Source: an uncultured Eubacteriales bacterium | GTDB taxonomy: Bacteria; Bacillota; Clostridia; Oscillospirales; Oscillospiraceae | Length of the DNA stretch: 64,000 nucleotides | Reading direction: 5' to 3' | Assembly: GCA_900546915.1 (NCBI GenBank) | Contig: UREY01000003.1 | Span: 1-64,000, forward strand | Shown here: in pieces, positions 1 through 64,000 of the stretch | Layout of the letters: every line of letters begins with the position of its first letter | How positions within the stretch are numbered: the stretch's first letter is position 1 | Position numbers and translations under genes: made by a program | Notes under the pieces: generated by a model | The model's input: the letters and a program-made list of their open reading frames with translations, nothing else | Told to the model about the DNA's origin: nothing | Databases searched by the model: none

Positions 1-95
1 TGGAGGGCTACGGCGACGGGACGGTCGGTCCCCAAAAGTCCGTAACCCGGGCGCAGATGGCCAAGTTCCTGACGATTCTTTCCCGAGATTTCTGA
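1..95 (+). CDS. C-terminal end of an SLH-domain protein (5' end outside window)
   Basis: The frame entering the window reads EGYGDGTVGPQKSVTRAQMA and ends with RDF and TGA at 93-95. This closely matches the last 31 residues of the SLH protein that follows (EGYEDGMLRPAATLTRAQMA), so it is the end of an S-layer-homology repeat. SLH triplets bind secondary cell-wall polymer and hold proteins on the cell surface. Two adjacent SLH proteins in the same orientation suggest a tandem pair of paralogues. Nothing more can be said because the rest lies upstream. Confidence 0.85.
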   Translation, partial: EGYGDGTVGPQKSVTRAQMAKFLTILSRDF

Positions 96-127
96 TTGCT
101 TCCTCAGGTTTCTCCTTTCTGTGATGC

Positions 128-162
128 GGAAAATCCCCTGTGGGTACCCCAGGGGATTTTCC
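128..162 (+). terminator. Hairpin after the upstream SLH gene
   Basis: A 13-bp perfect stem (128-140 with 150-162) with a 9-nt loop begins 33 bp after the stop codon. No U-tract follows on the plus strand, so it may be a weak terminator or a 3'-end stabiliser. Confidence 0.6.
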
Positions 163-371
163 ACGTAAAGGAGCGAATTATCGAGGTAATTTATAAATAC
201 GCAAAACAAATCGCGGCTCTCAGAGGGGAGGACTTGGAAATCCCGCCCGCCCCGGCAATCCGCCGGTTCTATACCCATATCCACACCGGTGGGCGCGGAG
301 CCTTCGGCCGGAACTTCCATAGGTAGAATCAGAGAGTTGCATTTGAAGGAAAAGGGCAAAAACCATACAAA

Positions 372-422
372 GTTCAAACATGGGGCTCTGCCCCGTTTGA
401 ACCCCCAAATGACGATTGGGGG
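372..422 (+). promoter_or_regulatory. Two adjacent inverted repeats in the leader of the subtilase gene
   Basis: GTTCAAAC (372-379) pairs with GTTTGAAC (395-402), enclosing GGGG-CTCTG-CCCC. The next inverted repeat, CCCCCAA (402-408) with TTGGGGG (416-422), abuts it and shares base 402. The ribosome site AAGGAGG starts only 9 nt later (431). The position fits an mRNA leader structure, an attenuator, or a small dispersed palindromic repeat, and no ligand-binding class is recognised. The remaining 163-371 stretch shows no convincing gene. Confidence 0.45.
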
Positions 423-444
423 AAATAAAAAAGGAGGATCCTAT

Positions 445-3400
445 ATGAAAAAAAGGCGAAACCTACCATCCCGGCTGTGCGCGCTTTTGCTGGCGGCAGT
501 GCTGTTGTGCTCTCTTGGAGTGCCTCAGGCTGCGGCTGCAGACCCTGCAGTCACCTGGTCTCAGGTGGACGGCAGCGCCGTCACAGCCCAGCTTCCGCTG
601 CAGAAGGCGGAGGAGGAAGCCGCCCCGGCGTACCGGGACACAGAAACCGTGCGCGTCTCCATTTTCCTGGAGGATGCGCCCACAATTTCCAAATTTGATG
701 TGCAAAACATTGCCGAAAATCAGGCGGCCCTGGCTTACCGGTCCGGTCTGGAGACCCGGCAGGAGACTCTGGCCCAGGCCATCTCCACCCAGGCCCTGGG
801 CGGAAAGCAGCTGGATGTGGTCTGGAATCTGACCCTGGCGGCCAACATCATCTCGGCCAATGTGGAATACGGCGAGATTGCGGCCATTGAGCAGGTTCCC
901 GGTGTGCAGCAGGTGCTCCTTGAGACCCAGTATGCGCCTGCGGTGGTGGATACCGATCTGCCGAACGACCCCAACATGTCCACCTCTTCCGCTATGATCG
1001 GCTCCAGCGCGGCCTGGGCAGCCGGTTATACCGGAGCCGGCAGCCGGATTGCCGTCATTGACACCGGCACGGATACGGACCATCAGTCTTTCAGCGCGGC
1101 CGGTTTTGACTACTCCCTGGCCAAGCAGGCGGAGCAGGCCGGCAAAACCGTGGCGGACTATAATCTTCTGGACGTCGAAGAAATCACCGGTGTGCTGGAT
1201 CAGCTCCATGTGGGCAAAGGCGTCACGGCGCTGCAGCTGTATCGCAACACCAAGCTTCCCTTTGGCTATAACTACATTGACAAGGACCTGGACATCACCC
1301 ATGACCAGGACCGGCAGGGAGAGCACGGCTCTCACGTGGCCGGTATTGCCACAGCCAACGCCTACATCCCCAATGCCGACGGGACATTTGCCGGCGCGCT
1401 GGATTCCGTGAAGGTCCAGGGTGTGGCTCCCGACGCACAGCTCATTACCATGAAGGTGTTCGGCAAGGCGGGCGGCGCTTATGACTCTGATTATCTGGCT
1501 GCCATCGAGGACGCCATTGTCCTGAAGTGCGATGTGGTCAACCTGTCTCTGGGCTCCTCGAACCCCGGCGAGGCGAGGCACGCCAAGGCGGAGTATCAGG
1601 CCATTCTGGACCGTCTGGCGGAGACCGGCATGGTGGTGTCCATTTCCGCCGGCAACGCCGGGTCCTGGGTGGAGTCGGCCCAAAACGCCGGATATCTCTA
1701 CTCCGACGATGTGAACATGGATATGGTGGGCTCTCCCGGCTCCTATACCAATTCCCTGTGTGTCGCATCCATCGACAATGCCGGCGCCACAGGCGAGTAT
1801 TTCCTGGTGGGGGACACCACTGTGGTCTACACCCAAAGCACCGGATTCCGGAACCAGCCCTTGGCCTCCATTGCCGGAGAACACGAGTATGTCCTCATCG
1901 ACGGCTTCGGCACGGAAGAGGACTTTGCAGCCGTTGCCGATGTTCTGGAGGGCAAGGTTGCCGTCTGCTCCCGGGGAGACACCTCCTTCTTCCAGAAGGC
2001 GGAGGCCGCTGTGGCCAACGGCGCCATTGCCACGATTGTTTATAACAATCAGCCCGGTATCATCAGCATGGACCTGACGGACTACACCAAGACAGCTCCC
2101 TGCGTCTCCGTGCTCCAGTCCGACGGCGCCATGATGAAGGCGGCAGCCACCCCGGTCACAGGGGAGGACGGGAAGGTTCTCTACTATCTGGGCCGGTTGG
2201 ACGTAAAAGAAGGAATCGGCTCCGCAATTTACACACCGGAGTACAACACCATGAGCAGCTTCTCCAGCTGGGGCATTCCCGGTTCCCTGGAGCTGAAGCC
2301 GGAAATTACGGCGCCCGGCGGCAACATTTACTCGGTCAACGGTTTGGTTGCCGGGGGCACGGCTTATGAGAACATGTCCGGCACCTCCATGGCCGCACCG
2401 CAGGTGGCCGGTATGGCGGCGCTGGTGGCGCAGTACATCCGGGAGGAGGGCCTGGCCCGGAAAACCGGTCTCACCCCCCGTCAGCTGGCCCAGAGCCTGC
2501 TCATGTCCACCGCCGTTCCGCAGATGGAGGATTACGGGGAGGACGGCCACGGTTATTATCCCGTCCTGCGGCAGGGCGCGGGCCTGGCCAATGTGGGCAA
2601 AGCCCTTGCAGCCGATTCCTACATCCTCATGGGCGAAGATGCCGGTGGGTCTTATGCAGATGGAAAAGTGAAGGTCGAGCTGGGCGACGACCCGGAGAGA
2701 AACGGTACATATACCTTCTCCTTCTCCATCCACAACCTGACGAATGAAGAAAAGACCTATGCCCTGTCTGCGGATTTCTTTACCCAGGATCTCTTTACCC
2801 ATGCGGTGAACAACGATGGAGATCAGGGCGATTACATGGACACCTGGACCACCGCGCTGGATGCGGAGGTGACCTTCGACGTGGGACAGGCGGTGACGGT
2901 TCCTGCAAACGGCTCTAAAGATGTGCAGGTAACGGTCCGGCTGACGGACGGCCAGAAGGCAGCTCTCAAGCAGTACCCCGCCGGCGCTTATATCCAGGGC
3001 TATGTGTACGCCAAGAGCGGGAGCACGGAAGAGGGCGTGGAAGGAACCGAGCACTCCATTCCGGTGCTGGGCTTCTACGGCAGCTGGAGCGAAGCTTCGA
3101 TGTTTGAGGTGGGCTCCCGCGTAGAGTACGATGCGGGCGCTGAGGTCCGCCTGCCCTATCTGGGCAACACCAAGGTCAACACGGCGGTGATTACCTATGC
3201 CGATGACCCCGGAACCAAGTACTACTTCGGCGGCAACCCCCTGGTGGCGGACGCCGGCTATATGCCGGAGCGCAACGCCATCAACAGCGAAAATGGAGAT
3301 CAGATCAGCCAGATCTCTGTTGCAGTCATTCGCAACGCCGCAGCCAGCCGCGTTCTGGCGGTCAACGAGACCAATCCGGGGGAACCCATGCTGGAAAGCT

Positions 3401-6400
3401 ACCCCGGCGCGATCAACTCTGCTTACTATCACACCAATGCCGGCTCTTGGCAGGATACCGTCACCACCCTCAACACCAATTTCGTACCCACAGGCGCCCA
3501 GGAGGGCGACCGGCTGGAGCTGTCCTTGACTCTGGCGCCGGAATACTACGTAGACGCCCAGGGTAATGTTCGGTGGGACGATTTGAAAGCAGGCGCGTCC
3601 ATGCGCATCCCCATGACGGTGGATAACACGGCTCCGGAGCTGCTGGATGTGAACCTCAGCCTGATGGGCAGCACCATGACCGTCAAGGCCCGGGACAACC
3701 GGTATGTGGCCGGTGTGGTTCTGTACAATGCATCCGGCACCAAGAGCCTGGCCATGACCGGCGCCATGCAGGACATTCAGCCCGGGGAAGCAGCGGACTA
3801 CACCCTGGACCTGGCCGGGGCGAACGGCAAGACGTTCCTGGTGAAGGTGTTCGACTATGCATTGAACGCCACCACCTACCAGGTGAAGCTGCAGACCGGC
3901 GGGGACGAGACTCTGCCGGACATGATGGCATTCCAGACCGGCAGCCGTGTGTGGATCGGCTTTGGCCCAGAGGAAAGCACGCCCACGGAGCTGACTTCCT
4001 CCGAGCAGGTCTATACCGCAGCCACTCATGTAGACGGCCTGGTCTTTGCCGCCACCAATCGCGGGGATCTGTACGTCCTGAGCGAGGAGGACCTGGGCAT
4101 GGAGACCTGTGTTGCCAACATGGGTGTGGTGCTCACAGATATGGCCTACGACCAGTCCACCTCCACCCTCTACGGCGTAACCGGGAACCATCTGGTCTCT
4201 GTGGACAAGCTCACCGGTGCAGTGACCGACCTGGCGGAAATCCCCTTCCCCACCAACACCCTGGCCTGCGACGGCAACGGCACGTTCTACAGCGCAGTCC
4301 ATGGCGACAGCAGCGAGGTCGGCAACCGGGGCTTTGTGTACGCCTATACCCTGGACACCCTGCAGGGCGGCGGAAACCTGGAATATGATTTTGACGGAGA
4401 CGGCAAGGTCAACGACAAGGACGGCCAGGCCATTCTGGATTATGTCACCGGTGTCCGGGACTCCATTCAAAACGCGGCCCATGCCGACCTGGACGGCAAC
4501 GGCGAGCTGACCTCCCGGGATGCCTACCTGTTTCTCAGCCAGTTCAGATCCGGAGCGTTCGGCGCGGCGCCCCAGCAGATTACCTCTAAAACGCGGAACA
4601 ACGTGAAGACTCTGGCGTGGAATCCCAACGACGGCCAGCTGTATGCCGTGACCTTCTCCACGTTGCGGAACAGTTCTCACGCGTATTTTTACAGCATGAA
4701 TCCGGAGACGGGTGCGGAGACGATGTACAAGGATTTCCGGACCGAAATCACTTCTCTCATCATTCCCCAGAAGACCACCGGCGGCAGCTGGACCACTCCA
4801 ACGGATGAGATCAGCGGCGTTCAGGTCGCTCCCCAGTCCATGACGCTGCTGAAGGGCTCCAGAAAAACCCTGTCGGCCAGAGTGCAGCCCTGGACGGCCA
4901 CAGACCGGACTGTGACCTGGACCTCTGCAAATCCCGAGATTGCCACGGTGGACGCCGACGGCGTGGTCACCGGTGTGAGCGCCGGTGAGACGGTAATCAC
5001 AGTTGCCTCCAAGCTGGATCCCCAGGTCACCGCCACCTGCAGCGTCACGGTGGACGCTTTGGATGTGACGCTGAAGGGCGCTCTGCAGGACGGAAATGGG
5101 AGCCCCATGCTTTTCAGCTGGAACATGGAGACGGACGACAATTGGGTGGCCGGTTTGCCGCTCAGCAGCTCCTTGGCTGCAGTGGCCTATGACAAGGTGA
5201 CGGACCGGCTGTATCTGCAGGATTCTGTGGACGGCTCCTGGTTCATGCATCAGGTGGATCTGACCACCGGCCAGGATACGGCCAAATCCAGCGCTGCCTG
5301 CGGCTTTGGTTTCGCCATGTCGGACCTGGTGGCACTGGAGAACTTCAATACCAAAGAAGAACCCGGTATGATGGCGGTTTCGCAGACCTATTTGATGAGC
5401 GCCTGCGACCCCCTGGGCAATACCTTCAACCAGGGCTGGGACCTGACCCAATATCTTACAGAGTATACCGGAGGCGCCAAGTTTGTGGCAGTCGCTTCCA
5501 TGGGAACGGAAACCAATGAAGAGGGCGTCCTCTGCGATTTGATCTATGCTCTGGACGATGCCGGCTATTTGTGGAGCTTCCAATATGATGGAAGCAGCTC
5601 CATCTCCTTCAACTTCATTCCTACGGATCTGACGAGTCTGAAGCTGCGCTTCCCCACCTACCAGAATTACCAGTATTGCTCTTTGGTTTGCGGCGATGAT
5701 GGGAATCTGTACCTGTCTTACTTCACCGGGGAGACCAATGAGTTCTACCGGCTGTCCTGGAACGCGGAGGAGGAGCTGTACGCCGCAGAACGGATTGGTG
5801 ATGTAGGCATCGACGTGTGGCCCGCAGCCCTGTACGCGGTGGAGACAAACGCTGCCGCTGCAGAGCAGGTAGCCGTGACCGGCATGCTGGAGAAGCCTTT
5901 GACGCTGGAGGCCCAGCCCATGCGCGCCGCCGCACCCATGTCTCAGGTCACCCCCCAGGAGGACGGGAAGACCGTGACCTTGACCATCACCGCCAAGGAC
6001 GGCCAGGGTGTCGAGGTGGATTCCAACAACGGTTTGATCACTGTCTCCTATGACAAGGCGGCTCTGGAGCTCCAAGAGGCGGCTGTGACCGGCGATTACA
6101 CCGCCCAGGTGACCGTCGCCGGGACTGTGACCTTGGGCTATGTGAGCGAGGAGGCCATTGCCGCCGGCAGCCCGGTCGCAACCCTGACCTTCACCTTGAA
6201 GAGCGGAGCCGATTCCGTCCTCACGGTGCAGCATCGGGAAATCAACGACGGCAAGCCCGCCTATACCGAGAAGCTGACTGTAGATCTGGAGTGCCCCTCC
6301 GAGGCATTTGTGGATCTGGATCCCAATCGCTGGTACCATGCATATACCGATTATGTCATTGCAAACGGTCTGATGAACGGGGTGGAGGAGACCCGCTTTG

Positions 6401-6849
6401 CGCCCAACGCCTCCATCACCCGCGGCCAGCTGGTGACCACCCTGTACCGCCTGGCAGGCGAACCCGAGGTGGAAGGGACGTCTTCCTTCACGGACGTGGA
6501 CAGCCATCGCTTCTACGCCGAACCCATAGCCTGGGCGGAAGAGCAAGGGATTGTTCACGGCGTAACGCCCACCACCTTCCGCCCGGAGGCCAGTGTCACC
6601 CGGGAGCAGGCAGCCACCTTCCTGTACCGGTATGTCACCGAGTACCTGAAGCTGGAGGCCGCAGAGGGCGCCGACCTGAAGGACTATGCAGACGGCGACA
6701 AGGTGATGAATTATGCCAAGACGGCCTTTGCCTGGGCTGTGGCAGAAGGGCTCTTTGAGGGCTACGAGGACGGCATGCTCCGTCCCGCCGCCACTCTGAC
6801 CCGGGCCCAGATGGCAAAGCTTCTGACCATCCTGGATCAGAATTTCTAA
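445..6849 (+). CDS. SLH-anchored S8 (subtilisin-like) peptidase with dockerin, Big_2 and cohesin-like modules
   Basis: 2134-residue secreted serine protease. The start is ATG 445, preceded by AAGGAGG. An upstream in-frame start is unlikely because the signal peptide (KKRRNLPSR then a hydrophobic core ending AAAAD) begins here. A propeptide-like region occupies about 60-155. The catalytic triad is Asp206 (AVIDTGTDTDH), His297 (GEHGSHVAG) and Ser648 (NMSGTSMAAP). A protease-associated-like insert lies between His and Ser. A type I dockerin-like double repeat (DFDGDGKVNDKD ... ADLDGNGELTSRD) is near 1314-1370, a Big_2 Ig-like domain near 1455-1535, a cohesin-like beta domain near 1835-1950, and three SLH repeats run from about 1952 to the end. 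The architecture resembles cell-envelope C5a-type proteases, and the protein is likely displayed on the S-layer to degrade proteins. Substrate is unknown. Confidence 0.92.
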   Translation: MKKRRNLPSRLCALLLAAVLLCSLGVPQAAAADPAVTWSQVDGSAVTAQLPLQKAEEEAAPAYRDTETVRVSIFLEDAPTISKFDVQNIAENQAALAYRSGLETRQETLAQAISTQALGGKQLDVVWNLTLAANIISANVEYGEIAAIEQVPGVQQVLLETQYAPAVVDTDLPNDPNMSTSSAMIGSSAAWAAGYTGAGSRIAVIDTGTDTDHQSFSAAGFDYSLAKQAEQAGKTVADYNLLDVEEITGVLDQLHVGKGVTALQLYRNTKLPFGYNYIDKDLDITHDQDRQGEHGSHVAGIATANAYIPNADGTFAGALDSVKVQGVAPDAQLITMKVFGKAGGAYDSDYLAAIEDAIVLKCDVVNLSLGSSNPGEARHAKAEYQAILDRLAETGMVVSISAGNAGSWVESAQNAGYLYSDDVNMDMVGSPGSYTNSLCVASIDNAGATGEYFLVGDTTVVYTQSTGFRNQPLASIAGEHEYVLIDGFGTEEDFAAVADVLEGKVAVCSRGDTSFFQKAEAAVANGAIATIVYNNQPGIISMDLTDYTKTAPCVSVLQSDGAMMKAAATPVTGEDGKVLYYLGRLDVKEGIGSAIYTPEYNTMSSFSSWGIPGSLELKPEITAPGGNIYSVNGLVAGGTAYENMSGTSMAAPQVAGMAALVAQYIREEGLARKTGLTPRQLAQSLLMSTAVPQMEDYGEDGHGYYPVLRQGAGLANVGKALAADSYILMGEDAGGSYADGKVKVELGDDPERNGTYTFSFSIHNLTNEEKTYALSADFFTQDLFTHAVNNDGDQGDYMDTWTTALDAEVTFDVGQAVTVPANGSKDVQVTVRLTDGQKAALKQYPAGAYIQGYVYAKSGSTEEGVEGTEHSIPVLGFYGSWSEASMFEVGSRVEYDAGAEVRLPYLGNTKVNTAVITYADDPGTKYYFGGNPLVADAGYMPERNAINSENGDQISQISVAVIRNAAASRVLAVNETNPGEPMLESYPGAINSAYYHTNAGSWQDTVTTLNTNFVPTGAQEGDRLELSLTLAPEYYVDAQGNVRWDDLKAGASMRIPMTVDNTAPELLDVNLSLMGSTMTVKARDNRYVAGVVLYNASGTKSLAMTGAMQDIQPGEAADYTLDLAGANGKTFLVKVFDYALNATTYQVKLQTGGDETLPDMMAFQTGSRVWIGFGPEESTPTELTSSEQVYTAATHVDGLVFAATNRGDLYVLSEEDLGMETCVANMGVVLTDMAYDQSTSTLYGVTGNHLVSVDKLTGAVTDLAEIPFPTNTLACDGNGTFYSAVHGDSSEVGNRGFVYAYTLDTLQGGGNLEYDFDGDGKVNDKDGQAILDYVTGVRDSIQNAAHADLDGNGELTSRDAYLFLSQFRSGAFGAAPQQITSKTRNNVKTLAWNPNDGQLYAVTFSTLRNSSHAYFYSMNPETGAETMYKDFRTEITSLIIPQKTTGGSWTTPTDEISGVQVAPQSMTLLKGSRKTLSARVQPWTATDRTVTWTSANPEIATVDADGVVTGVSAGETVITVASKLDPQVTATCSVTVDALDVTLKGALQDGNGSPMLFSWNMETDDNWVAGLPLSSSLAAVAYDKVTDRLYLQDSVDGSWFMHQVDLTTGQDTAKSSAACGFGFAMSDLVALENFNTKEEPGMMAVSQTYLMSACDPLGNTFNQGWDLTQYLTEYTGGAKFVAVASMGTETNEEGVLCDLIYALDDAGYLWSFQYDGSSSISFNFIPTDLTSLKLRFPTYQNYQYCSLVCGDDGNLYLSYFTGETNEFYRLSWNAEEELYAAERIGDVGIDVWPAALYAVETNAAAAEQVAVTGMLEKPLTLEAQPMRAAAPMSQVTPQEDGKTVTLTITAKDGQGVEVDSNNGLITVSYDKAALELQEAAVTGDYTAQVTVAGTVTLGYVSEEAIAAGSPVATLTFTLKSGADSVLTVQHREINDGKPAYTEKLTVDLECPSEAFVDLDPNRWYHAYTDYVIANGLMNGVEETRFAPNASITRGQLVTTLYRLAGEPEVEGTSSFTDVDSHRFYAEPIAWAEEQGIVHGVTPTTFRPEASVTREQAATFLYRYVTEYLKLEAAEGADLKDYADGDKVMNYAKTAFAWAVAEGLFEGYEDGMLRPAATLTRAQMAKLLTILDQNF

Positions 6850-6861
6850 GATCATCAAACG

Positions 6862-6906
6862 GGTGCTGTCTCAAGTGGATTCGAAAGAACCACAAGAGGC
6901 AGCACC
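6862..6906 (+). terminator. Hairpin downstream of the subtilase
   Basis: GGTGCTGTCTC (6862-6872) pairs with GAGGCAGCACC (6896-6906), with one G-U pair. The loop itself holds a small GTGG/CCAC pairing. It lies 12 bp after the stop codon and is followed by CTCTTCATTTCT, a poor U-tract. Confidence 0.55.
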
Positions 6907-6980
6907 TCTTCATTTCTCCGGAAAACCCCGGAGCGCAGAACCGGCAACGGCCTGCGGTCTCATGGTGGGGAATCCAAAAT

Positions 6981-7023
6981 ATGCTGCCCCATCCGGTCCG
7001 AAGGAACCGGTCTGGGGCAGCAT
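6981..7023. terminator. Bidirectional hairpin between convergent genes
   Basis: ATGCTGCCCCA followed by CCGGT pairs with ACCGG followed by TGGGGCAGCAT, a long stem with a 1-nt offset. It sits between the plus-strand subtilase and the minus-strand YARHG/small-peptide pair and could end both transcripts. Confidence 0.6.
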
Positions 7024-7042
7024 CTGCATGCTCCGGGTTATG

Positions 7043-7174
7043 TCATCCTGCAATCAGAGTCGTAGCCTCTGCCACGTGGTGCAGCATCAACCCGGCGCCG
7101 CAAAGTACCGTGCAGGTCAGCAGAGCCAGAAGCAGCATCACCACATAAGCCTGTCTTTTGGTCAAAGTATCCAC
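7043..7174 (-). CDS. Predicted 43-residue single-pass membrane peptide
   Basis: A GTG start at 7174 lies three bases after the stop of the YARHG gene. The run GAGGGGTAGGG over that stop can serve as ribosome site. The peptide opens MDTLTKRQAY, continues with a hydrophobic stretch (VVMLLLALLTCTVLCGAGL) and ends HHVAEATTLIAG. A basic N-terminus followed by one membrane segment fits a small membrane protein translationally coupled to the upstream gene. No family is recognised. The short length, GTG start and crowded ribosome site keep confidence moderate. Confidence 0.45.
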   Translation of the reverse strand: MDTLTKRQAYVVMLLLALLTCTVLCGAGLMLHHVAEATTLIAG

Positions 7175-7177
7175 CCC

Positions 7178-7879
7178 CTACCCCTCTGCAGCCTTTAAGG
7201 TCCACACGTTCTGCACCTCAATGTCGCTCATCACGCCGGTATCAAAGTTCTCCGGCGCAACGGTCCCTTCATACCAGCTGCAGCTGTTGAAATACGCCTG
7301 AATGTCCGGATCATGAAACAGGCGGCCATGGCGGGCAAAAATCTCGTTCCGGGCCAGGACCAGCTCCCAGAGAGACAGATGGCCGTAGTCCTCCCAGGTC
7401 AGATACTCTGTGCTGCTGTTGGGCAGAATATACCCCGTCACCGCACCGTCCGGCTCTGAGGAAGCAGGCTCCGTGGCGGGAGGCTCGGTGGCTTCCTCCT
7501 CCACAGCAGGCTCTGCGACCAAACCCGGCTCGCTCACCGGCTGGGTTACCGGCTCTGTAGGCGGCTGTGTCGCCGGCTGCGTGGCAGGCTCCGTCGTCGG
7601 TTCTGTAGCAGGTTCTGTAGCAGGTTCCGTCACCGGTTCCGTGGCAGGTTTCGTCACCTCCGGCTCCTCGTCCGGCTCCACCGGCGCTGAAGCCGGCGGA
7701 GCGGCCGGACTGGAAAACGGCCGGACCCACGTTCCATAGGACAGGCCGATTCCCACCAAAATGCCCAGGGAAAAAACCAACGCCAACGTCAGACCCATGA
7801 TCGCCGTCCGCTGCCCCCGACCGGCCATTGGCGGCCGACCCTTGGCGCGGCCGGATACCATTGCTTGCTGCTCGTCCAT
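7178..7879 (-). CDS. Membrane-anchored YARHG-domain protein with Thr/Pro/Glu repeat linker
   Basis: 233 residues. A short basic N-terminus is followed by one membrane segment (about 28-50, IMGLTLALVFSLGILVGIGL), then an extracytoplasmic linker of imperfect TEPA/TQPA/TEPV repeats (about 75-120). A C-terminal YARHG domain follows, carrying LARNEIFARHGRLF and NSCSWYEG from about 172 onward. YARHG domains occur in many Firmicute envelope proteins and their exact role is not established. The start ATG 7879 has only a weak ribosome site, and the internal ATG at residue 7 is an alternative. A good promoter lies upstream on the minus strand. Function is inferred only as cell-envelope associated. Confidence 0.85.
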   Translation of the reverse strand: MDEQQAMVSGRAKGRPPMAGRGQRTAIMGLTLALVFSLGILVGIGLSYGTWVRPFSSPAAPPASAPVEPDEEPEVTKPATEPVTEPATEPATEPTTEPATQPATQPPTEPVTQPVSEPGLVAEPAVEEEATEPPATEPASSEPDGAVTGYILPNSSTEYLTWEDYGHLSLWELVLARNEIFARHGRLFHDPDIQAYFNSCSWYEGTVAPENFDTGVMSDIEVQNVWTLKAAEG

Positions 7880-7922
7880 GAAATTTCACTCGCTTTCTTT
7901 GGTTAACCATAATTGGAATCCC

Positions 7923-7951
7923 ATTATATAAACTTTTTGTTGCGACAGCAA
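7923..7951 (-). promoter_or_regulatory. Sigma-70/SigA-type promoter for the YARHG gene
   Basis: On the minus strand, TTGCTG (7951-7946), a 17-bp spacer and TATAAT (7928-7923) precede the ATG at 7879. Confidence 0.65.
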
Positions 7952-8085
7952 TAGATTTTTTGGCAGAATTTCCCTCCGGCAAAAATTTTTATCCGGCCAT
8001 AAACAACAAGAACCGCCCCTACGGGTATCAGGCGGCAAGCAATCTCCACACATTCTGCAATTTTGTGAAAAAGGTCGGTCTAAAG

Positions 8086-8113
8086 TTGACAAATTTTCAG
8101 AACATGGTACAAT
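8086..8113 (+). promoter_or_regulatory. SigA-type promoter for the DUF4190 gene
   Basis: TTGACA (8086-8091), a 16-bp spacer and TACAAT (8108-8113) lie about 60 bp before the ATG at 8177. Confidence 0.7.
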
Positions 8114-8176
8114 AACTCTGCAAATTGCTCTCGCGGTCTTTTTGCAGAGAAAAACAAAAAGAGAAAGGAAATCGCT

Positions 8177-8470
8177 ATGGAAAATAACAACGCAAAAAGC
8201 TACTCCATCGCTGCCCTGGTCTGCGGCATTCTCGGAATCGTCGGCAGTTTCATTCCAGTGGTGTGCTACTTCACCTTTGTCCTGGCCATTTTGGGCATTG
8301 TGTTCGGCGTCAAGGGCCGGAAGCTGGCGCAGCCGGATCAAAAAGGATTGGCCACGGCCGGCTTTGTTTTGGGCATCATCGGCACTGTGATCGGCGCGCT
8401 CGGCATCATCTGCGTCGTCTGTGCCGTCGGTATTTTCAGCGCTGCCGGAACGGCCGGTATGCTGAGCTAA
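8177..8470 (+). CDS. Small DUF4190-type membrane protein
   Basis: 97 residues with a polar N-terminus (MENNNAKSYS) and two to three strongly hydrophobic, Gly-rich segments (ALVCGILGIVGSF, FVLAILGIVFGVKGRKLA, AGFVLGIIGTVIGALGIICV). The Gly-rich helices and the GVKGRK turn are typical of DUF4190 proteins, whose biochemical role is unknown. AAAGGAAA stands before the ATG, a clear promoter precedes it and a terminator follows, so it is a monocistronic unit. Confidence 0.8.
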   Translation: MENNNAKSYSIAALVCGILGIVGSFIPVVCYFTFVLAILGIVFGVKGRKLAQPDQKGLATAGFVLGIIGTVIGALGIICVVCAVGIFSAAGTAGMLS

Positions 8471-8486
8471 CCCGGTGCGACAGCGA

Positions 8487-8529
8487 AAAGGGGTTCTGCA
8501 AAGCTCTGTTTTGCAGCGCCCCTTTTTTA
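8487..8529 (+). terminator. Rho-independent terminator
   Basis: AAAAGGGG with CTGCAAA pairs with TTTGCAG and CCCC, followed by TTTTTT. It lies between the DUF4190 gene and lgt. Confidence 0.8.
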
Positions 8530-8551
8530 CAACCTGCTCAGGAGGCTTTCT

Positions 8552-9313
8552 ATGATTCCTGCATTTTCCCTGTTGGGTAAAACCCTTGCCATCTACCCCA
8601 TCCTGGCCCTGGCCGGTATTTTTGCAGCCGGGATTTATGCCTGCCGGGCGGCCAAGCGGGCCGGGCAAAGCGAAGACGACATGATCGTCCTGTTGCTCTT
8701 TTCCGCAATCGGCGTATTTCTGGGGATGCATCTGCTTTACGGCCTGGTCAGCCTCTCCCAATGGCCGCAGCTGCTCTCTCAAATTCACTCCTTGGCGTCT
8801 TTCTTCCAGGTGATGTTCGCCATTTGGGGCGGCTCTGTATTTTACGGCGGTCTGCTGGGCGGCATTCTGGCCGGCGCTCTGTATCTGCGGGTCAAGGGCA
8901 GATCTCTTGCGCTCTGGTCCAATCTGACCGCCCCCGCCATTGCCCTGTTCCACACCTTCGGCCGGATCGGCTGTTTTTTGGGAGGCTGCTGCTATGGAAT
9001 TCCCTCTGCCTGGGGCGTGACCTACCGGCATAGTCCGGTGGTGGAAGCCAACGGGATCTCCCGGTTTCCCGTTCAGCTGGTGGAAGCCGCCTGGAATCTG
9101 ATTCTCTTCCTCCTTCTGTCCCGGCTTTTGCGGCAGGGCAAAGGCCGGCTGTTGCCGCTGTACCTGGCCCTGTATGCACCGGCTAGGTTTTTGCTGGAGT
9201 TCCTCCGGGGCGACAGCTACCGGGGAATCTTCTTCGGCCTGTCCACCTCCCAATGGATCAGCCTGCTTCTGTTCCCTACCGCCTTGTTTTTTCTCCTACG
9301 CCGCCGGAATTAA
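8552..9313 (+). CDS. lgt: Prolipoprotein diacylglyceryl transferase
   Basis: 253-residue polytopic membrane enzyme that moves a diacylglyceryl group from phosphatidylglycerol to the lipobox cysteine of prolipoproteins, the first step of lipoprotein maturation. The Lgt signature HTFGRIGCFLGGCCYGIP starts at about His134. Several membrane segments and the Arg-rich C-terminal region (YAPARFLLEFLRGD) fit the family and its usual length. AGGAGG precedes the ATG. Lipoprotein substrates in this window include the proteins at 21897, 32041 and 56451. The stop is followed by a promoter for the next gene, so it may be transcribed alone. Confidence 0.95.
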   Translation: MIPAFSLLGKTLAIYPILALAGIFAAGIYACRAAKRAGQSEDDMIVLLLFSAIGVFLGMHLLYGLVSLSQWPQLLSQIHSLASFFQVMFAIWGGSVFYGGLLGGILAGALYLRVKGRSLALWSNLTAPAIALFHTFGRIGCFLGGCCYGIPSAWGVTYRHSPVVEANGISRFPVQLVEAAWNLILFLLLSRLLRQGKGRLLPLYLALYAPARFLLEFLRGDSYRGIFFGLSTSQWISLLLFPTALFFLLRRRN

Positions 9314-9334
9314 CAAAGATTTCACACCCGGCTC

Positions 9335-9363
9335 TTTCACTCCCCAGGAAATTGTGGTATACT
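9335..9363 (+). promoter_or_regulatory. Promoter with extended -10 for the HD-domain gene
   Basis: TTTCAC (9335-9340), a 17-bp spacer and TATACT (9358-9363) preceded by TGTGG. The gene starts 37 bp later. Confidence 0.55.
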
Positions 9364-9399
9364 GAACAAAAATTACAAAATCCGCAGGAGGAATTATCT

Positions 9400-10059
9400 T
9401 TGCTGACCTACGAGGAAGTCACCCAGAGCCAGGCGATTCGCACCTATATCACCCGAGCCGACGAATCTCTGGCTGCCCTGGGTTACACGGAACACAGCTT
9501 CGCCCATGTGATGCACGTGGCGGATACGGCAAAATATATTTTGGAAACCCTGAATTTTCCATCGCGTACCGTGGAACTGGCCCGGATTGCCGGGTACTTA
9601 CACGACATCGGCAACCTGGTCAACCGGGTGGATCACTCTCAGTCCGGCGCCGTGATGGCCTGGAGCATTCTCAACGACATGGGGTGCGATCCGTCGGAAA
9701 TCGCCACCATCGTCACCGCCATCGGCAACCACGACGAGGGAAACGGCGTACCGGTGAACGAGGTGGCCGCCGCCCTGATTTTGGCGGACAAGGCCGACGT
9801 GCGCCGGAGCCGGGTACGAAACTCAGACGCCACCACCTTTGACATTCACGACCGGGTGAATTACTCCGTCAAAAAATCTCAGCTGAAAATCAACGAGGAT
9901 CGGACGCTGGTCAAGCTGAAGCTCACGGTAGACACCAAGTACGGCTCCGTCATGGACTACTTTGAGATCTTCATGCAGCGGATGATTCTCTGCCGCAAGG
10001 CCGCCGAACGGCTCGGCCTGCAGTTTAAGCTGATGATCAACGAACAACAACTGATTTGA
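9400..10059 (+). CDS. HD-domain metal-dependent phosphohydrolase
   Basis: 219 residues from a TTG start at 9400, chosen because AGGAGG (9386-9391) is 8 nt upstream and a promoter lies before it. Earlier in-frame starts overlap lgt and have no ribosome site. The HD superfamily pattern is visible: a first His (HSFAHVMHVADTA), the HD pair (GYLHDIGN), a downstream His (AIGNHDEG) and an Asp (ILADKADVRRSR). Such proteins hydrolyse nucleotides or related phosphates, but the substrate cannot be inferred here. thiN begins 8 bp downstream, so the two are probably cotranscribed. Confidence 0.85.
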   Translation: MLTYEEVTQSQAIRTYITRADESLAALGYTEHSFAHVMHVADTAKYILETLNFPSRTVELARIAGYLHDIGNLVNRVDHSQSGAVMAWSILNDMGCDPSEIATIVTAIGNHDEGNGVPVNEVAAALILADKADVRRSRVRNSDATTFDIHDRVNYSVKKSQLKINEDRTLVKLKLTVDTKYGSVMDYFEIFMQRMILCRKAAERLGLQFKLMINEQQLI

Positions 10060-10066
10060 GTCCGCC

Positions 10067-10762
10067 ATGAAAACTTGTCATATTTTTTGCGCCGGTGAAT
10101 TCCACGGCCTGCTGGAGCAGCCGGAACCCGGCGATTTCATTCTGGCCGCAGACGGCGGTCTGCGGCATCTGCAGGCTGCGGGGCTGGAGCCCTCCGGCAT
10201 TCTGGGGGATTTTGATTCCCTGGGCTATACGCCTCAGGGGCCCTTGGTAGACCGCTTCCCCATTGAGAAAGACGACACGGACTCCATGCTGGCCGTCAAG
10301 GCCGGGCTGGGAGCAGGATGCCGCCGCTTTCTGCTCTACGGCGCTCTGGACGGCCCCCGTCTGGACCACACCGTGGCCAACTTTCAGCTCCTGCACTACC
10401 TGACCGAGCACGACGCCTTTGGCTATCTGATTGGGCAAACGTACCTGGCTACCGTCCTGGCGCCGGGCTGCCTCGGCTTTTCCCGGGAAGCCTCCGGGAT
10501 TCTCTCGGTGTTTTGCTCCGGCCCGGATGCCGCCGGAGTCAGCCTCCGGGGGCTACAATATCCCCTGGAGCAGGCTGTGCTCACCGCCGGGTTCCCCCTG
10601 GGCGTCAGCAACCATTTCCTGGGTTGTCCGGCGGAAATTTCCCTGGAAAGCGGCCGCCTGCTCCTTCTCTGGGACCGCAGAAACGGCCTGCCGGAGAGCC
10701 GCCGTGTCCGGGATGCCCGAATGAACGAAGACGCGGGTCATAGGTGCCCCCACTCCACCTAA
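10067..10762 (+). CDS. thiN: Thiamine diphosphokinase
   Basis: 231 residues. It transfers pyrophosphate from ATP to thiamine to make thiamine diphosphate (EC 2.7.6.2). Family motifs visible are ADGGLRHL, GDFDS (47-51), KDDTDS, and GALDGPRLDHTVANFQLL, which carry the acidic metal and ATP ligands. The C-terminal part is the beta-rich substrate domain ending in the GVSNHF motif. The last about 25 residues beyond the conserved core are probably a loose tail. The start ATG is 8 bp after the HD gene, suggesting one transcript. Confidence 0.92.
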   Translation: MKTCHIFCAGEFHGLLEQPEPGDFILAADGGLRHLQAAGLEPSGILGDFDSLGYTPQGPLVDRFPIEKDDTDSMLAVKAGLGAGCRRFLLYGALDGPRLDHTVANFQLLHYLTEHDAFGYLIGQTYLATVLAPGCLGFSREASGILSVFCSGPDAAGVSLRGLQYPLEQAVLTAGFPLGVSNHFLGCPAEISLESGRLLLLWDRRNGLPESRRVRDARMNEDAGHRCPHST

Positions 10763-10801
10763 ATTTATACGCAAGGAGCACAGGCCTCTGAGCCGGTTGC
10801 T

Positions 10802-13282
10802 ATGGCAAAACAAAAAGGAATCCGCCGAAAAAAACAAACCCCAGACCTCCCGCCCCGCCGTCCGCTTCCCGTCCTGGAGGCAGATCCCCAGCTGGGCCTG
10901 ACCCGGGACCAGGTAGAGGCCCGGCTCTCTGCCGGTTGGTCCAATGACCCCGGCGAGTCCCCCTCCAAATCCGAAAGGCAGATCATCCAGGAAAATTGCC
11001 TCACCTTTTTCAACCTGATTTTTCTCATATTGGCTGTCCTGCTGGTCATCGCCGGGTCCTATAAAAACATGATGTTTCTGGTGATCGCCATTGCCAACAC
11101 CGCCATCGGCACGTTCCAGGAAATCCGCTCCAAGCGGGCGGTGGACCGGCTGACTCTGGTGGCCGAGCAGCCGGTCAAGGCCATTCGAGACGGCGTGCGG
11201 ACCGAGGTTCGCCCCTCGCGCCTGGTCCGGGACGACATCATCGAATTGTCCGCCGGAGATCAAATCTGCGCGGACGCCGTGGTTCGTTCCGGCGAGATGC
11301 AGGTCAATGAATCTCTCATCACCGGCGAGGCCGACGCCATCGTCAAAGGGCCCGGCGACACGCTGAAGTCCGGCTCCTTCGTGGTGGCCGGTCGGGCCCG
11401 GGCCCAGTTGACCCAGGTCGGCCCCGACGCTTACGCCGCCAAGCTCTCCGCCGGCGCCAAGAAAAACGTACATGCCACGGAATCGGAAATGATGCGCTCT
11501 CTGGACCGCCTGATCCGGGTCGTCGGCTTCGCCCTGATTCCCGTGGGATGCGTGCTGTTTTACCGCCAGTTTCAGATGCTGGGCATGGACTTTCAAACCT
11601 CAACGGAATCCACAGTCGCCGCGCTCATCGGCATGATTCCGGAGGGACTGTACCTGCTGACCAGCGTGGCCATGGCTGTATCCGCCATGAAGCTGGCACA
11701 GCAAAAGGTACTGGTCCAGGACATGAACTGCATTGAGACCCTGGCCCGGGTGGACGTGCTGTGTGTGGACAAAACCGGCACCATTACCGAGCCCAAAATG
11801 GAAGTGCAGGACGTGATCCCCCTGGACCCGCAGAAGGACTCCCCGGAGCAGCTGGAGGCCGTCCTGGCCGCTCTGTACAGCGGCGTTGAGCCGGAAAACG
11901 ACACGGGAAGGGCCATGGCTGAGGTCTTTGCCCGCAAAACAGATTGGCAATGCCTGTCTCGGATCCCCTTCAACTCCCAGACAAAATGGTCCGCCGCCGT
12001 GTTTGCCGGTCAGGGCGCTTTTGTCGTGGGCGCGCCGGAGTTTATTCTGGGCCCGCGCTACGAGAGCATCCGGCAAACGGTGGAGCCCTGGTCCTCTCTG
12101 GGCTGCCGGGTCCTGCTTGTCGCCCAATATGACGGCGCACCGGGGCAAAACACGCCCCTGGACCCGGACCGGGTCCGCCCCATGGCCCTGGCCCTGCTTT
12201 CCAACCGCATCCGCACCACCGCTCCGGCGACCTTCCGGTTCTTCGCCCAGGAAGGCGTCTCCATCCGGGTCATCTCCGGAGATAACCCGGTGACCGTTTC
12301 CGAAGTGGCCCGCCGGGCCGGAATTGAGGGAGCGGACCGGTATGTAGACGCCTCAACTTTGAAATCCGACGCGGACTTTACCCGCGCCGCAAGAGACTGT
12401 ATCGTCTTCGGCCGGGTGACCCCGGACAACAAGAAAAAACTGATCCAAGCGCTGAAAAAAGCGGGCCACACCGTGGCCATGACCGGCGACGGCGTCAACG
12501 ACGTGCTGGCCCTCCGGGAGGCCGACTGCGGCATAGCCATGGCCTCCGGCAGCCAGGCAGCCAGTCAGGTGGCTCAGCTGGTGCTGCTGAAATCCGATTT
12601 CGCCGCCATGCAGGGCGTGGTGGGAGAAGGCCGGCGCGTCATCAACAACATTCAGAGAGCCGCCGCTCTGTTCCTGGTGAAAAACATCTTTTCCCTTCTG
12701 CTGGCGCTCATCTCCATGTTCGCCACCTTCCCCTATCCCATCATGCCCTTGCACCTGAGCATGATCAGCGGTCTCACCATCGGCGCCCCCTCCTTTTTCC
12801 TGGCCCTGGAAAGCAACCACGAGCGAATTAAGGGGCGGTTCATGGCCGGCGTTCTGCGCAAAGCATTCCCGGGCGGCTTGACCAATCTCATCGTGGTCCT
12901 CATGGCTGTGGGCTTCGTCTTGGTATTCGACTTGCCCACAGAGCAGCTGTACACCGTTTCCGCCGCCCTGATGAGTCTGACCGGCCTTCTGGTCTTGTAC
13001 CAGGTATGCAAGCCCTTCACGGTCCAGCGGCGCATCCTCTGGGGCCTGATGGCCGCCGCCTGCGCCTTCTGCTTCCTGTTTTTGGGCTCCATGTTTGAAT
13101 TTGTGAAGCTGGACCTGGAGATGATCATCGTCCTGGCCGCTGTTTTCCTGATGACCCCCACGGTCTTCTTCGCTTTGCAGCGCATTTTCGATTGGGGGGA
13201 CATCCTGTACGACAAGCTCCACAGCCGCCTTACCCTCAGAAAAAAACCAAGCCCGTCAAGCAAAGAGCTGCCGCCTGATTAA
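10802..13282 (+). CDS. P-type cation-transporting ATPase (CtpE/MgtA-like)
   Basis: 826 residues with all P-type landmarks: TGEAD in the actuator domain, IPEGLYLL in the M4 region, the phosphorylated Asp323 in DKTGTIT, GDNPVTV, and the hinge TGDGVNDVLAL. Membrane helices lie near 60-105, 240-300 and in a C-terminal cluster from about 620. The PEGL form of M4 resembles CtpE-like Ca2+ pumps more than heavy-metal pumps (no CPx motif and no N-terminal metal-binding domain). The ion is therefore likely Ca2+ or Mg2+, but not proven. There is no close ribosome site at ATG 10802 (AAGGAG is 24 nt away), and no better in-frame start was found. Confidence 0.9.
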   Translation: MAKQKGIRRKKQTPDLPPRRPLPVLEADPQLGLTRDQVEARLSAGWSNDPGESPSKSERQIIQENCLTFFNLIFLILAVLLVIAGSYKNMMFLVIAIANTAIGTFQEIRSKRAVDRLTLVAEQPVKAIRDGVRTEVRPSRLVRDDIIELSAGDQICADAVVRSGEMQVNESLITGEADAIVKGPGDTLKSGSFVVAGRARAQLTQVGPDAYAAKLSAGAKKNVHATESEMMRSLDRLIRVVGFALIPVGCVLFYRQFQMLGMDFQTSTESTVAALIGMIPEGLYLLTSVAMAVSAMKLAQQKVLVQDMNCIETLARVDVLCVDKTGTITEPKMEVQDVIPLDPQKDSPEQLEAVLAALYSGVEPENDTGRAMAEVFARKTDWQCLSRIPFNSQTKWSAAVFAGQGAFVVGAPEFILGPRYESIRQTVEPWSSLGCRVLLVAQYDGAPGQNTPLDPDRVRPMALALLSNRIRTTAPATFRFFAQEGVSIRVISGDNPVTVSEVARRAGIEGADRYVDASTLKSDADFTRAARDCIVFGRVTPDNKKKLIQALKKAGHTVAMTGDGVNDVLALREADCGIAMASGSQAASQVAQLVLLKSDFAAMQGVVGEGRRVINNIQRAAALFLVKNIFSLLLALISMFATFPYPIMPLHLSMISGLTIGAPSFFLALESNHERIKGRFMAGVLRKAFPGGLTNLIVVLMAVGFVLVFDLPTEQLYTVSAALMSLTGLLVLYQVCKPFTVQRRILWGLMAAACAFCFLFLGSMFEFVKLDLEMIIVLAAVFLMTPTVFFALQRIFDWGDILYDKLHSRLTLRKKPSPSSKELPPD

Positions 13283-13431
13283 ACGGCCGGAAAGAGCCTG
13301 TCCGCCCCATCCCGGCTGACCCACCGCCTTTCTGCCCGGCAGCGGCGGAGACGGTCGAACCCCCTTGGGGCTTTTCGGGAACGGTTTGGAAGCTCTTGCG
13401 CACAAAATCGGCACAGACCCACCCGACCGCC

Positions 13432-13469
13432 AGGTTCCCTCACGCATACGCCGTGGGGGAACCTTTTTT
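13432..13469 (+). terminator. Rho-independent terminator between convergent genes
   Basis: AGGTTCCC (13432-13439) pairs with GGGAACCT (13457-13464), with an inner CACG/CGTG stem, and is followed by a T-run on the plus strand. It ends the ATPase transcript. The rest of 13283-13552 holds no convincing gene or known RNA. Confidence 0.8.
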
Positions 13470-13552
13470 CATTGGATTTTGCACCTGCAGGCGGCCCCTT
13501 GGACCGTCCCGGCAGCCGCCCGGCTACCGTTTGTCTGCGCCTATGCAGGCCC

Positions 13553-14692
13553 TCACGGCAGCACCAGGACCTGCTGCTTCTCCTCCGGTCCCTCCACCTC
13601 CCGGGCAAACAGACCGTAAAAGCTCCGGCACCGCTTCTCCACAAGTGCATAGGCGCCCTTCCTGGTTTGCCCGGCATGCGCCAGAGGAAGCCCCCCATCG
13701 GCATGGCGGAGCAGCTCCCTGCCCCGGTCCCGGAACCCCAGAATTCGGACATACGGCGCTTCCGCTGACAGCTCCGCCGCCGACAGCCCCAGGCAGGCGC
13801 ACAAAACCATTCGATCCAGTCGGCTTCGGGTGTACCGCTTGGACTTGACCGCCGTCAAAATCTCCTCCAGGGTATTTTGCCGGCGGCACTCCCGGCACAA
13901 CTTTCGCCACAGTCCCTCCGCAGCGCCGGGAAGCACGGCAAAGTCCTCCGGCTCCAAGGTCCGCAGCCGCGCCAAAACCGCCCGCTCCCCCAAGGCCAAG
14001 CTGTGGGGCGCCGCCCCCGCATAGGCCGGACGGACAGCCTCCGGCACATAGGACAGCCACGGCTGTCCCGTCAGAATCCGAAGCCGCAGGGCCGTAGCCG
14101 AGGGGTTGTCCCGGTCTGCCTCCCGGGCGTGGTAATCCCCGGGCCGGGCAATGGGCAGGGGCGTCAGTTTGCTCCCCTGCGCCAAAATGGCCTTGCAGTA
14201 CTCCACCGCCAAAATATCGTTGGGCCGCTCCAGCACCGTCGCATCCGCTCCCAGGTCCGCCGCCGCCCGGCTCCTGGCTGCGGGAAAGGACAGGCCCCGG
14301 TCCAGATACGGCCGCAAAGCCTCGGACAGCCTGCTGTCCAGCAGAACCCGGGCCGTGTCCAGAAGCTGCTCCCGGCCGGCGGTTTCCGCCCCGAAGCACA
14401 GGCCCTCCACCCCCAGGCGGCTGAGCAGCTCCACCGCACCGGCGGCAAAGCCCTCGGCGGAGCGAAGGCTCACCGTCACCGGAAGCTCCAGGACCAAATC
14501 CGCCCCGGCCAAAAGGGCGGCTTTGGTCCGAACCGTCCGGTCAAAGACCGCCGGCTGGCCCCGCTGCACATAAAATCCGCTCATGAGACACACCACCGCC
14601 GCCTCGGGAGCCATCCGCCGGACTGCCTCCAGCTGCCGGGCATGGCCCAGGTGAAACGGGTTATACTCACAGACGATTCCCACAGACCGCAT
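13553..14692 (-). CDS. tmcAL: tRNA(Met) cytidine acetate ligase
   Basis: 379 residues. TmcAL activates acetate with ATP and makes N4-acetylcytidine at the wobble base of elongator tRNA-Met. The nucleotidyltransferase-like N-terminus reads MRSVGIVCEYNPFHLGHARQ (HLGH type HxGH), followed by VVCLMSGFYVQRGQPA and ADLVLELPV, the hallmark of the former DUF795/YlbM family. Of the clustered in-frame ATGs, 14692 is preferred because GGGAGG lies 7 nt upstream. It is divergent from ackA, an apt neighbour since acetate is the substrate, although that link is inference. Confidence 0.92.
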   Translation of the reverse strand: MRSVGIVCEYNPFHLGHARQLEAVRRMAPEAAVVCLMSGFYVQRGQPAVFDRTVRTKAALLAGADLVLELPVTVSLRSAEGFAAGAVELLSRLGVEGLCFGAETAGREQLLDTARVLLDSRLSEALRPYLDRGLSFPAARSRAAADLGADATVLERPNDILAVEYCKAILAQGSKLTPLPIARPGDYHAREADRDNPSATALRLRILTGQPWLSYVPEAVRPAYAGAAPHSLALGERAVLARLRTLEPEDFAVLPGAAEGLWRKLCRECRRQNTLEEILTAVKSKRYTRSRLDRMVLCACLGLSAAELSAEAPYVRILGFRDRGRELLRHADGGLPLAHAGQTRKGAYALVEKRCRSFYGLFAREVEGPEEKQQVLVLP

Positions 14693-14834
14693 CATGAGAC
14701 CTCCCATTTTTTGAAAAAAATTCCCCGCAAGGGCTTGTAGGTTTCGGGAAAATATTATAGAATACCCGTAGGTGTGTCTATCCTATCACAAGATCGGAAA
14801 AAATGAAATCACAGTTTACAGGAGGATCATACAA

Positions 14835-16034
14835 ATGAACATTTTGGTTATCAACGCCGGCAGCTCCAGCCTGAAGTATCAGCTGATGGACCCGGAGACC
14901 GGCGCTGTCACCGCCAAAGGTCTCTGCGAGCGCATCGGGCTCGACGGCCGTCTGACGCACAAGGTTCCGTCCCAGGACAAGAAGGTGGAGCGGGAGATTC
15001 CCATGCCCACCCATGCCGAGGCCATTGCCGCAGTTCTGGAAATTCTGGTGGACCCGGAAAACGGCGTAATCGCCGCCACAGACGAAATCGATGCCGTCGG
15101 CCATCGGGTGCTCCATGGCGGAGACAAGTTTATTGCTTCCTGCATCATCAACGAAGCCTGTAAGCAGGCCATCCGGGATTGCATCCCTCTGGGCCCCCTG
15201 CACAATCCCGCCAATCTCATGGGCATTGAGGCCTGTGAGAAGGTCATGCCGGGCAAGCCCCAGGTGGCCGTATTCGATACCGCCTTCCACATGACCATGC
15301 CGCCCCAGGCCTATCGCTATGCCATTCCCACCGAGTACTACGAAACCGACCACCTGCGCCGGTACGGCTTCCACGGCACCTCCCACCGGTACGTCACCCG
15401 CCGGGCCATCGCCCTCATGGGCCGGGAGGACATCAAGCTGATCAACTGCCACCTGGGCAACGGCTCGTCTCTGTCCGCCGTCAAGGACGGCAAGTGCCAG
15501 GATACCTCCATGGGCCTGTCCCCTCTGGCCGGCGTACCCATGGGCACCCGGTCCGGCGACATTGACGCCTGCGTCGTCCAGTTTATTATGAACAAGTACG
15601 GCATGACCGCCGACGAGTGTCTCACCATGCTCAATAAAAAGTCGGGCGTTCTGGCCCTGTCCAACGGCGTTTCCTCCGACTTCCGGGATCTGGAAGCCGG
15701 CGCCGCCAAGGGCGACGAGGCCTGCCGGCTGGCCTTGGACAAGTTCTGCTACGAGGTGCGCAAGTATATCGGCGCCTACGCCGCCGCCCTGGGCGGCCTG
15801 GACTGTCTGGTCTTCACCGCCGGCGTGGGAGAAAACGGTCCGGCCAACCGGGCTGCCATCTGCGCCGGGTTGGAGTTCTTGGGAGTCAAGCTGGATCCGG
15901 AGCGGAACAACGTCCGGGGCCAGGAGGTCCGGATCTCCACCGACGACTCGAAAGTCCAGGTCTGGGTCATCCCCACCAACGAGGAGCTGATGATTGCCCA
16001 GGATACCGCCGAACTGGTCAAGGCCGCCCAATAA
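14835..16034 (+). CDS. ackA: Acetate kinase
   Basis: 399 residues, the normal family length. It interconverts acetyl phosphate plus ADP and acetate plus ATP (EC 2.7.2.1), the ATP-yielding end of fermentation. The start follows GGAGG and opens with the signature MNILVINAGSSSLKYQL. Also visible are the GFHGTSHRYV region, NCHLGNGSS and MGTRSGDIDA, plus a late FTAGVGENG motif. No pta gene is adjacent. Transcription begins in the divergent region with tmcAL, and a hairpin follows the stop. Confidence 0.96.
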   Translation: MNILVINAGSSSLKYQLMDPETGAVTAKGLCERIGLDGRLTHKVPSQDKKVEREIPMPTHAEAIAAVLEILVDPENGVIAATDEIDAVGHRVLHGGDKFIASCIINEACKQAIRDCIPLGPLHNPANLMGIEACEKVMPGKPQVAVFDTAFHMTMPPQAYRYAIPTEYYETDHLRRYGFHGTSHRYVTRRAIALMGREDIKLINCHLGNGSSLSAVKDGKCQDTSMGLSPLAGVPMGTRSGDIDACVVQFIMNKYGMTADECLTMLNKKSGVLALSNGVSSDFRDLEAGAAKGDEACRLALDKFCYEVRKYIGAYAAALGGLDCLVFTAGVGENGPANRAAICAGLEFLGVKLDPERNNVRGQEVRISTDDSKVQVWVIPTNEELMIAQDTAELVKAAQ

Positions 16035-16040
16035 CCGCAA

Positions 16041-16066
16041 AAACGGGAGCCTTTGGGCTCCCGTTT
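16041..16066 (+). terminator. Hairpin after ackA
   Basis: AAACGGGAGCC (16041-16051) pairs with GGCTCCCGTTT (16056-16066) across a TTTG loop. It ends in only three T residues, so it may allow some read-through to pepT. Confidence 0.7.
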
Positions 16067-16115
16067 CGCGTTGTATGATACGCCCCATAGGGGCAACTGT
16101 CAGGAGGAATACAAG

Positions 16116-17315
16116 ATGACTGCTGCGGAACGACTTCTGCGCTATGTACAATTCGACACCCAATCCAATGAATTTTCCGAGACCTGCCCCTCCACAGACA
16201 AGCAGAAAATCTTTGCCCGGTCTCTGGTGGAGGAGATGCAGGCCATGGGCATCACCGACGCCTACATGGACGGCGACGGCTATGTCTACGGCACCGTTCC
16301 CGGCGATCCCGGCAAGCCTGTCATCGGCCTGATCGCCCACATGGACACGGCGCCCGACGCCTCCGGCGCAAATATTCAGGCCCGCACCGTTTTTTACGAC
16401 GGCGGCGACATTTTGCTCCACGAGGGCCAACACATTGTCATGCGGGAATCCGATTTTCCCAGCCTGACCCGCAACCGGGGCAAGCATTTGATTGTCACCG
16501 ACGGCACCACCCTTCTGGGCGCAGACGACAAAGCCGGCATCGCCGAGATTCTCACAGCCGCTGAAATTCTCATAGCTTCTTCCCGGCCCCACGCCACACT
16601 GCGCATCGGCTTCACCCCCGATGAAGAAATCGGCCGGGGAGCGGACCGGTTTCATGTGCAGGATTTCGGGGCGGACTTCGCTTATACCGCCGACGGCGGG
16701 ACCCTGGGCGAGCTGGAATATGAAAACTTCAACGCCGCCTCGGCGCAGGTGACGTTCCATGGCCGGAACATCCATCCCGGCTCAGCCAAAAACCAGATGA
16801 TAAACGCGCAGCTCATCGCCATGGAGTTTCAAAGCCTGCTCCCCGTCCACGAGCGGCCTGAGGCCACGGAGGGATACGAGGGCTTCGCCCTGCTCACGGA
16901 CATGGAGGGCACCGTGGAACAGAGTCGGCTGCGGTATATCATCCGGGATCACGATATGGCCAAGTTCACCCGCCGGAAGGAATTATTCCAGGAAATTGCC
17001 CGGTTCCTCAACCGGAAATACGGCAGCGGCACGGTGGAACTGACCCTCAAAGACAGCTACTATAACATGAAGGAAAAAATCCTGCCTGTGATGCACATCG
17101 TCGACCGGGCCAAGGCCGCTATGGAGCGCGCCGGTATCTCTCCCGTCACCGTCCCGGTCCGGGGCGGCACCGACGGCGCCCGCCTGTCCTACGAGGGCCT
17201 CCCCTGCCCAAACCTGTGCACCGGCGGCGAGAATTATCACGGACGGTTCGAGTACATTCCCGTGGAGGACATGGAGCGTTGTACGCAAATGCTGGTCGAG
17301 CTGCTCTGCCTGTAG
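16116..17315 (+). CDS. pepT: Peptidase T (tripeptide aminopeptidase, M20B)
   Basis: 399 residues from ATG 16116, preceded by AGGAGG. A cytoplasmic zinc exopeptidase that releases the N-terminal residue of tripeptides (EC 3.4.11.4). Visible M20 motifs are LIAHMDTAPD (zinc His and catalytic Asp), DGTTLLGADDKAGIAEI (bridging Asp) and TPDEEIGRGADRF (catalytic Glu pair). The dimerisation lid lies mid-protein, followed by VPVRGGTDGARLSYEGLPCP and CTGGENYHGRFEY near the end. Length and order match the family. Confidence 0.96.
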   Translation: MTAAERLLRYVQFDTQSNEFSETCPSTDKQKIFARSLVEEMQAMGITDAYMDGDGYVYGTVPGDPGKPVIGLIAHMDTAPDASGANIQARTVFYDGGDILLHEGQHIVMRESDFPSLTRNRGKHLIVTDGTTLLGADDKAGIAEILTAAEILIASSRPHATLRIGFTPDEEIGRGADRFHVQDFGADFAYTADGGTLGELEYENFNAASAQVTFHGRNIHPGSAKNQMINAQLIAMEFQSLLPVHERPEATEGYEGFALLTDMEGTVEQSRLRYIIRDHDMAKFTRRKELFQEIARFLNRKYGSGTVELTLKDSYYNMKEKILPVMHIVDRAKAAMERAGISPVTVPVRGGTDGARLSYEGLPCPNLCTGGENYHGRFEYIPVEDMERCTQMLVELLCL

Positions 17316-17382
17316 GGCAAGCCGAAGGAGGCTGTCTCAAAGCTCAATTTTTGCAAATGTTCTTTTAGAAAAAGTTGTCAAA

Positions 17383-17420
17383 ATGGCACAGAAAACGAAA
17401 AAACTCGTTTTCTGTGCCAT
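17383..17420. terminator. Strong bidirectional terminator
   Basis: A 16-bp perfect stem (17383-17398 with 17405-17420), loop AAAAAC, lies between convergent pepT and the DivIVA-like gene. A- and T-rich flanks support termination in both directions. Confidence 0.8.
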
Positions 17421-17508
17421 AAATTTTAGGCTGTTTCTTAAAAAATCTATTCTGATGCAGCCCCTTTTTCCAACGTGAAAACATCAATAGGAAATTGCTG
17501 CGCCGGGA

Positions 17509-18090
17509 TTATTCTTCATCCGACTTCTCCGGATTTTCCAGTTCCATTGTTTTTAAAGTGGCCGCTCCTTCTGTCAGGACTGCCAGGCCGTCGTCCAAAG
17601 CCCTTTGCAGCCGATCCAACGCCTGCCCCAGGGCTTCTGCAGCCTGGTCCATGCCTGCTTTGCTCTCCTCCATCCGAGCCGCCAAATCGGCGATCAAGCC
17701 GTTCACACGGTGGTACATCTGTGCAGCCCGGTTCCGCGCCTGCCGCTCCACCAGCTCGGCACGGCGGTAGGCAGCCAGCTCTTCCCCCTCCCAATCGGTT
17801 TTTTCTCCGGCAGACGGGGGAGCAGCGGGCTCCGTCAGCTGGGTTTCCAGCTCTTCAATCTGCGCTTTCAGACTGGCGTTCTCCGCCTGGAGCGCCTCCC
17901 ATTCCTCCCGGTCCGGCTGGGTCTGCCGGTCCCGGGGAGAAGCCAGCTCCTCCTCCAGCCGCTTCACGTCGTCACGCAGCTGGTTCACCTCGGCAGCGTG
18001 ACGCGCTGCCGTCGCTTCCAGGAAGCGGACCACATCCTCCCGGTTAAATCCGTGAAATGCAGCCCGAAAATTTTGAACAGATTCCGTCAT
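17509..18090 (-). CDS. DivIVA-like coiled-coil protein
   Basis: 193 residues from ATG 18090, with AGAGGAGA upstream. The N-terminus (FRAAFHGFNREDVVRFLEAT) resembles the membrane-curvature-binding N-domain of DivIVA/GpsB proteins. Long heptad-rich coiled coils follow (LRDDVKRLEEELASP, ENASLKAQIEELETQL), then a Pro-rich break, a second helical region and an acidic tail. Such proteins organise the division site or cell pole. Assignment rests on overall pattern rather than a strict motif. A strong divergent promoter serves it, with tsaE on the other side. Confidence 0.65.
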   Translation of the reverse strand: MTESVQNFRAAFHGFNREDVVRFLEATAARHAAEVNQLRDDVKRLEEELASPRDRQTQPDREEWEALQAENASLKAQIEELETQLTEPAAPPSAGEKTDWEGEELAAYRRAELVERQARNRAAQMYHRVNGLIADLAARMEESKAGMDQAAEALGQALDRLQRALDDGLAVLTEGAATLKTMELENPEKSDEE

Positions 18091-18190
18091 GACAATCTCC
18101 TCTCTGAACCCAGCATCCGCCGCTTCGGCTCCGTTTCCGGCGCTTGGCGCAAAATACAACGGCGAAAAAATAAAACAGTCATTTTGTGGT

Positions 18191-18219
18191 ATTATACCAC
18201 ACCCCTTTTTGAAAAACAA
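18191..18219 (-). promoter_or_regulatory. Promoter for the DivIVA-like gene, extended -10
   Basis: Minus strand TTGTTT (18219-18214), 17-bp spacer, TATAAT (18196-18191) preceded by TGTGG. Confidence 0.75.
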
Positions 18220-18312
18220 CAAATTTTCCCGGCAGCGGCACATTTTCCGGCAAATCTGCCTTCCGAAAACGCCCCGCCGGCTGCCGGCGGCACAATCCCC
18301 CGCAAATCCCCC

Positions 18313-18341
18313 TTTGCAAACAGGATTCTGTGTGGTAGAAT
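18313..18341 (+). promoter_or_regulatory. Promoter for tsaE-tsaB-upp, extended -10
   Basis: TTTGCA (18313-18318), 17-bp spacer, TAGAAT (18336-18341) preceded by TGTGG, 28 bp before the tsaE ATG. Confidence 0.65.
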
Positions 18342-18369
18342 AGACAAAAAGCAGGAAGGAGACCGGCAT

Positions 18370-18813
18370 ATGGAATTTTGGACCCATAGCCCGGAGCAGA
18401 CCGAGCAAGTGGGCGCGGACCTGGCCGCCCGGCTCCGGCCCGGACAAATCGTCGCCTTTCGGGGACCGCTGGGCGCGGGAAAAACCACCTTCACGCGGGG
18501 CCTCGCCCGGGGGCTGGGCATTCCCGGACCGGTGACCAGCCCGACCTATACCCTCGTCAACGAATACACCTGCGGGGCAGTCCCCCTGTTCCACTTTGAT
18601 ATGTACCGGCTAAACAATGCCGGGGAGCTGTTTGACATCGGCTGGGAGGACTACCTGGACCGGGGCGGTATTTGTGTGGTGGAGTGGAGCGAACGAGTGG
18701 CCGACGCCCTGGAAAACTGCGTCACCGTCACCATAGAACCGGTTTCGGGCGCCGCCTGCCGGCGTAAAATCACCATAGAGGGGGTGGAACAAGATGCGGA
18801 TTCTGGCCTTTGA
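18370..18813 (+). CDS. tsaE: tRNA threonylcarbamoyladenosine biosynthesis ATPase TsaE
   Basis: 147 residues. TsaE is the ATPase that cycles the TsaB-TsaD complex during t6A37 modification of ANN-decoding tRNAs. Walker A GPLGAGKTT lies at 32-40, preceded by the usual two-strand N-terminus. TSPTYTLVNEY, FHFDMYRL and the VVEWSERV motif are typical. AAGGAG precedes ATG 18370. The 3' end overlaps tsaB by 20 bp, indicating translational coupling. Confidence 0.95.
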   Translation: MEFWTHSPEQTEQVGADLAARLRPGQIVAFRGPLGAGKTTFTRGLARGLGIPGPVTSPTYTLVNEYTCGAVPLFHFDMYRLNNAGELFDIGWEDYLDRGGICVVEWSERVADALENCVTVTIEPVSGAACRRKITIEGVEQDADSGL

Positions 18814-19510
18814 AACCTCGGCCAAAGCCGCTTCCGTAGCCCTGGCCGACGACCGGACGCTGGTGGCCGAAGTCTACCAGAATACCGGCCTCACCCACAG
18901 CCGGACCCTTCTGGCTATGGCGGAGCATTTGCTGCAAAGCTGTGAATGGACCCCCCGAGACGTGGACGCCGTAGCCGTGGCCAAGGGGCCGGGAAGCTTT
19001 ACCGGCATACGCATCGGCGTCGCGGCGGCCAAGGGCTTTGCCTGGGGCCGGGAGCTGCCCCTGTACGGAGTATCCACCCTGGAGGCCATGGCTTTGGGAT
19101 TGGGAGAGCTGGAAGGGTTGGTCTGTCCCGTGATGGACGCCCGGAGGGAGCAGGTATACAACGCGCTGTTTCGCGCCTCCGGCGGAACGCTGACCCGGCT
19201 CCGGGAGGACCGGGCCATTGCTCTGGCAGACCTGAAAGAAGATCTGCAGCATTGGGCAGAGCCCGTGGTCCTGGTGGGAGACGGAGCGCTCCTGTGCAGC
19301 CGGACCATCGGCGCAGAGCGGCTCCGCCTGGCTCCGGAGCACCGGCGGCACCAGCGGGCCGCCGGCGTCGCATTGGCTGCCTGGGCTTCCATTTGCCGGG
19401 GAGAAGCCGGAGACGGCGCAACCCTGCAGCCCCATTACCTCCGCCTATCCCAGGCAGAGCGGGAACGGCTGGCACGCCTGCAACATACAGACAGAAAGGA
19501 CAACGAATAA
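18794..19510 (+). CDS. tsaB: tRNA threonylcarbamoyladenosine biosynthesis protein TsaB
   Basis: 238 residues of the ASKHA fold. It opens [17 protein letters not shown] and carries the conserved [21 protein letters not shown] and [17 protein letters not shown] segments. TsaB partners TsaD and TsaE in making t6A. It overlaps tsaE at its start, and its TAA overlaps the upp ATG (TAATG). The usual rimI-tsaD continuation is absent here and upp takes that place. Confidence 0.94.
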
Positions 19511-20139
19511 TGGGTAGTGTACACGTTTTAAATCATCCGCTGATTCAGCATAAGCTGTCCATCCTGCGGAATAAAAATACCAGCGTCAAGGAATTTCGGG
19601 AGCTGGTCAGTGAGATCTCCGCTCTCATGTGCTATGAGGCCACCCGGAATCTTCCCATGGAGGAGACGGAAGTGGAAACCCCCATCGGCTTAGCCAAGGT
19701 TCAGGTCCTGGCCGGTAAGAAGCTGGCCATCGTACCGGTCCTTCGGGCGGGGCTGGGTATGGTGGACGCCATGATTGATTTGATTCCCTCCGCCAAAATC
19801 GGCCACATCGGCCTGTTTCGGGACCCTGAAACCCACGAGCCGGTTAAGTATTACTGCAAAATGCCCAACGACATTGCCGACCGTCAGGTGTTCATCGTCG
19901 ACCCCATGCTGGCCACCGGCGGCAGCGCCGTCGCCGCCATTTCCTTTGTAAAGGAGTACGGCTGCAAATCCATCACCTTGATGGATATCATTGCCGCGCC
20001 GGAGGGCGTGGAAGCCGTCCGCAAGGCCCATCCGGACGTAGACATTTTCTTAGCGGCCATAGACGAAAAGCTCAACGAGAACGCCTACATCGTCCCCGGC
20101 CTGGGAGACGCCGGCGACCGGATTTTTGGAACCAAATAG
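19510..20139 (+). CDS. upp: Uracil phosphoribosyltransferase
   Basis: 209 residues, the family norm. It makes UMP from uracil and PRPP (EC 2.4.2.9). Motifs include [32 protein letters not shown], the PRPP loop [15 protein letters not shown] and the C-terminal uracil-binding [13 protein letters not shown]. It starts within the tsaB stop codon, so it belongs to the tsaE-tsaB transcript. A terminator follows directly, and base composition changes sharply just beyond it. Confidence 0.96.
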
Positions 20140-20143
20140 CAGT

Positions 20144-20185
20144 AATGGAGGCTGTAGCAAAATAAAAATTACTGCAGCCTCCATT
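20144..20185 (+). terminator. Terminator of the tsaE-tsaB-upp operon
   Basis: AATGGAGGCTG (20144-20154) pairs with CAGCCTCCATT (20175-20185), followed by CTTTAATAT. An alternative inner CAGTAA/TTACTG pairing exists. Confidence 0.7.
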
Positions 20186-20214
20186 CTTTAATATAAAACT
20201 GATTAATTTTGTGA

Positions 20215-20517
20215 GTAAAATGCGATTATTTTGGTGAAACATATTTTGGAGAAGCCTTATGCAAAAAACTTTTTAAGCGTATTACTAACAAACAAGGTAA
20301 CCTGCCACAGTTGAAACGCTTACTCCAGTTGGAGGGAGCATTGAGGGTTATTGTACTCATTGCAAATACACTCGGTCTCCCCGCCGACTTCATAACTCGC
20401 TTATTTGAGCCGTCAATTTCCCTCGGTTTGGTGGATGTATTTATCCACAGTAGCATCATAAGTCATGTTTCCTTGTTGCCATGTTATTTTTGCTGGTTTT
20501 TACCTCAATTTTAGATT
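20215..20517 (+). other. AT-rich stretch with an unassigned open frame, probably gene debris
   Basis: Without a stop from 20215, one plus frame reads VKCDYFGETYFGEALCKKLF and on through LANT-type hydrophobic residues to TAG near 20517. It has no ATG or GTG start with a ribosome site, and only an internal TTG at 20311. The composition differs from the upstream core genes. It may be the 3' part of a foreign gene or chance. No family is recognised. Confidence 0.2.
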
Positions 20518-20699
20518 AGCCTATAAGCAAATACTGGCTACAAAATCGCAAAATTCGAACATGACCTAACGCATACCATCTATACAACACCATGTGTAAT
20601 AGATACCCGCCGGAAGGTTCATTATTAATAATAATTATAATAATCTATCCGATCTATATAGCACTCTCTTCCAGAAAAAAGGACCTCTATATAGTATTA

Positions 20700-20832
20700 T
20701 ATTTTTTCTTTGTTGGAATCCTCAATCTCTGCTACCTGAGTGAGTTTCTGATCAATTTCACTGTCTGTCCTCAGCGCTGGCATAATCAAGGTAGCTCTCT
20801 TCCTTTGCCTGGAGTTCCTGTTCCACTTGCAT
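20700..20832 (-). pseudogene. Frameshifted coding fragment, family unknown
   Basis: On the minus strand, ATG 20832 opens MQVEQELQAKEESYLDYASA then meets TGA at 20758. In another frame the next bases read TDSEIDQKLTQVAEIEDSNK. Both pieces have the charged, helical look of real protein, so this may be a remnant broken by a frameshift. It is too short to name. Confidence 0.25.
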
Positions 20833-20935
20833 ATAAGTCCTTACAAAAAATTGTCGAAATTGCGCGTTTTTTTAATGTTTTTTAATAAGTGTGGTATATT
20901 GGAAGTAGATAATTTTTAAAAGAGGGGGGCTCTTC

Positions 20936-21877
20936 ATGCGAAGAATCTTAAGTGAACTAAGGTACATATTTAGACCAGATAACCGGAAGACTTGGATTCC
21001 CTACCTTATTAGTTTTTTGGGAATCTATTTATCCAATTTTTTGGGTAATTTGATTGAAGAAAACAAGCTTGCTGCATGGATTTTATTTTTATTTTCTATA
21101 CTATCAGGATTCTTCTTTCTTATCTTTTGTTTTAGGTATGCAAAAAAATATTATAGTTTAATTGAAGTACTCAGAAGAGATGATTCACTTCTTTTAACGT
21201 GTAGGCTTATTGCTTTTTTAGAAAAGACGGAAAGAAAAAATAGGTATATTAAAATAAATAATATTTTTGCGAAGTATGAAATAAAAAACCCGCAATATAT
21301 AGGATCATCGAAGAGATTATATAAATTTTCCATAAATTATATTATAGTTGGAACTGTCATCAGAGAGACAGGACATATTTATTTCAACCTTGTGTCAAAG
21401 CCACGCGGAAACTGTGGGCCCAGCGTAAGCTGCACAATAAATCACCCCGAAGGGAACGAAGAAGCCCTTGCTGATAAAAAAGAATTCGGTAATATAACAT
21501 CCTATGATTTTATAGTTCGTAACGGAATGATTTCAAAAGGAAAATTGATTAAATATAGCATACGCGTGGATTTTAATTATATATCATCCGGAATTTCATC
21601 ATGCGGAAAGCAAAGATTGTTATTTTGTCCACAAAACTTCTCTGCTTATAACAGCGATAATATTGCAACTTCTTTTGAGATTAATGCTCCACTCATTTTT
21701 CGCTCAGACTTTGACGAGCCTACTACTCAGGAATATGTTGATGGTCTACATAGAGTTCCAGATTCTAATTCCGCCTTTTTAATCAACGAAACAAACGAGT
21801 CCGTGATATGGGCAAAGAATAATATGAATCTAAAAAGAAATAGCGTTTTGGTAATAACGTTGAATCCAAAATCATGA
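20936..21877 (+). CDS. Orphan 2TM protein with a beta-rich cytoplasmic domain (AT-rich, likely acquired)
   Basis: 313 residues. A basic N-terminus (MRRILSELRYIFRPDNRKTW) is followed by two membrane helices (about 21-40 and 46-66). A roughly 245-residue soluble region follows, rich in alternating beta-type strands and with little helix after residue 120. The coding DNA is far more AT-rich than the flanking upp and lipoprotein genes. Its ATG follows AGAGGGGGG, and TATATT preceded by TGTGG (20895-20900) may be its -10. The 2TM-plus-beta layout recalls 2TM-beta membrane effectors of bacterial defence systems, but no nucleotide cyclase or other partner is nearby, so this is only an idea. No family is recognised. 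Confidence 0.7.
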   Translation: MRRILSELRYIFRPDNRKTWIPYLISFLGIYLSNFLGNLIEENKLAAWILFLFSILSGFFFLIFCFRYAKKYYSLIEVLRRDDSLLLTCRLIAFLEKTERKNRYIKINNIFAKYEIKNPQYIGSSKRLYKFSINYIIVGTVIRETGHIYFNLVSKPRGNCGPSVSCTINHPEGNEEALADKKEFGNITSYDFIVRNGMISKGKLIKYSIRVDFNYISSGISSCGKQRLLFCPQNFSAYNSDNIATSFEINAPLIFRSDFDEPTTQEYVDGLHRVPDSNSAFLINETNESVIWAKNNMNLKRNSVLVITLNPKS

Positions 21878-21896
21878 TTGAAATTATGCAGGCAAC

Positions 21897-23009
21897 ATGA
21901 CGCTATTGGTCCTTCTCCTGTTCCTTTCCGGCTGCCAAATTCAGAAACCGGCGCCGGAAATCGCCGGTCCTTCTACGCCCGGACCGGAGCGGGACTCCGT
22001 CCTGGAAGCCCAGCGGATTGCTTTTTCTCCGGAGCTGGAGGAAACCTGGGAGTGGATTGTCCTGGACGCCAAAGAAGAGCAAATCCTGTACGCCATACAG
22101 GAAAAACGCATCAATCAGGAACAGATGTACAGCTACCGGCTGACGCGGGAAATCGGGATTTACGACGCCGACCGGTCCCAGGTAACCGCCCAATGGCAGC
22201 CTGAGACACCGGGCTGGTATCAGGCCGGCGCCATCACCGGCGCGGGAAGCGCCTGCTGTGCCGGAGCCGTGGACTATACCCATGTTTATCCGTCGGAGTA
22301 TGTCCTGGTCTGTCTGGATCAGAAGCAAACGGAATTGCAAACGCTCCATGGAACTCTCCAGCAGCTGGAAGCTCTGACCGACGGCACGGTTGTGTTCAGC
22401 TTTGTGGCAGACACCGGGCGTTTTGGCGTCGGCTCCGTTGCCGCCGGACAAGTGCAGGAAATTTTGAGTCGGCAGACTCAGGGACAGACGGAGCCTCTGG
22501 CTGGGGAGCTGTCTGTTTCCGGAACAGAATTCAGCTACGTCTACGCGGAAGACGGCCGGTGTACCCTGATACGCGCCGACCGGTCCGGAGAGCTGCAGCG
22601 CTGGAGTCTGGAGCCGGAAAAGGAAAAGCTGGACTGCTGCTGTCTGACGCCAAACGGCCTGCTCGCCTGTCTCTCCCTGGAAGAGGACACGGACGCCTTT
22701 CGCAGAGAACTCACCTTCTTCCCCCTCCAGGGAGATAAAACCGTCCTACGCCGGTCCGGTGCGGACGGCGCGCTGTACCGCATACGGTTCGGGGAAACCT
22801 GGGGCCTTGCGGTGAACTCCAGCTTTCACCTGCAGGTGCTTCAGGCAGACGCCTCCGCCGTCGCCTGTACCGCCGCCCGGCTTCCGGAGGTTTTGGAGGC
22901 GCAGGACGGCACAGCTGTCCATTTATACGCGGCGGACGGCGCTTCCTTCTATCTGTTCTACCCCCGCAGCCAGGAGCTATACCGAGTATCCTTCCCGGAA
23001 GCAGCATGA
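21897..23009 (+). CDS. Secreted lipoprotein of unknown function, 5' end at an island junction
   Basis: 370 residues. The lipobox LFLSGC gives a lipidated Cys about 12 residues from the start, but the signal peptide has no basic n-region (MTLLVLLLFLSGC) and the ribosome site is weak. Upstream in-frame codons reach a TGA at 21879 that lies next to the end of the AT-rich orphan. The mature part alternates short beta-type repeats (YVYAEDGRCTLIRADRSGEL, LYRIRFGETWGLAVN), suggesting a propeller-like fold. The gene is GC-rich like the core genome. The original 5' end may have been replaced by the island. Confidence 0.7.
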   Translation: MTLLVLLLFLSGCQIQKPAPEIAGPSTPGPERDSVLEAQRIAFSPELEETWEWIVLDAKEEQILYAIQEKRINQEQMYSYRLTREIGIYDADRSQVTAQWQPETPGWYQAGAITGAGSACCAGAVDYTHVYPSEYVLVCLDQKQTELQTLHGTLQQLEALTDGTVVFSFVADTGRFGVGSVAAGQVQEILSRQTQGQTEPLAGELSVSGTEFSYVYAEDGRCTLIRADRSGELQRWSLEPEKEKLDCCCLTPNGLLACLSLEEDTDAFRRELTFFPLQGDKTVLRRSGADGALYRIRFGETWGLAVNSSFHLQVLQADASAVACTAARLPEVLEAQDGTAVHLYAADGASFYLFYPRSQELYRVSFPEAA

Positions 23010-23092
23010 CGTCATACCGCCTCGCAAAAAGGAAGGGACGCATCCGGCCGTAAAATATTGATCCGGTTCTGGAATTTTTCGACAAAAAGGTG

Positions 23093-23121
23093 TTGAAATT
23101 TCCCGCTGCCTCTGCTATAAT
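23093..23121 (+). promoter_or_regulatory. Promoter of the tRNA-Gly gene
   Basis: TTGAAA (23093-23098), 17-bp spacer, TATAAT (23116-23121), 11 bp before the tRNA. Confidence 0.85.
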
Positions 23122-23132
23122 AGCTCCAGCAT

Positions 23133-23206
23133 GCGGGTATAGTTCATCGGTAGAATGCGACCTTCCCAAGGTTGATAGGTGGGTTCGACTCCCATTACCC
23201 GCTCCA
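23133..23206 (+). tRNA. tRNA-Gly, anticodon CCC
   Basis: 74 nt with encoded CCA. Acceptor GCGGGTA (23133-23139) pairs with TACCCGC (23196-23202). The D-arm contains AGTTCATCGGTAGAAT, the anticodon stem CGACC/GGTTG encloses TTCCCAA (anticodon CCC), and the T-arm is GTGGGTTCGACTCCCAT. A strong promoter precedes it and a short hairpin follows. tRNA 3' ends are common integration sites, and the DNA after this one is accessory in character. Confidence 0.95.
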
Positions 23207-23207
23207 T

Positions 23208-23224
23208 AACTGGACACCAGTTTT
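23208..23224 (+). terminator. Short terminator after tRNA-Gly
   Basis: AACTGG (23208-23213), loop ACA, CCAGTT (23217-23222) and TT. Confidence 0.6.
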
Positions 23225-23230
23225 GGTACA

Positions 23231-23443
23231 ATGAGTATTGAAGCGGGTGCCCAGTTTCTTTTTGCAAAAGTCCCTATTTGTAAGGGTTTTCCTATACTTT
23301 TTAACGATAACAGGCTTTACGGTGATTTTGAAATGATCACCGTGGAGCCTTTTGAGATAATAGGATTTGACCTCTATGCTTATACAAACGATGACCGGCA
23401 GCAAAATGAAATCAGAGTAGAAATGGGAATGAAATTGCTATGA
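23231..23443 (+). CDS. Small open frame before the GNAT gene, possible remnant
   Basis: 70 residues, ATG 23231 without a ribosome site, overlapping the GNAT start by 4 bp (ATGA). The second half (FEMITVEPFEIIGFDLYAYT) has a faint GyrI-like effector-domain look but is far too short for that family. It may be a coupled upstream cistron, the stump of a deleted gene, or chance. Confidence 0.25.
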   Translation: MSIEAGAQFLFAKVPICKGFPILFNDNRLYGDFEMITVEPFEIIGFDLYAYTNDDRQQNEIRVEMGMKLL

Positions 23444-23967
23444 CCTTTATAGAAACGGATCGTCTGATCCTTCGCAATGTTGCGGTGAAGGATATTGACA
23501 CTATGTACGACTACCGCAACAACGAGATCTGCGCCAGGTATCAGCGCGGCCAGACGAAAGACTATGAGGGAATCGTTGCCCTGGTAGAGCAGCGCAAGGG
23601 CGATGTGATGGGCGTGAATGCCCCATTCATGGTTGCGGTTGCTTTGAAGGATACCGATGATATGGTGGGGGAGATCGTGGTCATGCCCAAGGATGGAACC
23701 ATCTCTATGGGCTATACCTTCCACTATGCTCACCACCGCAGAGGCTACGCCTTTGAAGCCCTCTCTGCTCTTATCAACTTGCTTCACGAAACTTACCCCG
23801 AATGGGATTTCATCTGCTTCACAGAGCCGGAAAACGAACCGAGCAAGGCCCTGCTGATGAAATTGGGTTACAAGGATATGGGCTACATCCCGTCTATGGA
23901 ATCCCGAGCATTCGGCAAATGGACAAGTCCGGACACAGACGCAGAGATTGCGCAAGCAATCGGATAA
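23440..23967 (+). CDS. GNAT family N-acetyltransferase (RimJ/RimL type)
   Basis: 175 residues. The opening MTFIETDRLILRNVAVKDID is the classic start of RimJ/RimL-like acetyltransferases. The acetyl-CoA region appears as ISMGYTFHYAHHRRGYAFEA (the G-rich R-x-x-G-x-A loop) and the final FICFTEPENEPSKALLMKLG segment is the family's alpha4/beta motif. The substrate (protein N-terminus, antibiotic or small amine) cannot be inferred. It sits just past the tRNA and is followed after 22 bp by the broken zincin-like gene, probably as one transcript. Confidence 0.88.
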   Translation: MTFIETDRLILRNVAVKDIDTMYDYRNNEICARYQRGQTKDYEGIVALVEQRKGDVMGVNAPFMVAVALKDTDDMVGEIVVMPKDGTISMGYTFHYAHHRRGYAFEALSALINLLHETYPEWDFICFTEPENEPSKALLMKLGYKDMGYIPSMESRAFGKWTSPDTDAEIAQAIG

Positions 23968-23989
23968 GCTATCAGAAAGGAACCTCCAG

Positions 23990-24862
23990 ATGAGCTTCAA
24001 CAGCGACACCTATTACGGGTACATCCTCAAAGGCGATTTACATGGTACCATTCGTTATATAAAGCAGTTCCCGGAACAGCGTGGCCTTTATGGTCGCTTT
24101 CTGGATGTATTTGAACACAAACAGTACATCACCTATGATGTTGATTAAGAACCGAACAGTATTTTGATAGCTTATCAGCAGTATTACCGAGATGTGTTTT
24201 ACCTTTGTGTTGCAAAAGAACGCTCTGCGGAGAAGTTGAGAGATAAGCTGGCAGGACTGTTAGGTGTCACCGACGATGACGCCCGGCTATGCGATTTGGA
24301 ACAGACATATCTTGTGGAACTGTTTCAAAGCCGGGGGATGCATTTTCTGGGCGGCAAGACCAGCGACTACTATGGCCCGTATATCTGACGCGCCACAGAA
24401 ACGGTTTTCTATGATGTGGAACTGCCCGACGGTATTCAGACTTATGCAGTGAAGCTGTTGGATGGCTTCATCACACGAGGCTGGATCGATTATCTTTCCT
24501 TTGGAGAGATCGGCCCCGGTGGATGGGTAGATGGTGACGGTTATATCAACTGTGTGAAATCCGCATGGGATCTTGAAAGCGAGGGCTTCCGTGTTTCCTT
24601 GCTGAAGCACGAAGCCCAACACGCACGAGATTTGGAAACAAACAAGGATATGTCCTCGGAAGATTTGGAGTACAGGACAAAGCTGGTGGAACTGATCTAT
24701 TCCGGCGAGCGAAATCTGCTGCAAACATTTGCTCAGGAAGCCAGTCCCTCGGACAAGAGTAACAGTCACGCAATAGCAGCATACAGAATTGTCAAAGGCT
24801 TTGCAGACAGACTGGGTGTGGTACATCTTAATTCATCCGTGATCCCAATCGGAAGAATATAG
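23990..24862 (+). pseudogene. Zincin-like (HExxH) protein gene interrupted by two in-frame stops
   Basis: A single reading frame of 290 codons runs from ATG 23990 (AAGGAACC upstream) to TAG 24862. It is interrupted by TAA at 24146-24148 and TGA at 24386-24388, with no shift of frame. The three pieces read continuously as one protein: DTYYGYILKGDLHGTIRYIK, then YYRDVFYLCVAKERSAEKLR, then ETVFYDVELPDGIQTYAV. The last part carries LLKHEAQHARDLE, an HExxH zinc-peptidase-type motif at 24608-24622. Two different stop codons make decay more likely than recoding. Function is unknown and possibly peptidase-like. Confidence 0.7.
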
Positions 24863-24925
24863 ACTGTTGCAAAATTGCTATTTGAGAATAGTAGTCATGT
24901 TCGATAAAAACAGGGGGCGATAAAT

Positions 24926-25240
24926 ATGCCGATAGACATTGGTGCATTAGAAAGAACTTTAGCAGAACACAAGGTGTATGATGCATGGAGTTATGATTTT
25001 TATTAAGAACGATACAGCTGCTGCTGAGCAGACGGGAAATAGCACAGGTCAATAAGCAGAGTGTTGCATTATTTAACAAAAGGCACACTTTTTAACGATT
25101 TGTCCGAGGGGTGTGCATAAGGAATAGAATTTAACGATGTATACTTGGTCAGTGATCATGAAAAATATGGTTTTTGCATTGTTGACCGAGCTATTTCTCC
25201 ATGTAGTTCAATAGAAAAAATTTATTATAAGTCTATTTAA
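24926..25240 (+). pseudogene. Decayed small gene
   Basis: ATG 24926, after AGGGGG, opens MPIDIGALERTLAEHKVYDA and stops at 25004. Further on, after an in-frame TAA, 25121-25240 reads GIEFNDVYLVSDHEKYGFCI and ends at TAA. The second piece has strongly protein-like composition. The simplest reading is one roughly 100-residue gene broken by a shift and a stop. No family is recognised. 25241-25340 holds nothing I can identify. Confidence 0.35.
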
Positions 25241-25342
25241 TCGTTCTGTGGCATGTGCACTTTTAAATTATTTCTCGCACCTTATAGCAAAAGGTCAAAA
25301 GAGTGTGCATTTCGTATTAAAATAGGTCTTTAGTTTCATGAT

Positions 25343-25375
25343 AAAACAGTCTAGAATTTCGTTCCAGGCTGTTTT
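25343..25375. terminator. 14-bp hairpin with T-rich flanks
   Basis: AAAACAGTCTAGAA (25343-25356) pairs with TTCCAGGCTGTTTT (25362-25375), with one G-U pair and one mismatch. The loop is TTTCG and CTTTTGGATTTTT follows. It fits an intrinsic terminator in either direction. Confidence 0.6.
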
Positions 25376-25402
25376 CTTTTGGATTTTTGTAAAAATTCAA
25401 AA

Positions 25403-25479
25403 GATGCCGTTTCGGCACGTCTACCCGAACGCAGTGTGGGCTCTCAACAATAACGGCCGAGAAACACCAAGGCGGCATC
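25403..25479 (+). ncRNA. Candidate structured RNA element upstream of the ABC exporter operon
   Basis: GATGCCG (25403-25409) pairs with CGGCATC (25473-25479). Immediately inside, TTTCGGC can pair with GCC-GA-GAAA, and an inner CCC/GGG pairing follows, giving a nested stem with internal loops. It lies between a terminator-like hairpin and the exporter ATPase gene. I cannot assign it to a known riboswitch class, and the strand is uncertain. Confidence 0.3.
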
Positions 25480-25641
25480 CGGCTCCTGGAATCCATTTTG
25501 CCGGAAACAGCGCCCCGGGACTCGAAGGTCCCCCGCTTCCAATCAACCAAATTGGGGCCAGGGCGGAAGGAGGCGGCACTCGAGTTCCGAATGTCTGCCC
25601 GACTTTTTTTGACTGTGCATACGCAGGAAGAGGTGAAAAAG

Positions 25642-26616
25642 ATGATAGAGGTTAAAAAAATCAGCAAGACTTTCCGGGTGGCGAAGCGAAACGCCGGATT
25701 TTCTGAAGCGGTCAAGGCCTTGTTTCATAAGGAATACAGCTTCATACACGCACTGCAGGACGTTTCGTTTACCATACAAGACGGCGAAATGGTCGGCTAC
25801 ATCGGTCCCAACGGCGCCGGTAAAAGCAGCACGATTAAAATCATGAGCGGCATCCTGACGCCGGATTGTGGGGAATGCATCATCAACGGCCGCACACCCT
25901 GGAAGGATCGAATCGCCCATGTGCAGGACATCGGCGTTGTCTTCGGCCAGAGGTCTCAGCTGTGGTGGGACGTGCCTGTCATCGACAGCTTCGCGTTGAT
26001 TCGGGACATCTATCAAGTCGAAAGCGCTTCGTACAACAGGACGTTATCGAGGCTGGTAGAACTGCTGGACATCGGTGAAATCATCAAAACTCCCGCGAGG
26101 CAACTCTCTCTTGGGCAGAGAATGCGATGTGAAATTGCAGCGTCCCTGCTGCACAGTCCGAAGATTCTCTTTTTGGACGAGCCGACCATCGGTCTGGATG
26201 CCGTCTCCAAGATTGCCGTCCGGGAGTTTATCCATGCCGTCAACCGGGAGAACCAAACAACGGTGATCCTCACCACCCACGATATGCAAGACATAGAGGC
26301 GCTGACCGAGAGAATTCTCCTGATCGGCAAAGGCAGAATCCTGCTGGACGGCTCTTTGACTGAACTGAAAGCACAAAACACAACGCACAAAACCTTGACG
26401 GTGGATTATTCCGGCAATCAGCTGCCCATTTGCGAGCACATGACGGTCGTCAAAGATTTTCGCGGTCACGGGGAAATCATCATCGATACGGCATGCCTGA
26501 CGGTCTCTCAGGCAATCTCCTACATCTCCTCCCAGGTGGAGGTTCAGGATATATCCGTCACCGGAGAAACAATTGACGAAATCGTCGTTTCTCTTTACAA
26601 AAAGTTTGAAATATGA
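25642..26616 (+). CDS. ABC exporter ATPase (COG4586, viologen-exporter type)
   Basis: 324 residues from ATG 25642 (GAGGTG upstream, 7-nt spacing). In-frame starts further upstream lack a ribosome site. Walker A is GPNGAGKSST, signature LSLGQRMR, Walker B ILFLDEPTIGLD and switch His in LTTHDMQD. The extended N-terminus (KISKTFRVAKRNAGFSEAVK) and roughly 85-residue C-terminal domain are typical of the COG4586 ATPases that work with COG4587/COG3694 permeases. Such systems have been linked to viologen or drug export. The actual substrate here is unknown. Its stop overlaps the next start (ATGA). Confidence 0.88.
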   Translation: MIEVKKISKTFRVAKRNAGFSEAVKALFHKEYSFIHALQDVSFTIQDGEMVGYIGPNGAGKSSTIKIMSGILTPDCGECIINGRTPWKDRIAHVQDIGVVFGQRSQLWWDVPVIDSFALIRDIYQVESASYNRTLSRLVELLDIGEIIKTPARQLSLGQRMRCEIAASLLHSPKILFLDEPTIGLDAVSKIAVREFIHAVNRENQTTVILTTHDMQDIEALTERILLIGKGRILLDGSLTELKAQNTTHKTLTVDYSGNQLPICEHMTVVKDFRGHGEIIIDTACLTVSQAISYISSQVEVQDISVTGETIDEIVVSLYKKFEI

Positions 26617-27416
26617 AAAAGTACCTTTCTTTTTTTCGAATCCGGTTCATCGCCGGGCTTCAATACCGCACTGCCGCCTGGGCCGGCATGGCAACCCAGT
26701 TTGCCTGGGGCGGTATGACCATCCTGATGTTTTGGGCCTTTTATCAAAACGGCGAAAATCGTTTCCCCATGGCATTCCCGGAGCTGTCCAGCTACATATG
26801 GATGCAGCAAGCCTTCCTCGCCATGTTCATGGCGTGGTTCTTCGATCCGGAAATCCTGGAGAGCATTCAATCCGGCAACATTGCCTACGAGCTGTGCCGC
26901 CCTTGCGATCTGTACACCATGTGGTTCGTCAAGAATATGGCGATCCGGCTGGCAAGGACGTTGCTTCGATGCCTTCCCATTTTATTGGTTGCAGCTTTTC
27001 TTCCGGCGCCGTTTCACATCACCCTTCCTCCGGATTGGACTGCGGGCCTTCTGTTCCTGATCTCCGTGACACTGGGATTTCTGGTCCTGATCTCATGCTC
27101 CATGCTGGTCTACATCTCTACCTTTTACACCATCTCGCCTATGGGAATCCGGATTATCGCCACATCCGTAGCCGAATTTTTTTCAGGCGCCCTCATTCCA
27201 ATCCCATTTTTTCCGGATGCCCTGCAACGGCTGATGTACGCCCTGCCCTTTGCATCCACGCAGAGCACGCCGTTTTTGATTTACGCAGGACACATCCGTG
27301 GAACCGCCGCACTGCAGAGCATCGCCCTGCAGCTGGTCTGGCTCACGGCATTGGCCCTAGCCGGCCGTATTTTGATGAAACGGGCGCTGAAAAAAGTGAT
27401 CGTGCAAGGAGGGTAA
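26613..27416 (+). CDS. ABC-2 type permease subunit (COG4587-like)
   Basis: 267 residues, six predicted membrane helices. The N-terminus KKYLSFFRIRFIAGLQYRTA, the internal FDPEILESIQSGNIAYELCR coupling stretch and the later LISCSMLVYISTFYTISPMG are typical of this permease family. The start overlaps the ATPase stop by 4 bp. It presumably pairs with the next permease as a heterodimeric membrane channel. Confidence 0.85.
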   Translation: MKKYLSFFRIRFIAGLQYRTAAWAGMATQFAWGGMTILMFWAFYQNGENRFPMAFPELSSYIWMQQAFLAMFMAWFFDPEILESIQSGNIAYELCRPCDLYTMWFVKNMAIRLARTLLRCLPILLVAAFLPAPFHITLPPDWTAGLLFLISVTLGFLVLISCSMLVYISTFYTISPMGIRIIATSVAEFFSGALIPIPFFPDALQRLMYALPFASTQSTPFLIYAGHIRGTAALQSIALQLVWLTALALAGRILMKRALKKVIVQGG

Positions 27417-27419
27417 CGG

Positions 27420-28196
27420 ATGAAGCTGTATTTCAAATACGCCGGCATGCTGCTGAAATCCCAAATGCAGTATAAAGCGTCGTTCATCATGACCACGGTT
27501 GGGCAGTTCCTGGTTTCCTTTACAGCGTTCCTGGGTATCTATTTTATGTTTACCAGATTTCACTCCGTCAACGGGTTTACTTTCTCCGAAATACTGCTGT
27601 GCTTTTCTATTGTATTAATGGCATTTTCCATCACAGAATGCTTGGTCCGGGGATTTGATGTATTTCCCCAGCTGATTCAAAGCGGAAAACTGGACAGGAT
27701 TTTGGTTCGGCCGCGCAACGAGATATTCCAAGTTCTCACCTCGAACATGGAATTTTCCCGCGTCGGCAGATTGCTTCAATCTATCCTAATGCTTGCATAC
27801 GCCATTCCGAAAAGCGGAATTCTATGGACCGCCGACAAGGTGGCCACCCTCGTTTTCATGGTGATCGGCGGCATCGCAGTATTTTCATCGCTGTTCGTCC
27901 TGTACGCAGGAATCAGTTTTTTCACCATAGAAGGCCTGGAGTTCATGAATATTTTTACAGACGGCAGCCGCGAGTTCGGAAAATATCCGCTGTCCATCTA
28001 CGGCAACGAAGTCCTGAAATTTTTTACCTACGTCATTCCAATCGCCCTATTTCAATACTATCCCCTTCTTTATTTGATTGGGAGATCAGACCGGATTTTC
28101 CTCCTATTTTTGCCTCTGCTCGGGTTTGTTTTCATGATTCCGTGCTACTGTTTTTTTCAATTCGGGCTCAGAAAATACCAATCTACCGGCTCATAA
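27420..28196 (+). CDS. ABC-2 type permease subunit (COG3694-like)
   Basis: 258 residues with six hydrophobic segments. The GFDVFPQLIQSGKLDRILVR motif corresponds to the coupling region of the partner permease, and FFTIEGLEFMNIFTDGSREF with the YPLSIYG segment is characteristic of the COG3694 partner. AAGGAGGG precedes ATG 27420, three bases after the previous stop. A GC-rich hairpin (about 28207-28235) follows the gene without a T-run. Confidence 0.85.
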   Translation: MKLYFKYAGMLLKSQMQYKASFIMTTVGQFLVSFTAFLGIYFMFTRFHSVNGFTFSEILLCFSIVLMAFSITECLVRGFDVFPQLIQSGKLDRILVRPRNEIFQVLTSNMEFSRVGRLLQSILMLAYAIPKSGILWTADKVATLVFMVIGGIAVFSSLFVLYAGISFFTIEGLEFMNIFTDGSREFGKYPLSIYGNEVLKFFTYVIPIALFQYYPLLYLIGRSDRIFLLFLPLLGFVFMIPCYCFFQFGLRKYQSTGS

Positions 28197-28300
28197 AATA
28201 AAAGGAGCCGCGCCGGAGCAGGGCGCGGTCCGGATGGCCTTCCCGCAATCCCATGCAAAAATCCCCGGACCTGGACCTGGGATTTGTTCACAATTTATTC

Positions 28301-28329
28301 TGTCTTTTTCCCGTGGTCTATGATATAAT
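28301..28329 (+). promoter_or_regulatory. Promoter of secA
   Basis: A weak -35 (TGTCTT, 28301-28306), 17-bp spacer and TATAAT (28324-28329), giving a leader of about 110 nt. Confidence 0.55.
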
Positions 28330-28351
28330 GCAATTTGAGTTGACATCTTCA

Positions 28352-28380
28352 CCCTGCATCCCCGCCGGGGAAGATGCGGG
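28352..28380 (+). promoter_or_regulatory. Hairpin in the secA leader
   Basis: CCCTGCATC (28352-28360) can pair with GATGCGGG (28373-28380) around a CCCGCCGGGG core. It ends 66 nt before the secA ATG. It may control secA expression, but no known element is recognised. Confidence 0.4.
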
Positions 28381-28446
28381 AAAAACTTTTCTACGCCGGA
28401 GATCGGTGGATATGTAAATTCGTTTCGGAAGAAAGGGCAAACGATC

Positions 28447-31206
28447 ATGGGTATCATGCGTAAAATTTTCGGAACCCGCTCTCAGCGGGAGGTTAAGCGG
28501 CTGCAGCCGCTGGTGGATCAAATTGAGGCGCTGGAGCCTACCTGCCGAAAGCTCTCGGACGGAGAGCTGGCCGCCAAAACGAAGGAGTTTCAGGAGCGCT
28601 ATCAAAAGGGCGAAACTCTGGACGCGCTTTTGCCGGAAGCCTTTGCCGTCTGCCGGGAGGCGGCGGATCGGGTTTTGGGCATGCGGCCCTACCCTGTGCA
28701 GCTGATTGGCGGCATCGTCCTCCACCAGGGCCGGATCGCCGAAATGAAAACCGGCGAAGGAAAAACCCTGGTAGCCATTCTGCCGGCTTATTTGAACGCC
28801 CTGGCCGGAAAAGGCGTCCACATTGTCACAGTCAACGAGTATCTGGCAAAGCGCGACTCCGAATGGATGGGAAAGGTATACCGGTTCCTGGGCTTAACCG
28901 TGGGGCTGGTGATTCCCGGTATGACGCCGCCGGAGCGGAAAGCCGCCTACGCCGCCGATATTACCTACTGCACCAACAATGAACTGGGCTTTGATTACCT
29001 GCGGGACAACATGGCCATTTATAAAGAAGAGCTGGTCCAGCGGGGACACAGCTTCGCCATTGTGGACGAGGTGGACTCCATCCTCATCGACGAGGCCCGG
29101 ACGCCGTTGATCATCTCCGGCAAAGGCGAGGCATCCACCAAGCTCTATGAAATGTCGGACTTTTTTGTCTCCGGCCTGCGGAAGCTGGTCTTTGCCAAGA
29201 CCGATGAAAAAGAGGTGCAGGACGACTACGACTGCGACTATATTGTAGATGAAAAAAGCCGTTCCGTCTCCCTCACCGCATCCGGCATCGCCAAAGCGGA
29301 AAAATTCTTCGGCGTGGAAAACCTGGCCGACCCGGACAATGCCACGCTGAATCACCACATCAATCAAGCCATGAAAGCCCGGGGCCTGATGAAAAAGGAT
29401 ATCGACTACGTGGTCAAAGACGGGCAGATCATCATTGTCGATGAGTTCACCGGCCGGTTGATGTACGGCCGCCGGTACAACGAAGGCCTGCACCAGGCCA
29501 TTGAAGCCAAAGAAGGGGTCACCGTGGCCAACGAATCCAAGACCCTGGCCACCATCACCTTCCAAAACTTCTTCCGCCTGTATGATAAGCTCTCCGGTAT
29601 GACCGGCACCGCCCTGACCGAAGAGGAGGAATTCTCCGCCATCTACCAGCTGGATGTGGTGGAAATCCCCACCAACCGGCCGGTGGTCCGGGTGGATCAC
29701 CCGGATGTGGTGTATAAAAATGAGGCCGGCAAGCTCCGGGCCATTGTCCGCCAGGTCCAGGCCTGCCACAAAAAAGGGCAGCCTGTATTGGTGGGCACCA
29801 TCTCCATTGAAAAAAGCGAATTGGTCTCTCGGATGCTGAAACGGGAAAATATTCCCCACACGGTTCTAAACGCCAAATACCACGAGAAAGAAGCCCAGAT
29901 TGTAGCCCAGGCCGGTAAGTTGGGCGCCGTAACCATCGCCACCAACATGGCAGGCCGCGGTACGGACATCATGCTGGGCGGCAACGCCGACTACCTGGCT
30001 CTGAACGATTTGCGGAAGCAGGATATCCCGGAAGAACTCCTGGCCGAGGCCAACTCCTACGCTGAGACGGATCAGCCGGAGATTCTGGATATCCGCCGCC
30101 GGTATGAGGAGCTGATGGCCACTTACAAGAAGGAAACCTCCGCCGAGGCGGACCAGGTCCGGGCGGCAGGCGGCTTGTTCATCATCGGAACCGAGCGCCA
30201 CGAGTCCCGGCGGATCGACAATCAGCTGCGGGGCCGCTCCGGCCGTCAGGGAGATCCCGGCGAAAGCCGGTTCTACCTGAGCCTGGAAGACGACGTCATG
30301 CGGCTGTTCGGCTCCGAGCGGATTATGGGGATGATGGAAACCCTGGGCATTGACGAGGACACCCCCATTGATCAGAAAATCCTCTCCAACGCCGTGGAAT
30401 CTGCCCAGCGAAACGTGGAGGGGCGGAATTTCCGAGCCAGAAAGAACGTGTTGGAATACGACGACGTAATGAACACCCAGCGGGAAGTCATTTACGCCCA
30501 ACGGCGGAAGGTGCTGGACGGCGAAAGCCTGCGGGACAACGTGCTGTCCATGCTCCGCCAGGTGGTAGAGGGCCAAATTGCCACGGAAATGGCACAGACC
30601 GGAGGACTCCACACCGCAGAGCAGATGGCGGCGCTGCTGGGACACTTTGAAAATGTGTACTTCCCCAAAGGAGCGCTTCAAATTCCCGAGGCAGAGCTTC
30701 CGCAGCTGTCCAAAGAAGAGCTGACCGACCGGTTGTATCAGCTGGCGCTGGAGACCTATACCAAAAAGGAGCAATTCTACGGAGAAAAACTCATGCGGGA
30801 ATTGGAGCGCGTGGTGATGCTCCGGGTAGTGGACGAATACTGGATGGACCAAATCGACGCCATGGACGACCTGAAGCAAGGCATCACTCTGCGGGCCTAC
30901 GCCCAGGAGGATCCCGTGGTCGCCTACAAACGGGAAGGCTATGAGATGTTTGAGGCGATGATTCAGGCAATTCGGGAAGAAACCGTGCGCCGGATTTTCA
31001 TCGCCCGGATCAAAACCGACGAGGAATTGAAACGGGAAAAAGTCGCAAAGGAGGCTGCCGCCGTCAGCACCGGAGACAAAACGGTCAAGCAGCAGCCCGT
31101 GCGCAAGGGGAAAAAAGTCGGACCGAACGATCCCTGTCCCTGCGGCAGCGGAAAGAAATACAAAAAATGCTGCCGGGATAAGGACATTGCCCAAGGGCGG
31201 GTATAA
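28447..31206 (+). CDS. secA: Preprotein translocase ATPase SecA
   Basis: 919 residues. This motor pushes unfolded preproteins through SecYEG. Walker A is MKTGEGKT (100-107), the DEAD-type box appears in [18 protein letters not shown], and the second nucleotide domain contains [20 protein letters not shown] and [20 protein letters not shown]. The C-terminal SEC-C zinc motif, [17 protein letters not shown], lies near 893-911 and usually binds SecB or ribosomes. The insertion carrying [16 protein letters not shown] is normal for the family. It is followed after 30 bp by pgeF. Confidence 0.97.
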
Positions 31207-31236
31207 GGGAATTCCCGCCGCCGGAAAGGAGTTTCT

Positions 31237-32031
31237 TTGGAGTTTGAAATTGTCAAACAGGGGACCCTGGAATATGTCGCCAGTCGCCTTTTGTCGCCGG
31301 CGCCTCACTGCTTCTCCACCCGGTTGGGCGGCGTAAGCACAGGAAGCCTGTCCAGCCTGAATCTGGGCATCCACCGGGGAGACGATCCCCAGCATGTATG
31401 GGAAAACTATGGAATTCTGGGACGCGCCATGGGCTTCTCCCCGGAGCAAACCGTATTGAGCCGGCAAACCCATTCCGACCTGGTGGCACGCGTCGGCCGG
31501 GCCAACCGGGGCGAAGGCCTAATCCGGCCGGTGGAATTGGAGCGAGACGGTCTGATCACCGACGAGCGGGGCGTAACGCTCACCATCTTTACCGCCGATT
31601 GCACCCCGATTTTATTCTACGACCCGATTCGCCAAGCCGTGGGAGCTGCCCATGCCGGTTGGCGCGGAACAGCCGCCGGGATAGCCGCCCGGACGGTGAC
31701 GGCTATGGTGCAGGAGTTTGGCTGCCATCCGGACCACATCCGCGCAGCCATCGGCCCCTGCATCGGCCCATGCTGCTTTGAGACAGACGAAGACGTCCCC
31801 GCCGCCATGGTGGCGGCACTGGGAAGCGAGGCGGAACATGCCATTTCCGGCCACGGCCCCAAATATCATGTGGATCTAAAGGAGCTGAACCGAATCTGGC
31901 TCCGGCGGGCAGGCGTCCGGCAGATTGCGGTCTGCCCCGACTGCACCGCCTGCCGGCCGGATCGATACTGGTCCCACCGGGTCACCCGGGGCGACCGGGG
32001 CTCTCTGGCTGCTTTGATCCAGCTGCCATAG
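31237..32031 (+). CDS. pgeF: Laccase-domain protein, peptidoglycan editing factor
   Basis: 264 residues from a TTG start at 31237, after AAAGGAG. The family (YfiH/YlmD, multicopper polyphenol oxidoreductase fold) has purine nucleoside phosphorylase or deaminase activity and, in E. coli, removes mis-incorporated amino acids from peptidoglycan precursors. The zinc ligands are seen in VLSRQTHSD, FTADCTPILFYD and AAHAGWRGTAAGI. AIGPCIGPCCFE is also characteristic. It sits between secA and a lipoprotein gene that begins 9 bp later. Confidence 0.92.
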   Translation: MEFEIVKQGTLEYVASRLLSPAPHCFSTRLGGVSTGSLSSLNLGIHRGDDPQHVWENYGILGRAMGFSPEQTVLSRQTHSDLVARVGRANRGEGLIRPVELERDGLITDERGVTLTIFTADCTPILFYDPIRQAVGAAHAGWRGTAAGIAARTVTAMVQEFGCHPDHIRAAIGPCIGPCCFETDEDVPAAMVAALGSEAEHAISGHGPKYHVDLKELNRIWLRRAGVRQIAVCPDCTACRPDRYWSHRVTRGDRGSLAALIQLP

Positions 32032-32040
32032 GAGGACAAT

Positions 32041-33642
32041 ATGCCGAAGTTCACTCGATTGACTGCGCTGGCATTGTGCCTGGGCCTTCTGGCAGGTTGT
32101 TCCACCGCGCCGGGCGCCCAGCAGAATATAAGCTCCCCGGAAACCACAGAAGCCGCAACGGCACAAACCCAGCAGGACACCAGAGCCCAGAGCTTTGGCT
32201 TGTCTTACCAACCTGACGCCGGATGGAATCCCTATATCTGCACCCGCCTGGCCAACCGGCCGCTGATCTCCCTGTTATATCAGGGGCTGTTTTCCGTTTC
32301 GTCGCAATACCGTGCAGAGCCGGTTTTGTGCCAGCGCTACAGCGTCGCGTCGGATCTGAAGGCCTATCGGTTTTATCTGGCGGAAGCCACCTTTTCCGAC
32401 GGCTCTGCCTTGACAGCCCAGGATGTCGTGGCCAGCCTGGAGGCGGCAAAAGGCAGCGCCGTGTACGGCAACCGGTTGAGCCATGTAACCGGCATTCGCG
32501 CCGAGGGTACAGATTGCGTCGCCATCTCGCTGGACACCGCCTATGAAAATCTGCCCCTGCTTTTGGATATCCCCATCGTACGGGCGTCGGACGTGGCAAG
32601 CGCCCAGCCCTTGGGGACCGGCGCCTACGCCGTGGCGGCAGACGGCGCCGCATTGATCCGCCGTCAGGACTGGTGGAGCGACTACCCGCCGGCCGTAGAT
32701 GTGCAAACCATTGCCCTGTCCCAAACCACAACTCCGGCAGAAATTCGGGATCAATTTGAATTTGGGCAGACCGACCTGGTCTTAGCGGACCCCGGCTCTG
32801 CGGCCTACGTGGAGTACCGTTGCGACTATGAGCTATGGGATTGCGCCACCGGTATCCTCCTGTATTTGGGCTGTAACCGGAGCGGCAGCAGCCCGTTTTC
32901 CAACGAATCCGTTCGGGCGGCGCTGACCCATGGAGTCGACCGGACGGCATTGGCGGAAACCTACCGGGGCTTTGCGGAGGAGGCTTATCTCCCGGCTTCT
33001 CCGGAGGCGGATTGCTATGACAGCACTCTGGCCGCATCTTATGGCTACGATCCATCGGCCTTTTCCTCTGCGCTGGCGCAGGCCGGTCTTCAAAATACCT
33101 CCGCCACCCTCCTGGTGTGCAGCGACCACGCCGTTCGTGTGACGGCAGCCCAGGCAATTGCAGACAGCCTGTCGGCTTGCGGCCTTCAGGTGACGGTAAA
33201 CGCACTGAGCGGAGAACAGTACCAAGAGGCTTTGGAGATAGGAAACTTCGATTTTTATTTAGGCGAGGTGCGTTTATCTCCTAATTTTGATCTGTCTGCC
33301 TTCTTTCAGGAAGGAGGCGCCCTCTCCTACGGCGGCATAAGCGACGCCTCCACCTACGCCCTGTGTTTGTCCGCATTGGAAAACAGCGGAAATTACTACG
33401 ATCTGCACCAAGCCGTCATGGACAGTGGACAGCTGTGTCCCCTTTTATTCCGGACCTATGCCGTCTTTGCCACACGGGGCACGGTTTCCCAGCTGCTGCC
33501 GGGATTGAACCACGTCTTTCACACAGCCAACAGCCGTCAACTGGCCGACGCCCGCACCGACTGGGACGGACCAGATGTTACAGCAGTCCCCACGGAACAA
33601 ACCGAGCCGGAAAATGCGGAAGCATCTTCCAGTGAACCCTAA
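32041..33642 (+). CDS. Peptide-type ABC transporter substrate-binding lipoprotein (SBP_bac_5)
   Basis: 533 residues. Lipoprotein signal LCLGLLAGC is followed by a Ser/Thr/Ala-rich linker, then a family 5 binding fold. NPYICTRLANRPLISLLYQG and the later ATFSDGSALTAQDVVASLEA are the usual N-lobe hallmarks, and SNESVRAALTHGVDRTALAE the hinge segment. The C-terminal TEQTEPENAEASSSEP is low complexity. No permease or ATPase partner is adjacent, so it may be an orphan binder that uses a distant transporter. A very strong hairpin ends the unit. Confidence 0.85.
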   Translation: MPKFTRLTALALCLGLLAGCSTAPGAQQNISSPETTEAATAQTQQDTRAQSFGLSYQPDAGWNPYICTRLANRPLISLLYQGLFSVSSQYRAEPVLCQRYSVASDLKAYRFYLAEATFSDGSALTAQDVVASLEAAKGSAVYGNRLSHVTGIRAEGTDCVAISLDTAYENLPLLLDIPIVRASDVASAQPLGTGAYAVAADGAALIRRQDWWSDYPPAVDVQTIALSQTTTPAEIRDQFEFGQTDLVLADPGSAAYVEYRCDYELWDCATGILLYLGCNRSGSSPFSNESVRAALTHGVDRTALAETYRGFAEEAYLPASPEADCYDSTLAASYGYDPSAFSSALAQAGLQNTSATLLVCSDHAVRVTAAQAIADSLSACGLQVTVNALSGEQYQEALEIGNFDFYLGEVRLSPNFDLSAFFQEGGALSYGGISDASTYALCLSALENSGNYYDLHQAVMDSGQLCPLLFRTYAVFATRGTVSQLLPGLNHVFHTANSRQLADARTDWDGPDVTAVPTEQTEPENAEASSSEP

Positions 33643-33666
33643 AATATTTTGCAATTTCCAGAATTA

Positions 33667-33706
33667 GGCCAGCTTTTGAAAACCCGTTCGTTTTCAAAAG
33701 CTGGCC
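33667..33706 (+). terminator. 17-bp perfect hairpin terminator
   Basis: GGCCAGCTTTTGAAAAC (33667-33683), loop CCGTTC, perfect reverse complement at 33690-33706. Confidence 0.75.
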
Positions 33707-33715
33707 ATTAAAAAT

Positions 33716-33745
33716 GTCTCTGCCGGTAAAAATACCGGCAGAGAC
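33716..33745. repeat. Second perfect inverted repeat downstream of the lipoprotein gene
   Basis: GTCTCTGCCGGTA (33716-33728), loop AAAA, perfect reverse complement at 33733-33745. It follows the preceding hairpin by only 9 bp and may be a second terminator or a palindromic repeat. Confidence 0.55.
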
Positions 33746-34312
33746 GCAAAACCGGGCAGTCGCTAAGAAAAGGAGTCGAAAATAGGAGTATCAAATAAAA
33801 TAGAAGATATCAACATCGCATCAGAAAAAACTGGCTATCCATAAAAAGCAGTTTCATAACCGCTCAGAATCACAAATTGCACCAAGCTGCGCTGATGCGT
33901 ATGAGAAAAGCAGCGGCGACGGCAAGTTTTCGTCCCTATCATATCCCCCTTCTGCCTTTCTCGGCGGTGAAAGCGCGACTCTTTCGCCGCAGTTATTTTT
34001 AGGAAAGGTGCATACAACAATTTCGAAGAACTTCCGTACATCCGGGGAAACCCCTATTTTAGTAGAAAGGAATTGTCTGTTTATACTAATGCTCTCAACA
34101 TCTGCGTAGTCAACATTCTGATGAAAATGGTTTGGAACTCATTACACAAGCCACTAATCGGAGATGGGCTGCTGCACATCAGAACATGGGACTCACCGCC
34201 TTTCTGGATCTGTGTCTATATCCTACCACAGAATTCCAATTTAGTCAAGCACTTTTTCACCTGATTTTTGATTTTTTGTCGCATTTGTTTTTGGTGCTAA
34301 GCAGGCATCCCG
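33746..34312. other. Long intergenic stretch without a supported gene
   Basis: Relatively AT-rich. Short open frames exist on both strands (for example plus 34132-34338, minus 33835-34041), but none has a convincing ribosome site or recognised protein content. It separates the convergent binding-protein gene and uvrB and may hold decayed DNA. Confidence 0.5.
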
Positions 34313-36274
34313 TCACTTGCCGCCTCGCAGCTGAATGATCTGGTCGCGTAGGACGGCGGCATATTCGAACTCCATCATTCTGGCAGCCTGACGCATCTCT
34401 TTTTCCAACCTTGCAATCTCCCGTTCCCGCTCTGCCTTCGTCATCTTGACTCCATCTTTGCGGCGAATCTCCGCCGTGGATTTCGAAATTTCAATTAAGT
34501 CCCGTACGGATTTGATAATCGTTTTGGGAACAATACCATGGGCCTGGTTATACGCATCCTGAATGCTCCGGCGCCGTTCGGTTTCCCGAAGCGCCGCGTC
34601 CATGGCGGCCGTGACGGAGTCTGCATAAAGAATCACCTTCCCCTGGGCATTGCGGGCAGCGCGGCCGATGGTTTGGATCAAGCTGGTCTCGGAACGCAGA
34701 AAGCCCTCTTTGTCCGCATCCAGGATGGCAACCAGGCTGACTTCCGGCAAATCAAGCCCCTCCCGCAGCAGATTGATGCCCACCAACACGTCGAACTTCG
34801 CCATGCGCAGGTCCCGGATGATTTCCATCCGCTCCATGGCAGCCACATCGGAGTGCATATAGCGTACTTTTATACCGGCTTTCTGCAAATATCCCGTCAA
34901 ATCCTCCGCCATTTTTTTGGTGAGCGTCGTCACCAATACGCGCTCCTGCCGCGCCACCACCCGGTTGATTTCGCCAATCAAATCGTCAATTTGTCCTTCA
35001 ATGGGTCGGACCTCTGTGACCGGGTCCAAAAGACCTGTGGGCCGGATTACCTGCTCCACAATCTGCCCCGAACGGGTCCGCTCAAACTCCGCCGGCGTAG
35101 CGGAAATATAAACCACCTGATTCAGCTTTTCCTGAAACTCTGCAAAATTTAAAGGACGGTTGTCGAAAGCGGAGGGCAGACGAAATCCATATTGCACCAG
35201 GCTCTCTTTCCGGGAGTGGTCCCCGGCGTACATGGCGCGAACCTGAGGAATGGTCACGTGGCTCTCGTCAATAAACAGGAGGAAATCCTTGGGAAAATAG
35301 TCCAGCAGCGTAGTAGGCGGCGTACCGGGCGCCCGGCCTGCAATCACCCGGGAGTAGTTCTCAATGCCGGAGCAAAAGCCGATTTCCCCCATCATCTCCA
35401 GGTCGTAATTGGTCCGCTGGGCAATTCGTTGCGCCTCCAGCAGTTGATTCCGACTGCGGAAGTAGGCCACCTGCTGGTCACATTCCCTGCGAATCTCCTC
35501 CATTGCCCGGGCCATTTTTTCCTTAGAAGCCACGTAATGGCTGGCGGGGTAGATGGCCACATGCTCCACAAAGCGCTCCGGAATGCCGGTTACGGCGTTA
35601 ATTTCCGAGATCCGATCAATTTCGTCCCCAAAAAACTCCACTCGAATGGCGCGGCCGTTCCAATAAGCGGGGTATATCTCCAAAGTATCTCCCCGAAGGC
35701 GGAACTTATTTCGGGAGAAGTCCAAATCATTGCGCTCATAACGGATTTCCGTCAGCTTCCTCAGCAGGCTGTCCAAGGGACGCTCCTGCCCCACCCGAAG
35801 GGAAATCACCATATTCTGATAGTCGATGGGGTCGCCTAAGCCATAGATACAGGAGACGGACGCCACCACAATCACATCTCGCCGCTCAAACAAAGATGCG
35901 GTGGCGCTGTGCCGCAGGCGTTCTATCTCGTCGTTAATGGCGGAGTCCTTTTCGATATAGGTATCCGTTTGAGCAATATAAGCTTCCGGCTGATAGTAGT
36001 CATAGTAGGAAATAAAATACTCTACCGCGTTGCGGGGAAAAAACTCGCGGAACTCGCTGCACAGCTGAGCGGCCAGCGTTTTATTGTGCGCCAGGACCAG
36101 CGTAGGGCGGTTCAACTGGGCAATGACGTTGGCCATGGTAAAGGTTTTACCCGACCCGGTCACACCGAGAAGCGTCTGTTCCTCCAGCCCCAACTTCAAT
36201 CCCTGCACCAGCTTTTCAATGGCCTGCGGCTGGTCGCCTGTGGGTTTGTAGGGCGCGTGCAATTCAAAATCCAT
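34313..36274 (-). CDS. uvrB: Excinuclease ABC subunit UvrB
   Basis: 653 residues from ATG 36274, chosen because GGAGGG lies just upstream and [20 protein letters not shown] is the standard UvrB start. In nucleotide excision repair it holds damaged DNA between UvrA and UvrC. Visible are Walker A GVTGSGKT (37-44), the damage-probing beta-hairpin [31 protein letters not shown], and helicase motifs QTIGRAARN and [17 protein letters not shown]. The C-terminal UVR motif ([20 protein letters not shown]) binds UvrC. Confidence 0.97.
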
Positions 36275-36326
36275 GGTACATCCCTCCATATTTGGCAAAA
36301 CAGCGATAGTATGTTCGATTTTTTTC

Positions 36327-36355
36327 ATTATACCACAGACAGCAGCTCAGTACAA
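36327..36355 (-). promoter_or_regulatory. Promoter of uvrB, extended -10
   Basis: Minus strand TTGTAC (36355-36350), 17-bp spacer, TATAAT (36332-36327) preceded by TGTGG, about 53 bp before the uvrB ATG. Confidence 0.8.
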
Positions 36356-36533
36356 TGGGGACAGAAAAAGTTTTTTGGAGCAATTTCCCCTGTGGAGAGA
36401 ACGGTTCCCCCTCCTCCACGCCGGAGCCGCTCATCAGCCCCCAGAGATTTTCCGCCAAGTCCCTGTCGCCTCCTCTCCTAAGAGGAGTGTTGTTCCCAAA
36501 TCCACCCTTCTACCCAACGGACTGCATCGGGTA

Positions 36534-36579
36534 CAGCAAGAGACTGCTGCAAGCAGAGCTTGACAGCAGTCTCTTGCTG
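36534..36579 (-). terminator. 16-bp hairpin between methyltransferase and uvrB
   Basis: CAGCAAGAGACTGCTG (36534-36549) pairs perfectly with 36564-36579. The T-run is weak, but the hairpin lies 38 bp after the methyltransferase stop and likely separates the two minus-strand units. Confidence 0.6.
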
Positions 36580-36616
36580 CGCAGCGGCGTTGTCCGCCGT
36601 CCAGAAAATCGCTTGG

Positions 36617-37222
36617 TTATCGTTTATCCGTAGCCGGCACCGCCGAGACGGCAGGCGCATCATTGCGAAGGCCGGATATCACATATTTCTCCCCATCCGA
36701 GAACTGGATATCCACCAGGAACCAGGGCGCCAGAATCCGGGCCAATTCCGCCGTGTCGGGCAGAGACGGCGGACGCTGTTCCTGCGTCCTGCCGAAGCAC
36801 TGCGCCAGGGTCAGCCTGCCGCCGGGCTTCACACAGATGGCCAGCCGTCGCAAAAGCTGGGCCGGATCGGGAAAATAAGACAACGCATGGTACACCATAC
36901 ACCGGTCAAAGGGGGAATCAAACCGGCAGGCCAGAATATCCGCCCGAATCAGATGAATTTGAGATTGTTGAAATTTTTTCTTGGCCTGGGAGATCATATC
37001 GGCAGATAAATCCACGCCGGTGATACTCGCCACGTTACGGCTCAAGTAGTATGGAAACAATACGCCGGTTCCACAGGCCACATCCAAAACGTGAACGCCG
37101 GAGCGAATATCCGCCAAATCCAGAATTTGATGAATGGTCGTATCGTGAAGGGTGTCGGTCTCATTCCAATCTGACGCCATATGGTCAGAAAAAGCAGCCG
37201 CAGATTGCTGATCCGCACACAT
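36617..37222 (-). CDS. Class I SAM-dependent methyltransferase
   Basis: 201 residues from ATG 37222, preceded by GAGGTG. The SAM-binding motif I reads VLDVACGTGVLFPYYLSR, the acidic end of strand 2 is GVDLSADMI, and motif post-I/III regions are HLIRADILAC and KPGGRLTLAQCFG. The N-terminal DHMASDWNETDT pattern resembles methyltransferase type 11/25 proteins. The methyl acceptor cannot be inferred. It has its own promoter and terminator. Confidence 0.85.
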   Translation of the reverse strand: MCADQQSAAAFSDHMASDWNETDTLHDTTIHQILDLADIRSGVHVLDVACGTGVLFPYYLSRNVASITGVDLSADMISQAKKKFQQSQIHLIRADILACRFDSPFDRCMVYHALSYFPDPAQLLRRLAICVKPGGRLTLAQCFGRTQEQRPPSLPDTAELARILAPWFLVDIQFSDGEKYVISGLRNDAPAVSAVPATDKR

Positions 37223-37260
37223 AAAAAACACCTCTATTCCAAAGATTTCAGATTTGATAT

Positions 37261-37289
37261 ATTATAGATAATTCCCCTGGAAAAAGCAA
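37261..37289 (-). promoter_or_regulatory. Promoter of the methyltransferase gene
   Basis: Minus strand TTGCTT (37289-37284), 17-bp spacer, TATAAT (37266-37261), 38 bp before the ATG. Confidence 0.75.
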
Positions 37290-37361
37290 GGGCTTTTTTG
37301 TGCAAAACGAGTAAAATGCACGCCGGATTCCAGTAAAACCGGAGAGGCTTTGAGGCACAAA

Positions 37362-37397
37362 AGGCCTCCTGCCACAGATACCTTAGGCAGGAGGCCT
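37362..37397 (-). terminator. Terminator of the glycosylation operon
   Basis: A perfect 12-bp stem, AGGCCTCCTGCC (37362-37373) with 37386-37397, lies just after the minus-strand GT-C stop and is followed on that strand by TTTTGTGCC. Confidence 0.75.
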
Positions 37398-37403
37398 CCA
37401 TCG

Positions 37404-38765
37404 TTATTGTTTCTTTAAGCTGTTTTGGGCCCTGTTGTAAAAGGCAGCGGACCGGCAAGCACGCCACAGCGCATCAAAAATCAGGCACAAGCCGATGCCA
37501 ATGATGAGAAACCGAACCGGACTCAAGGATTCTGCATACCGGTCAAAAGAATACGTCATGGCATAGATATAAATATTGCACCAATAAAAGGCTGCCAAAA
37601 ACAGCATCTCAGGCCGGCGTTTTTTCAGGGCAAGAGACAGCAAAACCGAGACCGTACATAAAAGCAAGTCCACTTTTCGAAGAGCCAGGAGGATCGATTT
37701 GGGAAAAAAGAGCACTTGCTTCCAATAAAAGACGCTTTGAACCATTTCCAGAGGCTTCAGCACCAAATACGATTTCATAAACGACTTGGGATCTCGCGCA
37801 AGCCACTGGGAAATTCTGTAGTCGGCTTTAATCCCGTCCTTTTCCAGGCTCAGATACCGAAGATACTGCGGCTTCTTAACTTCCCCATTTTCGTCATAGT
37901 ATTTTGCAAACCGCTCCGCTGCAACCTGCTCCACGTTCGTCTCATAATCCAGCGTTTCATCTGCCGGGTAGCCTTCTCCCTGATAGGTCCCCAGCAGCTT
38001 GGGGTTGCCCGACCCATAGGTCAAGGGGATAAACGCCTGGAACTGAATATAATTTCGGATGCTCCACGGGATCATAAAGCACAACAGCGCGCAGGCCAGA
38101 ATCAGGCCTTGCTTCAGCAATACCTTAAAATCATACTTCACAACAAGCAAGTAAATTGCGGCAAACAGCGGATAAATGCCAATATTGGCCTTTAGCATCA
38201 AAGCAAGCATATACGCCGCCAGACAGTACCAGAAATACTTTTTCTGCCGGCTACGCCCCATCATAAAAGTAAAATACAGCAGCGCCGTCAATAACAGCAA
38301 AAAAGGCGTCTCTGTTAAAATGACGTTATCCATCCACGCAAAATTAGGCGCGAACAGAAAACAGGCCCCCACGAGGCCGCACCACTTCGGCGCAAAGAGC
38401 AGGATGGTGCGATAGAGGAAAAAGGCAGTCCACACGCCCATGCAAATCCAAACCAGCTTCAGCACCACCCAAAGCAGGGTCCCCTCTCCAAACAGCAGAG
38501 AGAAGAAACCAATCCACACCGGCATACCCGGCATAATTTGTGCACTGATGGGGCCATGCATGGTAATGGCTCCACTGTTGGCAAATTCAATTCCACTTTT
38601 TACATAGGATAGGTCGTCGCTCTCCAAAGTGTATGTGATGCCAAGCTGGGCCAGAACCAGAAGGCGTTCCAACAGTAAGAGCAGCATAATCCAAAAAATC
38701 GCGCGATGAGACCGAAAGAACTGTCCCACACAATTTTCCGGCCGGTTCCATTTTTTCAGTTTCAT
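37404..38765 (-). CDS. GT-C fold membrane glycosyltransferase (GT39/ArnT-like)
   Basis: 453 residues with about ten hydrophobic segments. The first periplasm-facing loop contains LESDDLSYVKSGIEFANSGA, an acidic pair placed like the catalytic Asp of GT-C enzymes, and the following loop has the MHGPISAQIMPGMPVWIGFF stretch. ILTETPFLLLLTALLYF is typical of GT39/PMT-like enzymes. It probably transfers a sugar from a polyprenyl-phosphate donor to a surface polymer. The ATG overlaps the DUF2304 stop (ATGA), so it is the last gene of the gtr-type operon. Confidence 0.8.
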   Translation of the reverse strand: MKLKKWNRPENCVGQFFRSHRAIFWIMLLLLLERLLVLAQLGITYTLESDDLSYVKSGIEFANSGAITMHGPISAQIMPGMPVWIGFFSLLFGEGTLLWVVLKLVWICMGVWTAFFLYRTILLFAPKWCGLVGACFLFAPNFAWMDNVILTETPFLLLLTALLYFTFMMGRSRQKKYFWYCLAAYMLALMLKANIGIYPLFAAIYLLVVKYDFKVLLKQGLILACALLCFMIPWSIRNYIQFQAFIPLTYGSGNPKLLGTYQGEGYPADETLDYETNVEQVAAERFAKYYDENGEVKKPQYLRYLSLEKDGIKADYRISQWLARDPKSFMKSYLVLKPLEMVQSVFYWKQVLFFPKSILLALRKVDLLLCTVSVLLSLALKKRRPEMLFLAAFYWCNIYIYAMTYSFDRYAESLSPVRFLIIGIGLCLIFDALWRACRSAAFYNRAQNSLKKQ

Positions 38766-39115
38766 GTTCTGTCCTGTTCCTCCATCAAATAAGTTTCAAT
38801 GGAAAGCATCTGGGTGAGCCGTTTGATTTCGTCTGCCTGTTTGGACACATGGACAGTCAAAAAGAAAGCAACCACAAGCAGGGCCATAATCCCAAGTAAG
38901 TACAGGAAATTAGACGGCACCTCTACGCCGGCCCAGCCGGACAGCGTGATGACAATCTGGGGGAAGATGGCCACAACCATCATGGCGAAGGAAATCATCA
39001 GCCAGACCAGGGAAAACCGCATCTGCAGCCGCTGCTTGTTCACCGTTCGAAATACCAGAACAATAAACACCAGGGCCAAAACGATCATTTCAATCCGAAG
39101 AAGTACAGACATCAT
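38762..39115 (-). CDS. DUF2304 family membrane protein
   Basis: 117 residues from ATG 39115 (a second ATG is at 39112, with GGAGGG upstream). It has three hydrophobic helices with KQRLQMRFSLVWLMISFAMM between the first and second, and a C-terminal charged helix (KQADEIKRLTQMLSIETYLM). DUF2304 proteins usually sit next to a dolichyl-phosphate-type GT2 and are thought to assist polyprenyl-linked sugar transfer. It overlaps both neighbours by 4 bp. Confidence 0.85.
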   Translation of the reverse strand: MMSVLLRIEMIVLALVFIVLVFRTVNKQRLQMRFSLVWLMISFAMMVVAIFPQIVITLSGWAGVEVPSNFLYLLGIMALLVVAFFLTVHVSKQADEIKRLTQMLSIETYLMEEQDRT

Positions 39116-39831
39116 GACACCCTCCGTTTCCGCTGAAAACCTGTGCAAAGAATGGCCAGCGAGACTTTAAACATATAGTACACCGACTTCCACGGGCTGA
39201 TGGAGGATGTGCCTCCGCTCCGTTCAAACATATTGACCGGCGCCTCTTGAATGCGAAACATGCACTTCGACAGGGAAATGATAGATTCCGGCTCCGGATA
39301 ATCCACAGGATACCGGTTGGACAAAAAAGCAATGGCTCGCCGGTTGGCCGCCCGGAAGCCGGAGGTTGGATCCGTCAACCGGCAGCCGGAGCAAAGCCGA
39401 ATCATCCCCGTCAGAAATCGAATGCCGACACGGCGCATCTGCGTGGAACGGAACTCCCCCGTGCCCAAAAAGCGGGAGCCAATGACAAAATCACATTCGT
39501 CCCGCATAATCGGCTCCAGCAACGCGGAAAGGGAGTGGATATCATGCTGCCCGTCTCCGTCAAACTGCACAGCCGCATCATATCCCTTCCTGTTTGCCAG
39601 GAGATACCCGGTTTGCACCGCGCCGCCGATCCCCAGGTTCTGGACGAGATGAATGGTGTGAAATCCCCGCTCCCGGCAGATTGCCGCCGTGTTGTCGGTC
39701 GAGCCGTCGTTAATGATGATATAGTCCAATTGATATGCCGTCTCCTGAGCCGCATAATCTACGATTGTCTGAACGACTCTCTCGATGTTGGCCTCCTCAT
39801 TATACGCCGGTACAATCAGCAAAACTCGCAT
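39112..39831 (-). CDS. Family 2 glycosyltransferase (polyprenyl-phosphate sugar synthase type)
   Basis: 239 residues from ATG 39831. GT-A fold hallmarks are MRVLLIVPAYNEEANIERVV, IIINDGSTDNT, and the metal-binding AAVQFDGDGQHD. FVIGSRFLG and the LTDPTSGFRAANRRAIAFL segment are like those of DPM1/GtrB enzymes. It likely loads a sugar onto undecaprenyl phosphate on the cytoplasmic face for flipping by GtrA and use by the GT-C enzyme. No membrane anchor is present. Its TGA overlaps the DUF2304 start. Confidence 0.9.
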   Translation of the reverse strand: MRVLLIVPAYNEEANIERVVQTIVDYAAQETAYQLDYIIINDGSTDNTAAICRERGFHTIHLVQNLGIGGAVQTGYLLANRKGYDAAVQFDGDGQHDIHSLSALLEPIMRDECDFVIGSRFLGTGEFRSTQMRRVGIRFLTGMIRLCSGCRLTDPTSGFRAANRRAIAFLSNRYPVDYPEPESIISLSKCMFRIQEAPVNMFERSGGTSSISPWKSVYYMFKVSLAILCTGFQRKRRVS

Positions 39832-39849
39832 TGCCACTTCCCACTTTCT

Positions 39850-40302
39850 CTACTTTTTCTCTTTGGTTTGAAAAACCAGGAACTTACTGATGACATAATT
39901 GAGGATCACGACGAGAAACGACAAGACGACCTTGGCAACCAAGATGCCGTTGATGCCGAACAGCGCCCACCGCCCTACCTTCCACACATGGGTACAGAGC
40001 AACAGGCCCAGCTCTTCCAGCCCAAAGGACAGAAGCCTGGCGCCCACAAAAGTCGCCACTTCTTTTTTCAGGACGTTCCACGTCCAGCTTTTGCTCTGAA
40101 ACACAAAAATCTTATTGGTGACATAAGCAAATATCACCGAAGCGACAAAAGCCAGTGCATTGGCAACCAGGACCAGCTCCTCGCCGCCCAGGCGCAAGGT
40201 GAGCCAAAATACAACATAATTGACGACCGTGGTCAATACGCCGAATAAAAGATAGGTCAGGACCTCCCGGGTAAACATTCGGTCCCATAGCTTTTTTATC
40301 AT
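39850..40302 (-). CDS. GtrA-family flippase-like membrane protein
   Basis: 150 residues with four hydrophobic segments. The PF04138 pattern is clear: an N-terminal LTYLLFGVLTTVVNYVVFW, the central FAYVTNKIFVFQSK motif and the terminal VVILNYVISKFLVF. GtrA proteins are thought to flip polyprenyl-phosphate-linked sugars. It is the first gene of the operon, 18 bp before the GT2, with its own promoter. Confidence 0.9.
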   Translation of the reverse strand: MIKKLWDRMFTREVLTYLLFGVLTTVVNYVVFWLTLRLGGEELVLVANALAFVASVIFAYVTNKIFVFQSKSWTWNVLKKEVATFVGARLLSFGLEELGLLLCTHVWKVGRWALFGINGILVAKVVLSFLVVILNYVISKFLVFQTKEKK

Positions 40303-40372
40303 TTATAATCGATCCTTTCCGGAGTGGATCATGCTCCGCTTCCAGCGGGAAGCTCCCCTCCGAGCCGATGCT

Positions 40373-40401
40373 AGTATATCAGTTTCTCTGCAAAAAAACA
40401 A
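40373..40401 (-). promoter_or_regulatory. Promoter of the gtrA operon
   Basis: Minus strand TTGTTT (40401-40396), 17-bp spacer, TATACT (40378-40373), giving a leader of about 65 nt. Confidence 0.7.
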
Positions 40402-40514
40402 GTGGTAGAGACAAAATACGAAATACTTCAGAGTTTTTTGCCGGAAAAACGGGGGAAGAAAAAGGCGAACTCAGCGCCGCCGGGAGAGGTTTTCATGTAC
40501 CGTTGGAACACAAA

Positions 40515-40560
40515 ACAAGGGGGCTTTCAAGCAAAGCTTGGAAAAGCCCCTTGTTTTTTT
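40515..40560. terminator. Terminator downstream of glnS
   Basis: AAAACAAGGGGG-CTTT pairs with AAAAG-CCCCTTGTTTT. A T-run (40554-40560) follows on the plus strand and a TTGTTTTG run follows on the minus strand. It likely ends glnS (minus strand). Confidence 0.75.
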
Positions 40561-40653
40561 CACTGCCTCAAGCAGCTACTGAATGGTCCTTTTTTCCTTC
40601 CGGTTCTGCAGTCACCATCCGGGTCTTATTGGGAAAAGGGGCCGGACGGGCCG

Positions 40654-42327
40654 TCATTTCCCCGGCTTGTAACTGTCCTTCAGGCTGACTGCTCGATTGA
40701 AAACCAGGTGGCCGGGACGGGAATCCCGACTGTCCGCGCAGAAGTAGCCTTGGCGCATAAACTGAAACCGGTCTGCAGGCTGGGCCGCCGCCAGAGAGGC
40801 CTCTACCTTGCAGCCCCGACGAATCTCCAAGGAATGGGGATTCAGGCAGGCCAGAAAATCCTTTCCCGATGCGTCCGGGTCCGGATCATCAAACAGGTTG
40901 TCATACAGCCGGACCTCCGCATCTTGACAATTCCGGGCGTCCACCCAGTGAATGGTGCTCTTTACCTTCCGTCCGTCAGCCGGATCTCCGCCCCGGGAAT
41001 CCGGATCATAGGTGCACAGAACCTCTGTAATCCGGCCGGATTCATCTCGAACGCAGCCGGTGCATTTTACCACGTAAGCCCCCTTGAGCCGGACTTCGTT
41101 GCCGGGATATAGGCGGAAAAATTTCCCCACCTTCTCCTCCATGAAGTCCTCCCGTTCTATCCAGAGCTCCCGGGAGAACGTAACCGGGCGGGTGTCGGAC
41201 TGCTCATCCACCGGGTTGTTTTCCACCTGGAAGGTCTCCGTCTTTTCCTCCGGGTAATTGGTGACGGTCAGCTTCACCGGATCCAAAACGGCCATCACTC
41301 GGGTCGCCGTAGCGTTCAGGTCCTCCCGGAGGCAGTGCTCCAGGAATGCATATTCCACCGTGCTGGGCGCCTTCGCCACACCCACGCGTTCGATGAAGTT
41401 GCGGATGGAGACCGGGGTGTAGCCCCTGCGGCGCAGGCCGCACAGGGTCGGCATTCTGGGATCATCCCAGCCGGACACCCGTCCTTCCTCCACCAGCTGG
41501 CGGAGCTTCCGCTTGGACAGCACCGTGTGATCAATGCCCAACCGGGCAAACTCAATCTGCCTGGGATGACAGGGAACCGACACATGCTCCACAACCCAAT
41601 TATAAAGAGGCCGGTGGTTTTCGAACTCCAGGGAACACAGACTGTGGGTGATGCCCTCCAAGGCGTCCTGAATGGGATGCGCAAAATCATACATGGGATA
41701 GATGCACCACTTGTTGCCCTGGCGATGGTGCTCTGTGTGGCGGATGCGGTACAGCACCGGGTCGCGCATATTGAAATTTCCGGAGGCCAGGTCAATTTTG
41801 GCCCGAAGGGTATAGCGATTATCCGGGAATTCCCCGGCCCGCATCCGGCGGAACAGCGCCAGAGATTCCTCTATGGGACGGTCCCGGTAGGGAGAGACGG
41901 CGGGATGGGTCAGGTCGCCCCGGTACTGCCGGAACTCCTCCGGCGTCAGCTCGCACACGTAGGCCAGGCCCTTCTGAATCAGCTCCTCGGCAAATTCATA
42001 GGTCTTTTCAAAATAATCCGAGCCGTAAAAAAACCGGTCGTCCCAATCGAAGCCAAGCCAGTGAATGTCCTGCTGAATTGCCTCTACGTACTCTGTATCC
42101 TCTTTGGCGGGGTTGGTATCGTCCATCCGCAGGTTGCAAATTCCGCCGTATTTTTCAGCCGTGCCAAAATCGATGATCAGCGCTTTACAGTGGCCGATAT
42201 GAAGATACCCGTTCGGCTCCGGTGGAAACCGGGTGTGGACCTTCCGTCCGGCAAACTGTCCGCCTTCGGCCAAATCTTCCTCTATAAAGGCGTGGATAAA
42301 ATTTTTATTTTCCGTGCTCTCTGCCAT
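40654..42327 (-). CDS. glnS: Glutaminyl-tRNA synthetase
   Basis: 557 residues from ATG 42327 (AGAGG upstream), the usual GlnRS length. It charges tRNA-Gln directly (EC 6.1.1.18). The class I signature reads RFPPEPNGYLHIGHCKA (HIGH at 43-46), DDTNPAKEDTEYVEAI follows, and the KMSKS equivalent is VLSKRKLRQLV. The anticodon-binding beta barrels occupy the C-terminal third. Many Firmicutes instead rely on GatCAB, so direct GlnRS is a lineage-informative gene. It is monocistronic with its own promoter. Confidence 0.95.
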   Translation of the reverse strand: MAESTENKNFIHAFIEEDLAEGGQFAGRKVHTRFPPEPNGYLHIGHCKALIIDFGTAEKYGGICNLRMDDTNPAKEDTEYVEAIQQDIHWLGFDWDDRFFYGSDYFEKTYEFAEELIQKGLAYVCELTPEEFRQYRGDLTHPAVSPYRDRPIEESLALFRRMRAGEFPDNRYTLRAKIDLASGNFNMRDPVLYRIRHTEHHRQGNKWCIYPMYDFAHPIQDALEGITHSLCSLEFENHRPLYNWVVEHVSVPCHPRQIEFARLGIDHTVLSKRKLRQLVEEGRVSGWDDPRMPTLCGLRRRGYTPVSIRNFIERVGVAKAPSTVEYAFLEHCLREDLNATATRVMAVLDPVKLTVTNYPEEKTETFQVENNPVDEQSDTRPVTFSRELWIEREDFMEEKVGKFFRLYPGNEVRLKGAYVVKCTGCVRDESGRITEVLCTYDPDSRGGDPADGRKVKSTIHWVDARNCQDAEVRLYDNLFDDPDPDASGKDFLACLNPHSLEIRRGCKVEASLAAAQPADRFQFMRQGYFCADSRDSRPGHLVFNRAVSLKDSYKPGK

Positions 42328-42370
42328 ATGCAACATCCTCTCTCGGAAAATCTCGGTACTCAATAGGAGC

Positions 42371-42399
42371 ATTATAAGGCATTCTGCCCGATTTATCAA
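42371..42399 (-). promoter_or_regulatory. Promoter of glnS
   Basis: Minus strand TTGATA (42399-42394), 17-bp spacer, TATAAT (42376-42371), 43 bp before the ATG. Confidence 0.8.
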
Positions 42400-42548
42400 C
42401 TCCTCATGCCGCTGGAAATCGGGAGTTTTCCGGGGCTTTGTGTGTGATTTTTGACGAAACGGCGGAAACCGGCCGGAACAAGCGGGAAACCGGCGGGCAT
42501 GAAAATGTGAAAAAACGGAAAACATTTGGGGAAAGGGAAAAATTTCGG

Positions 42549-42577
42549 TTGTCAACGGGGCCGTCTTATTATAAAAT
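42549..42577 (+). promoter_or_regulatory. Promoter of the pyrH-frr-uppS block
   Basis: TTGTCA (42549-42554), 17-bp spacer, TAAAAT (42572-42577), 61 bp before the pyrH ATG. Confidence 0.7.
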
Positions 42578-42638
42578 AAGGGGAGAAATCATACCATGGC
42601 AAAGTGTGAAGACATGCTGTAGAAAGGAGTGGATTCCA

Positions 42639-43358
42639 ATGTCCCAAATCCGGTACAGGAGAATCCTGTTAAAACTCAGCGGAGAAGCCTTGGCCGGCGG
42701 CCAGCACCGCGGCCTGGATTTCGACACCATCGGCCGGGTCTGCGATGCCGTGGGCCAGTGCGTAGCACAGGGAGTTCAGGTGGGCATTGTCGTCGGCGGG
42801 GGAAATTTCTGGCGAGGGCTCAAAGACGGCTCCGGCCGCATGGAGCGGACCCGGGCCGATCATATGGGCATGCTGGCTACCACCATCAACGCCCTGGCGG
42901 TGGCGGATTGCCTGGAGCAGCGGGGAATTGCCGTCCGGGTTCAGACCGCCATTGAGATGAAGAGCATTGCCGAGCCTTACATCCGGGGAAAAGCCATTGC
43001 CCATCTGGAGCGAGGCCGGGTTGTCATTTTCGGCTGCGGCACCGGCAACCCCTATTTTTCCACCGATACAGGAGCTGTGCTGCGGGGGGTGGAGATCGGG
43101 GCGGACGCCATTTTGTTGGCCAAAAATGTGGACGGCGTCTATTCTGCCGATCCGGCGCAGGATCCCGCCGCCATTCGGTACGAAAGCCTGACCTACGATC
43201 AGGTTTTGGCGCAGCATCTCCAAGCCACGGATACCACGGCCATGACCCTGGCCATGGACAATCACATGCCTATCGTTGTCTTTGAGCTGAAGGACCCGCG
43301 CAACATCCTGCGGGTCATTCAGGGAGAGAAAATCGGTACGATTATTAAGGAGGACTAA
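42639..43358 (+). CDS. pyrH: UMP kinase
   Basis: 239 residues from ATG 42639, preceded by AAGGAG. It phosphorylates UMP to UDP (EC 2.7.4.22), the hexameric bacterial amino-acid-kinase-fold type. Visible are RRILLKLSGEAL, VGIVVGGGNFWRG, RTRADHMGMLATTINALAV, FGCGTGNPYFSTDTGAVLRG and KNVDGVYSADP. It precedes frr by 3 bp, the conserved bacterial order. Confidence 0.97.
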   Translation: MSQIRYRRILLKLSGEALAGGQHRGLDFDTIGRVCDAVGQCVAQGVQVGIVVGGGNFWRGLKDGSGRMERTRADHMGMLATTINALAVADCLEQRGIAVRVQTAIEMKSIAEPYIRGKAIAHLERGRVVIFGCGTGNPYFSTDTGAVLRGVEIGADAILLAKNVDGVYSADPAQDPAAIRYESLTYDQVLAQHLQATDTTAMTLAMDNHMPIVVFELKDPRNILRVIQGEKIGTIIKED

Positions 43359-43361
43359 GTA

Positions 43362-43916
43362 ATGAGCGTTGATTTCAAGGATTATTCCCGCAAGATGGAC
43401 AAAACTCTGGACGTGCTTCAGGACAACTTCGGCGCAGTCCGGGCAGGCCGGGCCAACGCCAAGGTTCTGGACCGGATCACGGTGGAATATTATGGAGTGG
43501 ACACCCCCTTGGCTCAAGTGGGCACCATCTCTTCCCCGGACGCCCGGACTCTGGTCATTCAGCCCTGGGACACCAAATTACTCAAGGACATTCAAAAAGC
43601 CATTCAGATCTCGGATCTGGGAATTAACCCGCAAAACGACGGCCGTGTGATCCGGCTGGTCTTCCCTCAGCTCACTGAGGAGCGCCGGAAAGACCTGACC
43701 AAGCAGGTTCGCAAGTACGCGGAAGAAGCAAAAGTGGCCCTGCGGAACATTCGCCGGGACGCCATGGACTACGTAAAAGCCGCTAAGAAAAAAAGCGAAA
43801 TTACGGAAGACGACCAGAAGAAAGCAGAGAAGGACCTGCAGGACCTCACCGATCAGTACATCAAGAAAGTAGACGAGGCCTGCGCTGCCAAGGAAAAAGA
43901 ACTCATGGCGATCTGA
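43362..43916 (+). CDS. frr: Ribosome recycling factor
   Basis: 184 residues. With EF-G it splits post-termination ribosomes. The N-terminus has KMDKTLDVLQDNFGAVRAGR and the second domain YYGVDTPLAQVGTISSPDAR. Late segments PQLTEERRKDLTKQVRKYAE and VALRNIRRDAMDYVKAAKK are diagnostic. Its ribosome site AGGAGG overlaps the pyrH 3' end. A hairpin (GTTTGCCG 43924-43931 with CGGCAAAC 43952-43959) separates it from uppS. Confidence 0.96.
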   Translation: MSVDFKDYSRKMDKTLDVLQDNFGAVRAGRANAKVLDRITVEYYGVDTPLAQVGTISSPDARTLVIQPWDTKLLKDIQKAIQISDLGINPQNDGRVIRLVFPQLTEERRKDLTKQVRKYAEEAKVALRNIRRDAMDYVKAAKKKSEITEDDQKKAEKDLQDLTDQYIKKVDEACAAKEKELMAI

Positions 43917-43998
43917 CGCGCCGTGTTTGCCGTCCCGGGTTCCTCCTGGGGCGGCAAACCACCCGTTGACAAAAAATATACCGGAAAACGGAGAAACT

Positions 43999-44739
43999 AT
44001 GGGACTGTTTCAAAAGAAAGAGGAAAAGGAGGCGGCACAGCTGCCCCCGCCCCGGCACATCGCCATCATCATGGACGGCAACGGCCGCTGGGCAAAAAAG
44101 CGGGGACTGCCCCGCACGGCCGGTCACGCCGCCGGCGCAGAAAGCTTCCGCCGCATCGCCAATTACTGCCGGACCCTAGGCGTCCGGTATCTCACGGTAT
44201 ACGCTTTCTCTACGGAGAACTGGAAACGCTCTCAGGAGGAAATCGGCGGCATTATGAGCCTCTTGCGGCGATATCTGGAGGAAGCGCTCCGGGATATGGA
44301 AAAAAACCAGGTGCATTTTGTATTCTTCGGAGACTTGTCCAAGCTGTCGCCGGAGCTCCGGACCCTGTGCCGGAATGCCGAAGCCCGCTCGGCGGCATAT
44401 CACGAGGTTCAGGTGAACTTCTGCCTGAACTACGGCGGACGGGATGAAATCGTACAGGCCGCCCGGCGCTTTGCCGAGGCGGTTTCCCAAGGAGAAAAGC
44501 GGCCGGAGGAGTTGGATGAAGCGCTGTTTTCTCAATATCTATATTCTGCAAACCTGCCGGACCCGGAGCTGATCATCCGCCCCTCCGGGGAAGAGAGAAT
44601 CAGCAACTTTCTGCTGTGGCAATCGGCCTATTCCGAGCTTGTGTTCCAGGATGTACTCTGGCCGGATTACAGCCCCAACGATCTGGACGCTGCCATTGCC
44701 GAATTCCACCGGCGCAGCCGCCGGTTTGGAGGTGTCTGA
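43999..44739 (+). CDS. uppS: Isoprenyl transferase (undecaprenyl diphosphate synthase)
   Basis: 246 residues from ATG 43999 (GGAGA upstream). An earlier in-frame ATG at 43927 would add an atypical N-terminus. The cis-prenyltransferase condenses isopentenyl diphosphate units to make the C55 carrier lipid used for peptidoglycan and surface glycans. Motifs are HIAIIMDGNGRWAKKRGL, YAFSTENWKRS, VNFCLNYGGRDEI, and PELIIRPSGEERISNFLLWQ with the following ELVFQDVLWPD. Confidence 0.95.
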   Translation: MGLFQKKEEKEAAQLPPPRHIAIIMDGNGRWAKKRGLPRTAGHAAGAESFRRIANYCRTLGVRYLTVYAFSTENWKRSQEEIGGIMSLLRRYLEEALRDMEKNQVHFVFFGDLSKLSPELRTLCRNAEARSAAYHEVQVNFCLNYGGRDEIVQAARRFAEAVSQGEKRPEELDEALFSQYLYSANLPDPELIIRPSGEERISNFLLWQSAYSELVFQDVLWPDYSPNDLDAAIAEFHRRSRRFGGV

Positions 44740-44743
44740 CCCT

Positions 44744-45598
44744 ATGAAAACCCGTATTCTTTCTGCGGCCGCTCTGCTGCCGCTGCTTTTGGTGATTGTT
44801 CTGGTCCTGCCCGCCTGGGCCACAGCCGCTCTGTTCGGCGCGGCGGCGGCCATCGCCGCTTATGAGCTGCTCTATCGAACCGGCCTGGTAAAAAACCTGC
44901 GTCTGGTGTGTTATGCCATGGTCATGGCGGTGTTGGTGGCCTTTTGGAGCCTGCGCCAGGACGCCAATCTGGCGTCCATCGGGATTCTGGTCTATCTGGC
45001 CGTATTGTTAGGAGAAACGCTCCTGGCTCACGGACGTCTTCGCTTTGAGAAGGTCTGTCTGTGCCTGGTTGCGGGGCTCCTGCTTCCTTATCTGCTGACT
45101 GCATTGGTCCGCATTCGGGCCATGTATGCCGGCGCGGACCCTGGGCAAAATGATCTGGGGAAATATTACATTCTGGTCGCCTTTGTCGTGGCGTTCACCG
45201 CCGATTCCGGCGCGTACTTTGTAGGCCGGGCCCTGGGCAAGCACAAGCTGGCCCCGGTGATCAGCCCCAATAAAACCGTGGAAGGCGCCGCCGGAGGCGT
45301 GCTGTGCGCCATGTTGTTCATGGGCCTCTACGGTTTGGTTCTGAAGCAGGCCTTTCAGTTTGACGTCATCACCTGGTACGCCGTGCTATACGGCGCGCTG
45401 GGAGCCGGGGCGTCCATTTTGGGAGACCTGGGCTTCTCCGCGGTGAAGCGGCAGATGAATCTCAAAGACTACGGCAATTTGATCCCCGGCCACGGTGGGA
45501 TTCTGGACCGGTTCGACAGCATGATGCTGGTTGCACCCCTCATGGAGATTTTGCTGCGGATGCTGCCCTTTGCCGTGCCCACAATAGGAGCCGGTTGA
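44744..45598 (+). CDS. cdsA: Phosphatidate cytidylyltransferase
   Basis: 284 residues, eight or so membrane helices. It makes CDP-diacylglycerol from CTP and phosphatidate (EC 2.7.7.41). The C-terminal CDS signature appears as FSAVKRQMNLKDYGNLIPGH followed by GGILDRFDS, and the FTADSGAYFVGRALGKHKL and ISPNKTVEG motifs are also typical. The ribosome site GGAGGTG lies inside the end of uppS, so the two are tightly coupled. Confidence 0.95.
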   Translation: MKTRILSAAALLPLLLVIVLVLPAWATAALFGAAAAIAAYELLYRTGLVKNLRLVCYAMVMAVLVAFWSLRQDANLASIGILVYLAVLLGETLLAHGRLRFEKVCLCLVAGLLLPYLLTALVRIRAMYAGADPGQNDLGKYYILVAFVVAFTADSGAYFVGRALGKHKLAPVISPNKTVEGAAGGVLCAMLFMGLYGLVLKQAFQFDVITWYAVLYGALGAGASILGDLGFSAVKRQMNLKDYGNLIPGHGGILDRFDSMMLVAPLMEILLRMLPFAVPTIGAG

Positions 45599-45599
45599 T

Positions 45600-46751
45600 A
45601 TGGGGCGGTGTATTTCGGTTTTGGGATCCACCGGCTCCATCGGAAGACAGACGCTGGATGTGGCAAACCGGCTGGGCCTATCGGTCTGCGCCCTCACAGC
45701 CGGCTCCCATGTGGACCGGATGGCGGAGCAATGCCGGGCGTTCCGGCCCAAATTGGCGGTGATGGCCACGCAGGAGCTGGCGGAGCAGCTGGCTCAGCGG
45801 CTGGCAGATCTGCCCATAGAAATTCGGTTCGGCGCGGACGGTCTTCTGGCAGCGGCCTCTATGCCGGAGGCGGATACGGTCATCACCGCTGTGGTGGGCA
45901 TGGTCGGTCTGGAACCCACCCTGGCCGCCATTCAAGCGGGGAAACGCATCGGTCTGGCCAATAAAGAAACTCTGGTTTGCGCCGGGGAGCTGGTGATGCA
46001 CGCGGCAGAGCAGTACGGCGCGGAAATCATCCCGGTGGACTCGGAGCATTCCGCCATTTTTCAGTGCCTGGCCGGATGTCGGGACCGGAGTCAGATTCGC
46101 AGGCTGATCCTCACCTGTTCCGGCGGCCCATTTTACGGCAAACGGCGGGAAGCCCTTGCCTACGTAACCCGGGCCGACGCTCTGCGCCATCCCAACTGGC
46201 GTATGGGTCCCAAAATTACTGTGGATTGCGCCACCCTGATGAACAAGGGCCTGGAGCTTATGGAAGCCATGCACCTGTACCGGCTGCCGGCAGAGCAAGT
46301 CGACATTGTGATCCACCGGCAAAGCGTGGTGCACTCTCTGGTCGAGTACCGGGACGGCGCCATTCTGGCCCAGCTGGGCTCACCGGACATGCGGTTGCCC
46401 ATTCAGCTGGCCCTCACCTGGCCGGACCGGGTCCCCTGCCCGGCTCCGGAGCTGGACCTGTTGACCTGCGGCCCGCTCACCTTCGACCGGCCGGATCTGG
46501 AGACCTTTCCCTGCTTGAAGCTCGCCATGGAAGCGGCAAAGGCCGGCGGTACGGCAGGCGCCGTTCTCAGCGGGGCAAACGAGGTCGCGGTCGGCCTGTA
46601 TCTGCTGGACCAGGTGGGGTTTTATGATATTTACAACTTGGTGAAGCAGGCCATGGACGCCGTGCCCTTTGTAAAAAAGCCAAGCTTAGACCAGATCCTG
46701 GCTGCCGACCGGTTGGCCCGGGAGGCGGTATACGTCAATTTAGGAGGCTAA
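45600..46751 (+). CDS. dxr: 1-deoxy-D-xylulose 5-phosphate reductoisomerase
   Basis: 383 residues. Second step of the MEP isoprenoid pathway (EC 1.1.1.267). The NADPH site reads ISVLGSTGSIGRQTLDV. ANKETLVCAGELV, IPVDSEHSAIFQCL and the ILTCSGGPF and GPKITVDCATLMNKGLE segments carry the metal and substrate residues. It starts one base after the cdsA stop. It supplies precursors for UppS two genes upstream and is followed by rseP and ispG. Confidence 0.96.
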   Translation: MGRCISVLGSTGSIGRQTLDVANRLGLSVCALTAGSHVDRMAEQCRAFRPKLAVMATQELAEQLAQRLADLPIEIRFGADGLLAAASMPEADTVITAVVGMVGLEPTLAAIQAGKRIGLANKETLVCAGELVMHAAEQYGAEIIPVDSEHSAIFQCLAGCRDRSQIRRLILTCSGGPFYGKRREALAYVTRADALRHPNWRMGPKITVDCATLMNKGLELMEAMHLYRLPAEQVDIVIHRQSVVHSLVEYRDGAILAQLGSPDMRLPIQLALTWPDRVPCPAPELDLLTCGPLTFDRPDLETFPCLKLAMEAAKAGGTAGAVLSGANEVAVGLYLLDQVGFYDIYNLVKQAMDAVPFVKKPSLDQILAADRLAREAVYVNLGG

Positions 46752-46755
46752 AAGC

Positions 46756-47838
46756 TTGTACGTTCTTTATATTATCTTTGCAATCCTGATGTTCGGATTT
46801 CTCATTACCATTCACGAATTCGGCCACTTTATAACGGCCAAATTGTTCGGAGTCAAAGTCAACGAATTCTCCATCTGCATGGGCCCGGCCATTTGGAAAA
46901 AGCAGAAGGGGGAAACGCTGTACGCCCTGCGGTGCATCCCTCTGGGCGGTTACTGCGCCATGGAGGGAGAAGACCAGGACAGCCAGGACCCCCGCTCCTT
47001 TCCCAAGGCGGCATGGTGGAAGCGGCTGATCATTTTGGCCGCCGGAGCCGCCATGAACTTTTTAGCCGGCCTGTTGATTTTTGCCTGTGTCTTCGGCATC
47101 AGCTCCCAATACCGGTATATTGGTCAGCCGGTCATCGGGCAGTTTTACGAAGGCAACACCGTCGCCGGAGAAGACGGCCTGCAGGAAGGCGACCGGTTTT
47201 ATTCCATCGACGGGGAACGGGTTTATATTGCCAACGACGTCAGTCTTCTGCTGCAGCTCAATCTCTCCGGCAGTGCAACCGTTCATGACCTGGTGGTCAT
47301 CCGGGACGGGAAAAAGGTGGAGCTCTCCAACTTTTCCATGGAAAAGCAACAGTTTCAAACAGAAAAAGGACCTCAGGTACTGTACGGCTTCACCTTGTCA
47401 TCAGAGCCCCGAACCCTCGGCAACCTGGCCTCCTACGTCTGGAACAGCGCCATTGAGACGGTGCGAAACGTACGGCTGAGCCTGCAGCTTCTGTTCCGGG
47501 GCGACGTGGGCATCGACGAGGTCGCCGGTCCCGTTGGAATTGTGAAAACCATTGCCGACGTCGGAACCGAGGCGAGCTCCCCGTCCATTGCCTGGAACAG
47601 CGTCTTGCTCCTCGCCGCATTTATCGCGGTAAATCTGGCTGTGATGAATCTGCTCCCCTTGCCGGCACTGGACGGCGGCCGAATTTTAGGCGTTCTTCTC
47701 ACCACAGGCGTGGAAGCCATAACCCGGAAAAAGCTGAATCCAAAGATCGAGGGCTATATTCATGCCGGCGGCATGGCAGTCCTGCTGGTTTTTATGGCCT
47801 TCATCATGTTGAAAGACGTCATCCAGATTTTCCACTAG
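46756..47838 (+). CDS. rseP: Site-2 membrane metalloprotease (RseP/RasP family)
   Basis: 360 residues from a TTG start at 46756, after AGGAGG. The zinc motif ITIHEFGHF (HExxH at 20-24) is in the first membrane helix. A single PDZ domain is seen around GNTVAGEDGLQEGDRFYSID, and the third zinc ligand region is NLLPLPALDGGRI. Family members cleave anti-sigma factors or signal-peptide remnants within the membrane. The gene lies between dxr and ispG, the usual Firmicute arrangement. Confidence 0.95.
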   Translation: MYVLYIIFAILMFGFLITIHEFGHFITAKLFGVKVNEFSICMGPAIWKKQKGETLYALRCIPLGGYCAMEGEDQDSQDPRSFPKAAWWKRLIILAAGAAMNFLAGLLIFACVFGISSQYRYIGQPVIGQFYEGNTVAGEDGLQEGDRFYSIDGERVYIANDVSLLLQLNLSGSATVHDLVVIRDGKKVELSNFSMEKQQFQTEKGPQVLYGFTLSSEPRTLGNLASYVWNSAIETVRNVRLSLQLLFRGDVGIDEVAGPVGIVKTIADVGTEASSPSIAWNSVLLLAAFIAVNLAVMNLLPLPALDGGRILGVLLTTGVEAITRKKLNPKIEGYIHAGGMAVLLVFMAFIMLKDVIQIFH

Positions 47839-47848
47839 GAGGACACCT

Positions 47849-48886
47849 ATGACACGAAAGATTTTTGTCGGCGGCGTGGCAATGGGCGGCGGCGCGCCGG
47901 TGTCCATTCAATCCATGCTCAACACCAAAACCACCGATGTGGCGGGCTGCCTCCGGCAGCTGCATGCCTTAAAGGCAGCCGGCTGCCAGATTGCCCGGCT
48001 GGCGGTGCCCCATGCCGCCGCGGCTCAAAGCTTCGCGGAGATCGCGGCGCAATCGCCCCTGCCTTTGGTGGCGGACATTCATTTTGATTACCGTCTGGCC
48101 ATCTCCGCCGCAGAAGGCGGCGCCGCGAAAATTCGCATCAATCCCGGAAACATCGGAGGAGCAGACCGGGTCCAGGCCGTGGCGGACGTATGCAAAAGCA
48201 AAAAAATCCCCATTCGAATCGGCGTCAACGGAGGCAGCCTGGACAAAAAGCTCCTGGAAAAGTACGGCCATCCCACCCCGGAGGCCTTGGTGGAAAGCGC
48301 CTTTTCCCATCTGGAGCTGCTGGAACAGGCAGGCTTTTACGACGCCTGCGTGTCAATCAAATCCTCCTCGGTTCCCACCATGGTAGCCGCCTGCCGGCTG
48401 TTCCGCCGGCGCTGCGACTATCCCCTGCACATTGGCGTCACGGAGACGGGACCTGTGCGCGCCGGCCTCATCAAGTCGGCCATGGGCATCGGGGCCTTGC
48501 TGCTGGACGGCATTGGAGACACCCTGCGGGTGTCTCTCACCGCCGACCCGGTGCAGGAAGTCTATGCCGCAAAAGAGATCCTGCGGGCCGCAGGCGTGCG
48601 GAAGGACGGGGTCAACATCATTTCCTGCCCCACCTGCGGCAGGACCTCCATCGACCTCATCGGTCTGGTGGACCAGGTGGAGCAGGCATTGCAAGACTGC
48701 AGCAAATCCATCACCGTGGCGGTGATGGGCTGCGTGGTCAACGGCCCCGGAGAAGCCCGGGAGGCAGATGTGGGCATCGCCGGTGGAGAGGACTGCGGCG
48801 TGCTGTTTGTCAAGGGCGAACCGGTCCGAAAGCTTCCATACGGGCAGCTGCTGCCCGCCTTGCTGGACCAGATCCAACGGCTGTAA
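47849..48886 (+). CDS. ispG: 4-hydroxy-3-methylbut-2-en-1-yl diphosphate synthase
   Basis: 345 residues, the short bacterial GcpE form. An iron-sulfur enzyme of the MEP pathway. It opens RKIFVGGVAMGGGAPVSIQS, with PLVADIHFDYRLA, RINPGNIG and IGVNGGSLD in the TIM-barrel half. The [4Fe-4S] ligands are in SCPTCGR and MGCVVNGPGEA. AGGAGG precedes ATG 47849. The stop is followed by 118 bp without a gene before polC. Confidence 0.96.
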   Translation: MTRKIFVGGVAMGGGAPVSIQSMLNTKTTDVAGCLRQLHALKAAGCQIARLAVPHAAAAQSFAEIAAQSPLPLVADIHFDYRLAISAAEGGAAKIRINPGNIGGADRVQAVADVCKSKKIPIRIGVNGGSLDKKLLEKYGHPTPEALVESAFSHLELLEQAGFYDACVSIKSSSVPTMVAACRLFRRRCDYPLHIGVTETGPVRAGLIKSAMGIGALLLDGIGDTLRVSLTADPVQEVYAAKEILRAAGVRKDGVNIISCPTCGRTSIDLIGLVDQVEQALQDCSKSITVAVMGCVVNGPGEAREADVGIAGGEDCGVLFVKGEPVRKLPYGQLLPALLDQIQRL

Positions 48887-49004
48887 CAACGTACATGATG
48901 GAAAATCCAACGAGCGCTCCCCCCTTGGCCATCTGCGAATGAAACATAGGCCGATCAAATCACCAGCCGGTCGGAGACATCCTTTTTGCACTGGAAGGAG
49001 CCAT

Positions 49005-52000
49005 ATGACAAAGCAAATTTCCTTTTTACAAATGTTTTCTCAATACGCGCCGCCCGTGCCGCTGCATGAGCTTCTGGCACAGGCGGCGATTCAACATGCA
49101 GAGCTGGACCTGGAAGAGCGGACTGTTTTTCTGGAGCTGCAATGCGCGTCCTATATCCCCCGGCGTCTGCTGGACCGCGTCTGCCGGGACGTGTGCGCGC
49201 TGTACGATGTCCGGCGGGTGGAGATCCTCCCGCACTTTCCGGGCCGAACCCTGCAGCAAATCGAGCCCCAGGAGCTGATGCAGCTGTTTGTGGAGCAGGA
49301 CTCCCGCTGCCGGGCCTCTCTGGCAGGCTGCCGGTGGTCCTGGGAGGCGAACCGGCTCGTCATCCAGCTCCCGGCCAACGGGAAAAAAACCTTGGAGGCC
49401 TGCATCCCCGGCGTCCGGCGATATCTGGCAGACCGGTTCGGGCAGGAGATCTCCATGGAGATTCAGGCCGCTCAGGAGCTGGAAGGCCAGGCCCTGTTCC
49501 GCCAGACTCAGCAGATGCGGCAGGAAATGCTGGACCAGCTGCCCAGCGTCCCGCCTCCCGCTCCCAGCCCGCGGGCGCAATCCGGCCCCGGCAAAAGCGC
49601 CGCTCCCTCCCCCGGCGCGGGCAGCGACACCATTTTCGGCAAGCCCTTTGTAGAACCCGCCGTTCCCATTCAGGATGTCACCCTGGATATGCGTACCGTG
49701 TGCGTGGCCGGGCGTATTTTTGCGGCCGACCACAGGGAGCTGACCAAAAACAACGCCATTGTGGTGAATTTCGACATCACCGATTATACCGGCTCCATCC
49801 GCATCAACCGGTACTTCCGAGAGCGGGATCTGCCCAAGGCCCAGGCAATTGTGGAGGCTACTGCCGTCGGCAATTGGGTGAAGGTACTGGCCAAACCGGT
49901 CATAAACCGGTTTGACAACGAAATGGTCTTGGACCCCATCGCGATCCTGCCCCACAAAGCGCCCAAGCGGCTGGATACCGCCGGAGAAAAACGGGTGGAG
50001 CTGCATCTGCACACCAACATGTCCAACATGGACGCCCTGACGGATCCCACTGCCGCCGTGAAGCAGGCCGCCGCCTGGGGTCACCAGGCCATTGCCATTA
50101 CAGACCACGGCTGCGCCCAATCCTTCCCGGAGGCCATGAAAGCCGCCTCCAAAGCCAAGGTGGCGGGAACGGATCAGAATATTAAAATCCTATATGGCTG
50201 CGAGGGATATTTCATCAACGACGTGGACGACCGAATTGTGGTCCACGGAACGCAAGACGCGACCTTCGACCAGGAATTCGTCGCGTTTGACCTGGAAACC
50301 ACAGGTCTGTCCTCTCTGCACGATGAAATCATCGAGATCGGCGCCGTCATATTACAGGGAGGCAAGGAAATCGGCCGGTTTCAGAGCTTCGTAGATCCCG
50401 GCCGCCCCCTGACGCAGAAAATTGTAGATCTCACCGGAATTACGGATGACATGCTGCGCGGCGCTCCCAAAATCCGGCAGGTTCTGCCGGAGTTTTTGGA
50501 ATTCTGCGGCTCTCGGCCTCTGGTCGCCCATAATGCGGATTTTGACGTTGGTTTTATCACCGCCGCCTGCCGGCGGCTGGGGCTGGACTATCACCCCACC
50601 TATCTGGACACCCTGATTCTCTCTCAAAACCTGCTTCCTCAGCTCAGCCGCTTTAAGCTGGACGTCGTGGCCAACGCTCTGAGCCTGCCGGAGTTTCAAC
50701 ACCATCGGGCGGCAGACGACGCCCTGACCTGCGGCTTGATCTTCGACCGCCTGAGCCGGCGGCTGGAGGAAATGGATCTGCACCGATTACAAGCCGTCAA
50801 TCCGGCGATGCCCGCTCTTCGCGCCAAAAACAAGATCCATGACCGCCATGCCCGGCATATCATTCTGTTTGCCAAAAACCAAACCGGCCTGCGAAATCTG
50901 TACCATCTGATCTCCCTGAGCAACCTGCAGTATTTTAAACGCAATCCCAGAATCCCCAAATCGGAACTGATGACCTACCGGGAAGGACTGATCATCGGCT
51001 CGGCCTGCGAAGCCGGCGAGCTGTTTCAAGCCATCACCGGCCGCAAAAGTGAAGAAGAGCTCCGGCGTATCGCCTCTTTCTACGATTTCCTGGAAATTCA
51101 GCCTCTGTCGAACAACCGGTTTATGCTGGAAAAGGGCATCGCAGAAAGCGAAGAAGAGCTGCGGGAGTTTAACCGGACCGTTGTCAGGCTGGGGGAAACC
51201 TTGCAAAAGCCCGTCGTCGCCACAGGAGACGTGCATTTCCTGAATCCGGAGGATGAAATCTACCGTCACATTCTCCTGGCCACCAAGGGCTTTGACGACT
51301 GCGACAAGCCGAATCCCCTTTACTTTCGTACAACTGACGAGATGCTGAAGGAATTCTCCTATTTGGGAGCGGAAAAGGCCTATGAGGTGGTGGTGACCAA
51401 TCCCAACCGAATCGCCGACATGTGCGAGACCCTCCGGCCGGTTCCCCACAACCTGTTCGCCCCCTCCATTGAGAACTCTGTGGAGGATTTGAAGCATCTG
51501 GTCTACGAAAAAATGCACCGGCTCTATGGAGAGCATCCGCCCGAGCTTATCACGAAGCGGGTAGAGACCGAATTGGGAGATATCATCCGCTGTCACTACG
51601 ACGTCATTTACATGTCCGCCCAAAAGCTGGTGCAGAACTCCCTGGAGCACGGTTACCTGGTTGGCTCCCGGGGCTCTGTAGGCTCCTCCATTGTGGCCTA
51701 TATGGCCGGGATTACGGAGGTCAACTCCTTCCCGCCGCACTATCGCTGCCCCAATCCAGCCTGCAAGTTTACCACCTTCGACATCCCCAGCGGCTATGGG
51801 TGCGGCGCAGACCTGCCGGACGCCCGGTGCCCCAAATGCGGAACGCCCTTTGAAAAAGACGGCTTCCACATTCCCTTTGAGACCTTTCTGGGCTTCGGAG
51901 GCGATAAGGTGCCGGACATTGACCTGAACTTCTCCGGGGAATATCAAGCGAAAGCCCACGCCTACTGCGTGGAAATGTTCGGCAAATCCCATGTGTTCCG

Positions 52001-53339
52001 AGCCGGGACCATCGGCACGGTGGCGGAAAAAACCGCCTTCGGCTACGTGAAAAAATACTTATCCGAACGAAACCGGACGGTCTCCCGGTCCGAGGAAAAC
52101 CGGCTGACTGCCGGTTGTGTGGGTGTTCGCCGGACAACGGGACAGCACCCCGGCGGTCTGGTGGTCATCCCCCAGGAAAATGAAATCTGGGACTTCTGCC
52201 CGGTGCAGCACCCGGCGGACGATCCCTCGGCAGACACCATCACAACCCACTTCGAGTATCACTCCATGGAGGAAAATCTCCTGAAGCTGGACATGCTGGG
52301 TCACGACGATCCCACCATGATCCGGATGATGGAGGATATGACCGGCGTAAACGCCCAGAAGATCCCCTTGGATGACAAGGACACCATGTCCATTTTCACC
52401 TCCTCCAAGGTCTTGGGCTATGAAAATGATCCCATCTTGGGGCCGACGGGCGCCGTGGCCATACCGGAATTCAACACACGATTTACCCGGGGGATGCTGC
52501 TGGACACCATGCCCACACGATTCGACACCCTGTTGCGGCTGTCCGGCTTTTCCCACGGCACCGACGTGTGGTTGGGCAATGCCAAGGATTTGATCACCTC
52601 CAAAACGGCCACCGTCGACCAGGCCATCGGCTGCCGGGACGATATCATGCTGTATTTGATCTCCTGCGGTATGCCGGAGAAACGGTCGTTTAAGATTATG
52701 GAATCCGTCCGAAAAGGGCGGGGCCTTCCCGAAGGCGCAGAGGAGGAAATGCGGGCGGCCGGTGTGCCGGACTGGTACATCGGCTCGTGTAAGAAGATTA
52801 AATACCTGTTCCCCAAGGCCCACGCCGTGGCATATGTCATGATGGCCTTCCGCATCGCCTGGTTTAAGGTGCACGAGCCTCTGGCCTTTTACTCCGCCTA
52901 TTTTTACCGCCGCAGTCAAAAAGGAGGCTTTGACGCCGCCATGATGACCCGGGGACCGGAGGAGGTCAAAGCCCACATTCAGGCCATTGACGGCAACGAC
53001 GCGGCAACGGTCAAGGACGAGGACATGCTCACCACGCTGGAAGTATGCTACGAGTTTTACCTGCGAGGGTTTTCCTTTGCGCCCATGGACCTGTACCGCT
53101 CTCACGCAACCAAGTTTTTGATCGAGGACGGAAAGCTTCTGCCGCCTTTTGTATCCGTTTCCGGCTTAGGCGAGACCGCCGCTTGGGATATTCTGGAGGG
53201 ACGGAAGGGGAAGCAATTTATCTCCATCGAGGAATTTTCCGCCGCCTGCCCCAAGGTTTCCAAAACCCACATCGAAAATCTCAAGGCAGCGGGAGCCTTC
53301 GGAGATCTGCCGGACACCAGTCAAGTCAGCCTGTTCTAA
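49005..53339 (+). CDS. polC: DNA polymerase III alpha subunit, Gram-positive PolC type
   Basis: 1444 residues from ATG 49005 (AAGGAG upstream). Replicative polymerase with built-in proofreading. In order: an N-terminal domain with a Pro-rich link, an OB-fold (VCVAGRIFAADHRELTKNNA, near 227), a PHP domain (ELHLHTNMSNMDALTD near 330), a DEDD exonuclease inserted in the PHP domain (EFVAFDLETTGLSSLHDEII near 425), then the palm with GSRGSVGSSIVAYMAGITEV and the catalytic PDIDLNFSG. A zinc-binding cluster (CPNPACKF, CPKCGTPF) precedes the palm acidic residues, as is normal for PolC. Confidence 0.97.
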   Translation: MTKQISFLQMFSQYAPPVPLHELLAQAAIQHAELDLEERTVFLELQCASYIPRRLLDRVCRDVCALYDVRRVEILPHFPGRTLQQIEPQELMQLFVEQDSRCRASLAGCRWSWEANRLVIQLPANGKKTLEACIPGVRRYLADRFGQEISMEIQAAQELEGQALFRQTQQMRQEMLDQLPSVPPPAPSPRAQSGPGKSAAPSPGAGSDTIFGKPFVEPAVPIQDVTLDMRTVCVAGRIFAADHRELTKNNAIVVNFDITDYTGSIRINRYFRERDLPKAQAIVEATAVGNWVKVLAKPVINRFDNEMVLDPIAILPHKAPKRLDTAGEKRVELHLHTNMSNMDALTDPTAAVKQAAAWGHQAIAITDHGCAQSFPEAMKAASKAKVAGTDQNIKILYGCEGYFINDVDDRIVVHGTQDATFDQEFVAFDLETTGLSSLHDEIIEIGAVILQGGKEIGRFQSFVDPGRPLTQKIVDLTGITDDMLRGAPKIRQVLPEFLEFCGSRPLVAHNADFDVGFITAACRRLGLDYHPTYLDTLILSQNLLPQLSRFKLDVVANALSLPEFQHHRAADDALTCGLIFDRLSRRLEEMDLHRLQAVNPAMPALRAKNKIHDRHARHIILFAKNQTGLRNLYHLISLSNLQYFKRNPRIPKSELMTYREGLIIGSACEAGELFQAITGRKSEEELRRIASFYDFLEIQPLSNNRFMLEKGIAESEEELREFNRTVVRLGETLQKPVVATGDVHFLNPEDEIYRHILLATKGFDDCDKPNPLYFRTTDEMLKEFSYLGAEKAYEVVVTNPNRIADMCETLRPVPHNLFAPSIENSVEDLKHLVYEKMHRLYGEHPPELITKRVETELGDIIRCHYDVIYMSAQKLVQNSLEHGYLVGSRGSVGSSIVAYMAGITEVNSFPPHYRCPNPACKFTTFDIPSGYGCGADLPDARCPKCGTPFEKDGFHIPFETFLGFGGDKVPDIDLNFSGEYQAKAHAYCVEMFGKSHVFRAGTIGTVAEKTAFGYVKKYLSERNRTVSRSEENRLTAGCVGVRRTTGQHPGGLVVIPQENEIWDFCPVQHPADDPSADTITTHFEYHSMEENLLKLDMLGHDDPTMIRMMEDMTGVNAQKIPLDDKDTMSIFTSSKVLGYENDPILGPTGAVAIPEFNTRFTRGMLLDTMPTRFDTLLRLSGFSHGTDVWLGNAKDLITSKTATVDQAIGCRDDIMLYLISCGMPEKRSFKIMESVRKGRGLPEGAEEEMRAAGVPDWYIGSCKKIKYLFPKAHAVAYVMMAFRIAWFKVHEPLAFYSAYFYRRSQKGGFDAAMMTRGPEEVKAHIQAIDGNDAATVKDEDMLTTLEVCYEFYLRGFSFAPMDLYRSHATKFLIEDGKLLPPFVSVSGLGETAAWDILEGRKGKQFISIEEFSAACPKVSKTHIENLKAAGAFGDLPDTSQVSLF

Positions 53340-53342
53340 AAA

Positions 53343-53376
53343 AGGGGCTATTGCAGCGAATGCTGCAATAGCCCCT
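53343..53376. terminator. Bidirectional terminator between polC and rnj
   Basis: A 14-bp perfect stem, AGGGGCTATTGCAG (53343-53356), loop CGAATG, partner 53363-53376, between convergent genes. Confidence 0.8.
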
Positions 53377-53420
53377 ATCTTGATAACTTCATCCGGTAGA
53401 CGCGCAACTTCCGTCTGCCG

Positions 53421-55076
53421 TCAAATTTCCATAATGACCGGCAAAATCATAGGATTCCTCTTGGTGCTCTTAAAGAGGTAGCCGGATAAATCGCTCTTAA
53501 TGGCGGATTTGATGGTAGCCCAGTCCCGGACGCCCTTTTTACGGCAGCGGTCCAGAGAGTCCATCGCGATCATCCGCAAATCCTCCATCAGCGTTTCGGA
53601 CTCCTTGACATACACAAAGCCCCGGCTGATGATGTCCGGACCGGAGAGAATGGAGCCGTCCTGACTGGACAGATTGACACAGACCACCAGCATTCCATCC
53701 TGCGCCAAATGCTTGCGGTCCCGGAGAACCACGCTGCCCACATCTCCCACGCCGGTGCCGTCCACCAGAACCTTCCCGGCAGGCACGGTCCCATTGACCT
53801 TGCAGCTCCGGCTGGTCAGCTCAATCACCTGGCCGATATCAGAGACCATGATGTTTTTGGGATTCATCCCCATCTGTCTGGCCAGCTTGGCGTGAATCTG
53901 CAAATGACGCTGTTCCCCGTGGACGGGGATAAAGAACTTCGGCTTAGTCAACGCATGGACGATTTTCAGCTCCTCCTGGCAAGCGTGCCCGGAGACATGC
54001 AGCCCCTCCGACTTCTCATAAATCACCTCGGCGCCCTTCCGATAGAGCTCGTTGATGATCTTAGAAATCGCTCTCTCGTTCCCGGGAATGGCGGAGGCGG
54101 AAATGATAATCCGGTCCCCCGGCTGGATCTCCACCTGCTTGTGGGTGGAAAAGGCCATCCGGTACAAAGCAGACATATTCTCCCCCTGAGAGCCTGTGGA
54201 GACAATGACAATCTTGTCTTTGGGCAGGCTCTTAATGGTTCCGATGTCCACAATGGTGTTCGCCGGCGCTTTCAGGTAATTCAGCTCCGTGGCCACCTTC
54301 AGCATATTTTCCATGCTCCGGCCCGTGACCGCCACCTTGCGGCCGTAGCGATGGGCCGTCTGAAGCACAGCTTGAATCCGATGCATATTGGAGGCGAAGG
54401 TCGTGACGATGATCCGCTGATTGCAGTTTTTAAACTGCCGGTCCATGCTCTCTGCAACCACCTGCTCGGAGGGCGTATAACCGGCGCGCTCCACATTGGT
54501 CGAGTCGCACAACAAGGCCAGCACGCCTTCGCTGCCCAAAACGCCCAGTCGGCCCAGATCCATCATACCGCCTTCGGCAGTGGGGTCGATTTTAAAGTCG
54601 CCGGTCATCACAACCTTCCCCACCGGCGTGTGGATGCAAAAACATACGGCGTCGGCAATGGAGTGATTCACATGAATGAATTCCACCTGGAAGCAACCGG
54701 CATGCACTACATCGCCGGGCTTGTGGGTAATCAGCTTGACCCGGTCCGCCAAGCCGTGCTCCTCCAGCTTCAGGCGGATCAGACCGCCTGTCATCGCCGT
54801 GACGTGAACCGGAGCCAAAACCTGCTGCAGCGCATAGGGCAGCGAGCCGATGTGGTCCTCATGTCCGTGGGTAATGAAAAAGCCCCGAAGCTTTGCGGCA
54901 TTCTTGACCAGATAAGCAAAATCGGGGATCACCAGATCCACGCCGTACATGTCGTCCTCCGGAAATCCGACGCCGCAGTCCACCACGATCATGTCCTTGC
55001 CGTACTCCAGGACGGTGATGTTCTTTCCAATTTCATTCAACCCGCCCAGAGGAATAATTTTAAGTTTTTCTGCCAA
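53421..55076 (-). CDS. rnj: Ribonuclease J
   Basis: 551 residues from a TTG start at 55076, chosen because AAGGAG (55093-55088) precedes it and AEKLKIIPLGGLNEIGKNIT is the family start. It combines endonuclease and 5'-3' exonuclease activity in mRNA decay and rRNA processing. Metal ligands are in THGHEDHIG (69-76). Further landmarks are VNHSIADAVC, VMTGDFKIDPTAEGG, the beta-CASP RIIVTTFASNMHRIQAVL, and VHGEQRHLQIHAKLA. A long, partly structured leader precedes it on the minus strand. Confidence 0.95.
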   Translation of the reverse strand: MAEKLKIIPLGGLNEIGKNITVLEYGKDMIVVDCGVGFPEDDMYGVDLVIPDFAYLVKNAAKLRGFFITHGHEDHIGSLPYALQQVLAPVHVTAMTGGLIRLKLEEHGLADRVKLITHKPGDVVHAGCFQVEFIHVNHSIADAVCFCIHTPVGKVVMTGDFKIDPTAEGGMMDLGRLGVLGSEGVLALLCDSTNVERAGYTPSEQVVAESMDRQFKNCNQRIIVTTFASNMHRIQAVLQTAHRYGRKVAVTGRSMENMLKVATELNYLKAPANTIVDIGTIKSLPKDKIVIVSTGSQGENMSALYRMAFSTHKQVEIQPGDRIIISASAIPGNERAISKIINELYRKGAEVIYEKSEGLHVSGHACQEELKIVHALTKPKFFIPVHGEQRHLQIHAKLARQMGMNPKNIMVSDIGQVIELTSRSCKVNGTVPAGKVLVDGTGVGDVGSVVLRDRKHLAQDGMLVVCVNLSSQDGSILSGPDIISRGFVYVKESETLMEDLRMIAMDSLDRCRKKGVRDWATIKSAIKSDLSGYLFKSTKRNPMILPVIMEI

Positions 55077-55668
55077 AAGATATACAACTCCTTTTAATAA
55101 ATCAAAAAATTGGGTCAACCGATCCGGTAAATCAACCCTATGGAAGCCGGCTTTTGAAAAAGGCGCAACAAAACAACACACCCGATTCTCCGGCGCAGGA
55201 ACCCCGCTACGTTCCGTCTGCCTGGGAGAAACAGCTGCGGTTAGGCCTATTCAAATCATCCGGTATTGAGATCAGAGGCGCCCGCCTCTGAATCAAAGAC
55301 GCACAAAAGCAACTCACCGACCCCTTGCTCCTCATTCGGAAAGCAAGGGCGCACAAAACCCTGTTAAAATTAAGTATAGCACACTTTTGGGAAAAAGTAT
55401 ACCATCTTTTTGATACAGCCGGTGAAAATTTCCGTAAGACCGAAAACCAAAACCGACTTGCCCGCATTCTATCTGCACGCCATGGAAAAACTGGACGGCT
55501 TGCAAGGGGACGCCCCTCCGGCATTCGGGCCGGGATGTTCCGAAAAAAGGACCCGCTGCAGAAATTTGCAACGGATCCCGGTTTTCCATATCCATGTTTC
55601 GCTCCAGAGGCGGCCCCTGGAAGCGGCCCTTGCGTTCAGTCCGTAACCGAGCCGGAGGTCACATCGTG
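55077..55668. other. Gene-free stretch: rnj leader and C39 gene 3' region
   Basis: On the minus strand TATACT boxes near 55374-55379 and 55398-55403 could start rnj, but no good -35 accompanies them. A short palindrome, TCAGAGGCG/CGCCTCTGA (55272-55291), lies in the leader. Overlapping short open frames in several registers look like chance. No other feature is supported. Confidence 0.5.
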
Positions 55669-56451
55669 TTACTGGGGCGTGGCCACCAGGAAGCACATGT
55701 CGTTGAGCTCCCCGGAAGCTTCATCAAAGAAATTGTAGAAGGTGAAGTTGTACAAAAACCGCTCCGCGCCGTACACGCCGTAGCCGTCCTGGTTGTGGTC
55801 CGTGGTATCATAGGGGTCCGCCACAATGATCACGTCGTCCTGGGTGGTCTCCGTGCCCATGGTGTCGTAGCCCACGATCACCTGCCAGTGGCCGCCCCAG
55901 TCGTTCCAGCCCACCATAATGGGAGTCCCGGCGGCGAGGGTTTCCTGAATATAGTCAAAGGTAAAGACGTCGTACACATTGTCCTGACAATCGTAGGTGG
56001 AATACAAGTCAAAGCCGCCCACGCCTTCAAAGATGTCAATCAGCTGGCTCAGACTGGTGGCGCCGGGCTCCAGCCCGTTGCTGCGGTATGCGGCCAGAGA
56101 CTCTTCGTTGTAGTCTCCCAGCTTCCCGTACCAGTTGAGAACCATCAGCGCGCTGGATACGCCGCAGCTCCACTCGCTGGTCTGCTGCTGCGTCTGAAAG
56201 TTGCTGAGGATGGTCAACGTGTCGTTGGATTCCATATGATAGAAGTCCAGGGTGCTGAAATAGGGGCTGTCCTGGTGATCGCCCTGCCGCTCGACGCTGT
56301 CCGCGCCGTCCGCCTCGCTGAGGTCGCAGGAATAGGGGATTTTCATCTCATCGGTATAGTTGCCGTGGTTTTCCGCCTGAGTGTCGCCGCAGGCAGTCAA
56401 GAAAAGCGCGCACATAGAGATCACAAGGGACCATACAATTAGTTTTTTCAT
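55669..56451 (-). CDS. Lipoprotein with C39-like papain-fold cysteine peptidase domain
   Basis: 260 residues. The signal peptide ends in the lipobox LTAC (lipidated Cys21). The C39-type triad can be placed as Cys96 (TSEWSCGVSSALMVLNWYG), His188 (GWNDWGGHWQVIVGYD) and Asp212 (VIIVADPYD). The latter half reads like a complete peptidase_C39_2 domain. It would act outside the cytoplasm, anchored to the membrane. TTGGAG precedes ATG 56451. It lies on the same strand, downstream of the radical SAM locus, but is separated by 468 bp and probably has its own promoter. Confidence 0.82.
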   Translation of the reverse strand: MKKLIVWSLVISMCALFLTACGDTQAENHGNYTDEMKIPYSCDLSEADGADSVERQGDHQDSPYFSTLDFYHMESNDTLTILSNFQTQQQTSEWSCGVSSALMVLNWYGKLGDYNEESLAAYRSNGLEPGATSLSQLIDIFEGVGGFDLYSTYDCQDNVYDVFTFDYIQETLAAGTPIMVGWNDWGGHWQVIVGYDTMGTETTQDDVIIVADPYDTTDHNQDGYGVYGAERFLYNFTFYNFFDEASGELNDMCFLVATPQ

Positions 56452-56919
56452 CGTAATTCACTCCAATAAAAAATTAATTGTACTTGTCAAACAATCCCGC
56501 CTTGTATTGTATTATTTATGCTTGGGTGTCCCCACCCTCCCTTTATTTATCCAATTTTCAGGTCGTCTTTTATGTAGAGTCTATATAGTAATGGTTTAAT
56601 TTGAAACATCCCTACTTTTACTACTCTCATGTTGTTTTATACAAGTACCGATGGAGCCAAAAGCTCCGAGGGACCTACGAAGCGGCTTCGCCTCGTACGA
56701 TAAAATTTTGAGCCCGCACAGGCTCCAACAAGAGATCGCGTTCCGGCTCTGTCCTCCCCCTGACGCAAAGTACGCCCTGCCGGAATGGGCAGGGCGTGAA
56801 CATTATACTGGAAATTGCCGCCGGCCGCAAGGCAAGAAAATGCCGAAATCTGCCGCCGGTTTTGGGAAAAATTTGTACAAATTGTGAATAAACTGTGGCC
56901 GACTGGGGGCCAAAAGCCT
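56452..56919. other. Intergenic region with three small hairpins and an AT-rich part
   Basis: The AT-rich part (56452-56640) is a likely promoter region for the C39 gene. Then GGAGC/GCTCC (56653-56667), TACGA-GGC/GCC-TCGTA (56676-56697) and GAGCC/GGCTC (56710-56725) form three successive hairpins. No coding frame is convincing. Confidence 0.4.
56772..56797 (-). terminator. Hairpin downstream of the pqqD-like gene
   Basis: ACGCCCTGCC (56772-56781) pairs with GGCAGGGCGT (56788-56797). On the minus strand it follows the last gene of the radical SAM operon, with only ACTTTG after it. Confidence 0.55.
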
Positions 56920-57192
56920 TCAGTCTTCCTTTTCCAGCAACCCGTGGGTTTCCAATTCCGTCAAAAATTGGTCCAAATCCTGACGAGCCGCGTCGGGCGC
57001 CACGTCAAACCGGTCCAGGACGCCCTGCAGAATCTCTTCGTAGGACGCCCCCTGGTCCAGGCCGCGCCAGATCTGGGCGCTGACGGGATTTAAGGTGATC
57101 ATGCCGTTCAGCTGCAAAGCCGTCCGGCCCACCGGGACCAGGATGGTCTCCCCCACCAGCTCCCGCAGAACAAATTCGCCTTTGATTTTCAT
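56920..57192 (-). CDS. PqqD-like peptide-recognition protein
   Basis: 90 residues, the size of a free-standing PqqD/RiPP recognition element. The PqqD pattern is clear: LQLNGMITLNPVSAQIWRGL (the NxxGxxIW-type core), then DQGASYEEILQGVLDRFDV and a final DLDQFLTELETHGLLE helix. In PQQ and other RiPP systems this winged-helix domain binds the leader peptide and presents it to the radical SAM enzyme. GGAG precedes ATG 57192. It lies 11 bp after the membrane-anchored gene, at the end of the minus-strand operon. Confidence 0.85.
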   Translation of the reverse strand: MKIKGEFVLRELVGETILVPVGRTALQLNGMITLNPVSAQIWRGLDQGASYEEILQGVLDRFDVAPDAARQDLDQFLTELETHGLLEKED

Positions 57193-57203
57193 ACGCCATT
57201 CTC

Positions 57204-58142
57204 CTATTCCGTGTCATAAGTCCGCACCATCACAATCCGGCTGGAACCGGCGGCATAATGCGAGGGGATGATTTGGACCTCCTCCCCCGGCTGCAAATCC
57301 GTCACCTTGGCCGTGTAGGCAATCCCGCCCACGTAGACGTCCAGGTCCTCCATGTAGTATTTGTAGAAAACCCGCACGCAAACGATGGGCTCCTGGGTCA
57401 GGTTGGTCACCGTCAGGGAGTTGTCTCCGTTGTCCGTCACCCGGACCTGGTCTTCCGACATCTCCATAGCCTCCAGCTCCGCCACGTCGGCCGTACAGCC
57501 GGTCAGGACGGCGTCCCGATAGGCGGCCCGGTCGGCCTCCTGCACCACCACGGTCTGCCCGGCCGGAATGGCGGTGGCCTCAAAGCTCCAGGTCTCGTCA
57601 CCGGCGTTGAGAGAAATCCGGGTGTACTCCACCGCCGTCTCGCCGGTGTTCTCCAGGACCATGGCGGCCACGCCTGTGATCTCCTCATCCGTGCCGTCCT
57701 CCAGGAAGACCCCGTCATAGGCCGCAATCTTTTGAATCACCAGACCCGTATCGGGAATTGCATAGGGAAAGGAGATTTCGCCGGTCTGTTCCGCCACCGT
57801 CTCCGGCGGCGCGGTGGGGGCAACCGTCTCCGGGCTGCCTTCCGTTTCGCTTCCGCTTGCTTCCTCCGGCGGCTCCGTGGCGGAACCGGAGGGAGCAGGC
57901 TCCCATGTGGGGTCCGAGGCCGTGGGGGCGGAGGCAGCCGGCCCGGTGGACTCCTCCGTGGCGTCGGGCTCCATGGTCTGGCTCTGACCGGTCGTCTCCT
58001 GGGGCGCCGTAGTGGCCGCGCTGTGGGAGGGCGAAAGCCCGGCATCCGGCTTCTGGGGCCTCCAGACCAGGGCCAAAATCACCACGCAGATTCCCACCGC
58101 CGTCAGGACCGCCGAAAGGATGATTTTTTTCTTTCTATTCAT
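57204..58142 (-). CDS. Membrane-anchored protein with Thr/Pro/Glu-rich linker and C-terminal beta domain
   Basis: 312 residues from ATG 58142. The basic start NRKKK and one membrane helix (IILSAVLTAVGICVVILALV) are followed by about 100 residues of Ser/Thr/Pro/Glu/Ala low complexity, then a beta-rich extracellular domain (ETGEISFPYAI-type strands, LVIQKIAAYDGVFLEDGTDE, VCVRVFYKYYMEDLDVYVGG). The middle of the domain reads like an Ig/FxLYD-type fold. It sits between the radical SAM and PqqD genes, so it may be part of peptide display or sensing. No family is confidently recognised. Confidence 0.75.
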   Translation of the reverse strand: MNRKKKIILSAVLTAVGICVVILALVWRPQKPDAGLSPSHSAATTAPQETTGQSQTMEPDATEESTGPAASAPTASDPTWEPAPSGSATEPPEEASGSETEGSPETVAPTAPPETVAEQTGEISFPYAIPDTGLVIQKIAAYDGVFLEDGTDEEITGVAAMVLENTGETAVEYTRISLNAGDETWSFEATAIPAGQTVVVQEADRAAYRDAVLTGCTADVAELEAMEMSEDQVRVTDNGDNSLTVTNLTQEPIVCVRVFYKYYMEDLDVYVGGIAYTAKVTDLQPGEEVQIIPSHYAAGSSRIVMVRTYDTE

Positions 58143-58159
58143 GGGCAATTCCGCCTTTC

Positions 58160-59296
58160 TCAGGTCTTCCGGTTTCGGATTTCCTCCTCTACCCGACGGC
58201 AGGCGGCCCCGTAGGCCTGTGCCATCCGGCAGCGGTATTCCGGAACTTGGTGGTACGCGCCGCTCTCTGTGCGCGCCATGGCGGCGCAGGCCTTACATTG
58301 GTCCCGCAGGGCGCAGCCGGAGCATGCAGCGGGCAGGCGAATGGCCGCCGACGCTTCGGCAGCCTGCTTCCACGCCTGGGCAAAGCCCAGGGCAAACACA
58401 TCCGCGCCGCAATCCGGCAGCATCCCGCAGGGCAGCAGCCGCCCGTCCCAGGTCACCCAGAAGCTGCATTTTCCCGCCCGGCAGCGAATTCCCTCGCCCT
58501 CCAGGCTCCCACAGTCCTCCCCCGGCTCGGCGCAGAGGCCCGCATCCGTCTGGGTCCTCCGGCGCTCCAGGAAGGCCTCCTCGCCGTTCATCAGCGATTC
58601 AATCCGCGCGGAATAATAGGCCGCCTCCTCGGGGGTGAAGCGGTCGTTCCGGCCCACTTGGCCGGGGTCCCGGCGCAGGGGCGGGAACATGTAGGAGGTC
58701 GCCTGCACCAGGAGCTTCTCCTCCTTGGCATAGGCAAAAATGCCCTCCAAATCCGCTGCATTGTAGGGGGTCAGGCTGCAATTCAGCTTCACGGAAATCC
58801 CGGCGTCCCGGAGCAGACGAATGGCCCGGGTCACCTGGGTAAAGCCCTGGGGATTCCGGCAGAGCCGGTCGTAGGTCTCGTCGGAGGCCCCGTAAAGGGT
58901 CACGTTCATTCTCACCGGCGGAGCCTGCCGGAGCCACTGCACAACCTCCTCATCTATGAGGGTCCCGTTGGTATTCACGGAGACCAGCAGGCCCATGCGG
59001 TGCAGGGCCGTCAAAATCTCCCGAAAGTCCGGATGCAGAAGGGGCTCGCCGCCGGTGAGCAAGAGGTACAGCAGCCCCTGCTCCTTCGCCTGCCGGGCCA
59101 GGTCCAGCCAGGCGTCCCGCCGCACCAGAGGATGCGCAGCCTCCTGCTGCTCCCGGCTCATGCGCACGTAGCACATGCGGCAGTTCATGTTGCACAAAGG
59201 CGTCAGCTCAAAGGTCCCGCTGAGGGGGATTCCCTGCCTGGCGGCTTTAGCGTGTAAGTATTCTGTGATGGGCGGTTCCACCGGAATGGAAATCAT
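58160..59296 (-). CDS. Radical SAM/SPASM-type peptide-modifying enzyme
   Basis: 378 residues from ATG 59296 (AAGGAG upstream). The radical SAM cluster motif is CNMNCRMCY (Cys35, Cys39, Cys42), and the SAM-binding GGE motif is LLTGGEPLLHPDF. The C-terminal region holds many cysteines (GIRCRAGKCSFW, PCGMLPDCG, CSGCALRDQCKACA) arranged like a SPASM auxiliary iron-sulfur domain. Such enzymes install thioether, C-C or epimer changes in ribosomal peptides. It is flanked by an HprK-like kinase, a PqqD-like gene and a Cys-containing short peptide, which supports a RiPP maturase role. The chemistry is not inferable. Confidence 0.88.
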   Translation of the reverse strand: MISIPVEPPITEYLHAKAARQGIPLSGTFELTPLCNMNCRMCYVRMSREQQEAAHPLVRRDAWLDLARQAKEQGLLYLLLTGGEPLLHPDFREILTALHRMGLLVSVNTNGTLIDEEVVQWLRQAPPVRMNVTLYGASDETYDRLCRNPQGFTQVTRAIRLLRDAGISVKLNCSLTPYNAADLEGIFAYAKEEKLLVQATSYMFPPLRRDPGQVGRNDRFTPEEAAYYSARIESLMNGEEAFLERRRTQTDAGLCAEPGEDCGSLEGEGIRCRAGKCSFWVTWDGRLLPCGMLPDCGADVFALGFAQAWKQAAEASAAIRLPAACSGCALRDQCKACAAMARTESGAYHQVPEYRCRMAQAYGAACRRVEEEIRNRKT

Positions 59297-59389
59297 GGGT
59301 ACCGCTCCTTTCTCATGGTTTCTTGTAATTCGGTCCCGCTTCCTGCAGAGCCTGGGCCCGGAGAGGCTCCCACCGGCAGGAAAAGCCTG

Positions 59390-60262
59390 TTATGTCTCTC
59401 CGGCCTCCTGCAGAACCCGGGCGCAGAGAAGCTCCACCGCCTCCCGGTCCGGGCGGCATTCCAGGCGGTAAACCGGAACCCGGTCCAGGACGGCCAGGAG
59501 CAAATCGGCGACCTGCTCCACAAACGCCGGGTCCCACCGGTGCACCGTCAGCTCCGGGAACAGGGCGGCAAAGGCCTCCGCCGGTCCGGCATCCCGCAGG
59601 CGGTTCTCCGGACCCTGGCGAAGCACCACCAGGGCGGAAATCTCCGCCGACTCATTGCGGTAAACCCCGGAGGAACCGGCGTAGGGCAGGCCGTACGCCC
59701 GCCAACGGCCTGCGCTCCGGCGCAGGGCCGCCCGGTCTCCGTTGATGACCTCCGCACCCCGGTGCCGGACCCACAAATCCGCCTGGGTGGATTTGCCGGT
59801 GCCGGAGGGGGCGGAAAAGAGAATCCCCCGGTCCTGCCAGCGGATGAAGGAGGCGTGCAGGAGCAGGCCCTGCCGGGACAGCAGCAGGCGCTCCAGCCCC
59901 AAAAGGTCGCAAATGTTCCGGGAAAAGGCCAAATGGTCCGCCTTGTCCGCCAAATACCAGCACTGCACCGGGGCCACGCCGGTTTTGGGCCAGAGGACAC
60001 AGGCATAGGGCGTACCCCGGGGCACGGCGCTGTGGTACACCCGGCAGTCCCGGGGCGTCTGCACATGATACTGGCAGACCTCCCAATGCCCGCCCGGCGG
60101 CATGTCCGGCAAAGTCGACGCCGGAGTAAAGGCCGCCTCCAAGTCCGCCGGAACGGAGGGAGAACCCGCCTGCAAAAACGCTTGGGACTCCCGGGTGATG
60201 GTGATGGGAAAGGGGATTTCGCACAGAACGGAAATCCCCGCAACCTGATATCGGTAAAACAT
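59390..60262 (-). CDS. HprK-like ATP-binding kinase-family protein
   Basis: 290 residues from ATG 60262, with GGGAG 7 nt upstream. Walker A PSGTGKST lies at 152-159, followed by ADLWVRHRGAEVINGDRAAL, the HprK-type acidic motif (Asp176). The N-terminal half is the poorly conserved domain found in HprK-related proteins of RiPP and exosortase loci rather than the PTS HPr kinase itself. HASFIRW, just before the P-loop, fits that family. It may phosphorylate the peptide or act as a scaffold ATPase. 93 bp separate it from the radical SAM gene. Confidence 0.78.
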   Translation of the reverse strand: MFYRYQVAGISVLCEIPFPITITRESQAFLQAGSPSVPADLEAAFTPASTLPDMPPGGHWEVCQYHVQTPRDCRVYHSAVPRGTPYACVLWPKTGVAPVQCWYLADKADHLAFSRNICDLLGLERLLLSRQGLLLHASFIRWQDRGILFSAPSGTGKSTQADLWVRHRGAEVINGDRAALRRSAGRWRAYGLPYAGSSGVYRNESAEISALVVLRQGPENRLRDAGPAEAFAALFPELTVHRWDPAFVEQVADLLLAVLDRVPVYRLECRPDREAVELLCARVLQEAGET

Positions 60263-60601
60263 GGCAATCTCCCAAAATATCGTTTCGCCCCAGACGACCG
60301 GCGGCAAAAGCCGCTCCCGCTCAGAGAAGGCCGAACTCCGGCAGGCCCGGACCTTTCCAGGGCGCGGGGGAGACCCGCAGACCAAAAAGCCTGTGACCGT
60401 CGTCCTGGGCGCAGCGCAGAGTCTGTGAGACCGCGCAGGGAGCCCTGCAGCGGGCAAAAGAGAAGCTTTCCCTTTCTTCCACAGGCTCTTCGCTTCACCC
60501 GGGAAATATTGCAGGCTCCGTCCAAGAAACCGCCCGGCAGATGCCGGAGGAAGCCGGAAAATGCGGTCGGCAGTGGGAAAACATGGAGCCCGGATTAGAC
60601 A
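60263..60601 (-). other. Long untranslated leader before the HprK-like gene
   Basis: About 340 bp between the intercistronic hairpin and the HprK-like ATG. An open frame continues upstream in register with the gene, but it lacks a ribosome site and protein-like composition. No internal promoter with good boxes is seen. Confidence 0.4.
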
Positions 60602-60632
60602 AAGGGCTGCAGCAAAGATTGCTGCAGCCCTT
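60602..60632 (-). terminator. Intercistronic hairpin (partial terminator/attenuator) after the peptide gene
   Basis: AAGGGCTGCAGCA (60602-60614), loop AAGAT, perfect partner TGCTGCAGCCCTT (60620-60632). On the minus strand it ends in CCCTTTGTCTAAT. It lies 35 bp after the peptide stop and would give more peptide mRNA than enzyme mRNA. Confidence 0.65.
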
Positions 60633-60666
60633 TTCGTGTCATGCCCCCAAGGGCAGCTCAGCCTGT

Positions 60667-60933
60667 TTACGAGGAGAAGATGTTGTAGCCGCCGTCGGGG
60701 TTGTTGTAGCAAACACCGCCTACATTTTCATCGGCTCCGACAAATGTCGAGCAAGCCGGGCCCTCTACCCACAGAACCATATTACCCAAATCCCATCCGC
60801 AGGTGCTTTTGTCCCAATGGGTCGGCTTTCCCAAGCTACCGCCGCCTCCGGGCGCGCCGCAGCCCGAGGCCACGTTCTGGCTCAAGGCAAAACGCTCCAA
60901 ATGCAACGCAGGTTTCACATAAGCTTCTTTCAT
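60667..60933 (-). CDS. Candidate RiPP precursor peptide, Gly-rich with four cysteines
   Basis: 88 residues from ATG 60933, with GGGGGGA 7 nt upstream (the ATG two codons earlier is too close). The leader-like N-terminus MKEAYVKPALHLERFALSQN has the Y-x-KP-x-L-x-L-E-x-F-x-L-S-Q pattern common to short Clostridial peptides of unknown function. After VASGC the core is Gly, Asn and Trp rich with Cys25, Cys45, Cys61 and Cys75. It is 18 bp downstream of the VWA gene and precedes the radical SAM/PqqD genes. It could instead be a small exported disulfide protein. The precursor role is inferred from context. Confidence 0.7.
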   Translation of the reverse strand: MKEAYVKPALHLERFALSQNVASGCGAPGGGGSLGKPTHWDKSTCGWDLGNMVLWVEGPACSTFVGADENVGGVCYNNPDGGYNIFSS

Positions 60934-60951
60934 GATCATTCCCCCCTTTTC

Positions 60952-63900
60952 TCAGGGCCGGAGCAGGTCCCAGATGCCCCGGAAAATCTTTTGCAGCCAT
61001 TCCCAGGCAACCGAACCGTCGCCCAGCTCCTGGACGTCCGGGTTCTCAATTTCCACATCTCCCAGGTCTGTGGGATACTCCACAACCTCCAGGGAGTCAA
61101 AGGTATCGGCATAGGCCAGCAGCTCCGAGACACTGGCGCCGACGATGCCGGCGTTCTCATCCTCGCTGTCGCTGGTGGTGCGGAGCTTGGTGATCGACAG
61201 CAGATTCTCGCCGGTGTTCTTCACCATGACGATTCCATCTGCATTGGGCGTCACTTCGTAGTACATATCGCAGGAGCCGCAAATCCCGATCTGCATCTTG
61301 CCGGTTCCACTGGTTGCCTCCGCCTGTGTTGCACCGGCGGGTCCCTTCAGGCCCAGGTAGTAGTGCGAATTGCTGCCGGTTGCGACCTGGAAGGCAATGG
61401 ACTGGCCGGGCGCCAAATAGACCTCGTTCTTCGGGCCGTATTCCACATACGTGCCGACCTCAGAGGTCGTGACGCCGGTCTGCCCGTCTACCTGGTCGAT
61501 GAAAACGACCGAGTTATTGGGGAGCTCATCTCCCTCCGGCAGATTCGCTTGCGTCACAAGGATATCCCGCACTTCCTGGAACACGGCGTTCAGCTCGTGA
61601 TCCGCGCCATAGGCGTCCTGAACCAGCTGATCCTCCTCCAGGCCCTGAATGGGATTGTACACCCGCACGCCGTCGAGATAGTAGGTGGAGCGGCCTTCTG
61701 CGGCGGTTGTGACCATAATGGTCACCTTGTATTCCCCGTACGTCAGATCCTGGAAGGAGACGGTGGGAATCTGATAATAACCCGTTTCTCCATTGGACTC
61801 CGCCAGATTGTCTACAATCAGACGCTGCACCTTGGCGTTTTCACTCTCAAACTGAGGCTCCAGGACGGCGTAAACCGTTCCTGTTGTCATATCTGTTTTG
61901 CTATAAACATCTACACCCGTACCGGTGAAGGTGAAGGACGCCTGGGCCACCTCACCGTCCGAAGCCGTCACGCAATGGGCGCAGCCGTCGCTGAAGGTGA
62001 TATCATCATAGCTCTCTTCCCAGCCGTAGGGGTGGCCGTCGTCTACGGTCTGGGTGTTGCCGCCGGAGGTTGTTCCTTCCACCATCTGCGCCCAGTTGCC
62101 CGTGTATTCGATGCCCACTTTGCCGGTATTGCTGTCGGTCACAAAGGTATCCTCATAATACACGCTGTTGGCCGGCATCACCGTAACCCGGGACCACTGA
62201 TTCTCTGCACCGTCTTCTGCAATCTGCTTTCCGAATACGTACAGGTTGTCGTAGCCGTCCCAATTCATAGTCGTCGGCGTATAGGTCAGGCCGCTCTGCG
62301 TCGCCGAAACCTTGCCGTGGTCCTCCGTCAAGTTCCAGACCGGGCTGTAGAATCGGTGCATTCCATCTCCATTCAGTGTGGAAATGGAACCAATGCCCCA
62401 ATCCTGGGCGTTCAGATTGACCGGCTTGCCGTAATCCAAAACATAGGTCTTGCTCTTGAGAATGGTCTTCGGCTCCGGGAAGCGTACAAAGGGTTCCTCG
62501 TCGTCGGTGTTCTCGTAAATGCCCGAGGCGGCGTTGTTGGTTGAAATCTCCGCGTTGGTAATGGCCGCGTCGGTCGCCTCCACGCCCCGGATGGTCACCA
62601 GCAGTACATCGCCCGGGTGCTCCTCCGCAATATACCGCTTGGAGTAATCAAATCCCGTTACCTCGATCGTTCTGGTCTCTTCATCGGCCGTCACAGCAAT
62701 ATCGCTGGGGTTCTCCTCAACTTCGCCCCAGACGATGTTTCCCTCGGCGCCCAACTCGACGGATTGCGTCGCAACGGTGATATTTTCCTGTGCATCATAT
62801 CCGGCAGGAAGCACAAAGCCGTCATTTAGGATATCTCTCAGCACAGACTTCGCGTCCAAGGTCACAGTTGTGGAAGACTCAGTGGAATCATCTATAATAT
62901 ACGTAAAGATCTCATTCAGCTCGTCCGCGTCACTCGCCGTCATGTAGTACTTGTCATCGAATTTTGATCCGGGATAGGTCATACTCTGTGCGAAAGGATA
63001 ATTCGAAGACGTGTAATTCATAAAGCTGACTGTATTGTTCTCAGGATCGCTATCGTAAAGCCCAACCGAATAAACCGTTGCCTTATTTTCATTCTTCAAA
63101 ACATATGCCTTGCTCAACGCACTATTCGCCTCAGAATTTTCATAACCGCTCTTCCCAGGTTCTCCATCAGTAAAGAGCACAACCACGCGCTGCCGCTCAG
63201 AATCCTTATTATTCTCAAAGACTTTTTGTGCCATCTCCAGACCATAGGAAGTACGAGTAGCACCCTCAGCATCAAGATTCCCAATTGCTCTGCTAATTGA
63301 ACCTGCTATATCCCCATCCACATCATTTACTACTACCAATGCATCTTTATAGTCCTGGCTAGACAATTGAGAGTTAGTCTCCCACTTACTGTTCGCATAT
63401 TTCTTCAAATAACCGTCTACAAACAGGCCCGTATTCTTCCATGCGCTATTATCCGTCCCCTTAGATGCAAATCCAACCATTGCAATTCTATGTTCCACGT
63501 TATACTCTTTCGCGTTGGCAGATACGGAATTCACAAAATTCGTGACAGCCGCCTTCAGGGCGTTCAGCTTGGAAGTAGAGGTGCTGCTGCGTTGATATAA
63601 CACACCGGTCCAAATTGTTGCGCTTGAATCTCGCACATTGGTCGGCCTTTGCGTCGTCACGCCGGTACCACTCAAATAATAATTCTGTCCATTTTTCGTG
63701 TAGTACAGGTAGTACGTGGTATAACTGTCGAACCAGTCAAAGTGCCACTCTGAATCGCGCTTTACGGGATAGTAGTTCCCATCTGTATCTAAGTAATAGT
63801 AAGTTGTCTTCCCTCCGTAACTATTATAACTATAGCTTCGGTTCTCACGGGGCTGATAGCTATAGCTGGTTATGGAATCCGCCATAGAGCCGGACTGGTC

Positions 63901-64000
63901 CAACACCAAAACGATGTCCAACGGCTTTCCCGTTTTAATCGTCTCCGTGGTGGTCTGACCGGTAGCATAAGCGGACAACTCAATGGTATATGTACCGTCG
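60952..64000 (-). CDS. Large VWA-domain (MIDAS) protein, N-terminus outside the window
   Basis: At least 1015 residues; the frame runs off the right edge with DGTYTIELSAYATG before an internal TTG at 63978. The von Willebrand A domain carries a full MIDAS: IVLVLDQSGSMADS, then GATRTSYG, then VLFTDGEPG. A Tyr/Ser-rich insertion of about 100 residues follows the DxSxS motif. The rest is beta-rich and acidic, resembling repeat domains of surface adhesins. The C-terminus is WLQKIFRGIWDLLRP, with no LPxTG or SLH anchor. It heads the visible RiPP-type operon and is probably secreted and metal-dependent in ligand binding. The coding DNA is more AT-rich in its 5' third. Confidence 0.85.
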   Translation of the reverse strand, partial: DGTYTIELSAYATGQTTTETIKTGKPLDIVLVLDQSGSMADSITSYSYQPRENRSYSYNSYGGKTTYYYLDTDGNYYPVKRDSEWHFDWFDSYTTYYLYYTKNGQNYYLSGTGVTTQRPTNVRDSSATIWTGVLYQRSSTSTSKLNALKAAVTNFVNSVSANAKEYNVEHRIAMVGFASKGTDNSAWKNTGLFVDGYLKKYANSKWETNSQLSSQDYKDALVVVNDVDGDIAGSISRAIGNLDAEGATRTSYGLEMAQKVFENNKDSERQRVVVLFTDGEPGKSGYENSEANSALSKAYVLKNENKATVYSVGLYDSDPENNTVSFMNYTSSNYPFAQSMTYPGSKFDDKYYMTASDADELNEIFTYIIDDSTESSTTVTLDAKSVLRDILNDGFVLPAGYDAQENITVATQSVELGAEGNIVWGEVEENPSDIAVTADEETRTIEVTGFDYSKRYIAEEHPGDVLLVTIRGVEATDAAITNAEISTNNAASGIYENTDDEEPFVRFPEPKTILKSKTYVLDYGKPVNLNAQDWGIGSISTLNGDGMHRFYSPVWNLTEDHGKVSATQSGLTYTPTTMNWDGYDNLYVFGKQIAEDGAENQWSRVTVMPANSVYYEDTFVTDSNTGKVGIEYTGNWAQMVEGTTSGGNTQTVDDGHPYGWEESYDDITFSDGCAHCVTASDGEVAQASFTFTGTGVDVYSKTDMTTGTVYAVLEPQFESENAKVQRLIVDNLAESNGETGYYQIPTVSFQDLTYGEYKVTIMVTTAAEGRSTYYLDGVRVYNPIQGLEEDQLVQDAYGADHELNAVFQEVRDILVTQANLPEGDELPNNSVVFIDQVDGQTGVTTSEVGTYVEYGPKNEVYLAPGQSIAFQVATGSNSHYYLGLKGPAGATQAEATSGTGKMQIGICGSCDMYYEVTPNADGIVMVKNTGENLLSITKLRTTSDSEDENAGIVGASVSELLAYADTFDSLEVVEYPTDLGDVEIENPDVQELGDGSVAWEWLQKIFRGIWDLLRP

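Follow-up and report, generated by a model that had tools for sequence, protein, structure and literature searches.

What is done to a short four-cysteine peptide whose gene lies beside those of a radical SAM enzyme and an HPr kinase-like protein is the question raised by the minus-strand genes at the end of the 64,000-nucleotide stretch analysed here (the window). The initial annotation had proposed a RiPP system whose product may be displayed on, or used with, the cell surface. Our own reading, which we place slightly on the probable side, is that the precursor's leader binds to a PqqD-like protein and its core is cross-linked by the radical enzyme, the HprK-like protein phosphorylating the terminal serine of a peptide used at the surface. 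A search of the literature, covering few subscription papers, gave no paper that we recognised as describing this gene combination among the matches listed.

The cassette and its precursor peptide

The six genes first noted on a single strand were confirmed as real genes. They form a minus-strand cassette which is conserved in a set of bacteria, of which many come from the guts of animals, and which has relatives across Bacillota and Bacteroidota; such loci occur, for example, in the cultured Mediterraneibacter catenae and Fusibacillus kribbianus. All window features described below for the cassette lie on that strand. The precursor peptide (60667..60933, 88 residues) has a leader of the form MKxxYxKP...E.F, four cysteines and the tail CYNNPxGGxxIF-x-S. 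The Y and P of the leader motif Y-x-K-P are invariant in 30 aligned rows. In the best 120 homologs the four cysteines are fixed, the columns Y76, N77, F86 and S88 are 100 % conserved and N78 is 95 % conserved. The last residue is serine in 114 of these 120 homologs, and in 6 the serine is followed by one further residue; the codon of Ser88 (60670..60672) thus encodes the proposed modification site. Between the peptide gene and that of the HprK-like protein lies a perfect 15-bp hairpin with a 3-nt loop (60601..60633; z -2.5, 111-nt stretch). It is absent from the list of terminator-like sites, and it is possible that it acts as an attenuator or an mRNA stabiliser.

The serine ending also holds among leader peptides near HprK. 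Leader-bearing ORFs with a score of 14 or more and HprK within 10 kb were counted, after L140 and the rows scoring below 14 had been dropped; of the 77 obtained, 73 end in serine and 4 in serine plus one residue, compared to a background of 9.7 % serine-ending ORFs among 4990 six-frame ORFs. Five leader peptides without HprK, four of them from one genome, were picked by eye and serve as an illustration, not as a controlled sample. The 20 leader rows without HprK in the fetched DNA had mostly only about 1.5 kb of flank.

The stand-alone PqqD-like protein (56920..57192, 90 residues) matches the PqqD profile with 63.1 bits (cut-off 23.4) and is proposed to be the leader-binding RRE. From the motif and from family precedent, it would bind the Y-x-K-P leader of the precursor: B1 RREs are reported to bind leaders, and a conserved YxxPxL leader has been described. 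The radical SAM enzyme (58160..59296, 378 residues) scores 96.1 bits with the Radical_SAM profile and has a SPASM-like, cysteine-rich C-terminus, in which nine cysteines are invariant in 28 rows; the SPASM profile PF13186 gives 10.9 bits vs a cut-off of 21.5. Its profile matches the PDB entry 5v1q, which we take to be SuiB, over 24-337 and anSME (4k37) over 35-342. This enzyme would introduce thioether or C-C cross-links into the Cys- and aromatic-rich core.

The fixed tail could also be read as a target of the radical SAM enzyme itself, F-x-S being closed to a three-residue cyclophane between Phe and the C-beta of Ser, with the HprK-like protein acting elsewhere. MscB is reported to form a bond from the Phe C4 to the Ser C-beta, and the invariance of F86 and S88, together with an aromatic residue at position -2 of the serine in 48 of the 53 Clostridial-type peptides, agrees with such chemistry. 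However, among the 24 long-type peptides of the 77 (Bacteroidales and some Clostridia) only one has an aromatic residue at that position, yet 23 end in serine and one in serine plus one residue. We regard this alternative as rather unlikely. The cross-link would in any case be compatible with phosphorylation, since the serine hydroxyl would survive.

Co-occurrence of the peptide with enzymes and probable surface proteins

The RiPP idea would have failed had peptide and enzymes never been found together. Using the radical SAM protein, 78 loci were fetched, 37 of them bearing the peptide (L066 being excluded from these) and 41 without it; many loci end at contig edges. HprK is present in all 37 peptide-bearing loci, and in 36 an HprK gene in the same orientation comes after that of the peptide, at no more than about 2.2 kb. 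HprK is also found in 39 of the 41 loci without peptide and, being near-universal in the fetched loci, is not specific to the peptide. Within one family, 299 genomes in all, HprK occurs in 13 of 14 peptide-bearing genomes (P=2.4e-8), and by our own reading 19 of 20 peptide places have an HprK match less than 2 kb away. Co-occurrence, with the gene order kept, is strong both across loci and across genomes, supporting the RiPP proposal. PqqD was found in 22 of the 37 peptide loci, many of which are cut short, and in 31 of the 41 others.

The VWA-domain gene (60952..63999) precedes that of the peptide; its C-terminal 1015 residues lie within the window and its N-terminus past 64000. When the window's own VWA protein was used as query, VWA was found in 31 of the 37 peptide-bearing loci and in 0 of the 41 others, the latter figure being valid only for that search. 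A broader VWA profile matched 34/37 and 3/41, respectively. The loci L044, L048 and L050, counted as peptide-free, have a VWA-cluster protein by this profile together with a leader peptide of their own; L048 and L050 were built into the profile and match by construction. Peptide, HprK-like and VWA genes, neighbours in the window, are thus found together in other loci as well. The membrane-anchored protein (57204..58142, the ATG at 58142 being preferred over the TTG at 58148) is present in 31 of the 37 peptide-bearing loci.

Full-length VWA relatives begin with apparent signal peptides. The C-terminus of the VWA protein consists of an acidic linker and a Trp-rich stretch, which is probably amphipathic, and no LPXTG motif was seen there. 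The membrane-anchored protein has an N-terminal hydrophobic helix, a T/P/E-rich linker modelled with low confidence and a C-terminal all-beta region, for which the 50 Foldseek matches listed are mostly transglutaminase- and fibronectin-type beta sandwiches. Their query TM does not exceed 0.17, and the region is therefore not assigned to a family. Both are probably cell-surface proteins, and from their co-occurrence with the peptide they would be its secreted and membrane-anchored surface partners. Of the original suggestion of a surface role, the partnership fits the counts, while display itself is a conjecture.

The adjoining peptide and VWA genes, found together in those 31 loci, and the four conserved cysteines would also suit a small peptide that is secreted without modification as a partner of the VWA protein, for example in disulfide-bonded form, the enzymes then acting on another substrate. 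We consider this very improbable, as the leader is of the RRE-binding type, the peptide gene almost always lies closely upstream of HprK, and in Bacteroidales loci with no VWA gene in sight, peptides with a leader of that type still accompany the enzymes.

The HprK-like protein and the terminal serine

We propose that the HprK/PEPCK-fold P-loop protein (59390..60262, 290 residues) is a kinase of the C-terminal serine. HPr-kinase homologs of lasso clusters are reported to phosphorylate the C-terminal serine of their precursors, with His-Lys-Asp-Asp as the catalytic set; against the proposal, BsfK phosphorylates Ser3 and not the C-terminus. The present protein carries H136, GTGKS and N174-G175-D176-R177, and has a predicted HprK fold. 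The histidine, the Walker Lys-Ser/Thr and the last aspartate are kept in all 128 readable rows, some of which are repeats of one genome, whereas the first catalytic aspartate is replaced by Gly in 118 rows and by Asn in 8, Asp being found in only 2. It is this NGD in place of the DD of the lasso kinases that leaves room for a different function, such as that of another transferase dependent on nucleotides, or a structural role, driven by ATP, alongside PqqD and the radical enzyme. PEPCK chains lead the structure alignment and the Pfam Hpr_kinase_C match falls under its cut-off, which would also suit a non-kinase; on the other hand, HprK/P ranks first in Foldseek with the predicted structure, the remaining catalytic residues are kept throughout, and a terminal serine is the reported target of such homologs. 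A role other than peptide kinase seems improbable to us, and phosphorylation of the terminal serine by the HprK-like protein is retained as the proposed step.

On the HprK tree the terminal serine (or serine plus one) is clustered: it needs 3 changes vs 11.3 when shuffled, and 0 of 500 shuffles were as low; 14 of the loci used were labelled by hand, L203 was left out and near-copies are among the rows. In L168 the serine is penultimate. Peptides of the Y-x-x-P type not ending in serine were found with HprK, and with no radical SAM gene found, in G265, L169, L184, L187, L193, L194, L196, L201, L204 and L205. In L173 and L188 HprK, a radical SAM gene and a Y-x-x-P-type peptide without terminal serine occur together. 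Apart from that of G265, the precursors of these non-serine systems were chosen by pattern and by eye. Because such systems exist, neither HprK alone nor HprK together with some radical SAM gene predicts the serine, and the data do not separate the HprK-like protein from the radical SAM enzyme as its cause.

Known systems and a possible role at the cell envelope

Close parallels lie in the phosphorylated lasso clusters of the paeninodin/pseudomycoidin type, which share with the cassette the HPr-kinase homolog, the stand-alone PqqD-like RRE, the Y-x-x-P leader and the C-terminal serine. Their nucleotidyltransferase and ABC transporter have counterparts in many relatives of the cassette. Unlike these clusters, the cassette has a radical SAM enzyme, a long four-cysteine core, and VWA and membrane partners. 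A lasso peptide proper was rejected: the B2 transglutaminase-like peptidase PF13471 was over the cut-off in 0 of 23 genomes, the window's own genome not being among them, and weak matches below the cut-off were seen in 6 of the 23. Triceptide systems (XncB, OscB, MscB) have a SPASM-type radical SAM enzyme, which that of the cassette resembles, and share the aromatic-x-polar core motifs (YNN, FxS); the cassette has in addition the HprK-like protein and the VWA partner. The SynChlorMet cassette also has HprK-like, PqqD-like and radical SAM/SPASM genes; membership was rejected, as all scores with its NCBIfam models lie far below the curated cut-offs (ScmC 18.2 vs 125, ScmD 31.2 vs 100, ScmF 85.7 vs 400, ScmE 77.6 vs 400). 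GeoRSP and HPr-rel-A systems have a PqqD-like protein and radical SAM or HprK relatives in common with the cassette, and were likewise rejected by NCBIfam scores (GeoRSP, 33.5 vs a cut-off of 100 and 76.3 vs 400; HPr-rel-A, PqqD 30.2 vs 35 and HprK_rel_A 16.1 vs 200).

Many relatives have genes for an S26-type peptidase, a PF14907 nucleotidyltransferase and an ABC transporter nearby, and these would finish, cleave and export the peptide. Elsewhere in the window, a search for such genes gave only a weak ABC match (25393-26616, 26 % identity), and they may lie beyond the window edge or elsewhere. A C39/C70 papain-like lipoprotein (55669..56451) was rejected as leader peptidase, having no relative at E 1e-3 in L001-L165. 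The loci tend to lie near exopolysaccharide genes, as judged against 20 random regions from only 4 genomes with profiles built from the loci themselves. Neither this tendency nor the peptidase, nucleotidyltransferase and transporter genes of the relatives figured in the initial annotation, and the same applies to the terminal serine and the lasso-like Y-x-K-P leader.

In lasso clusters a nucleotidyltransferase is reported to add hexoses to the serine phosphate. By extension, a C-terminal phosphoserine could be a handle: phosphate, and then a sugar or nucleotide added by the nucleotidyltransferase, would couple the cross-linked peptide to the envelope or exopolysaccharide, with the VWA and membrane proteins holding or assembling it. 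We offer this as a long shot; if true, it would be a peptide-glycan conjugate from a RiPP pathway, common to Bacillota and Bacteroidota. In the literature consulted, kinase tailoring at a C-terminal serine is a feature of lasso peptides. With the same serine tail and an HprK-fold enzyme occurring together with a radical SAM enzyme across both phyla, such a tail may serve as a handle more generally, whatever the ring chemistry, and the fixed pairing with the VWA protein and the frequent proximity of exopolysaccharide genes point to a role of the modified peptides in the cell envelope.

Gene order and context of the cassette

Six genes run along the minus strand at the right edge of the window, and the order given in the initial annotation was confirmed: a VWA protein (63999..60952, its N-terminus past the window edge), a four-Cys peptide of 88 aa (60933..60667), an HprK-like protein (60262..59390), a radical SAM enzyme (59296..58160), a membrane-anchored Thr/Pro/Glu-rich protein (58142..57204) and a PqqD-like protein (57192..56920). 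A perfect 15-bp hairpin 3' of the peptide gene would fit higher expression of the precursor than of the enzymes. On the HprK tree the window joins L055, a locus from an Oscillospiraceae MAG (support 92/80). Directly downstream of PqqD, on the same minus strand, lies a papain-fold (C70/C39-like) probable lipoprotein (55669-56451), for which no relative was found at E 1e-3 among the fetched loci L001-L165. The subtilase at 289-6849 (plus strand, 2186 aa), which combines PA, Ig-like and S-layer homology domains, is a probable large surface protease. The window appears chromosomal because SecA, UvrB, Dxr and PolC-type genes are present; its only RNA family at gathering score was one distant tRNA.

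Co-occurrence of the cassette genes

When the radical SAM alignment was scanned against genome contigs, 213 relatives were confirmed and the best 80 kept, giving 78 loci, all with the radical SAM gene by selection. The peptide was counted in 37 of them (L066 excluded), and the other 41 formed the comparison set. VWA genes occurred in 31 of the 37 peptide-bearing loci and in none of the others (P=4e-16); a broader profile gave 34/37 and 3/41, the latter three (L044, L048, L050) each having a leader peptide of their own. The membrane protein was found in 31/37 versus 9/41 loci (P=3e-8) and PqqD in 22/37 versus 31/41 (P=0.15). HprK was present in 37/37 peptide-bearing loci compared with 39/41 others (P=0.49), and is thus not specific to the former. 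VWA, peptide, HprK, radical SAM and membrane protein stood together in 25/78 loci and the complete six-gene set in 17/78, many contigs ending within the cassette. The VWA partner of L022, L023, L024, L026 and L032 is ~2500 aa long compared with the usual ~1100, and L022 additionally has Listeria-Bacteroides repeats.

Co-occurrence was also assessed without selection in 299 genomes of one family, with the HprK-like protein at E 1e-15 and the peptide at E 0.01. The former was found in 69 genomes, the latter in 14 and both in 13 (P=2.4e-8). Judging by coordinates read by eye, the peptide lay at most 2 kb from an HprK match in 19 of 20 places; in the lone exception, genome G233, it lies 329 bases from the contig start. 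In a second family the peptide was found in 15/200 genomes. The co-occurrence of peptide, HprK-like and VWA genes, proposed initially as a check, was thus found, and it supports the claim of a RiPP system. We consider it highly probable that the cassette is a RiPP pathway.

As in the initial annotation, the combination was matched to none of the characterised classes compared. A lasso cluster was rejected by the B2 test in relatives, and the HprK/PqqD/radical SAM cassettes named in NCBIfam scored under their cut-offs. The literature was drawn on in excerpt (PMC8498205, PMC10368454, PMC9266682, PMC11002830, PMC10352776, PMC8939145), and among the papers listed by literature searches none was recognised as describing this gene combination.

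The precursor and its terminal serine

All 30 peptides of one alignment share Y5, P8, C45, C75, F86 and S88. A profile search gave 225 homologs; in the best 120 of these, conservation reaches or approaches 100 % at S88, F86, the four Cys and Y76-N77-x-P79, and the terminal residue is Ser in 114 and Ser plus one residue in six. A leader profile gathered 111 short ORFs, of which 102 scored at least 14 (one row, L140, was dropped). HprK lay within 10 kb of 77, and 73 of these end in Ser and four in Ser plus one residue. For another 20, the examined DNA, in many cases a short stretch, showed no HprK within 10 kb; 19 of them have a terminal Ser and the other ends in KSPY. The remaining five, selected by eye, have neither the leader-junction Cys nor the terminal Ser. 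As background, 9.7 % of 4990 six-frame ORFs end in Ser.

The invariant Ser could be explained by a cyclophane, i.e. by cross-linking of the F-x-S tail by the radical SAM enzyme. Among the 77 peptides, the 53 of the Clostridial type (50 ending in Ser, three in Ser plus one residue) have an aromatic residue two before Ser in 48 cases, whereas the 24 of the long type, from Bacteroidales and some Clostridia (23 and one, respectively), have it in only one. The long-type tails are evidence against explaining the Ser by a cyclophane alone. In the Bacteroidales loci L066 and L073 several diverged precursors (six and four seen) of one leader type, all ending in Ser, lie near the same radical SAM/HprK set. 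The peptide of L113 has the same leader type and ends in STKW, with no HprK within the 3 kb examined.

In 40 additional HprK regions searched for short ORFs of the Y-x-x-P type, the simple rule that HprK means terminal Ser was contradicted. Several HprK systems in which no radical SAM gene was found, including the HprK-PqqD fusions L193, L194, L201, L204 and L205, have such peptides with other final residues, as do L173 and L188, in which a radical SAM gene is present, and genome G265. Terminal Ser is seen in L167 and L170, which have both radical SAM and HprK, and Ser plus one residue in L168. The trait is clustered on the HprK tree (three changes compared with 11.3 in shuffles; 0/500 as low). 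Given this clustering and the non-Ser systems, terminal Ser tracks one part of the HprK-like family, the part that accompanies this radical SAM clade; on this evidence the HprK-like protein and the radical SAM enzyme cannot be told apart as its cause.

The five fusion loci also carry S26 and ABC genes, and their adjoining peptides, which combine a Y-x-x-P-like leader with a G-V-(Y/F)-A-(A/G)-S-G junction, look like another, unassigned RiPP family. In G265 (L133, L149, L150, L152, L153) several short leader peptides lie scattered, a number of them bearing an ITASG junction and none Ser-ended, and there is one HprK/PqqD/S26/ABC locus, in which no radical SAM gene was found.

Surroundings in relatives and the proposed pathway

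A PF14907 nucleotidyltransferase lay near 27/78 loci, an S24/S26 peptidase near 26/78 and an ABC exporter near 29/78, compared with 0/20, 0/20 and 1/20 random regions; in the 32 loci having VWA or peptide by clustering they numbered 7, 8 and 11, respectively. In pseudomycoidin, according to the excerpted literature, a nucleotidyltransferase puts hexoses on phosphorylated Ser; the PF14907 assignment concerns the enzyme of the relatives only. Wzz, CpsB, Wzc or Wza-like genes were near 29/78 loci versus 1/20 random regions (P=0.005, with few control genomes and profiles built from the loci themselves), including 13 of the 32. They were also found in 11/40 other HprK regions, and therefore this exopolysaccharide tendency is not peculiar to the clade.

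The most likely reading is a RiPP pathway in which the precursor leader would be bound by PqqD, the Cys/aromatic core cross-linked by the radical enzyme and the C-terminal Ser acted on by the HprK-fold protein as a kinase. Lasso-peptide kinases, in the excerpts drawn on, set a direct precedent for kinase action on a C-terminal Ser, and we give this assignment about an even chance. The peptide would then be exported and used with the VWA and membrane partners. Because of the neighbourhood genes in relatives, a role at the cell surface, possibly linked to exopolysaccharide, may be envisaged, with the odds for it roughly balanced.
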